In this document: in pieces, positions 1-24,910 of the stretch
How positions within the stretch are numbered: position 1 is the stretch's first letter
Layout of the letters: each line of letters opens with the position of its first letter
Source: a virus
Length of the DNA: 24,910 bases
Reading direction: 5' to 3' (one strand)
Virus record (IMG/VR): IMGVR_UViG_3300028388_000582
Location: 1-24,910 of that record
The notes under the pieces: model-generated
The model's input: the letters and a program-made list of their open reading frames with translations, nothing else
What the model was told of the DNA's origin: nothing
Databases searched by the model: none
Made by a program: the position numbers and the translations under genes

Positions 1-40
1 GTTTAGGGGGTGGGTGGGTGTGTAGTTTTTTTACACTTTT

Positions 41-1132
41 TCACTTCAAAACCACGAATCCGGTCACGATTCCGTTCTTGTTGTGAACTTCGTCTATCTC
101 CCGCGAACTTCGCAGATATTCTCTAATCTCCGCCCTTCTTCCGTCTAAATGCTTCGGGAACAAAATTGGAACCCGACCCGCTGGCGGAACTGGTCTTTTG
201 CCGGTTTCGTGAATATATTTTTCGCCCTGCCACCCGTCGACGATGGCGTCGATTTCCTGGCGGATCAGTTCATTTTGCATTTCGTCCGCCAGCTTGGTGG
301 CCATGTCCTGGGCGTCCTCGCTGAACGGAACCCAGTCCAAAATCGACATTTCGGCGGACCCATTTTCGAACTCCACCGGAACCCGGCGCATCGTCCCTGC
401 CCAGGCTGGCGGTTCTTCGACCAGGCGCCAGCGATCCTTTTCCCAGGTGGCGATCGTCAACCCCAGCTTTTTGTCGTACTCAACCCGGATCGAATAATCG
501 ATGTTCCCTACCAGCGCAGACGCGCCCCTGGCGGATTTTCCCTCCGACACCTTGCTTGTGTGGTGGACGATAATTATCGTCCCGTATTCGCCCAGCAGGG
601 GCAGAATGCGCTCCTCCAGGGCCGCGATCAGCTTCGACGCTTCCCGGTTGTCGTTTTCATCGAACGAAAACGCCGTCGCCAGGGTATCGAATATCAACCA
701 CCTCGGCGGGTGTTCCATGCTGGCGATCCAGGCCTCGATCAAATCCAGGTCGCGAATGTCCAGGGATAAATTGGGCAGAGAATAAAAACCGAACTGAAGT
801 TCGGTCGGTATGCTGGTCACGTAGGCTTTGATCCGCGCTTGGATATGCCCCAGGGATTCGCTGAACATCAAAACATTTCCCGGAACGATCGGTATCCCCT
901 GCCATTCCGTGTTTCCGTGGATAATGTTTGCGATCAAATCACAAATAATATGAGACTTTCCGGAATTGCTGGGTCCGTAAACCATCCCGATCGACCCGGC
1001 GGGTATTAGCCGGTCAAGCATCCATTCGGGTTGTCGGATTTTAAAATCCCAGGGTTTGTTCGGGTCGAACTTGGCGATCTTGGAATTTTGCATCCGCCGC
1101 CAGAATAGGGTGTCGTCGTCATCGTCATACAT
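41..1132 (-). CDS. RepA-like hexameric replicative DNA helicase (RecA-fold AAA_25 ATPase)
   Basis: The 363-residue protein is a RecA-fold ATPase like plasmid RepA helicase and phage AAA_25 proteins, which unwind duplex DNA ahead of the fork. Visible motifs are Walker A GPSNSGKS (residues 53-60), Walker B WLIFDT (145-150) and the HHTSK switch motif (190-194), followed by RGASALVGNID (202-212), typical of RepA/KaiC-like ATPases. The N-terminus carries a run of Asp residues (3-7). The ATG overlaps the end of the primase zinc-ribbon gene by 8 bp, so the two are probably translationally coupled and act together at the fork. It is the last gene of the replication set in this window. Only 40 bp of G- and T-rich DNA lie beyond the stop. 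A RadA- or DnaB-type role cannot be excluded, but the short RepA-like layout fits better. Confidence 0.85.
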   Translation of the reverse strand: MYDDDDDTLFWRRMQNSKIAKFDPNKPWDFKIRQPEWMLDRLIPAGSIGMVYGPSNSGKSHIICDLIANIIHGNTEWQGIPIVPGNVLMFSESLGHIQARIKAYVTSIPTELQFGFYSLPNLSLDIRDLDLIEAWIASMEHPPRWLIFDTLATAFSFDENDNREASKLIAALEERILPLLGEYGTIIIVHHTSKVSEGKSARGASALVGNIDYSIRVEYDKKLGLTIATWEKDRWRLVEEPPAWAGTMRRVPVEFENGSAEMSILDWVPFSEDAQDMATKLADEMQNELIRQEIDAIVDGWQGEKYIHETGKRPVPPAGRVPILFPKHLDGRRAEIREYLRSSREIDEVHNKNGIVTGFVVLK

Positions 1133-1544
1133 TCTCGTTTTTACTCCACAGCCTGTTTCGTTTTTCTAATAGTTTTTTCGCCCTTTGCGGGTCGACTTTT
1201 GTAACCAGCCTGGCGATCGCTTCGAAATCGCCCTGGCTTATTCCTTCCCCCCGGCGGATGGCGCCGTCCATTACCAGCAGAAAGTGATCGCAGTATTCCA
1301 GATCGGCGGTCCTGTACCTGGGCGCCTGGTATTCGTCGCGGTCGGTTAGCCCGCGCGATTCGAGTTCGCGGGCAATCTCGGCAAACGTGCAGCCGTAGCG
1401 ACAATGAACCAGGAATCCGGCGGATCGACCAGGTCGAACATGAAACCGATCGGTTCCGCCGCAGATTGGGCATGGTCCCTTAAATTCAGAACCAGCTCGG
1501 CGTAGTCCCAGGCGTTCGGCGACCGCTTGCGGGTCGCCCTTCAC
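1125..1544 (-). CDS. Primase CHC2-type zinc-ribbon protein without a TOPRIM domain
   Basis: The 139-residue protein has a zinc-binding primase N-domain. It contains CPIC (C25, C28), a DRFHV segment, and HCRYGC (C48, C52), the pattern of phage and plasmid CHC2 zinc ribbons that read the template for RNA priming. Full primases continue into a TOPRIM catalytic core; this ORF ends at residue 139 and none is visible, so catalysis would need a partner. The start is GTG, overlapping the TAG stop of the SSB-like gene by one base (TAGTG), with no clear Shine-Dalgarno, which suggests translational coupling. The downstream helicase ATG lies inside its last codons. It is probably the template-recognition part of a split primase-helicase. 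The zinc-ribbon call is firm; the priming role is inferred. Confidence 0.8.
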   Translation of the reverse strand: MKGDPQAVAERLGLRRAGSEFKGPCPICGGTDRFHVRPGRSAGFLVHCRYGCTFAEIARELESRGLTDRDEYQAPRYRTADLEYCDHFLLVMDGAIRRGEGISQGDFEAIARLVTKVDPQRAKKLLEKRNRLWSKNENV

Positions 1545-1975
1545 TAAAACGGAATATCGTCGTCAGGCAACGCCGCTGGCGCTGGTGCAGGGGCCGGTGC
1601 TGGCGCAGCCTGGGCCTTTTCATACACCCGGAACGTTTTGGGTCGCAGGAACGAACCGTCGTACTCCAGCAGGGCTTCGCAATATTTCCCGACCAGTTCG
1701 ACCGGGTTCATCGGATCACGGACCGAATTGCAGCCGCAGGCGATCATCATGGTCGCCAGTTCCCGGCGCGCGATTTCGTCCGCCTTCGGGTTCGGGTTGC
1801 CGATGTTCAGGTTCGACCAGCATTTGCCGCCCTTGGCCACCAGGGTGACCGAGACGTATTGGTTCCCCTTCGCGCTGGTCTTGGTGATTATTTCGTCGAT
1901 CCGAACCAGATTCCAGCCTTCTTTGGGTTCTGCTCCGCCGGTCTGTTCCAGGTATTCCGTTGCATTGAATGTCAT
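1544..1975 (-). CDS. Phage single-stranded DNA-binding protein (DUF669-like) with SSB C-terminal tail
   Basis: The 143-residue protein resembles the DUF669 family of phage proteins found in recombination operons. A compact domain covers residues 1-120, followed by an Ala-Pro repeat linker (about 122-135) and the terminal peptide LPDDDIPF. The DDDIPF end matches the terminal residues of Escherichia coli SSB, the peptide that recruits repair and replication proteins. The acidic tip plus flexible linker therefore strongly suggests an SSB function on ssDNA at the fork or at recombination ends. It lies between the Sak4-like ATPase and the primase zinc-ribbon gene. The ATG has an AAAGGAAA Shine-Dalgarno about 9 nt upstream. 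The fold is inferred from family resemblance; the tail is read directly. Confidence 0.75.
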   Translation of the reverse strand: MTFNATEYLEQTGGAEPKEGWNLVRIDEIITKTSAKGNQYVSVTLVAKGGKCWSNLNIGNPNPKADEIARRELATMMIACGCNSVRDPMNPVELVGKYCEALLEYDGSFLRPKTFRVYEKAQAAPAPAPAPAPAALPDDDIPF

Positions 1976-1998
1976 TTCTTAGTTTCCTTTTTTGGTTG

Positions 1999-2020
1999 AA
2001 AAAGCGCGGTTTAACCGCGC
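1999..2020 (-). terminator. Intrinsic terminator or attenuator overlapping the Sak4-like gene stop
   Basis: On the minus strand a 6-bp GC stem (GCGCGG / CCGCGC) with a TTAAA loop is followed by five T residues. The TAA stop codon of the ATPase gene sits in the loop region. It would reduce transcription into the SSB-primase-helicase genes. The short U tract makes partial termination more likely than complete termination. Confidence 0.6.
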
Positions 2021-2742
2021 AGTAATTCCATAAATGCCGCCCAGTCCAGGGGCATTTCTGGTGGTAAACCGAACCGATTTTTCGCGACCCAGGCCGGGCG
2101 TTCCTCGGTATACATGACCCGCTCGCCGGAACCAGTGCCTCGGGTTCTCACCCGACCGCGATCCTCGGTTTTGATGGTTTGATAAACCTGGTTGGCGAAA
2201 AATATCGCGTCGGAATGCTCCGATACCAGGTCCGCCGCCTTCGCCTGCAGTTTGATAACGTAGCGATCGAATGCCTCGGTATCCGGCGCCTCGAATCGCT
2301 TTACCGCCGAATGACCGATCAGGATCGTCGCCATCCGCTTTTCAGAGCGCAGGAAATTAACCCGGTCGAGAAATTCCCGCCAATACTTCAGGGCTTCGAC
2401 ATAACCGCGCCCGTAGCCTGGCTGTTCGATTGACTGCCATTTGTTCGCCTCGCAAGTGTGCGCCCAGATCAACGGTTCCAGCCAGTCCAGGGAATCGACG
2501 ACTAGTGTCCGATATTCGTGTTCGCCAGAAATCAGCGAATCCAGGGCCGCGCGCGCCTCCGCGTAACTTTTCGGCGTCGGGAATGCGTCGGCTTCAATGG
2601 TTCCCAGGCCGTCCTCGATCGGTAAAAAAATCGGCTTCGGTGCTGCAGCGCCGAATGTTGTTTTTCCGACTCCCGCCGGTCCGTAGATTAAAACCCTGGG
2701 CGGTTGCTTTTTGCCGCCCTTGCTGATTGTTGTTAGGTCCAT
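2011..2742 (-). CDS. Sak4-like RecA-fold recombination ATPase (AAA_24)
   Basis: The 243-residue protein is a single-domain RecA-like ATPase of the Sak4/AAA_24 type, which phages use for single-strand annealing or strand exchange with an SSB partner. Walker A is GPAGVGKTT (21-29) and Walker B is TLVVDSLDW (79-87, Asp83). A later GHSAVKRF segment fits the motif after Walker B. Its length is typical for the family. The TAA of the resolvase-like gene directly abuts its ATG (TAAATG), and GGGAGA upstream is the ribosome binding site. The SSB-like gene follows, and the YqaJ exonuclease is nearby on the other strand. Exonuclease, annealase and SSB are a recurrent phage recombination set. A related ATPase with another role is possible. 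Confidence 0.85.
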   Translation of the reverse strand: MDLTTISKGGKKQPPRVLIYGPAGVGKTTFGAAAPKPIFLPIEDGLGTIEADAFPTPKSYAEARAALDSLISGEHEYRTLVVDSLDWLEPLIWAHTCEANKWQSIEQPGYGRGYVEALKYWREFLDRVNFLRSEKRMATILIGHSAVKRFEAPDTEAFDRYVIKLQAKAADLVSEHSDAIFFANQVYQTIKTEDRGRVRTRGTGSGERVMYTEERPAWVAKNRFGLPPEMPLDWAAFMELLRG

Positions 2743-3132
2743 TTATAGGTTCTCCCGTATCAGTCCACAAAAAAGCTCCAGCGAAATTTCGCTAGTGCAT
2801 CGAAAATCCTCTAGGTCATACAGTTCCAAGTGCAGAGGAAACGCCACCAAAACCCGCCAGGGCGCCCTATCAGCGCGGAAACAGACCGCTGGCATCTTGT
2901 CTACCCGGCGCGCTTGCTTCACCGCCTGGGACCAGAAATTGGCTTTGTCGGCGGTAGCGATCGTCGCGTATCGCTTGCATTCGATCGCCCAGTGATCCAG
3001 CCCGATCAGGTCATGCCCGCCGCCGAACGATTGCGCCAGATTGCGCTCCAGGCGAATCCCGGTTTCGTCCTCGATGGCGCGGATCAGTTCGCGTTCCCCG
3101 CTGGCGCCCTTGGTCCTACTACTCGCTCCCAT
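2743..3132 (-). CDS. PDDEXK nuclease, Holliday-junction-resolvase-like
   Basis: The 129-residue protein has a basic start, a RELIRAIEDETG helix with an early Glu, then GGGHDLIGLDHWAIECKRY, the D...ExK signature of PDDEXK nucleases related to archaeal Hjc and phage resolvase-like endonucleases. It probably cleaves branched DNA made during replication or recombination before packaging. Length is normal for the family. The start overlaps the membrane-protein gene by 14 bp, and the stop abuts the Sak4-like ATG, so it belongs to the recombination set. The nuclease fold is well supported. Substrate specificity for Holliday junctions is inferred from context and family. Confidence 0.75.
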   Translation of the reverse strand: MGASSRTKGASGERELIRAIEDETGIRLERNLAQSFGGGHDLIGLDHWAIECKRYATIATADKANFWSQAVKQARRVDKMPAVCFRADRAPWRVLVAFPLHLELYDLEDFRCTSEISLELFCGLIRENL

Positions 3133-3364
3133 TGTTCGCCGCCCTTTCTTCCTTCTTTTTGATCCAGGCGCGCCGCTGCTTTTCCTTCCGCCAGGCTTCG
3201 GGAATGTTCGCAGCGATCCCCAGCAAAAAAGCGCCCCATAGTGGCGCCAAAACCCACCACCAGGACCATTCTATGAATCCCGCCAGCTTTAGGCCGACGA
3301 ACATGAGCAAAAAATTGTCGACTAACCGCCCCACGCGTTCACTCGCTACACTCGTTTCGCTCAC
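3119..3364 (-). CDS. Small membrane protein of unknown function
   Basis: The 81-residue protein has two adjacent hydrophobic segments, about residues 15-30 (FLLMFVGLKLAGFIEW region) and 35-53 (WWWVLAPLWGAFLLGIAANI), then a strongly basic cytosolic-looking tail rich in Lys, Arg and Glu. The start is GTG, chosen because GGAGGT lies 8 nt upstream. It overlaps the HTH gene upstream by 26 bp and the nuclease gene downstream by 14 bp. Similar tiny membrane proteins are common in early phage operons, and their roles are mostly unknown. A superinfection or membrane-anchoring function is possible, but nothing in the sequence shows it. Confidence 0.65.
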   Translation of the reverse strand: MSETSVASERVGRLVDNFLLMFVGLKLAGFIEWSWWWVLAPLWGAFLLGIAANIPEAWRKEKQRRAWIKKKEERAANNGSE

Positions 3365-3509
3365 GAATTAACACCTCCGCCTGCATGATTCGTAACGCGG
3401 GCACCTCACCCTTTCGTCGCCAGTAGTAGATCGTCTGCCGGGTAACACCCAGCGCGCGCGCTGTTTGCGCGATCCCGCCGAATTCCCGAATAATTTCCTC
3501 AAGTGTCAT
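3339..3509 (-). CDS. Small helix-turn-helix DNA-binding regulator (Cro/YdaS-like)
   Basis: From the ATG at 3509 the protein has 56 residues. The core, GGIAQTARALGVTRQTIYYWRRKG, is a clear helix-turn-helix with the recognition helix TRQTIYYW. This is the layout of Cro, YdaS and excisionase-like phage regulators. A GTG at 3533 would add eight residues, but the ATG has GGGAACG upstream and is preferred. It is the first gene of the leftward replication set and faces the rightward YqaJ gene across a short region holding an inverted TTTGACA pair. It therefore probably controls one or both transcripts. Repressor, antirepressor and antitoxin-like roles cannot be told apart from sequence. Confidence 0.75.
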   Translation of the reverse strand: MTLEEIIREFGGIAQTARALGVTRQTIYYWRRKGEVPALRIMQAEVLIRERNECSE

Positions 3510-3525
3510 TTTGCGTTCCCAATAG

Positions 3526-3586
3526 TTTGACACCCGAACCCTAAACGCTTAACTTTCACCTGTCAAATTATTATACACCCCATGAG
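3526..3586. promoter_or_regulatory. Divergent control region with inverted TTTGACA boxes
   Basis: TTTGACA (3526-3532) and TGTCAAA (3561-3567) form an inverted repeat whose arms contain consensus TTGACA -35 boxes on each strand. Weak -10 candidates lie 17 bp away: TAACTT at 3550-3555 for the plus strand and TAGGGT at 3543-3538 for the minus strand. A better TATTAT occurs at 3569-3574 without a good -35. GAGGAA at 3583-3588 is the ribosome binding site of the YqaJ gene. The two promoters would overlap and exclude each other. The arms may also be operator half-sites for the HTH protein. Confidence 0.4.
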
Positions 3587-3595
3587 GAAATCGAA

Positions 3596-4528
3596 ATGGT
3601 AGGCAAACTGTCAGACGATCGCAAAATGTCCGGCTCGCGAATTCCGGTCCTTTATTCCTGGAAACATGGCGTCCCTCATCCCTGGTCCACGCCGAACGAC
3701 GAACTGCGAAAGTCGATCCAGGCAACACTGGGCGAATATGAGTCTTTCGACATCGGCGAACCGGGCATCGTCGGGAACCTCCTAGAACCTGCCCTGGTCG
3801 CCAGTGTATGCCAGGAACTCGGCTTGCCAGAACCCGAACTGACTCCACCTGTATACAAACGCGACACATTCGAGGCCAGCTGCGATGGCTTGGTCCAGGT
3901 CGACCAGCCGGTGACGGTTCGCAGCGCGGGCATTGTCGACGTGCAGGGTGGCGAACTCACCCTGTCCGGGCCGGTTCCGATCGAATGCAAATGTACTACT
4001 GCGCCACCGACGGACGACATCCCGCTTTATCGGGGACCGATCCAGCTTCAAGCGCAAATGCTCGCCACCGGCGCGAACGCTGGAATCCTTATAACGCTGC
4101 ATCGGGGCATCGAACGCCGTATTCACGTCATTCCGGCGAACCCGGTTATTCAGTCCGAAATTAACCAGATATGCGCGGAATTTCAGGAACGGGTCATCAA
4201 TCGCCGGTGGTATGCCCCGGTTAGCGTCGACGACGCCGTGATTCCGCCAGCATCGAACGAAAAGGATTCGGTCGACGTGCCGGACCTGGTCGACGACATC
4301 GACGCCCTGGAACGCTTACGGGGCGAACGCCGCGACCTGGACGACCAGATCGCCGCCCTGGAACTGAAAATCATGGATGCCCTGGGCGATGCCCAGGTCG
4401 GAATCGCGGGTCCGTACCAGGTCGAATGGCCGGTGCGCCACTATAAAGCGCAGCCGGAAAAGGTAACACCCGCCAAACCCGAGCGAACAATCCGTTTGAA
4501 AACATTGAAAATTCGCGCTATGGTTTGA
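3596..4528 (+). CDS. YqaJ-family lambda-exonuclease-like recombination nuclease
   Basis: The 310-residue protein is a YqaJ viral recombinase, a PDDEXK 5'-3' exonuclease that makes ssDNA for annealing by a partner. Motifs in order are GNLLEP (Glu64), ASCDGLV (Asp97), PIECK (Glu130, Lys132) and GPIQLQAQM (Gln150 to Gln154), matching the YqaJ/lambda Exo active site. A Gly-Ala segment with ITLHRGIERRIHVI follows. Residues about 230-265 look coiled-coil and the C-terminus is basic. The ATG has GAGGAA about 7 nt upstream. It is the only plus-strand gene in the window and has its own terminator. Its likely partners, the Sak4-like ATPase and the SSB-like protein, are transcribed the other way, so timing or dosage may be set separately. 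Confidence 0.9.
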   Translation: MVGKLSDDRKMSGSRIPVLYSWKHGVPHPWSTPNDELRKSIQATLGEYESFDIGEPGIVGNLLEPALVASVCQELGLPEPELTPPVYKRDTFEASCDGLVQVDQPVTVRSAGIVDVQGGELTLSGPVPIECKCTTAPPTDDIPLYRGPIQLQAQMLATGANAGILITLHRGIERRIHVIPANPVIQSEINQICAEFQERVINRRWYAPVSVDDAVIPPASNEKDSVDVPDLVDDIDALERLRGERRDLDDQIAALELKIMDALGDAQVGIAGPYQVEWPVRHYKAQPEKVTPAKPERTIRLKTLKIRAMV

Positions 4529-4531
4529 ATC

Positions 4532-4569
4532 GACCCGTCATGGGGTCACACTCCTAAAGGTCTACCTTT
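4532..4569 (+). promoter_or_regulatory. Two small hairpins ahead of the YqaJ terminator
   Basis: GACCC/GGGTC (4532-4547, 6-nt loop) and AAAGG/CCTTT (4556-4569, TCTA loop) are two perfect 5-bp stems stacked just before the terminator stem. They could stabilise the 3' end of the message or be processing sites. Role unknown. Confidence 0.35.
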
Positions 4570-4570
4570 C

Positions 4571-4596
4571 GCCCCGTCTAGCGCCGGGGCTTTTTT
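4571..4596 (+). terminator. Rho-independent terminator of the YqaJ gene
   Basis: GCCCCG (4571-4576) pairs with CGGGGC (4585-4590) around an 8-nt loop and is followed by TTTTTT. The U tract follows only in the plus direction, so it ends rightward transcription. It lies directly between the convergent YqaJ and FlbD-like genes, and its end overlaps the stop of the latter by two bases. Confidence 0.85.
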
Positions 4597-4804
4597 ATTC
4601 TTCCTCGTCCGCGCCTTCCCAGCTTTCCGCCGCGACGATCATTTCCAAGATTTCCAGGGGTGATTTGTTGATAGAAATTCCCTCCGGAAAAAGTCCGCAA
4701 TAAATCATCGAACATCCATCGCGACCCTTTTCTGGGGTGATGGCCAAAATTTCACTAGTTCGAATGAACAATGAACCCATGTCGGTTTCCAGCCTAATCA
4801 TCAT
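4595..4804 (-). CDS. Small FlbD-like protein of unknown function
   Basis: The 69-residue protein starts with MMIRLET, where either Met could be used, and has a beta-rich core. The layout of a short start, a strand pair around SEILAITPE, a glycine-containing turn, then INKSPLEILEMI resembles the FlbD-like small-protein family; this is a weak resemblance only. The C-terminus is acidic and ends EGADEEE. Its ATG lies inside the last codons of the HNH endonuclease gene, an 11-bp overlap, so the two are co-translated. The function is not recognisable. It is the last gene of the leftward late/lysis set before the convergent YqaJ terminator. Confidence 0.6.
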   Translation of the reverse strand: MMIRLETDMGSLFIRTSEILAITPEKGRDGCSMIYCGLFPEGISINKSPLEILEMIVAAESWEGADEEE

Positions 4805-5342
4805 TGGACCACCGATTTCCTTTTCTGGAATTTTCCCTTGCTGTCATTATCTGCAGGTTCCACGGAACGTGCAGACCGCAGACGCGCGGGTGCTTCAATG
4901 GAACGATGTGGTCGACGGAATAAGTTTCGCCAGTTTCGGCGGTTAGTGTGCGCGCTTGGACGTAGATGCTATCGATCATTGCCTGGGCTTCCGCATTGTC
5001 GCGGCATATCTCAGCCCGCGCAATCCTGCGCCCTCGATCCCGACCGAATTTTTTCTGCGCTGCCCGGTGTCGCGGTCGAATGGCTCGCGCTTTGTTTAGT
5101 AGGTAGGCATTTTTCCGGTAATGCTCGCGCCAGTAGTCACACCTGGTTCCGCGCTTTTCGTCGTATTCGCGCCAGCGTCGCCGCAGTTCGTCCGGGTCTA
5201 GTTCCATGCGGTCGATTTGTGAGCAAATACAACACTGTCGATTTGATACGAACCTTGGCGCAAAATGGCCGAATTTGCAGGGCTTCCCGGTGTGGTAATA
5301 ACGCGCGCCGATCGATCTAGCTTCGGAAACGCTGGCGATCAT
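4794..5342 (-). CDS. HNH endonuclease
   Basis: From the ATG at 5342 the protein has 182 residues. An N-terminal Cys/His cluster (KPCKFGH, then CCIC) probably binds zinc. A very basic helical middle rich in Arg and Lys follows, and the C-terminus has the HNH core: YSVDHIVPLKHP, GLHVPWNLQIM and ENSRKGNR, giving the DH, H/N and N positions of the fold. The ORF is open further upstream to 5417, but that part overlaps the lysozyme gene, and the ATG lies 2 bp after the lysozyme stop. Free-standing HNH genes can be homing endonucleases or packaging-linked nicking enzymes. This one sits far from the terminase, between the lysozyme and a small gene, so a mobile origin is plausible. Confidence 0.8.
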   Translation of the reverse strand: MIASVSEARSIGARYYHTGKPCKFGHFAPRFVSNRQCCICSQIDRMELDPDELRRRWREYDEKRGTRCDYWREHYRKNAYLLNKARAIRPRHRAAQKKFGRDRGRRIARAEICRDNAEAQAMIDSIYVQARTLTAETGETYSVDHIVPLKHPRVCGLHVPWNLQIMTARENSRKGNRWSNDD

Positions 5343-5344
5343 GG

Positions 5345-5773
5345 CTAGGTTGGCAGTTCGTCGGTTTTGATAACCTGGGAAATTCGCAGCGCGCGATCGC
5401 CCACCTGGTTCGCCCATTTCGACCGCAGCATTTCGTCCCCGGCTTTTTCAAACTCGCCGGATTCAAGAAATGCCAAAGTTTTTTTGAACTTCGACAGGCC
5501 GAACGTGCCCAGGTTGAACGCCATGTTCACGACCGCCGCCTGGCGGTTTGGGGATAGTTCGCGCCAGAATGGTAGCATTTGATCCAGTTCTTTGATGATG
5601 CGAACAATATCGTTTTCTAGCATGAACTGCGCTTCGGCTTTGCCGATGCCATTATCTTCCAGGTTTCGCCCGATGCCGATCGTTAGTTTTCCGCCGGTGC
5701 AGTAATAGGGCCGCAGCCTGCAGCCTTCGTCCTGTTCTAACCAGCGCGAAATCGCCTTGAAATCCAGTCCCAT
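5345..5773 (-). CDS. Endolysin, GH24 T4-type lysozyme with E-C-T triad
   Basis: From the ATG at 5773 the protein has 142 residues and is a phage muramidase of the T4 lysozyme family that cleaves peptidoglycan. The signature EGCRLRPYYCTGGKLTIGIGRN aligns with the T4 active site: Glu16 (T4 Glu11), Cys25 where T4 has Asp20, and Thr31 (T4 Thr26). NRQAAVVNMAFNLG and the Trp-Ala-Asn segment are typical of the C-lobe. There is no signal peptide or SAR helix, so release depends on the holin gene just upstream. The start was chosen because GAGGGGGG lies about 8 nt upstream; an ATG at 5797 would read through that site. The HNH gene follows after 2 bp. Confidence 0.92.
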   Translation of the reverse strand: MGLDFKAISRWLEQDEGCRLRPYYCTGGKLTIGIGRNLEDNGIGKAEAQFMLENDIVRIIKELDQMLPFWRELSPNRQAAVVNMAFNLGTFGLSKFKKTLAFLESGEFEKAGDEMLRSKWANQVGDRALRISQVIKTDELPT

Positions 5774-5850
5774 GATCGAACCCCCCTCGGTGACCATAAT
5801 CCTAGCTTGGCGACCAATAGGCGCCAGATAAAATTTTTTTGACCGTAGCT

Positions 5851-6177
5851 TTAATTGTATTTTTTCGCGGTGGCTATAGTAGAGGCGATCTTTTCTCCGC
5901 TTCTACTAATCAAGTACCCCGACAAGCCTATTTGCAACAACATCCACGCTTCATCCCGCAGCGGAGACGATAGCCAGCCCATAGAATCACCGACCGCAAG
6001 AGCCAGGAAGGTCAACATCGTTATTGGACGCCAATTTGCTGTCAGCCAGTGCTTAGAACTAGCCTCCGCGTGGATAATCTTGCCCTTAGCTTCTATCAGC
6101 TCGCGCTCAGTGTGAAGTTCGTCGACCAGTTCCGCCGCTGGTTTGAAAATCCCGGCAATCAGCTCGACGACGCCCAT
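5851..6177 (-). CDS. Holin, 3-TM gene-transfer-agent release type
   Basis: The 108-residue protein matches the 3-TM holin family first known from gene transfer agent release. An amphipathic N-terminal part (KPAAELVDELHTERELIEAK) is followed by HWLTANWRPITMLTFLALAVGD, a second hydrophobic stretch around WMLLQIGLSGYLI, and the basic end SRSGEKIASTIATAKK. It would form inner-membrane holes that let the lysozyme reach the cell wall. A GAGGAATAGGAAA ribosome binding region precedes the ATG and includes the stop of the preceding small membrane gene. Gene order (small membrane protein, holin, lysozyme) fits a lysis cassette. No spanin gene was found. Confidence 0.85.
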   Translation of the reverse strand: MGVVELIAGIFKPAAELVDELHTERELIEAKGKIIHAEASSKHWLTANWRPITMLTFLALAVGDSMGWLSSPLRDEAWMLLQIGLSGYLISRSGEKIASTIATAKKYN

Positions 6178-6181
6178 TTTC

Positions 6182-6397
6182 CTATTCCTCGTATTGGCTG
6201 CCGTGGATTATTTGCTGGACCGTCTTTGTTTCGTAAATACGAATCGCGGTCCAGATAATAGTGAATAACGCCGCCAGGGGCGGAAGGATGGCGCCAAGTG
6301 TGCCCAGCATGGTCGCAACGCTCGCAAAATCAATGAAATTTTTTGTGGGTTCGTCCATGTCTACAAACTGCCCGGTCGGTTTCGTCGATTGTACCAT
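6182..6397 (-). CDS. Small membrane protein, possible holin partner
   Basis: From the ATG at 6397 the protein has 71 residues: a soluble N-terminus of about 25 residues, then a hydrophobic stretch SVATMLGTLGAILPPLAALFTIIWTAI long enough for one or two membrane passes, then a short charged tail ending SQYEE. An in-frame TTG at 6421 exists, but the ATG lies just after the stop of the upstream gene with GGGTGG 5 nt before it. It abuts the 3-TM holin, and small membrane proteins beside holins often act as antiholins or second holins. That role is inferred from position only. Confidence 0.7.
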   Translation of the reverse strand: MVQSTKPTGQFVDMDEPTKNFIDFASVATMLGTLGAILPPLAALFTIIWTAIRIYETKTVQQIIHGSQYEE

Positions 6398-6407
6398 TTG
6401 AGCCACC

Positions 6408-6716
6408 CTATGCCATGTCAAAACGCTTGACGTCCGCTTCGTTGAGTAGCATCCGCGCCCTGGTCAAATCAGCATAATAAGCGCCGCGACAATGATCGGG
6501 CGCCCACCATTTAAACATCCAATCAATGGCAATTCGCAGCTGTTTCCAGCCGGGTTTGTGGCGTAGGCGCCAGGACCGACCGCTTATGGATTCGTTTGGG
6601 TTATCGCCAAACAATAGTGCAACATTTACTAGCTGCGATATGGCGTCGCCGACGCGAACGCAATAATCACGCAAGCGATAAACAACAAGGGTATACATAA
6701 TCCGATAATTCCGCAT
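6408..6716 (-). CDS. Conserved phage protein of unknown function in the lysis region
   Basis: Counting from the ATG at 6716 (GGGG 8 nt upstream) the protein has 102 residues; an ATG at 6728 would add four. The N-terminal third is mildly hydrophobic (YTLVVYRLRDYCVRV, QLVNVALLFG). It is followed by NESISGRSWRLRHKPGW, QLRIAIDWMFKWW and DHCRGAYYADL. From memory, this arrangement recurs in small proteins next to phage lysis genes, without an established function. The Trp-rich motif SWRxR...W...DWMF...DHCR looks conserved and may bind membrane or peptidoglycan. It is followed within 10 bp by the small membrane gene. Confidence 0.6.
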   Translation of the reverse strand: MRNYRIMYTLVVYRLRDYCVRVGDAISQLVNVALLFGDNPNESISGRSWRLRHKPGWKQLRIAIDWMFKWWAPDHCRGAYYADLTRARMLLNEADVKRFDMA

Positions 6717-6744
6717 AACAAACCCCATTCAATCGCGCGTGAAA

Positions 6745-7104
6745 TCATTCGCCGGCCGCTGCTTCCGCCGCTGCCAGTTGCTCAGCCTCAAACGCATCGC
6801 GCTCAAGTGCCAGTTTGAAATAGAGCGAATATACTGCGACGTATAAATCCTGATAAGTCATGGTCGCGCCGGTATCCGCGCCGGTTTCTGGGTTGATTAA
6901 CGAAATGCTGGTCAGCGCATTTTCTGGCGTGAACGCTTCCGATACGCTTCCCGCTGACTTGCTTATGCTTTCGCCGTTGTCGAGATTGATGACCTCGGTC
7001 TCCTCAAAAGTGATGCCCTTTGAGTCGATGCCGTTGTTGATTGTGACGCGGTTAGACCGAACATAGGACGTTCCCGCGAGTGTAGTTTCTTTGTAGTTGC
7101 TCAT
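6745..7104 (-). CDS. Hypothetical protein following the tail fibre
   Basis: The 119-residue protein is not recognised. The first 60 residues are rich in Thr, Ser, Asn and Glu and look beta-stranded. The central part has ENALTSISLINPETGAD, and residues about 82-119 form a helix (YQDLYVAVYSLYFKLALERDAFEAEQLAAAEAAAGE) ending in Ala and Glu. It has a GGAG ribosome binding site before the ATG and follows the DUF7936-like gene by 2 bp. Its base composition matches the lower-GC fibre segment, so it was probably acquired with the fibre. A chaperone or accessory subunit of the fibre is a reasonable guess, without direct proof. Confidence 0.6.
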   Translation of the reverse strand: MSNYKETTLAGTSYVRSNRVTINNGIDSKGITFEETEVINLDNGESISKSAGSVSEAFTPENALTSISLINPETGADTGATMTYQDLYVAVYSLYFKLALERDAFEAEQLAAAEAAAGE

Positions 7105-7106
7105 GG

Positions 7107-7406
7107 TTAGCTCCAGGGTAATCCGGTGTCAGTGTCTGGGGTTTGTTGCTTGGCGATTTGGTCGGCGATGCGCTTGTCGATATTGTCGCAATAATTCTTG
7201 CCCAACGCCGCTTTCGTCCATGCAATTGCCATAGCCTCGTTAATCGCCTCGTATGGCGTATTCTCGGCGTATTTCTGAATGCTTGCTGTGCCATATGTGG
7301 AGCCGCTTAAATCGCCCTCAGAGCCTGTCACGCGCCAGTGAGCGATTGTTGCTCGATTGCTCGCAGTATCTCGGTCGATGGCGGATATTTTCCAAGTGAT
7401 TTGCAT
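7107..7406 (-). CDS. DUF7936-like small phage protein
   Basis: The 99-residue protein begins with strands (MQITWKISAIDRD and IAHWRVTGSEGD), then SGSTYGTASI, a helix with AINEAMAIAWTKAALG, and ends with QIAKQQTPDTDTGLPWS. This order and the closing GLPW motif match a small family (DUF7936, assigned from memory) that sits beside tail fibre genes in many environmental phages. Function unknown. GGGAG lies 8 nt before the ATG, and the fibre stop is only 3 bp upstream of that ATG. Codon use resembles the fibre rather than the GC-rich structural genes. Confidence 0.65.
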   Translation of the reverse strand: MQITWKISAIDRDTASNRATIAHWRVTGSEGDLSGSTYGTASIQKYAENTPYEAINEAMAIAWTKAALGKNYCDNIDKRIADQIAKQQTPDTDTGLPWS

Positions 7407-7409
7407 ACG

Positions 7410-9767
7410 TTATGCTCCCTTGAGTGCCGCTACTTCGGCCTTAAGTTCTTCAATCATTGCTTGCTGCTCTTGGATGGCTTTGATTGCCTTCATGTACATA
7501 ATGCTATACTTAACAGACTTCATGCCTTCTTCGTCAGTGCTGACAAGGCTACCCATTCCAGCTTCTTCAAGCTCCTGCGCTACCACACCAATATGCTTTG
7601 CGCCTGTGGAATTCAAGGTGTAGCTGCGAACACGGATAGCCATGATGTCGTCAAGCTGTGGGGAAGCGTCCACAATGTCAGACTTTAAGCGAGCATCTGA
7701 AATAGCGCCGTAGCTGTTGTTGTTATTCAGTATATCGCCGTCACGCTGCATTATTGCTACTAGATTTTCAGTAGAGCCAACATCAGAATAAAATGTTAAT
7801 AAAGAGCCGTTGTTTGTGCTGTTGGCTGAATAAAATGTTGCAGCCACTGCTGCCCCAGAAACAGCAAAACGCTCACTGCCCACTCCCGAAGTCCTAGCAA
7901 CCAGCAGGTTTCCGCTGGAGTCTAGGCGCATGCGCTCTTGATTGCCGTTGTTTGTAAACAAGTAAGCGTCAATGCTGTGGTCGTAACTGATACGGCCTGC
8001 GTCTACGTCAGCAGCATCTCCAAAAAAGATATGAGACTTTCCTGTGTTACTGGCTTGGATGGCAAGAATCTCAGTTGCAGTACCGTCACCAATATGGAGC
8101 GAATACGCTGGGTTTGTGTTACCAATACCAACGTTGCCGCTGGAGTCGAGAAACATGGTCGTGTCTTGAGCAGTACCTCTTACAAACGCAAGCCCATCAT
8201 TAGTGTCGCCGCCGTTATATCCAAATACGGTTGTTTCTGCGGCGTTGACTTCCCAATAAGAATCAGCGTTCCCGCCTCTTAAAATCTTAAAGCCGCCCTG
8301 AGAACTACCGCCCCGACTGACTGTTACATGAGCGCCTAAGCCGTCACTAGCTGTAAAATTTGCTAGGCCGTATGTTGCATCGTTTGTCCCTACAACAGAA
8401 AAAGTTGTAACAGGAGTATTACCGCTTTGAACACCAACTTTACCTTCTCGATCAATAATTAAATGATGAACGCCACTTTCGTAGTTATCTCGACCGGCAC
8501 TGAAGCGTAAGTCCATTTCGCCAAATTCGGACACGGATTTAGACCACATTCCAGCGTAGTGTGGCGGACTTCCAGAAGCGTCACCGTTTTCAAAAAGATA
8601 AGCGCCAATATAAGTGTTATTTGAGATAACTGATGTGGTATTACCGACAATTACGTCGGCACCTGTAGAGCTTTGTACTTCTAATGCCTTTCCGCCAATA
8701 GCTGCCGTTGGGGCAGTCTCACCAATACCAACGTTGCCGCTGGAGTCGATACGCATGGCTTCGATTGGGGCTACATCTGAATTGCTTTGGCGCGTCCTAA
8801 AGACTAATTCGCCTTTAAACGACGCTGTTCCGTCTTCTTCTATTGAAATATCAGCGTGGGCATACGTAGCAGTTCCGTTTCCAGAATCAAAGCCAAGCCT
8901 TGAAACACCTTGAACGCTTCCGCTGCCTCCTTCTGCGTTGCCTATTCTTACTGCGTAATCGCCCGCAGCATCAGCCCTGACGTGTAGTTTTGAATTTGGG
9001 CTGTCATAGCCAATACCAACGTTGCCGTTGCCAGCAACGCGTAGCGCCTCTGTCGTGCCATTAACCTTGAAGATGTGATCGCAAGATGTGCCTAAAGTTG
9101 TACCGACCGTATATTCTAGGTTCTCGCTTGCCGTCATGACGATTGAGCCGTCTTCTGCGCTGTTTCTATAAAACTTTAGGCCAGACTCTGTGTTGAAGTA
9201 TTTCTCAAAAGCTATATACCAATCAGTCCCCTGGTATCTGCCTATTTGTACCGTCCCAAGGGTAGGACTTGCAGTTTGGATTCCAACCCGATTATTCGTA
9301 GAGTCAACGTACAGCATTTGACTATCTACGGTTAGGTCGCCGTCAATGGTCACGCTTCCGGTGAACGATCCGCTGTCGGCGACAACCGTACCCGCCGCAG
9401 TTTTAGTGCCGCCGATGTTGATCGTCCAGGACGACTTGGTGCCACTGCCCGCGTAGCCGATCGCGTCGACAACCAGCGATGTCCCGCTGTAACTCGTAAC
9501 GATACAGTCCATAAAATTGGTCGATGGTGCCGCAGCGTCGGCGATCCTCAACGGTGTTCCGGGTTGATAGGGCTTCCCGGAATCCGCCGTCGTGAACGAC
9601 TTCGACCCGGTGCCAATCGCGACCGAACTGGTCGACGTCGAATTGTAAATGTCGCCCGCCTGGGTAACGAAGTCCTCGAAAGCGTCGGGCAATCCGTCGA
9701 CGTAGTTCTGGCCGGCGAAATCCGCCAGGGTGTAAGTTCTGCCGTTTAAGGTTACCGGGAATGCCAT
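7410..9767 (-). CDS. Tail fibre/spike with C-terminal S74 self-cleaving chaperone
   Basis: The 785-residue protein has an N-terminal virion-attachment region (1 to about 120, with GTGSKSFTTADSGKPYQPG), a long beta-rich shaft with repeats of the form DSSGNVGIG...P...L.V, and a C-terminal peptidase S74 chaperone. The chaperone shows the ISDARLKSDI dyad, Ser690 and Lys695, then HIGVVAQELEE and a terminal coiled coil (about 757-783). S74 domains trimerise the fibre and cut themselves off before the Ser. The mature fibre would be about 689 residues and bind a cell-surface receptor, often a polysaccharide. The ATG overlaps the upstream stop (TAATG). GC content drops sharply after about residue 140, a sign of exchange of the receptor-binding part. 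Confidence 0.92.
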   Translation of the reverse strand: MAFPVTLNGRTYTLADFAGQNYVDGLPDAFEDFVTQAGDIYNSTSTSSVAIGTGSKSFTTADSGKPYQPGTPLRIADAAAPSTNFMDCIVTSYSGTSLVVDAIGYAGSGTKSSWTINIGGTKTAAGTVVADSGSFTGSVTIDGDLTVDSQMLYVDSTNNRVGIQTASPTLGTVQIGRYQGTDWYIAFEKYFNTESGLKFYRNSAEDGSIVMTASENLEYTVGTTLGTSCDHIFKVNGTTEALRVAGNGNVGIGYDSPNSKLHVRADAAGDYAVRIGNAEGGSGSVQGVSRLGFDSGNGTATYAHADISIEEDGTASFKGELVFRTRQSNSDVAPIEAMRIDSSGNVGIGETAPTAAIGGKALEVQSSTGADVIVGNTTSVISNNTYIGAYLFENGDASGSPPHYAGMWSKSVSEFGEMDLRFSAGRDNYESGVHHLIIDREGKVGVQSGNTPVTTFSVVGTNDATYGLANFTASDGLGAHVTVSRGGSSQGGFKILRGGNADSYWEVNAAETTVFGYNGGDTNDGLAFVRGTAQDTTMFLDSSGNVGIGNTNPAYSLHIGDGTATEILAIQASNTGKSHIFFGDAADVDAGRISYDHSIDAYLFTNNGNQERMRLDSSGNLLVARTSGVGSERFAVSGAAVAATFYSANSTNNGSLLTFYSDVGSTENLVAIMQRDGDILNNNNSYGAISDARLKSDIVDASPQLDDIMAIRVRSYTLNSTGAKHIGVVAQELEEAGMGSLVSTDEEGMKSVKYSIMYMKAIKAIQEQQAMIEELKAEVAALKGA
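8121..9027. repeat. In-frame direct repeats in the tail fibre shaft
   Basis: A 29-bp stretch starting accaataccaacgttgccg occurs identically at 8121-8149 and 8721-8749, exactly 600 bp (200 codons) apart. A shorter copy (18 bp) lies at 9010-9027, 296 codons from the first. They encode the SSGNVGIG shaft motif and could support recombination between shaft units. Confidence 0.85.
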
Positions 9768-10612
9768 TAGATGATTTCCTCCACTTCGATCCTGCGCGTG
9801 TAGTGATCCAGAACGCGGTTTTCCACCGGGTTCAGTTCAGCCTGGCGCCCGTATATGTTTTGGGTGATGAACGTTGTTTCGTCGGTTTCCTGGGGAATCA
9901 CCAGGACATCCTCGGAAATACCTTTTCGCCGGTCCAGGTGGTTAAAAATGTTGTGAAACACTTCGGCGCCAGGTAGACCGTTTAATTCGAACGAAATCAC
10001 GCGATACCTGGGCAATATATCCACGAAGGTTTGACCGGTGCGCGACCGGGTGATTTTCGACGGGTCCACCCAGGAAATTTCCCAGCCATAACCCATTTCG
10101 TTGGTCGGTCGATAGCTTGGACCCGCAAACACCCGACCGACTTCGATCAGGTCGTTTCCATTCGCCAGGTCAATCCGCATATAACGCGCCTGGACCGCCT
10201 GGTCCAAAACGTCATAGTAGCTAATCGGATAATCCAGCGCAGCTTCGGCGGTCAGAATGCCGCCCCAGTGAAACTCCCCGTATGCCAGGTAACCGAATTC
10301 CTCGATCGTTGGCCATGCTGCGACCACCCCGGAATCGTATTCGGTGGTTGCGAACGTATCATCGTTCCCGATCCGAATTCGAACCGTCCCGGTGGTTTGG
10401 TCCAGGTTGTGTTTTAGAATGGCGACGACATCGATCACCCTAGACTGCGCGAAATCGAATTCCACGAACGCCGCCGACGAACTGTTCGCAATATAGCTTT
10501 TCCCCAGCTGGATACTCTGCAGGTTTTCCGCCGAAAAATAGGTCGAATCCTGCTCCGTAGTATGATCGGGAATCGTGCCGGAATCCACAAAATTGGTTGT
10601 CGCGATCAACAT
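9767..10612 (-). CDS. Tail-tip associated structural protein, discoidin-like region
   Basis: From the ATG at 10612 (TAATG overlap with the hub gene stop) the protein has 281 residues. Open sequence continues upstream to 10711 but only within the hub gene. The N-terminal half is beta-rich with FVEFDFAQSRVIDVVAILKHNL, GTVRIRIGNDD and ARYMRIDLANG, a pattern like discoidin (F5/8 C) beta-sandwiches. The C-terminal half has SWVDPSKITRSRTGQTFVD, PRYRVISFELNGL and RRIEVEEII, as in phage baseplate or tip proteins. It lies between hub and fibre, so it probably links them or adds a carbohydrate-binding surface to the tip. The family name is not certain. Confidence 0.65.
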   Translation of the reverse strand: MLIATTNFVDSGTIPDHTTEQDSTYFSAENLQSIQLGKSYIANSSSAAFVEFDFAQSRVIDVVAILKHNLDQTTGTVRIRIGNDDTFATTEYDSGVVAAWPTIEEFGYLAYGEFHWGGILTAEAALDYPISYYDVLDQAVQARYMRIDLANGNDLIEVGRVFAGPSYRPTNEMGYGWEISWVDPSKITRSRTGQTFVDILPRYRVISFELNGLPGAEVFHNIFNHLDRRKGISEDVLVIPQETDETTFITQNIYGRQAELNPVENRVLDHYTRRIEVEEII

Positions 10613-12120
10613 TAGAACGTCGCCTCCACGGTGATTTCGTTGGCTTCCAGGTCGATTATTTTCGAAATAATGACCATCCAGCGTTCGGACCCGATGCCAA
10701 ACCGGGAACAAGTAACCGCGATTATATCCCCCAGGCCGAAAGATAGGGGCGAACCCTTCATTTTGATCCTGAAAACTTTGTGGGTCTTTTCGTAGATTTC
10801 ATCCGCCAGGCGCGCCGCCTCGGTCGTCGCGTCGGTGACGTTCGTAATCAGCGAATCGACCGTGAAAACATCCCGCGAACTGTAAATGGTCGCGCTTTTG
10901 TCGCCGCCATCGGTAACCGATAAATATTTGCGAACTGCGTAATCCGCATCCGCCGGCGATGCCCCCAGCTCTGCCTGGGTTAGCGGTCGATAGTTGCGCT
11001 TGTAATTCACCGCCACCGACCAGGCCGGCGGAATTGTGGGCAACATTTCGATTTCGATGATGTCGTTGTCTGTAATGTATTCGGCAATTGTTGGCGTTCC
11101 ACTGGTCGGCGGATATTCAAAAACCAAAGGATAAATGGCGTTGTTGTTTTCGATCTTCCCTACCATCGACGCGCCGATCGAAACCAAAAACTGATTCATC
11201 GCGTCCAGGACTGTGATCCTATCCCGGAAATAACCGCCGACGCTGGTCAGTGAAGGCGGACCAAAAAATCCGCCACCGTAGACTTCCGGGTTCGTCGTGG
11301 GTTCCAGCCCAGCATATTCGACCGCAAGTTCGTACAATATCCCGCCCGCCCTGTTCGTAAACGATCCGTAAACGATGTCGTTCGTAGCATCGACCGTAAT
11401 CACCCCGCTGGGCGCGCTGGTTAGCTGTATGGTGCCTTTTGCTAGGTTTGCTGTGTAGTCAGTGCCCCCGCCGGTTAAAAGCTCCCCAGCCTCGTATACT
11501 GCGTCGATGGACGTGATCGCACCGTCGTGAACTTGGTATATGTGAGTTGTTTCGTTGGTCAGAACTGGCTCGACATTAAACACCTGCCCCAGGACAATCG
11601 GTTTCGGCGATCCGCTGGCGTTGCCCGACGTGAAATCGTTCGGTGGAAATACCTTGTTCAGCTTTTCTTTTAAATCCGACACCTCTAGGGTTACAGTTTG
11701 TTCGTCGAACCCGACCGACAAAATCACACCGCGAAAAATCGAGAAAAACCCGTCGACGACGGTTTCCCCTGGTTGGCCGATTAGGATTTCGACCGCCTTG
11801 TTGTCGAAATAGTAATCCGCCAGGTAATCCAGCCCACCGTCGCCGTTCGCCAGGACAATGGACCCGGTCGACGGCGAAACCACACCGCCAGCATTGCCCA
11901 GGCCGTACATGGATTCCGTAATGTTCAAAACCGACTGAACGCGCGGTTCAAAATAAACATAGTTCCAGGTTGGATCGGGAATGTAGCCTTTCTGCAGGAA
12001 CGGACGATCGGAAAATGGCAGCGTTGTCTCGGTTGTGCCGTCATCCTCGACGCAATCCACGAAAACAATAAACTGATAATCCGCCGAATAACTTAGTCGA
12101 ACCGCTTCGCGCAGTGCCAT
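10612..12120 (-). CDS. Tail-tip hub / tail-associated structural protein
   Basis: The 502-residue protein is beta-rich and low in helix. FSIFRGVILSVGFDEQTVTLEVSD and the C-terminal SFGLGDIIAVTCSRFGI...WMVIISKIIDLEANEITVEATF resemble the gp27/J-like hub domains at the end of siphovirus tubes. A central VLDAMNQFLVSIGASM segment and ATTEAARLADEIYEKTHK fit the same type. It would close the tail tube below the tape measure and carry the fibre and tip proteins. Both ends overlap neighbours by TAATG junctions, so the order tape measure, hub, tip protein, fibre is translated as a coupled series. Exact family not assigned. Confidence 0.7.
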   Translation of the reverse strand: MALREAVRLSYSADYQFIVFVDCVEDDGTTETTLPFSDRPFLQKGYIPDPTWNYVYFEPRVQSVLNITESMYGLGNAGGVVSPSTGSIVLANGDGGLDYLADYYFDNKAVEILIGQPGETVVDGFFSIFRGVILSVGFDEQTVTLEVSDLKEKLNKVFPPNDFTSGNASGSPKPIVLGQVFNVEPVLTNETTHIYQVHDGAITSIDAVYEAGELLTGGGTDYTANLAKGTIQLTSAPSGVITVDATNDIVYGSFTNRAGGILYELAVEYAGLEPTTNPEVYGGGFFGPPSLTSVGGYFRDRITVLDAMNQFLVSIGASMVGKIENNNAIYPLVFEYPPTSGTPTIAEYITDNDIIEIEMLPTIPPAWSVAVNYKRNYRPLTQAELGASPADADYAVRKYLSVTDGGDKSATIYSSRDVFTVDSLITNVTDATTEAARLADEIYEKTHKVFRIKMKGSPLSFGLGDIIAVTCSRFGIGSERWMVIISKIIDLEANEITVEATF

Positions 12121-15100
12121 TATTTGCGACTCCCAGCCAGTTGCGCCCCGGATGATCGGCCGACCTGGCGCCGCAGGGCCGCCACTTCCTCGCGAACTTC
12201 CTGAACCGCCTTGATTAGCTGGCGACCGCCGTCCTTCGAAATAGGCGAAACAGTGCCACCCTGTCCAGGAACGAATAACTCGGGTCCAGCTTCACCGACG
12301 ACCGACGCCTGGCCGCGCTCCAGGGGTCCACCGTACTGCCGGGCAACAATGCCAGCCGCCGCGTTGTACATAGTCCCGAATTCGTCGTCCAGGTTAAAAC
12401 TTGGAACGACCATTTTCAGGATTTCTTGCCCCATGTAATCATACAAAAATTCCGCAAGCTCACTAGAAAGCCCCTCGAAACCTTTCATGACTTCTATGTT
12501 TTGTTTAACCCCGGCCTTGGTGTCGCTTCCTGGCAATGGCGTTCTTTGATTTATTTTCCCTATTATTTCAACCGCTTTCGCCGCTTTAGTTACAATAGGA
12601 ATTCCATTTTCATCTAGTCCATATTCAGGAATCAAAAAGTCCTGCATGGATTTGCCAAATACATTGGATAGACCTGTCATTGCTCCCATGACGTTATCGC
12701 CAATCCAATTATCCTTGGCGATCATCATTTGAGCATTTGCCGCTCTGAACTGTTCCGTTCCGCCGTCTGAAAGAAAACTAGTAAAAAGTTTGATGGCCTG
12801 AAGAATTGCTGCGACATATTGCAAACCAGGAATAAATCCAAGAGTCTCACCAAATGGGGGCAACGGACCAAAATTTGCGACATCAGCCAAAGCGCCACCA
12901 CTTGCAAAACCTGGCAGTCTTCCGGCGTTCAATGCCTCAAAGAACCCGGCGCCGAACTTGGAAACCGAACTCGCCTGGATCACATATTCGCCGGGCGATA
13001 GCATTGCAGGAACCCGGTCCTCGCGCGGTCCGCCTGGGCCGGTAACACGACCACCGACCGCGAACCCTTCGACCTGGCCGCCGGTAGCTAAACCAGGAAC
13101 CAGGTTTTTAACGAAATTCAGACCGACCGACACGATCGCCTCAGCTGCGATTCGCTTCAATCCGTCAATGATAGAACCGACGAAATCATCGAATTCTAAC
13201 TTTCCTGAAGTAAAGAAATCAGCGAATGCGCCTTCCAGATCGGTTAGCGCGCCATTCAATAAACCGATCGCGCCCTCGCCTGCAGCGCCCGCGCCGATGG
13301 CATCAAAGAACCCGCGAATCTTGGTCAGCATCGGAACGCCGAACAACTGTCCCGCCGCTGTTTCCGCTTCCTTCAGTTTGGCTTCCAGCTTGTCCAGGGC
13401 TTCCCCTGGGTCGGTTCCCTTGGCGATTTCGTCGTAATAGTCTTTTATCATCGCCTGGCCTTGCGGTCCTGCCAGGTCACTAGCCGCCTGCTTCGCCGCC
13501 TCCAGGCGCGCTTTTAATGTCTGCAGGGTTGCACTAGTTCCATCGGTATTTTCGCCCAGGGCTTCGATCTGGGCTTCCAGGGCTTCGATTTCACGGTCTG
13601 CCTGGCGAATAGGGTCGACGATCCCGGTCATTTCCTCGTTGAAGTCCGCCAAGGAATCGTTGTATTCGTCCTGGGTGATCTTGCCGTTCGCCAACAGTTG
13701 ATCCAGGTTCTTCACCGCGTTCTGGTAATCACTTACCGCGTCGGTCGTTCCCTTGATTTCATCCAGCAAATCGATCTGGGCTTTTGTCAGTCCTTCAGTT
13801 TCCAGGATTAGGTCGGCTTGTTCGCCCTTCAGCTTTTCCAATTCGCGACGCATTGCCGCCAGCTGGGATTCGTTTTCGCCGCCCGTCTTGATCGCCGCAT
13901 CGATCGCCGCTTCGAGGGCTTTCTGTTTGTCGATGTTGTCCTGCAGTTCATCCTCGACGCCGGTAAGTTCCTTGGTCATTTCCGCCAGCATTCGGTTGAA
14001 ATCATCGCCGCCGATTTCGCCTTTGTTGAACTGCTCGGTCAGGATTGCGACTTTCTTCTGGAAATCATCGATCGACTTTGTCGGCGCCTTAACTTTGTCG
14101 CGCAGTTTCTCCAGCGCCTTCCGGAATTCATCGGTTTCAGTCGCCGCGACCTTTGATTCTTCGGCGATTTCGTCCACCGCGTCCGCGTGATCGTTCAGGG
14201 GGCGCTCAATGTTTTTGGTCGTTTTTTCTAAATCAGAGAGTGCCTTTTCCAAATCATCGGTCGAATCGGTCGCATCATCCGAACCGCCGACCATGTCATC
14301 CAAGGAATCGGTCGCCGCGACCACGTCGTCGGAAAACACGACCGCCGCTGTGCTGATTGCCGCCATTACTAGGCCGACCGGACCGAGCGCCGCCTGGGTT
14401 GCTATTGCCGCCACCCGGATCGTCGCCAGGGCTTTCCCCAAGGCGATCAGGGCGGTCGCAAATTGTATGACCCTCGTCACCGCCATCACCGCGATAAACC
14501 CGGCGAATAGCTTGGTTATCAGTCCCAGGTTGTCCAGTAGGAATTCGAATCCATCCAGCAGTTTCCCGGTCAATGGAACCGCCATTTCCGCCAGTTTCTC
14601 GGAAACCTTTTCCATTTGTGGCGCCGCTTCCGACAGCCCCTTGACCAGCGCAGCCTGAACTATTCCCTGAAACTTGGTCACCGAATCGTTGAACGACTCA
14701 ATTTGTCCCAGGGCGTTGTCGTCAATTTCTAGTCCCAGCGCCTTAAATTCAGCGCGCAGTTCGTCCAGACCTTCGGACCCGTGATCTAGGAAATTGAGTA
14801 GCTTAATCCCGCGATTAGAAAACAAATCCGACGCCGCCGCTGCGCGTTCCGCCGGGTTTTTAAGGTTCTTGAATTCGTCAGCAATTATTTTTAATTGCTT
14901 GTCCAGGGGCAGGGTGGCCAGCTTTTCGGCGGATATTCCGAATTTCTGCAGAACTTCCCGCGCCTGGCCGGTGCCGTCCGCCGCTTCACCGACCCGCTTC
15001 TGGAATATCTCCATTAGCTTGTTAAATGTGCCGGTTTCGACGCCCGCGTAATTTGCCGCCAGTTGTAGCGCGCCTAGGTCTTTTGCTGCGACGCCCAGCC

Positions 15101-15329
15101 GGGTCGATGTCTTGGCCAGGTTGTCGGCGGTTTCCAGGGCTTTTTTGGCCATTAACCCAAAACCAGCCGCACCAGCCGCCAGCCCGATGGCGGATGTCAT
15201 TCCGCCCAGGCTGGATTTTATTTGGCCGATGGCTTTGTTGGCGTTGTTTAGGTTGCCGCGCAGCGATGTAATGGCTTTGCCGGTGTTGTCCTTGCCGTCA
15301 AAGACGACCTTTACGGTTTGATTTGCCAT
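12120..15329 (-). CDS. Tail tape measure protein
   Basis: The 1069-residue protein sets tail length and enters the host envelope with the DNA. It begins with strands (ANQTVKVVFDGKDNTGKAI), has an Ala/Gly-rich stretch (about 45-60), a hydrophobic block (about 262-335), and long charged coiled coils (about 340-640) with repeated DFNxxL and TKEEFNE-like units, then Gly-rich C-terminal parts with SPGEYVIQASS and GEAGPELFVPG, both common in tape measures. The ATG overlaps the frameshifted chaperone ORF by 32 bp, with GAGG 6 nt upstream. At about 1.5 angstrom per residue the tail would be near 160 nm if uncut. A part at 12440-12940 differs in composition. Confidence 0.93.
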   Translation of the reverse strand: MANQTVKVVFDGKDNTGKAITSLRGNLNNANKAIGQIKSSLGGMTSAIGLAAGAAGFGLMAKKALETADNLAKTSTRLGVAAKDLGALQLAANYAGVETGTFNKLMEIFQKRVGEAADGTGQAREVLQKFGISAEKLATLPLDKQLKIIADEFKNLKNPAERAAAASDLFSNRGIKLLNFLDHGSEGLDELRAEFKALGLEIDDNALGQIESFNDSVTKFQGIVQAALVKGLSEAAPQMEKVSEKLAEMAVPLTGKLLDGFEFLLDNLGLITKLFAGFIAVMAVTRVIQFATALIALGKALATIRVAAIATQAALGPVGLVMAAISTAAVVFSDDVVAATDSLDDMVGGSDDATDSTDDLEKALSDLEKTTKNIERPLNDHADAVDEIAEESKVAATETDEFRKALEKLRDKVKAPTKSIDDFQKKVAILTEQFNKGEIGGDDFNRMLAEMTKELTGVEDELQDNIDKQKALEAAIDAAIKTGGENESQLAAMRRELEKLKGEQADLILETEGLTKAQIDLLDEIKGTTDAVSDYQNAVKNLDQLLANGKITQDEYNDSLADFNEEMTGIVDPIRQADREIEALEAQIEALGENTDGTSATLQTLKARLEAAKQAASDLAGPQGQAMIKDYYDEIAKGTDPGEALDKLEAKLKEAETAAGQLFGVPMLTKIRGFFDAIGAGAAGEGAIGLLNGALTDLEGAFADFFTSGKLEFDDFVGSIIDGLKRIAAEAIVSVGLNFVKNLVPGLATGGQVEGFAVGGRVTGPGGPREDRVPAMLSPGEYVIQASSVSKFGAGFFEALNAGRLPGFASGGALADVANFGPLPPFGETLGFIPGLQYVAAILQAIKLFTSFLSDGGTEQFRAANAQMMIAKDNWIGDNVMGAMTGLSNVFGKSMQDFLIPEYGLDENGIPIVTKAAKAVEIIGKINQRTPLPGSDTKAGVKQNIEVMKGFEGLSSELAEFLYDYMGQEILKMVVPSFNLDDEFGTMYNAAAGIVARQYGGPLERGQASVVGEAGPELFVPGQGGTVSPISKDGGRQLIKAVQEVREEVAALRRQVGRSSGAQLAGSRK

Positions 15330-15845
15330 TCATCGCCTCTTTGCGCTGCGTTTCGTATTCCTCGTTTTGTATTTTGAGGAACACCGACCATTCGACGAAT
15401 TCCTCGACGGACATTTCGGCTTCTAACTGCGACACGGTCATCCCGAGCCTTTCCGCCAGGACAAAGCGAAAACGCCTGTCCGCCGATTCCCTTAGTTTTT
15501 TTCGAGCGATGCCTCGTCGGTAGACATGATCGAATTCGCTACGCGCGCCACCACGTTCGCGTCGACGTCATTTCGGAGCGCGTTTTTGTCCTCGATGGTG
15601 AACAGCTTTTCGCCGTCCTCGTCCATCAATTTCATAATCAGCAGTTCCGCCAAAACGTCCGCCTGGGATTGCTTCTCGGTAATATACTGCAGCCTTCCCT
15701 GGTCTTTGAGGGTGAAGGGGGTCGAGTAGGCGATTAACGGTCCTTCCTCGTCCCCCCATTCGGGAATTTCGATACGCTTCAGGGGCTTGGCTTTGTAATG
15801 CTCCGTTGCCCGCTGAATCGCCGTCGACTTCCTTTTGGTCGCCAT
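15298..15845 (-). CDS. Tail assembly chaperone gpG-gpT-like fusion by programmed -1 frameshift
   Basis: Ribosomes that slip -1 at A AAA AAC (15501-15495) leave the 117-codon frame and read 65 further codons to the TGA at 15298, giving about 182 residues. The extension reads LRESADRRFRFVLAERLG, then MTVSQLEAEMSVEEFVEW, then a charged end. This is the usual make-up of the T part of lambda-like chaperones, which recruits tube protein while the G part coats the tape measure. The extension overlaps the tape measure start by 32 bp. It is too short to show up as an ordinary gene. The slip signal, reading frame and genome position agree with each other. Confidence 0.85.
15459..15515 (-). promoter_or_regulatory. 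-1 ribosomal frameshift signal
   Basis: Three parts are in order on the minus strand: a Shine-Dalgarno-like GAGG (15515-15512), a 10-nt spacer, the heptamer A AAA AAC in the zero frame (15501-15495) with the stop TAA next, a 13-nt spacer, and a stem-loop at 15481-15459 (GGACA...TGTCC plus GCG/CGC, TTTT loop). The layout resembles the E. coli dnaX frameshift site. Confidence 0.85.
15492..15845 (-). CDS. Tail assembly chaperone gpG-like (unshifted product)
   Basis: The 117-residue protein is the more abundant chaperone form expected before frameshifting. It has a basic start (MATKRKSTAIQRATEHYKAK), then RIEIPEWGDEEGPLIAYSTPFTLKDQGRL, the strand-rich part found in siphovirus tail chaperones, and a helical part EDKNALRNDVDANVVARVANSIM. 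It lies exactly between the tube protein and the tape measure, the standard position. The ATG overlaps the tube protein stop (TAATG). It ends at TAA directly after the slippery codons GAA AAA AAC. It would bind the tape measure during assembly and be absent from the virion. Confidence 0.88.
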   Translation of the reverse strand: MATKRKSTAIQRATEHYKAKPLKRIEIPEWGDEEGPLIAYSTPFTLKDQGRLQYITEKQSQADVLAELLIMKLMDEDGEKLFTIEDKNALRNDVDANVVARVANSIMSTDEASLEKN

Positions 15846-16237
15846 TATGATGCGGTTCCTTCAGTCAGCGCGCCGGTTCCCTGCAGGGTCAATGATGCTT
15901 CGACCATGCCGTCGAATGAACCGGTGATGGTTCGACCTGTAACCAGAGCGGTTCCAGTCAGTTCGTGCGAACCAGTTGTGTCGCCTTCCATCAAGAAAGA
16001 AACGGTCACCTCGCTTCCCACGGTCAAGGCGCCCTGTCCATTGGTGTCGGTGTCATCAAAAAACACGTCGACCGAACCAGAAAACGACTTCAGGCTGGTT
16101 TTGTATGTGCGATAAGTATCGCCCATCGAAGTGTCCTCGATGGTGTCCATTGTTTCGTCGATATTGTAAGAACGGATTTCCGCGATCGCGTTAGCGCCGA
16201 CCTTTACGGTTCCGCTGTTCCCCTTGAATGTTGCCAT
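15845..16237 (-). CDS. Major tail tube protein
   Basis: The 130-residue protein is beta-rich: GNSGTVKVGANAIAEIRSYNIDE, then DTSMGDTYRTYKTSLKSFSGSVDVFFDDTD, SEVTVSFLMEG and SGSFDGMVEASLTLQGTG. This is the shape of small siphovirus tube proteins of the lambda gpV / tail-tube superfamily without an added Ig domain. It polymerises as hexamer rings around the tape measure. GAGGG lies about 9 nt before the ATG. The small gene upstream overlaps its start by 47 bp. Its product should be among the most abundant tail proteins. Confidence 0.88.
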   Translation of the reverse strand: MATFKGNSGTVKVGANAIAEIRSYNIDETMDTIEDTSMGDTYRTYKTSLKSFSGSVDVFFDDTDTNGQGALTVGSEVTVSFLMEGDTTGSHELTGTALVTGRTITGSFDGMVEASLTLQGTGALTEGTAS

Positions 16238-16406
16238 TGCTTAAACCCTCGTCGGTTTCAGTTGCTTTTTCGATCGCTGGATCGGTTTTGGATTTTGCTG
16301 GTTCCTCGGTGGTCCAGCCATTATCTACCAGGCGACCGGAGTCCTCCTGGTAAACCTCGATTGGTCCGCCGCCGTTCGGTGGCCAAACCTTGATACGCTT
16401 CGACAT
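16191..16406 (-). CDS. Small hypothetical protein before the tube protein
   Basis: The 71-residue protein starts MSKRIKVWPPNGGGPIEVYQ and then has DSGRLVDNGWTTEEPAK, with a basic, polar tail. A strong AGGAGG ribosome binding site lies 4-5 nt before its ATG, which supports translation. The last 15 codons overlap the start of the tube protein gene in another frame, so the tail NIQGEQRNRKGRR may be constrained by that gene. It loosely resembles the small protein at 17239-17466 (short strand start, then a VDNGW or LISRGRA turn), and both flank the connector and terminator genes. No function is recognisable. Confidence 0.65.
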   Translation of the reverse strand: MSKRIKVWPPNGGGPIEVYQEDSGRLVDNGWTTEEPAKSKTDPAIEKATETDEGLSNGNIQGEQRNRKGRR

Positions 16407-16416
16407 ATTGCCTCCT

Positions 16417-16860
16417 TTACGCCGCAGTGCCGACGTCGTTTTCGACGGTTACATAATCCACCGAAACCGATATTCGACCGACCGCGACTGGCTGGTCGCC
16501 TTCGCCGGAAAAATCAGCGTCGAACCCGGTGATCCTGGTATCTTGCGCCAGGCCGCCGCGTGTGATGTCCGCCGCTAGTGCTTCCTCGACTTCTTGGCTG
16601 ATTGTATCCAGTTCGTCGTCAAAATTCGATACCCCCTTGACAAACGCCTCAATCCTAACAACCAGCGTTCGTCTTTGTGTTCTCGGGGGGTTGATTGTCG
16701 CCGCTTCGATTTCTTCGCTGTCAGTGAAAACAGCCAGGCCGGGCAATTTGGCTTCCGCCAGGGGATACACTCGGGTTCGGTAAACCTTCGACCCGGTGGT
16801 CGTTAACCCGGTGATGGTGGTTACGATATTGTCGCGGATTTGCTTTCGGACGTGCGCCAT
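16417..16860 (-). CDS. Tail terminator protein, lambda gpU-like
   Basis: The 147-residue protein has a helical start (HVRKQIRDNIVTTI), then YPLAEAKLPGLAVFTDSEEIE, RRTLVVRIEAFVKG, a helix DDELDTISQEVEEAL, and AVGRISVSVDYVTVE. The order of helix, two strands, a helix with a spaced Glu/Asp pattern and a final strand fits the gpU/tail terminator fold that caps the tail tube and joins it to the head. The length is close to the 131 residues of lambda gpU. GGAGG lies 8 nt before the ATG, which abuts the stop of the head-tail joining gene. The gene position between joining protein and tube protein also fits. Confidence 0.78.
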   Translation of the reverse strand: MAHVRKQIRDNIVTTITGLTTTGSKVYRTRVYPLAEAKLPGLAVFTDSEEIEAATINPPRTQRRTLVVRIEAFVKGVSNFDDELDTISQEVEEALAADITRGGLAQDTRITGFDADFSGEGDQPVAVGRISVSVDYVTVENDVGTAA

Positions 16861-17172
16861 TTATTGCGCCTCCAGCTGCAGCATGGTGACGCCGGTCCCG
16901 TCCTCCATAACGACCCGGATTATATAATCCACGCCGCCGACGGTTAGCGCGTCGCCTTCTGCAGCGCCAGAAATATCTGCGCTACTACACTGGAACGATG
17001 GCGAACTGCCGGCGATGCCAATAGAGCCGCCAGCGTCGATTTGCTCGTAATCGTCTTCGTAAATTCCATTGACGGAAACAGGGCTTCCGCCGCTTGGGGT
17101 ATAGGTCGCGGTCGATCCAAAACCCTCGACGTCGAAAAATATCGCGCGTTCGATTTCAGTTTCTATTCCCAC
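16861..17172 (-). CDS. Head-tail joining protein (lambda FII-like / Gifsy-2 family)
   Basis: Using GTG at 17172 the protein has 103 residues. It starts GIETEIERAIFFDVEGFGSTATYTP, then has SPVSVNGIYEDDYEQID, PSFQCSSADISGAAEGDALTVGGVDY and ends VVMEDGTGVTMLQLEAQ. This is the layout of small head-tail joining proteins related to lambda FII and the Gifsy-2 prophage family. It would sit under the portal and bind the tail terminator. The GTG is preferred because GAGGGG lies 5 nt upstream; an upstream TTG at 17187 would place the Shine-Dalgarno within the coding part. A 66-bp gap with a hairpin separates it from the gene before. Confidence 0.75.
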   Translation of the reverse strand: MGIETEIERAIFFDVEGFGSTATYTPSGGSPVSVNGIYEDDYEQIDAGGSIGIAGSSPSFQCSSADISGAAEGDALTVGGVDYIIRVVMEDGTGVTMLQLEAQ

Positions 17173-17199
17173 GGTTTCCCCTCGCAAAAACTATTTGCT

Positions 17200-17226
17200 G
17201 CCCTGGCATTGTATCCCAGCCAGGGC
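17200..17226. other. Intergenic stem-loop before the head-tail joining gene
   Basis: GCCCTGG (17200-17206) and CCAGGGC (17220-17226) form a perfect 7-bp inverted repeat with a 13-nt loop in the largest gap of the head-tail cluster. On the minus strand the T run lies about 9 nt after the stem, so it is not a standard terminator. It could be a processing or translational control site. Confidence 0.4.
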
Positions 17227-17238
17227 GCGCGGAATAGC

Positions 17239-17466
17239 TTAGTCGTTCGCCTTGCGCTTGTAGCTTCTGCGCTTGGTCAATGTTTCGGGTTCCGACTTAG
17301 TCACACCGACCGCGCGGTTCGTATCGATCGCCGCCGGTTCTGAATATGCCACCGCGCGACCGCGAGAAATCAAATTGATCGCGTCTAGTTCGCTAACATC
17401 GAAAACGTCGCCGACTTCGCGATGTTCGCCATTCCATAAAACCGCATTCAAAATTTTAATTTTCAT
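17239..17466 (-). CDS. Small hypothetical protein in the head-tail region
   Basis: The 75-residue protein reads MKIKILNAVLWNGEHREVGDVFDVSELDAINLISRGRA, then a polar, basic tail. Two strands, a VGDVFDV turn and an LISRGRA helix recur in small proteins next to phage capsid genes. Function unknown; a minor capsid accessory or joining role is possible. The ATG overlaps the stop of the DUF115-like gene (ATGA), with AAAGGAAA as ribosome binding site. The Lys/Arg-rich end (KRRSYKRKAND) could contact DNA or the capsid interior. Confidence 0.65.
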   Translation of the reverse strand: MKIKILNAVLWNGEHREVGDVFDVSELDAINLISRGRAVAYSEPAAIDTNRAVGVTKSEPETLTKRRSYKRKAND

Positions 17467-17996
17467 TGGTGTATTTCCTTTAGTCTGCCGGACGCGAAAA
17501 ATACGCGTTCGGGGTGTTGTAGTTGTTCGTCTAAAAATGTTTTCAACGGGTCCAGGGTGCTTTTGTAGGCTTTGGGTGGATTAGTAGCGGTCCCCATTGG
17601 ACCTTCCCACCAATACTGTCGACCACCCTTTCTCGCCTGGTATTGATCCATACCGCAAACGTCGATTCGGTCGAACCCCATATAGTCCGCCACCCAAATC
17701 GCCAGCAGCCCGGAATACCCGACCGGTGGCGCAATCCCCGCCTGGATAACTTGCTTTCCTGGCATCCTGTGCTTTTTGGTGACGAAAACCACGTCGTCCA
17801 GGTCGGATATAACATCCAAAAACATCGCATCCATAAACACTAGGTAATCCAGGTCCAGGATCAGCGAATGATTGTTAATCCCGATCAAAGTGTCGACCGG
17901 TTCGATTTGCCGAATATCCCTGGGCAAGGTAACGCCGCCGCCGAGAATGGCAGCAGTTTCGCCTGCATGGAAATTTTTAAAATGCTCTAACTGCAT
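17463..17996 (-). CDS. DUF115/sialyltransferase-like Rossmann protein of unknown role
   Basis: Starting at the ATG at 17996 the protein has 177 residues. ETAAILGGGVTLPRDIRQI (about 13-31) resembles a nucleotide-binding glycine loop, followed by DTLIGINNHSLIL, DYLVFMDAMFLD and GYSGLLAIWVADYMGFDRIDVCGMDQY. The order of glycine loop, a 'which object is it' Asn strand, DY...D, and SG...A...MG...I...G.D matches DUF115 and GT42-like folds that handle sugar nucleotides. Such a gene is not needed for capsid assembly, so it may be cargo that modifies a glycan or surface. The ORF is open further upstream to 18224 but only across the capsid gene and terminator. The ATG directly follows the terminator T tract and has no Shine-Dalgarno. 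Confidence 0.6.
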   Translation of the reverse strand: MQLEHFKNFHAGETAAILGGGVTLPRDIRQIEPVDTLIGINNHSLILDLDYLVFMDAMFLDVISDLDDVVFVTKKHRMPGKQVIQAGIAPPVGYSGLLAIWVADYMGFDRIDVCGMDQYQARKGGRQYWWEGPMGTATNPPKAYKSTLDPLKTFLDEQLQHPERVFFASGRLKEIHQ

Positions 17997-18022
17997 AAAA
18001 AAAAGGCGCCCGGAGGCGCCTT
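17997..18022 (-). terminator. Strong intrinsic terminator after the capsid gene
   Basis: On the minus strand AAGGCGCC (18022-18015) and GGCGCCTT pair as an 8-bp stem with a TCCG tetraloop (18014-18011), followed by eight T residues. It starts 12 bp past the capsid stop. It would end much of the head transcript there and lower expression of the tail genes. Confidence 0.92.
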
Positions 18023-18034
18023 GTCTCGTTTGGC

Positions 18035-19294
18035 TTAGGCCGTGGTAACGTCTTGGATCGCTGCGAACGACTCGGCATGACGAACCGCCACATCGATGTC
18101 CTGGTACATGGCAACGCGAACGGCGCCAGTAGTAGACAGCGAATAGGGGTCGATCAACACATCGAGACCGCCGAACATACCAATCATAAGATCGGCAAAG
18201 TTTCCAAACACTACCGCAGAACAAACGCCAGAGCTTGTTCCCTTGTCCAAATCGGACGGAACCAGGGTGGTGCTTGCTACGTTGTAGCCCAACAGGGTGT
18301 TGGAGTCGTTCAGGATGAAGTTACCTTCGACGCCGCTAGCCTGGCGCGGAGTTTGACGCATTGCAGCGACGACCTTGGGGTTCGTCAAATACGCCAGGTT
18401 TCCAGCCAGTGCATTGTCGATTGCGACTTCACGCTCAAGAGAAACTAGCGATGCAAAAGTGATTGCTCCGCCATTGGTGCCCTGGGCAACACTGCCGATG
18501 CCATTGGTTCCCAGGATGCCGGTGGGTTCGTTTGAACCGCCGCCCTGGATAGCCACCTGGTCGATCTTCGCAGCAAATTGACGGGTCATGTCGTCGCGGA
18601 TGATTTGCTCGACGCTGGGGTCGCTCTGCATCATCAGCTTTCGACCGATGTCGACGTGCTGAACCAGGGTTTTGGGTGACATGGTTACCTGGCGGAATGA
18701 AGGCGCGCCTTCGGTGCCGGGTGCGTTGTTTTCTGCTACGAATCCAACAGCAGTTTTCGCGTTCAGTGCTGGAATGGCAACGTCGCCCTTTAAGCCCTGC
18801 ATCATGCGAGCGCCCAGGCCAGAAATGACCAGGTTAGCGCGCAGCGCATCGATGAACTCACCGCCCAGGTGATCGGTTGGAACCAGGTTCGAACCGTTCG
18901 CGGGTGATGCGGTCGTGATGTCACGCTTGAAAATGTTGTTGGGAACGTAGAAACCACGCGGTTCCTTGCCGTAACGCTTCGCCAATTCCTCGGACACTTC
19001 ACGCTCAAGGCCATCAAAACGACCAGCAGCCGCGCTTTGGATAGCCTTGGTCAGCGAGTATGCGCGCTGTTCTTTGGCCGTCATGTCGACTTCTGCGATG
19101 TCCAGGGGCTTGTCGGCGATCTTGTCCAACAATGCGCCACGGAACTGGGCAAGGTTCATCCCCTGGCGAATAGCTTCATCAGCAAAACCGCGCTGATTGT
19201 GCTTGGCCGCCAGGCCCATGATTTCGTTAATTTCTTTGGACCGTTCAGCCGCAGCTTCAGCGCGCACCTGGTCCAGATCGATTTGCTGTTCCAT
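18035..19294 (-). CDS. Internal in-frame scaffold-major capsid product (nested start)
   Basis: An ATG at 19294 (Met438 of the fused ORF) has a perfect AGGAGG at 19308-19303, 8 nt upstream, inside the long gene. This would make a 419-residue product: a helical scaffold/delta-like part (about 1-120 of this product, MEQQIDLDQVRAEAAAE onward) and an HK97-fold major capsid protein. The capsid part shows LVPTDHLGGEFIDALR, AVGFVAENNAPGTEG, MSPKTLVQHVDIGRKLMMQ and the NEPTGILG loop, all typical of this fold. Free capsid subunits are needed in large excess over protease, which this start would provide. The start is inferred from sequence. Confidence 0.8.
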   Translation of the reverse strand: MEQQIDLDQVRAEAAAERSKEINEIMGLAAKHNQRGFADEAIRQGMNLAQFRGALLDKIADKPLDIAEVDMTAKEQRAYSLTKAIQSAAAGRFDGLEREVSEELAKRYGKEPRGFYVPNNIFKRDITTASPANGSNLVPTDHLGGEFIDALRANLVISGLGARMMQGLKGDVAIPALNAKTAVGFVAENNAPGTEGAPSFRQVTMSPKTLVQHVDIGRKLMMQSDPSVEQIIRDDMTRQFAAKIDQVAIQGGGSNEPTGILGTNGIGSVAQGTNGGAITFASLVSLEREVAIDNALAGNLAYLTNPKVVAAMRQTPRQASGVEGNFILNDSNTLLGYNVASTTLVPSDLDKGTSSGVCSAVVFGNFADLMIGMFGGLDVLIDPYSLSTTGAVRVAMYQDIDVAVRHAESFAAIQDVTTA

Positions 19295-20605
19295 TTTTGG
19301 AACCTCCTTTTCGACGGGTTTAATAGTTGCGTTGTCTGGAACTTCGACCGAACGCCCGACACCGACTGACTGGTCGGCGGGCAGGCTTACGATTGAGACC
19401 TCCATAATTTCGGCGTCTGTCACCCGGAACAAATCGCTTTGATTTGTGTCGCGCTCCATCTTCCGAACTTTGTAGCCGATCGAGACATTTGATCGAATGC
19501 CATCGACTACATCCTGGTAGAACTCGGTGGCAAGCGCGCTTCGACTGAAGCGAACCGTCGCCCGGAGTCGCCGGGCCGATCCATCGAGACTAACAGATTC
19601 GACAACCCCGATTTGCCGCTCGGGGTCATGGTCCGCCAATAGTGGCGCATGGCCGGACCGTAAAAAATCCAGGTTCAGCGTTTCTTCGCTGTGAACGATA
19701 ACCTCACGACCGAACGAACGCTCGACTGGGGTTTCGCTGGAAATCGACATTTGAACGCGACGGTCGTCGACGCTCTCGATTTCGGAATGCTCCATCCGGT
19801 GGACCACTTCGGCTTTGCTGAACCGCTCCTCGGTCGTTTCTTCGACTTCGGGTTCGTCGTCGTGTTCTTCGTCATACTTCGAAAACGTGATGACGATTTC
19901 GTCATCCGTTTCAGTGATGCCTTTAATGTGTCGCTTCACTTTACGTTCCTCGCTTGCTTGTTCGAACTTTACCGGTTCGAACTCGTGTTCGTCCAGCCAT
20001 TCGCGCGCTTGGTCTGCAGTATAACGCGCCGCGTCAAATCGGATGCTCTGAATTTCCGACTGGCGCTCGTCGCCATCCGTATAAATTCCATAAATAAAAT
20101 CGATTCCTGAACCGCCGGCGTCGACTTCCCTTCGGAATTCGTCATATTTTGCCGGGTCATTAATCCGCGCCGCGTGTTCGTTCGGATACGGTCGCACCTC
20201 TTGGCGTTCGTCGCGCTTGCTGATTAGCTGGCGAATGACCTGTTTCATTCGGGCTTCGCCCAGGTTGCCGATCACGCCCCACTTAATTTGTGCAATGATG
20301 CCCGCCACGTTCCCCAGGTTGGGTTCCAGCTCGTCGTCCTGGAACTGCGCGCCGTCGTCAAAATGTCTCGCTGCCCAGGCTTCGCGTTCCTTGATCCAAT
20401 CCAAAACCTCGCCGGCTTCGTCCCCATCCCTGGCGCGTTCCCATAACCGGAACGCTTCATTCCCGCGAATGTTGCCACCCGTCGCCCAGATTTCCGGATG
20501 CTCATCCGCCACCATGTCGGCGAATTCTCGGTCGAACTGTGGGTATTCTGAATTCCGCAGCGAAATTTTCAGGTCGTCGCCTTCCTTTGGGAAATTAGTC
20601 GCCAT
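18035..20605 (-). CDS. Fused prohead protease, scaffold and major capsid protein with two N-terminal domains
   Basis: The 856-residue protein holds five parts. Residues 1-130 form a domain with DEHPEIWATGGNIRGNEAF and KEREAWAARHF. Residues 138-220 form a second domain with RPYPNEHAARINDPAKY and IQSIRFDAARYT. An acidic linker covers 230-280. Residues about 285-420 form an HK97-type (S78) protease with ADHD (His326), SNVSIGY (Ser375) and IMEVSIVSLPADQSVGVG. Residues 438-560 are scaffold-like and 560-856 are capsid. The ATG lies 11 bp inside the portal gene end, with GAGG upstream. Protease-capsid fusions are known, and the protease would free the capsid part. A nested start is listed separately. 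Confidence 0.9.
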   Translation of the reverse strand: MATNFPKEGDDLKISLRNSEYPQFDREFADMVADEHPEIWATGGNIRGNEAFRLWERARDGDEAGEVLDWIKEREAWAARHFDDGAQFQDDELEPNLGNVAGIIAQIKWGVIGNLGEARMKQVIRQLISKRDERQEVRPYPNEHAARINDPAKYDEFRREVDAGGSGIDFIYGIYTDGDERQSEIQSIRFDAARYTADQAREWLDEHEFEPVKFEQASEERKVKRHIKGITETDDEIVITFSKYDEEHDDEPEVEETTEERFSKAEVVHRMEHSEIESVDDRRVQMSISSETPVERSFGREVIVHSEETLNLDFLRSGHAPLLADHDPERQIGVVESVSLDGSARRLRATVRFSRSALATEFYQDVVDGIRSNVSIGYKVRKMERDTNQSDLFRVTDAEIMEVSIVSLPADQSVGVGRSVEVPDNATIKPVEKEVPKMEQQIDLDQVRAEAAAERSKEINEIMGLAAKHNQRGFADEAIRQGMNLAQFRGALLDKIADKPLDIAEVDMTAKEQRAYSLTKAIQSAAAGRFDGLEREVSEELAKRYGKEPRGFYVPNNIFKRDITTASPANGSNLVPTDHLGGEFIDALRANLVISGLGARMMQGLKGDVAIPALNAKTAVGFVAENNAPGTEGAPSFRQVTMSPKTLVQHVDIGRKLMMQSDPSVEQIIRDDMTRQFAAKIDQVAIQGGGSNEPTGILGTNGIGSVAQGTNGGAITFASLVSLEREVAIDNALAGNLAYLTNPKVVAAMRQTPRQASGVEGNFILNDSNTLLGYNVASTTLVPSDLDKGTSSGVCSAVVFGNFADLMIGMFGGLDVLIDPYSLSTTGAVRVAMYQDIDVAVRHAESFAAIQDVTTA

Positions 20606-22094
20606 CGGTCATAGCCTCGAATGCTTCGCCGGTTTGCAGATTGATTTTTCCCGGTCCATAGGGTGATTGACCACCGCCGAACGGTTCGAACGCCAGTTTC
20701 AGGCCGAACTGTTCGGCCAGTTGCTTGTCCCTGGCGACCTGGGCGAATACTTCCTCGACGTCGCGACCGTAGACGTTCGCCACGTCCTGCAGGGAAATCA
20801 AACCATTCTGCAGGGCGACGACGTGCGCCTGGATTTCCTTCTGTGGATCGACCCACTGGAACCCACGCGGTCGGAACTGCGACGCGCCGGCGAACTTGTC
20901 GAACTTGTCGATCGGTAAATTCACGGAACCCAGCAGAAACGCATTCGCCAGCCAGCGTTCATACACTGGCAAAACAAAATGCTGGATCAAATAGTGCTGC
21001 AGGGTGCGATAAAAGTCTCGATCCTCGATGCTGCCCTGGCGGATGCTGGAATAACTGGTCTGGGTCAGGTCATTCGCCAGGCTGTGATAACTCACGCCCA
21101 GGCCGGACGCGATCCCGCGCAGGATCGACTTTTCGAAATCGCCGAACGCGCTGGTCGGGTGACTTGGGTCCCAGGGTTGGAATTCGACGTCCTTTGGCAG
21201 TTGAAAAAATGTGCCTGGTTCGGCGTCGGTGATCGGAACGACCGAATCCTCGACGTCGTCACCCATAAACCCTTCGCCGGACCGGGAAACGAAAAAACCC
21301 ATTTTGCTGGCCGCCGTTCGTGCCGCCACCAGTTCCGCTTCCCGGTAACCATGTAGCATTTTTAGCGACTTAATCGCCGTCGACATCCAAGGAACGCCCC
21401 TGGTTTGCTGCGCGCGGTCGGGTAGATATAGGTGGATCAAATTGTCCGCCTCGACCCGCTGCGTTCGTCGACTGTACTGGGTGAACTGATAATCGCCAGG
21501 GTGTTCGCTCAAAATATGATAAGCCACCGGGCGCCGATACTGGTCGAACTCGACGCCCATTCGGATTTCGTTCCCGTTGGGCGCGCGCTCGTTCTTTTCT
21601 TCGTCGATCACGTCGGGTTCGAGGAACTGCAGGGCGAACCGGTCCTTGTTCCCCGGATAGTTGACGATCCGAATCAGGGCTTCGCCATCCCGCGCCATCG
21701 ATTCGACCGCCATCGCCTGGGCGTCGACGAACGACATTTTCCCGTCGACTGTGCAGTTCCCGACCTTCGCCCAGCGATTCCATTCGCGCTCGATTTGCTG
21801 GTTCCCGATGGTGTCCAGGGTTCCGTCGGTGTTTAGCGCCTTAACCTGTAGGGTGGCGCCACGCTCGCCGACGACGTTCGTTTTTACCAGGTGAATATAT
21901 CGCCGCGCGTATTCATTGTTTCTCGCCAGGTCGCGACATCGATCGCGCAGGGTTTTAAGGGAATAACGAATTTCCGAATCCGCCGATCGCTGCGACGCCA
22001 TAAAATCAGCAAAAAGGCGCCCACCCTGGGCGCCGTCAAATCGGCGTTTTTGGACCGGCTTTTGCTTCCGGCGGAATATGTCGAACATTCCCAT
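20595..22094 (-). CDS. Portal protein, lambda family
   Basis: The 499-residue protein is a lambda gpB-type portal (Phage_portal_2). It starts basic (MGMFDIFRRKQKPVQKRRFD), then has LKTLRDRCRDLARNNEYARRYIHLVKTNVVGERG, the helix-rich family opening, DGEALIRIV, LQFLEPDVIDEE, GVEFDQYRRPVAYHI, LIHLYLPDRAQQTRGVPWM and FQWVDPQKEIQAHV near the end. It forms the dodecamer ring at one capsid vertex that terminase and the head-tail proteins bind. Length is typical. The ATG overlaps the stop of the previous gene (TAATG), and its stop overlaps the start of the protease-capsid gene by 11 bp. Confidence 0.95.
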   Translation of the reverse strand: MGMFDIFRRKQKPVQKRRFDGAQGGRLFADFMASQRSADSEIRYSLKTLRDRCRDLARNNEYARRYIHLVKTNVVGERGATLQVKALNTDGTLDTIGNQQIEREWNRWAKVGNCTVDGKMSFVDAQAMAVESMARDGEALIRIVNYPGNKDRFALQFLEPDVIDEEKNERAPNGNEIRMGVEFDQYRRPVAYHILSEHPGDYQFTQYSRRTQRVEADNLIHLYLPDRAQQTRGVPWMSTAIKSLKMLHGYREAELVAARTAASKMGFFVSRSGEGFMGDDVEDSVVPITDAEPGTFFQLPKDVEFQPWDPSHPTSAFGDFEKSILRGIASGLGVSYHSLANDLTQTSYSSIRQGSIEDRDFYRTLQHYLIQHFVLPVYERWLANAFLLGSVNLPIDKFDKFAGASQFRPRGFQWVDPQKEIQAHVVALQNGLISLQDVANVYGRDVEEVFAQVARDKQLAEQFGLKLAFEPFGGGQSPYGPGKINLQTGEAFEAMTDGD

Positions 22095-22555
22095 TATACA
22101 AACCTCACTTCCTGGATCGAATAGTTCGCCACATCGGAATCCGCCTTGCCTTCCAGCAGGGATTCGATTTTGGTCAGCATGATTTCCGCGTGGGTTCGCG
22201 GATCGGCGCCGCCGACGTCCAGGTCGACGATGGCAGTGAACGCGCCGCGATCGACCACTATTCGGTTATTGTCGGAATTTCTTAGAATTTCCAGCTGCCA
22301 GTGATAATAGCCGGCGACGAAATCCGCCGACGTCGCGGAATCTACCGTAAACAAGTAGGCGCCGTTGTATGCTGTGCCTTCTAGCTGAATTTCGGTGTTC
22401 CCGCCCTGGGTAATCCGGGCGACGTAGGTCGCTGTATAGCTATCGGTCGGGTAATTTACCGCCAGGTCCGACCGTTTCCATTGAATATAGTCGCCGACGA
22501 CGACCTCCGACGGTTCGCCCTCTCGGGCCGATGCTGCGTCGAATAGGTTGGCCAT
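22094..22555 (-). CDS. Connector-region protein between terminase and portal
   Basis: The 153-residue protein is beta-rich with GDYIQWKRSDLAVNYPTDSYTATYVAR, YLFTVDSATSADFVAGYYHWQLEI and RIVVDRGAFTAIVDL, then ADPRTHAEIMLTKIESLLEGKADSDVANYSIQEVRFV. Its place between terminase and portal is that of lambda gpW, and the ending resembles the DNA-exit connector and packaging-adjacent proteins found there. From memory, relatives continue past the ANYSIQ segment with a further helix; here the stop comes eight residues later, so the C-terminus may be short. GGAGGT gives a strong start, 1 bp after the terminase stop. Exact function unknown. Confidence 0.65.
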   Translation of the reverse strand: MANLFDAASAREGEPSEVVVGDYIQWKRSDLAVNYPTDSYTATYVARITQGGNTEIQLEGTAYNGAYLFTVDSATSADFVAGYYHWQLEILRNSDNNRIVVDRGAFTAIVDLDVGGADPRTHAEIMLTKIESLLEGKADSDVANYSIQEVRFV

Positions 22556-22556
22556 G

Positions 22557-24392
22557 TTACCTCCAATTGTTCACGAACCCGCCCGGCTTTCTTTGTTTGG
22601 CGGGCCGCGCCTGGCGTTCAGGTTTGGATTTGTCACCTTCTGGCCGCGATTCTGCCGCCTTGTCCGCTAGTATATTGACATTCACGCCGGAAATATATAG
22701 CGCCGCCATAGCATAACATCGAACGTCTAGGGCTTCATTCCTTCGGCGTTTCTTGACCCATTGGCGTTTTGCATGGCCGCGAACATATTTCGTCACCAGC
22801 TGTTCGGACGTTAGCTGCAGAAAATACTCGGGGTCTCGATCCGCTGGGAAATGACAATACCCTGGACCGGGTTCGGTGATCTTCAGTCGACCATATACCA
22901 GTTCCTTCGCCGTATCGGAACCGATGGGAAACAGCCGAACTTTGCCGATGTTGTTTTTGCTTGGGCGCCCGACCAGGGGGCGACCCTCGCCACCGACGCC
23001 CTTGATACCAAACACCCGCCGCGACTCGCGTCCCTTGATGTAACGATAGGTTGCCTGGGTATGGTGTCCGCCGGTGTCGATACACGTCGCGCGAACGCCC
23101 AGTTCCCGCCCGTCGGCGGTTGTGTAGGATGCAAAAAGGATTGCGTCCAGGTCAGCCCATACCTGGGGTGAACTGGGATCGCCGGGTAACGTCATATAGT
23201 CCAGCGACCAGGTTTCTTCGTCCCGACCGACGCCGACCAGCTCCACCTCCAGGCGATCGTCCTGGACGTCGACGCCAGCGACGACGGTTATAACCTGGTC
23301 GGGCCATTCCTCGCCCCAGTCTTCCGCCCGGTGCTGCAGCATATCCTGGTCGACGCCCTCGCCGGATTCCTCCCAGGTTTCCGCCAGGGAAACATTAACG
23401 AATGTCTGCAGGTCGCCGCTGCGCTTCTTTTCCAGAAACGATTGGGCAATGTCGCCCAGCTTTCGGAAACACGAATACAGTTCGTTCAGGTGATAGCTTG
23501 CGTGGCCCTTGAATGGCCGGCTTGATTGCCAGCGACCGCGCCGGATCGCTGCGATTCGCTCGCCATCGGTCCACATAACGCCGCAGCCATTGCAAGCATA
23601 TTTCGCGTTTTCCGGGTGTCCCTCGGTCCAGATCACGTTCGACCAGGTCATTTCCTGGTATGTCTCGCAGCTTGGGCATGGAACATGGAACCGCCGCTGG
23701 TCGCCCTGTTCGTAGGCGTCCTCGATCCAGCTGGCGTTTTTGATCGTCGGTGTGCTGATTTCCAGTAGCTTGCGCCGGTCGCCAAATGTGGCCGCTCGCT
23801 GCCATAACAGCGACACCGGATGCCCTTCCTGGCTTTTGTCGTAACCGTCGGTTTCGTCGCAGACCACGAAAGGCGCCGAGCGCCCGCGCATCGTCTTGGG
23901 TGATCCCGACCAGGAAAACATCAGGAACCCGCCAGGGTAGGATTTCATCCGCTGATTATTGACGCCATCGCGTCCCCTGGGCTTCGCGATCAATTCCTGC
24001 AGTGTTTCGTTTGTTTCGACCAAGGGATTGAATTTCGTTTCCAGCCAGGTCGCCAGGTCGCCCTGGGATGGCTGCATCATTATCTGGCTTTGTGGGTCTT
24101 GCGCGATTTTGTAAGCCTGGGCGCATAACGCCAGCATGGTTTTGCCGACCTGGGCCGACCACATTAACGTGATTCGACTGCATTCCGGGTTCGCCGTCAT
24201 GTCCAGGGGTTCGCGCTGGTAGGGCGCATGGTCAAACCGAATCAGTCCCGGAACTGCGTTTCCGATCGGAACCCGGACGTTTTGTTCCGACCATTCGCTG
24301 GGTTTCAGGTTTGGTGGTGGCTTCAGGTGACGCGCCGCTTTATGGACCGTCTTTCGGATTCCTTCCCAGTTGTCGAAATCAATCGTCGTCAT
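22557..24392 (-). CDS. terL: Terminase large subunit, lambda GpA-like
   Basis: The 611-residue protein packages DNA into proheads. Residues 76-87 (LMWSAQVGKTML, Gly83, Lys84, Thr85) hold the ATPase Walker A, VVCDE (176-180) the Walker B and FVVCDETDGYD the DEAD-like block. C239/C242 and C267/C270 make a zinc-knuckle pair as in GpA proteins. The nuclease part starts at AGVDVQDDRLEVELVG (Asp375) and includes CIDTGGHHT (Asp439). The length is near the 641 residues of lambda gpA. The ATG is inside the last codons of the small subunit, a 14-bp overlap. GpA-type enzymes usually cut at cos sites, so cohesive-end packaging is likely. Confidence 0.95.
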   Translation of the reverse strand: MTTIDFDNWEGIRKTVHKAARHLKPPPNLKPSEWSEQNVRVPIGNAVPGLIRFDHAPYQREPLDMTANPECSRITLMWSAQVGKTMLALCAQAYKIAQDPQSQIMMQPSQGDLATWLETKFNPLVETNETLQELIAKPRGRDGVNNQRMKSYPGGFLMFSWSGSPKTMRGRSAPFVVCDETDGYDKSQEGHPVSLLWQRAATFGDRRKLLEISTPTIKNASWIEDAYEQGDQRRFHVPCPSCETYQEMTWSNVIWTEGHPENAKYACNGCGVMWTDGERIAAIRRGRWQSSRPFKGHASYHLNELYSCFRKLGDIAQSFLEKKRSGDLQTFVNVSLAETWEESGEGVDQDMLQHRAEDWGEEWPDQVITVVAGVDVQDDRLEVELVGVGRDEETWSLDYMTLPGDPSSPQVWADLDAILFASYTTADGRELGVRATCIDTGGHHTQATYRYIKGRESRRVFGIKGVGGEGRPLVGRPSKNNIGKVRLFPIGSDTAKELVYGRLKITEPGPGYCHFPADRDPEYFLQLTSEQLVTKYVRGHAKRQWVKKRRRNEALDVRCYAMAALYISGVNVNILADKAAESRPEGDKSKPERQARPAKQRKPGGFVNNWR

Positions 24393-24885
24393 CGTCGGGT
24401 TCGTCCAGGTCTAGGTCGCCCAGGGCTTCCAGGGCTTGATCGATTTCCTTCAGGATCACGGCTTTGATCCTGGTTTCGGATTCCTCGCCGATGATCGCCG
24501 TCGCCACCCGGCTGGGGACCGACCGCAAGTTTGTCTTAACTTCCGCGAATGTATTCGCCAGGGCGCGTTCCAGTTGGCGCAATGGCACGACCTCGCCGCG
24601 CACCCTGGCCAGTTCCAGTTCGACTTTGGCGGTCTCCGCCGCCAGCTTGCGACGTTTCAGTTCGCGTTCGTCGGATTGTTCGCCGCCGGGTGCTGTTTCC
24701 TTGGCGCGCTGTTCCAGCCAGGCGGAAACCTCCGCCGTGTTAATCACCCAGGCTTTTCCCTTGCTTCCGCGCTGGATAACAGGCAAACCGCGTTTCAGCC
24801 AGGCATCGACGGTGGTGTGTGATACCCCAAACAGGTCGGCTATTTCCTGGCGTGTTACGTTTTTACCCCTAGTTGTTACCGGCAA
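24379..24885 (-). CDS. terS: Terminase small subunit, Nu1-like
   Basis: The 168-residue protein recognises the packaging site and loads the large subunit. An N-terminal helix-turn-helix, VTRQEIADLFGVSHTTVDAWLKRGLPV (about 10-36), is like the winged helix of lambda Nu1. A central basic and coiled-coil helix (ERELKRRKLAAETAKVELELARVRGEVVP) probably drives assembly, and the C-terminus ends in Asp repeats. The start is TTG at 24885, chosen for the GGAGGT site 6 nt upstream. That site lies within inverted repeats, so translation may be limited. The TerL ATG sits inside its Asp-rich tail. Confidence 0.9.
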   Translation of the reverse strand: MPVTTRGKNVTRQEIADLFGVSHTTVDAWLKRGLPVIQRGSKGKAWVINTAEVSAWLEQRAKETAPGGEQSDERELKRRKLAAETAKVELELARVRGEVVPLRQLERALANTFAEVKTNLRSVPSRVATAIIGEESETRIKAVILKEIDQALEALGDLDLDEPDDDDD

Positions 24886-24903
24886 TTGTTACCTCCGGTA
24901 ACC
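24873..24903. promoter_or_regulatory. Repeats around the TerS start, possible TerS or translational control site
   Basis: TTGTTACC occurs twice in direct order (24873-24880, 24886-24893), 13 bp apart. GTTACC and GGTAAC form inverted pairs: GTTACCGG/CCGGTAAC with a 12-nt loop enclosing the GGAGGT ribosome binding site and the TTG start, and a tighter GTTACC/GGTAAC hairpin. It could be a binding site for TerS, part of the cos region, or a translational switch. Confidence 0.45.
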
Positions 24904-24910
24904 ATTATTC

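Follow-up and report, generated by a model that had tools for sequence, protein, structure and literature searches.

The window analysed here is the whole IMG/VR virus record IMGVR_UViG_3300028388_000582 (24,910 bases), and we found that it almost certainly carries a tail assembly chaperone gene of the lambda G/GT type, predicted to be expressed by programmed -1 frameshifting. The slippery site, the -1 frame, their conservation, the family and the fold are observed, whereas the slippage, the rate at which it happens and the part played in tail assembly are our inference. The locus adds a well-supported, if ordinary, case to what is otherwise textbook biology. It also corrects annotation, as the T extension is unannotated in the phage group of the window and in its Pelagibacter and Roseobacter relatives (HTVC026P and CRP-823).

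The slippery site and the -1 reading frame

The G-like open reading frame has 117 codons and ends in CTC GAA AAA AAC TAA (Table 1). After a -1 slip on the heptamer, the product would continue as LRESADRRFRFVLAERLG...RKGRL for 65 codons, and the translation of this complete -1 frame is LRESADRRFRFVLAERLGMTVSQLEAEMSVEEFVEWSVFLKIQNEEYETQRKEAMNGKSNRKGRL. Its stop codon is the TGA at 15300-15298, which lies within the tape measure open reading frame; the latter starts with the ATG at 15329 and shares its first 32 nt with the end of the T extension. Codon usage alone predicts GAA AAA AAC at the slip site with p = 0.06 per locus, and among the listed genes of the window we found no second case of a zero-frame slippery heptamer at a gene end followed by a long -1 frame. 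The earlier note had described the heptamer, its zero-frame phase, the 65-codon -1 frame and its end in the tape measure gene, and all of these proved correct to the base. Its central proposal, that a gpT-like extension is added to a tail assembly chaperone by programmed -1 frameshifting, is strongly supported by the conservation, the heptamer swap, the family matches and the fold presented below.

The G/GT frameshift of lambda takes place on the heptamer G GGA AAG (Levin 1993 and Xu 2004, as cited in PMC5009743), and this kind of frameshift is widely conserved among long-tailed dsDNA phages, with many G and few GT proteins binding the tape measure protein and T binding the major tail protein (PMC5009743). 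In the window, most ribosomes would halt at the TAA and release a 117-aa G protein, and a minority would slip by -1 on A AAA AAC, where tRNA-Lys and tRNA-Asn would re-pair with AAA AAA, to produce a 182-aa G-T fusion. Slippage at the end of the gene very likely adds a 65-residue domain that would bind the tail protein. If the lambda model applies, the tape measure protein would be coated by many copies of G and few of GT, T would recruit the major tail protein, and both G and GT would depart before the tail is completed.

Table 1. Features of the predicted frameshift locus and its neighbouring genes in the window
Feature	Coordinates	Strand	Remarks
Major tail protein gene	15845..16237	-	PHROG 1407, E 1.1e-14; upstream neighbour of G
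G-like gene, tail assembly chaperone	15492..15845	-	117 aa, product without frameshift; PHROG 344 and fold
GAGG, possible internal Shine-Dalgarno	15512..15515	-	10 nt upstream of the heptamer
Slippery heptamer A AAA AAC	15495..15501	-	zero frame, X XXY YYZ phase, abuts the TAA stop
T-like extension, -1 frame	15298..15495	-	65 codons and stop; predicted GT fusion 182 aa
Hairpin proposed in the earlier note	15459..15481	-	23 nt, 13 nt downstream of the heptamer
Tape measure protein gene	12120..15329	-	PF09718 Tape_meas_lam_C and tape-measure PHROGs

Conservation of the junction among relatives

We compared the window with 51 relatives from IMG/VR, down to 53% identity, which together with the window give 34 distinct junctions. 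An alignment of related phages had been proposed in the earlier note as a check, and the results showed that 51/51 relatives end G, at the position used in the window, with a zero-frame slippery heptamer, and that the -1 frame is open in all; a relative that keeps the protein and lacks both was absent. The heptamer is mostly A AAA AAC and is G GGA AAC in contigs L061-L064 (1433-1439 in L061), where EKN becomes EGN and Lys is replaced by Gly with slipperiness kept, and therefore the slip, not the residue, is conserved. This exchange between closely related phages serves as a clean natural control, indicating that selection acts on slipping. The stop codon of G is TAA or TGA among the relatives, and in L080, L081 and L083-L087 it lies one codon past the heptamer (AAC TCC TAA), so that the stop need not abut the heptamer.

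The -1 frame itself behaves as protein-coding sequence. Over 50 codons it contains 0 stops in 34/34 junctions, whereas the remaining two frames average 2.9 and 2.8 stops, and its substitutions at codon positions 1, 2 and 3 (0.21/0.12/0.48) show the third-position excess of the protein-coding type. Homopolymer runs are generally error-prone, and the split might have arisen through faulty sequencing or assembly, or through decay of a single gene. However, 51 further contigs and several deposited genomes share the split, with both TAA and TGA stops and with the shifted stop of the L080 group, and both frames are under purifying selection (dN/dS about 0.10 in the -1 frame vs 0.08 in G). The recurrence excludes sequencing error, and error or decay, already contradicted by these results, has a practically negligible probability.

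A-runs are a known substrate of polymerase slippage (reviewed in PMC5009743), and the slip site is an A7 run, longer still in HTVC026P, on which RNA polymerase could add an A and produce the fusion from edited mRNA. We consider this very unlikely, since L061-L064 and Streptomyces phage Wentworth have, in the equivalent position, G GGA AAC, which includes no long homopolymer, and the feature that is kept is the heptamer suited to a tandem slip.

Another explanation is that T is a separate gene with its own start, such as the ATG present at 15441 in the -1 frame, reached by reinitiation past the G stop or by translational coupling, and some annotations do split T off as a gene, e.g., Wentworth gp22. 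Against this, the -1 frame from its upstream stop (15570) to 15441 contains no ATG, GTG or TTG, the 18 residues ahead of the ATG are among the most conserved, and in L063, L067, L070, L078, L080 and L082 a Lys or Arg stands in place of the Met. An independent start for T was rejected because the relatives lack a conserved start codon, and a separate gene, which would also leave the invariance of the slippery heptamer and its swap to G GGA AAC without explanation, is extremely improbable. An open -1 frame for a conserved T domain that lacks a start of its own, preceded by a zero-frame XXXYYYZ heptamer close to where G ends, is the arrangement of a G/GT frameshift.

Deposited phages have the same arrangement. 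CRP-823 and HTVC026P contain A AAA AAC TAA followed by an open T-like -1 frame, and phi3LM21 contains A AAA AAC and a T-like -1 frame, only part of which is covered by a separate small open reading frame; the GT fusion is left out of all three annotations, wholly or in part. The candidate shift site is G GGA AAC in Wentworth and A AAA AAG in Mcat13. The chaperone of Rhodococcus phage REQ1 (L033, 1208-1606) carries a matching T region, and a scan of the final 200 nt of the REQ1 G gene found no canonical XXXYYYZ heptamer of the scanned kinds.

Family, fold and gene context

Both sequence and fold link G to known tail assembly chaperones. It matched PHROG 344 (tail assembly chaperone) with an E value of 3.6e-10 and showed a weak match, under the cut-off, to Pfam PF16459 (Phage_TAC_13). 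The AlphaFold model of G has a pLDDT of 84, and its best match in the PDB is the HK97 tail assembly chaperone 2OB9 (Foldseek E 1.1e-3), which has the same fold (VIA Z 9.7, rmsd 3.5 over 103 residues) with only 16% identity. PDB sequence searches with the G and T profiles found nothing, and NCBIfam gave no relevant match.

The T extension is predicted to form a three-helix domain. It matches the T part of the chaperone of Burkholderia phage KS9, annotated as a joined CDS (E 3e-5), and likewise the equivalent frames of Moraxella, Streptomyces and Rhodococcus phages. The G model and the T model each match a single viral protein of 179 aa, D6PII1, as would be expected of a chain in which G and T are fused.

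The G/T pair is placed between the major tail protein (PHROG 1407) and tape measure genes, the position of G/GT genes, and the major tail protein is the expected client of the T domain. On the minus strand, the order of genes starts with a terminase large subunit of the gpA type, a lambda-family portal and a fused S78 protease-capsid protein, continues with a lambda FII-like head-tail attachment protein, a U-like tail terminator, the major tail protein and G, and after G proceeds to T, the tape measure, the tail fibre, and endolysin and replication genes. With its gpA terminase and lambda portal, the phage is a lambda-like tailed phage. A single 856-aa open reading frame (18035-20605, minus strand) joins the head maturation protease (S78) to the major capsid protein, and its initial ~270 residues have no family match. 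The gap from the tape measure to the tail fibre (9767-12120, minus strand) holds two open reading frames whose only matches are to PHROGs without an assigned function (8610 and 8917).

The closest annotated relatives of G belong to Pelagibacter, Roseobacter and Sinorhizobium phages, and because of these relatives the window phage may plausibly have an alphaproteobacterial host. A scan of genome contigs with the G profile gave no confirmed relatives and no host assignment.

Known systems and candidate stimulators

A AAA AAC is not an unusual site, as it is a documented tail-chaperone shift site in the phiCbK-like Caulobacter phages (gp93/gp94), where the slippery sequence is AAAAAAC, and GGGAAAC in phage Colossus (PMC3556154). 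This exchange is the same as that in L061-L064; the likeness concerns the shift sites only, and the phiCbK-like phages, unlike the window phage, are giant prolate siphophages. As in lambda, the site of the window is flanked by the genes for the major tail protein and the tape measure, with the -1 slip near the end of G, and the T-like extension shows, by eye, the motif F..LA..G....L..MS..E[FY].[DE]W. The two differ in that the window heptamer is A AAA AAC and abuts the stop, in that the T extension has 65 codons vs 144 in lambda, and in that the window G and T have no significant sequence match to lambda gpG or gpT in an hhalign profile comparison. KS9 gp11/gp12 has the same kind of T part and likewise slips by -1 shortly before G ends, but the candidate site there, the A run A AAA AAA, precedes the stop by 33 nt, whereas that of the window is at the stop.

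The frameshift of E. coli dnaX uses A AAA AAG with an upstream Shine-Dalgarno and a stem-loop. The window locus is similar in its A-rich heptamer and the Shine-Dalgarno-like motif upstream; unlike dnaX, it has AAC instead of AAG, its stem-loop is not conserved, the gene is unrelated, and the shift product is longer, not shorter. Of the dnaX-like three-part layout suggested in the earlier note, only part is supported: the A-rich heptamer stood, a Shine-Dalgarno-like motif is present without a fixed 10-nt spacing and is a possible stimulator, and the stem-loop did not hold up.

The hairpin folds well alone (-10.7 kcal/mol, z -4.1), but the minimum-energy structure of the 61 nt downstream does not include it, and this segment is itself unremarkable (z -1.1). 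Across the relatives, its pairs are formed in 57% of cells, compared to 45-56% for slid controls, RNAalifold found no consensus pair, and the minimum-energy folds of the downstream region differ from relative to relative. A conserved downstream stem-loop was rejected on these results, and the hairpin is probably not a conserved element.

A Shine-Dalgarno-like 4-mer lies 5-17 nt upstream of the heptamer in 17/17 representatives, vs 12.1 expected by synonymous resampling (p 0.0015, a generous value because the representatives are related to each other). GAGG at exactly 10 nt occurs in 6/17 representatives vs 5.9 expected, and a fixed 10-nt spacing was rejected, since codon usage predicts about the same frequency. 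The anti-Shine-Dalgarno duplex energy over the region was not significant (61/500 resamplings at least as strong). The position of the motif drifts, and the encoded Glu and Gly residues account for much of it; an internal Shine-Dalgarno stimulator is suggestive only.

The measured efficiencies of two phage chaperone sites are 6-7% (PMC3711429). As a counterpoint, A AAA AAC is far less shift-prone in E. coli than A AAA AAG (PMC5009743), and the slippage rate in the host of the window phage is uncertain for this reason. We tentatively consider, with more doubt than confidence, that this lineage shifts efficiently on A AAA AAC or G GGA AAC, types of heptamer that are weak in E. coli, with a stop immediately after, only Shine-Dalgarno-like help and no conserved 3' structure; if so, tRNA or ribosome properties of the host would set the G:GT ratio. 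Of modest interest is the fact that a heptamer weak in E. coli is kept here with an abutting stop and without a conserved structure.

Follow-up and report, generated by a model that had tools for sequence, protein, structure and literature searches.

The gene considered here lies on the minus strand of a 24,910-nt viral DNA stretch (IMG/VR record IMGVR_UViG_3300028388_000582, positions 1 to 24,910, analysed as a whole and hereafter referred to as the window), where its upstream neighbours are the genes for a terminase large subunit (22557-24392) and then a lambda-type portal protein (20595-22094). It consists of one uninterrupted open reading frame (ORF) in which a prohead protease precedes a scaffold-like delta domain and an HK97-fold major capsid protein (Table 1). 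The first 11 nt of this fused ORF are also the last 11 nt of the portal gene, and translation of the two is therefore likely to be coupled; the ATG of the fused ORF itself is preceded by a weak Shine-Dalgarno (SD) sequence. A preliminary description of this DNA had labelled the gene a protease-scaffold-capsid fusion, and the label is right, as a Peptidase_S78 match and a Phage_capsid match flank a helical, delta-like part that spans aa 444-545 in the structure model.

Table 1. Features of the fused gene and of its candidate internal start in the window.
Feature	Position	Strand	Details	Basis or remarks
Fused ORF	18035..20605	minus	856 aa, 94.4 kDa	N-terminal domain, S78 prohead protease, linker, delta (scaffold) domain, HK97-fold major capsid protein
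SD of the fused ORF (GAGG)	20615..20618	minus	Weak; precedes ATG at 20605	Anti-SD energy -5.9
N-terminal domain	20198..20605	minus	aa ~1-136, helical, confidently folded	Structure model; no Pfam match
Variable segment	19802..20197	minus	aa 137-267	
Prohead protease domain	19358..19804	minus	aa 268-416	Pfam Peptidase_S78 (318-413), alignment and structure model
Disordered linker	19277..19381	minus	aa 409-443, pLDDT ~31	Sequence and length variable among relatives
Delta (scaffold) region	18896..19294	minus	aa 438-570, predicted to be cleaved off at maturation	Structure model and R4C chain start
Mature HK97-fold capsid region	18035..18895	minus	aa 571-856 and stop codon	Pfam Phage_capsid (571-851)
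Internal SD (AGGAGG)	19303..19308	minus	8-nt spacer to internal ATG	
Internal start codon (candidate)	19292..19294	minus	ATG, Met438	
Nested frame from Met438	18035..19294	minus	419 aa, 44.4 kDa, delta and capsid	HK97 gp5-like; putative product

The assignment of both enzymatic and structural parts relies on several profiles. On the protease side, PF04586 (S78) matches with 45.1 bits for a cut-off of 21, which identifies an S78 prohead protease, while TIGR01543 scores 41.2, under its cut-off of 59. Three residues of this domain, H326, S375, and E402, are invariant across the aligned relatives and are candidates for its catalytic triad. On the capsid side, PF05065 and TIGR01554 reach 124 and 118.6 bits (cut-offs of 24.2 and 27.5, respectively), as expected of an HK97-fold capsid protein. 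The phrog_617 profile (major head protein) covers aa 278-854 of the fusion over essentially its full length (profile positions 22-625 of 626, E 2e-136). In contrast, the NF045541 model for protease/major capsid protein fusions gives 146.3 bits for a cut-off of 525, which places the gene outside that model.

The preliminary description had mentioned neither the N-terminal domain nor the variable segment that follows it. Many Salinibacter ruber phages have the same N-terminal domain (about 51% identity) within a hypothetical protein of 839 aa, and the C-terminal part of that protein resembles, by eye, a head-protease region; this domain may be one that recurrently accompanies head proteases. The segment that links it to the protease (aa 137-267) is poorly ordered and its length varies strongly among relatives, whose stop-to-stop ORFs range from about 790 to 1180 aa; this variation suggests insertions of extra material. 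In the Roseobacter phage CRP-823, the annotation gives the N-terminal part an ORF of its own, which overlaps the following one (1789-2505 versus 2465-4717), while it is fused in CRP-821, and the separation reflects either a true split or a sequencing frameshift.

The structure of the fusion was modelled with AlphaFold from a 26-row alignment made of viral contigs only (mean pLDDT 69.7). Foldseek ranks the roseophage R4C capsid (8gta) first among PDB matches, and the gene for this capsid is likewise a fusion that belongs to the family. The modelled R4C chain starts at about residue 362 of 629, corresponding to aa 571 in the window's protein and lying far downstream of the R4C linker Met189, so that the protease, the linker, and the delta domain are all absent from the mature model.

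It is just after the protease domain that an internal start may lie. The preliminary description had, without giving a strand, pointed to an AGGAGG placed 8 nt upstream of an in-frame Met438, and both elements are confirmed on the minus strand (coding-strand sequence over the site: GTCGAAAAGGAGGTTCCAAAAATGGAACAG). Met438 belongs to the flexible linker and stands six residues ahead of the first delta helix, which begins at residue 444 in the structure model. As had also been stated, most genes of the window have weaker sites: the SD of Met438 is the strongest of 31 candidate starts, with an anti-SD duplex energy of -12.8. Of the 30 candidate gene starts, the runner-up reaches -11.0 and the start of the fused ORF itself -5.9. 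The Met438 site also outscores all of the 845 other codon positions tested within the fused ORF. The hexamer alone means little, since AGGAGG is not a rare word in the window (5 occurrences, 7.6 expected), and its rarity was therefore ruled out as an argument. Similarly, unusually open RNA was not found at Met438, with 36% of the ORF positions being less structured, so that accessibility adds no support. Finally, synonymous recoding of the window sequence alone indicates that its SD is not exceptional given the encoded amino acids (p 0.19). The case for this site thus rests on a family-wide test.

The preliminary description had put forward comparison with related phages as a check and had named a lack of conservation among the refuting outcomes. 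That outcome did not occur: an in-frame ATG stands in the linker of each relative analysed, and most of these ATGs follow an SD-like sequence. The 80 IMG/VR relatives (42-95% identity) are all single-frame fusions with an ATG at or beside the aligned position, and the residues flanking this ATG differ among them. Named phages with a linker ATG include CRP-811, CRP-821, CRP-823, R4C, RcRhea, VP882, phiHAP-1, ECO1230-10, Persinger, Mica, Alexa, PPpW-3, and FoX3 (codon 190 in RcRhea, codon 216 in ECO1230-10), and the in-frame linker ATG is present in 172 of the 172 viral sequences that cover the junction. Scanning GTDB brought in 80 prophage loci whose labels span many groups of Proteobacteria, Desulfobacterota, Nitrospirota, Campylobacterota, Planctomycetota, Cyanobacteria, and others; many of the loci come from metagenome bins, so that the host labels are uncertain; all matches listed carry the in-frame linker ATG, nearly always with an SD of the GGA/GAGG type upstream. 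In all named records examined, the gene is annotated as a single CDS, with no internal start or nested CDS. Among the relatives fetched, none has separate protease and capsid genes with the capsid starting at the same Met. Marinobacter AS1 was considered as a split counterpart and rejected: its genes are split, but the peptidase is unrelated.

The SD is not equally strong throughout the family. It is weak at the internal site in FoX3 and seven other relatives, and cyanophages S-CBS3 and S-LBS1, as well as one Synechococcus contig, have kept the linker ATG with no SD. This pattern is the one expected if SD use is weaker in those hosts and follows the host, while the ATG is the conserved function. 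It also bears on the idea that the role of the internal SD is to make ribosomes pause between the protease and the delta-capsid part, which would aid folding, rather than to initiate translation. It has been proposed, though this is disputed, that SD-like elements inside genes slow ribosomes down, and the site does fall exactly at a domain boundary. However, a pause would not need a start codon, and yet the linker ATG is constant, usually lies 5-11 nt past the SD core, and survives SD loss in the cyanobacterial members, all of which makes a mere pausing role most improbable.

Controls for selection on the site were run on two non-redundant sets of relatives (n = 53, with less than 70% identity, and n = 75). 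When the gene is scanned in sliding segments, an ATG with an SD of energy -5 or lower is present within the 44 residues around Met438 in 81% and 88% of the sequences, respectively, versus 2-30% and 4-23% for other, non-overlapping segments of the fusion. Synonymous recoding according to each gene's codon usage yields mean energies of -3.75 and -4.17, compared with observed values of -6.60 and -5.90 (z of -9.3 and -6.7), and none of 1000 recodings was as strong in either set. Permutation of the linker codons gives even weaker means of -1.6 and -1.8 (z of -15.9 and -14.0; 0 of 1000); as the sequences share ancestry, these z-scores are not to be equated with independent-sample probabilities. Furthermore, the SD is associated with in-frame linker ATGs (46 of 70 and 70 of 100 in the two sets) and much less with out-of-frame ones (6 of 64 and 12 of 104). 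The 53 sequences of the first set display 45 different pentapeptides ahead of the Met, and the SD core occurs in all three codon phases, indicating that it is the DNA that is conserved, and not the peptide. The column-wise SD energy was discarded as a test by itself, because SD-like means arise from conserved protein motifs as well, upstream of residues 115 and 692; for this reason, coupling to an ATG was included, together with controls that take the amino acids into account. Shared inheritance alone would be a poor explanation for the site, given identities below 70% and changing peptides. These comparative data thus demonstrate nucleotide-level selection that maintains the candidate internal site across the family.

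The same controls bear on the alternative that the full-length fusion is the sole product and that the protease frees itself by cleavage, with the SD and Met438 being by-products of a charged linker rich in Lys and Glu or of a conserved cleavage motif. The codons of such a linker are able to mimic AAGGAG, and SD-like sequences devoid of a start do arise from conserved motifs elsewhere, for instance before residue 692. In addition, the annotation shows one protein in every record, and the N-terminal part would be lost by cleavage anyway. Nevertheless, an effect of composition is excluded by both synonymous recoding and codon permutation, no conserved peptide motif precedes the Met, and the coupling of the SD to ATGs is restricted to those in frame. 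Exclusive synthesis of the full-length protein is hence very unlikely. In our view, the fusion is with high probability read in two ways, conserved internal initiation giving a 419-aa scaffold-capsid protein beside the protease-bearing fusion; the family-wide comparison thereby supports the proposal of the preliminary description that two products come from one frame.

According to this two-product reading, ribosomes starting at 20605, probably in a portal-coupled manner, would yield the 856-aa protease-bearing subunit, while ribosome entry at the internal AGGAGG/ATG (19308/19294) would yield a 419-aa delta-capsid protein, the equivalent of HK97 gp5. The long and short forms, which share their scaffold and capsid parts, would then co-assemble. 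The short form would be dominant, and some long subunits would bring the protease inside the prohead via their N-terminal half. With the long form being rare, the prohead would thereby receive few copies of the protease, which would then cut away everything upstream of about residue 571.

How the two products are balanced is a separate question. In the window, the internal SD is much stronger than that of the own start and so favours the short form, but the same relation holds for no more than 14 of the 22 named phages; the ratio is thus not set by the SD alone and must also depend on portal coupling and ribosome traffic. An estimate of packing provides another constraint. The R4C head has a T=7 architecture with 415 capsid proteins (PMC10276861). 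Assuming this T number and an HK97-like inner radius of 19-23 nm, protein would take up 64-113% of the volume inside the T=7 shell if all 415 subunits were full-length, compared with 15-26% for the delta domains alone. To the extent that the assumed radii and T number are valid, this argues for long subunits being a minority, and makes the 415 long subunits implied by exclusive full-length synthesis implausible. One could also envisage that internal initiation is real and that the long form is nonetheless as abundant as the short one or more so, the internal start then tuning the ratio or adding late scaffold-capsid protein. The own-start SD is indeed equal or stronger in 8 of the 22 named phages, but the internal SD is far stronger in the window, and the packing estimate, given the bulk of the 50-kDa N-terminal half, favours long subunits being in the minority, so that an abundant long form is unlikely.

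Other families of protease-capsid fusions display comparable sites. A second S78 fusion family, whose capsid part corresponds to the Phage_capsid_4 model and which includes LPPA33, RcDormio, and Stenotrophomonas S1, has a junction ATG with an SD in 92% of 25 non-redundant members, and a similar Met lies close by in two members that are further removed (Met197 in Vibrio 1.050.O and Met204 in Pd_22F). More remote S78 fusions agree with this, with Met174 in a Helicobacter prophage (-11.6) and Met180 in Escherichia phage DCP80 (-6.2). DCP80 (PQ671644) is classed in the Tevenvirinae, yet its fusion-gene region does not look T4-like; its classification or its assembly may be wrong.

The ClpP fusions of mEp460 and F10 match CLP_protease. 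Here, a GAGGA...ATG arrangement lies where the protease domain ends in 15 of 15 non-redundant members; since the peptide EExxxKMP is conserved as well and the set is narrow, this is no more than suggestive of an internal start in ClpP-capsid fusions. Considering these families together, we lean towards a hidden internal capsid start being a general rule of phage protease-capsid fusions, which would apply to at least two S78 families and probably to ClpP-type fusions of the Gifsy-2 kind too. A large class of phages would in that case make the main shell protein from an unannotated nested start, and the ratio between the two starts would set the copy number of the protease.

In the open-access literature, no description of an internal start in protease-capsid fusions was found, absence there being no proof of novelty. 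The fusion of protease and capsid has been called common among small-genome siphoviruses (PMC9671004), in some phages the capsid gene is reported to be longer and to include a prohead protease domain (PMC11409702), and the paper on the R4C structure does not contain the word "protease" (PMC10276861). Fused genes pose a puzzle, as HK97-type heads need about 415 shell subunits and only some protease, with little room for 415 proteases. A conserved internal start would answer this copy-number puzzle by a logic resembling that of Gag/Gag-Pol or UL26/UL26.5, in which a minority of structural subunits bear the protease, the means being ribosome entry in the present case. If this is true, many phage and prophage records annotate a wrong N-terminus for the major precursor capsid protein. 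The reading can be tested in culturable phages, including R4C, whose mature head structure is solved.

Several known systems offer parallels to this organization. The preliminary description had drawn a comparison with lambda C/Nu3, which is apt, and the herpesvirus UL26/UL26.5 and HK97 gp4/gp5 pairs are equally close. As in HK97, an S78-type protease is followed by a delta domain and an HK97-fold capsid, and the putative nested product of the window is laid out like gp5. However, gp4 and gp5 are encoded by two separate genes, whereas the window has a single frame with no intervening stop, so that the protease is covalently attached to the capsid subunit. The fusions grouped under NF045541 and phrog_617 have the same domain order, but are described as one product. 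The Gifsy-2 gene, which Effantin et al. are said to have presented in 2010 as a tripartite protease-scaffold-capsid gene, likewise combines the three parts in one gene, reportedly with a ClpP-type protease and with no internal start being described; the window differs from this type in that its protease matches Peptidase_S78 and not CLP_protease.

In lambda C/Nu3, as well as in Mu I/Z, an in-frame internal start lies within the head-protease gene, and the nested product shares the C-terminus of the longer one. The window similarly has a conserved in-frame site inside the protease gene, at which conservation points to initiation. Nu3 is a scaffold only, while the nested frame of the window is more than a scaffold, as it holds the whole capsid domain. 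Herpesvirus UL26/UL26.5 also combines a long protease-scaffold protein with a nested, in-frame scaffold protein, the two of which co-assemble, and this is paralleled in the window by the long protease form and the nested short form, with the co-assembly proposed here. In herpesviruses, in contrast, the short form is without a capsid domain and is made from its own, separate nested transcript. The gene of the window thus works like C/Nu3 and UL26/UL26.5 but is a member of neither, because its predicted nested product includes the capsid protein itself.
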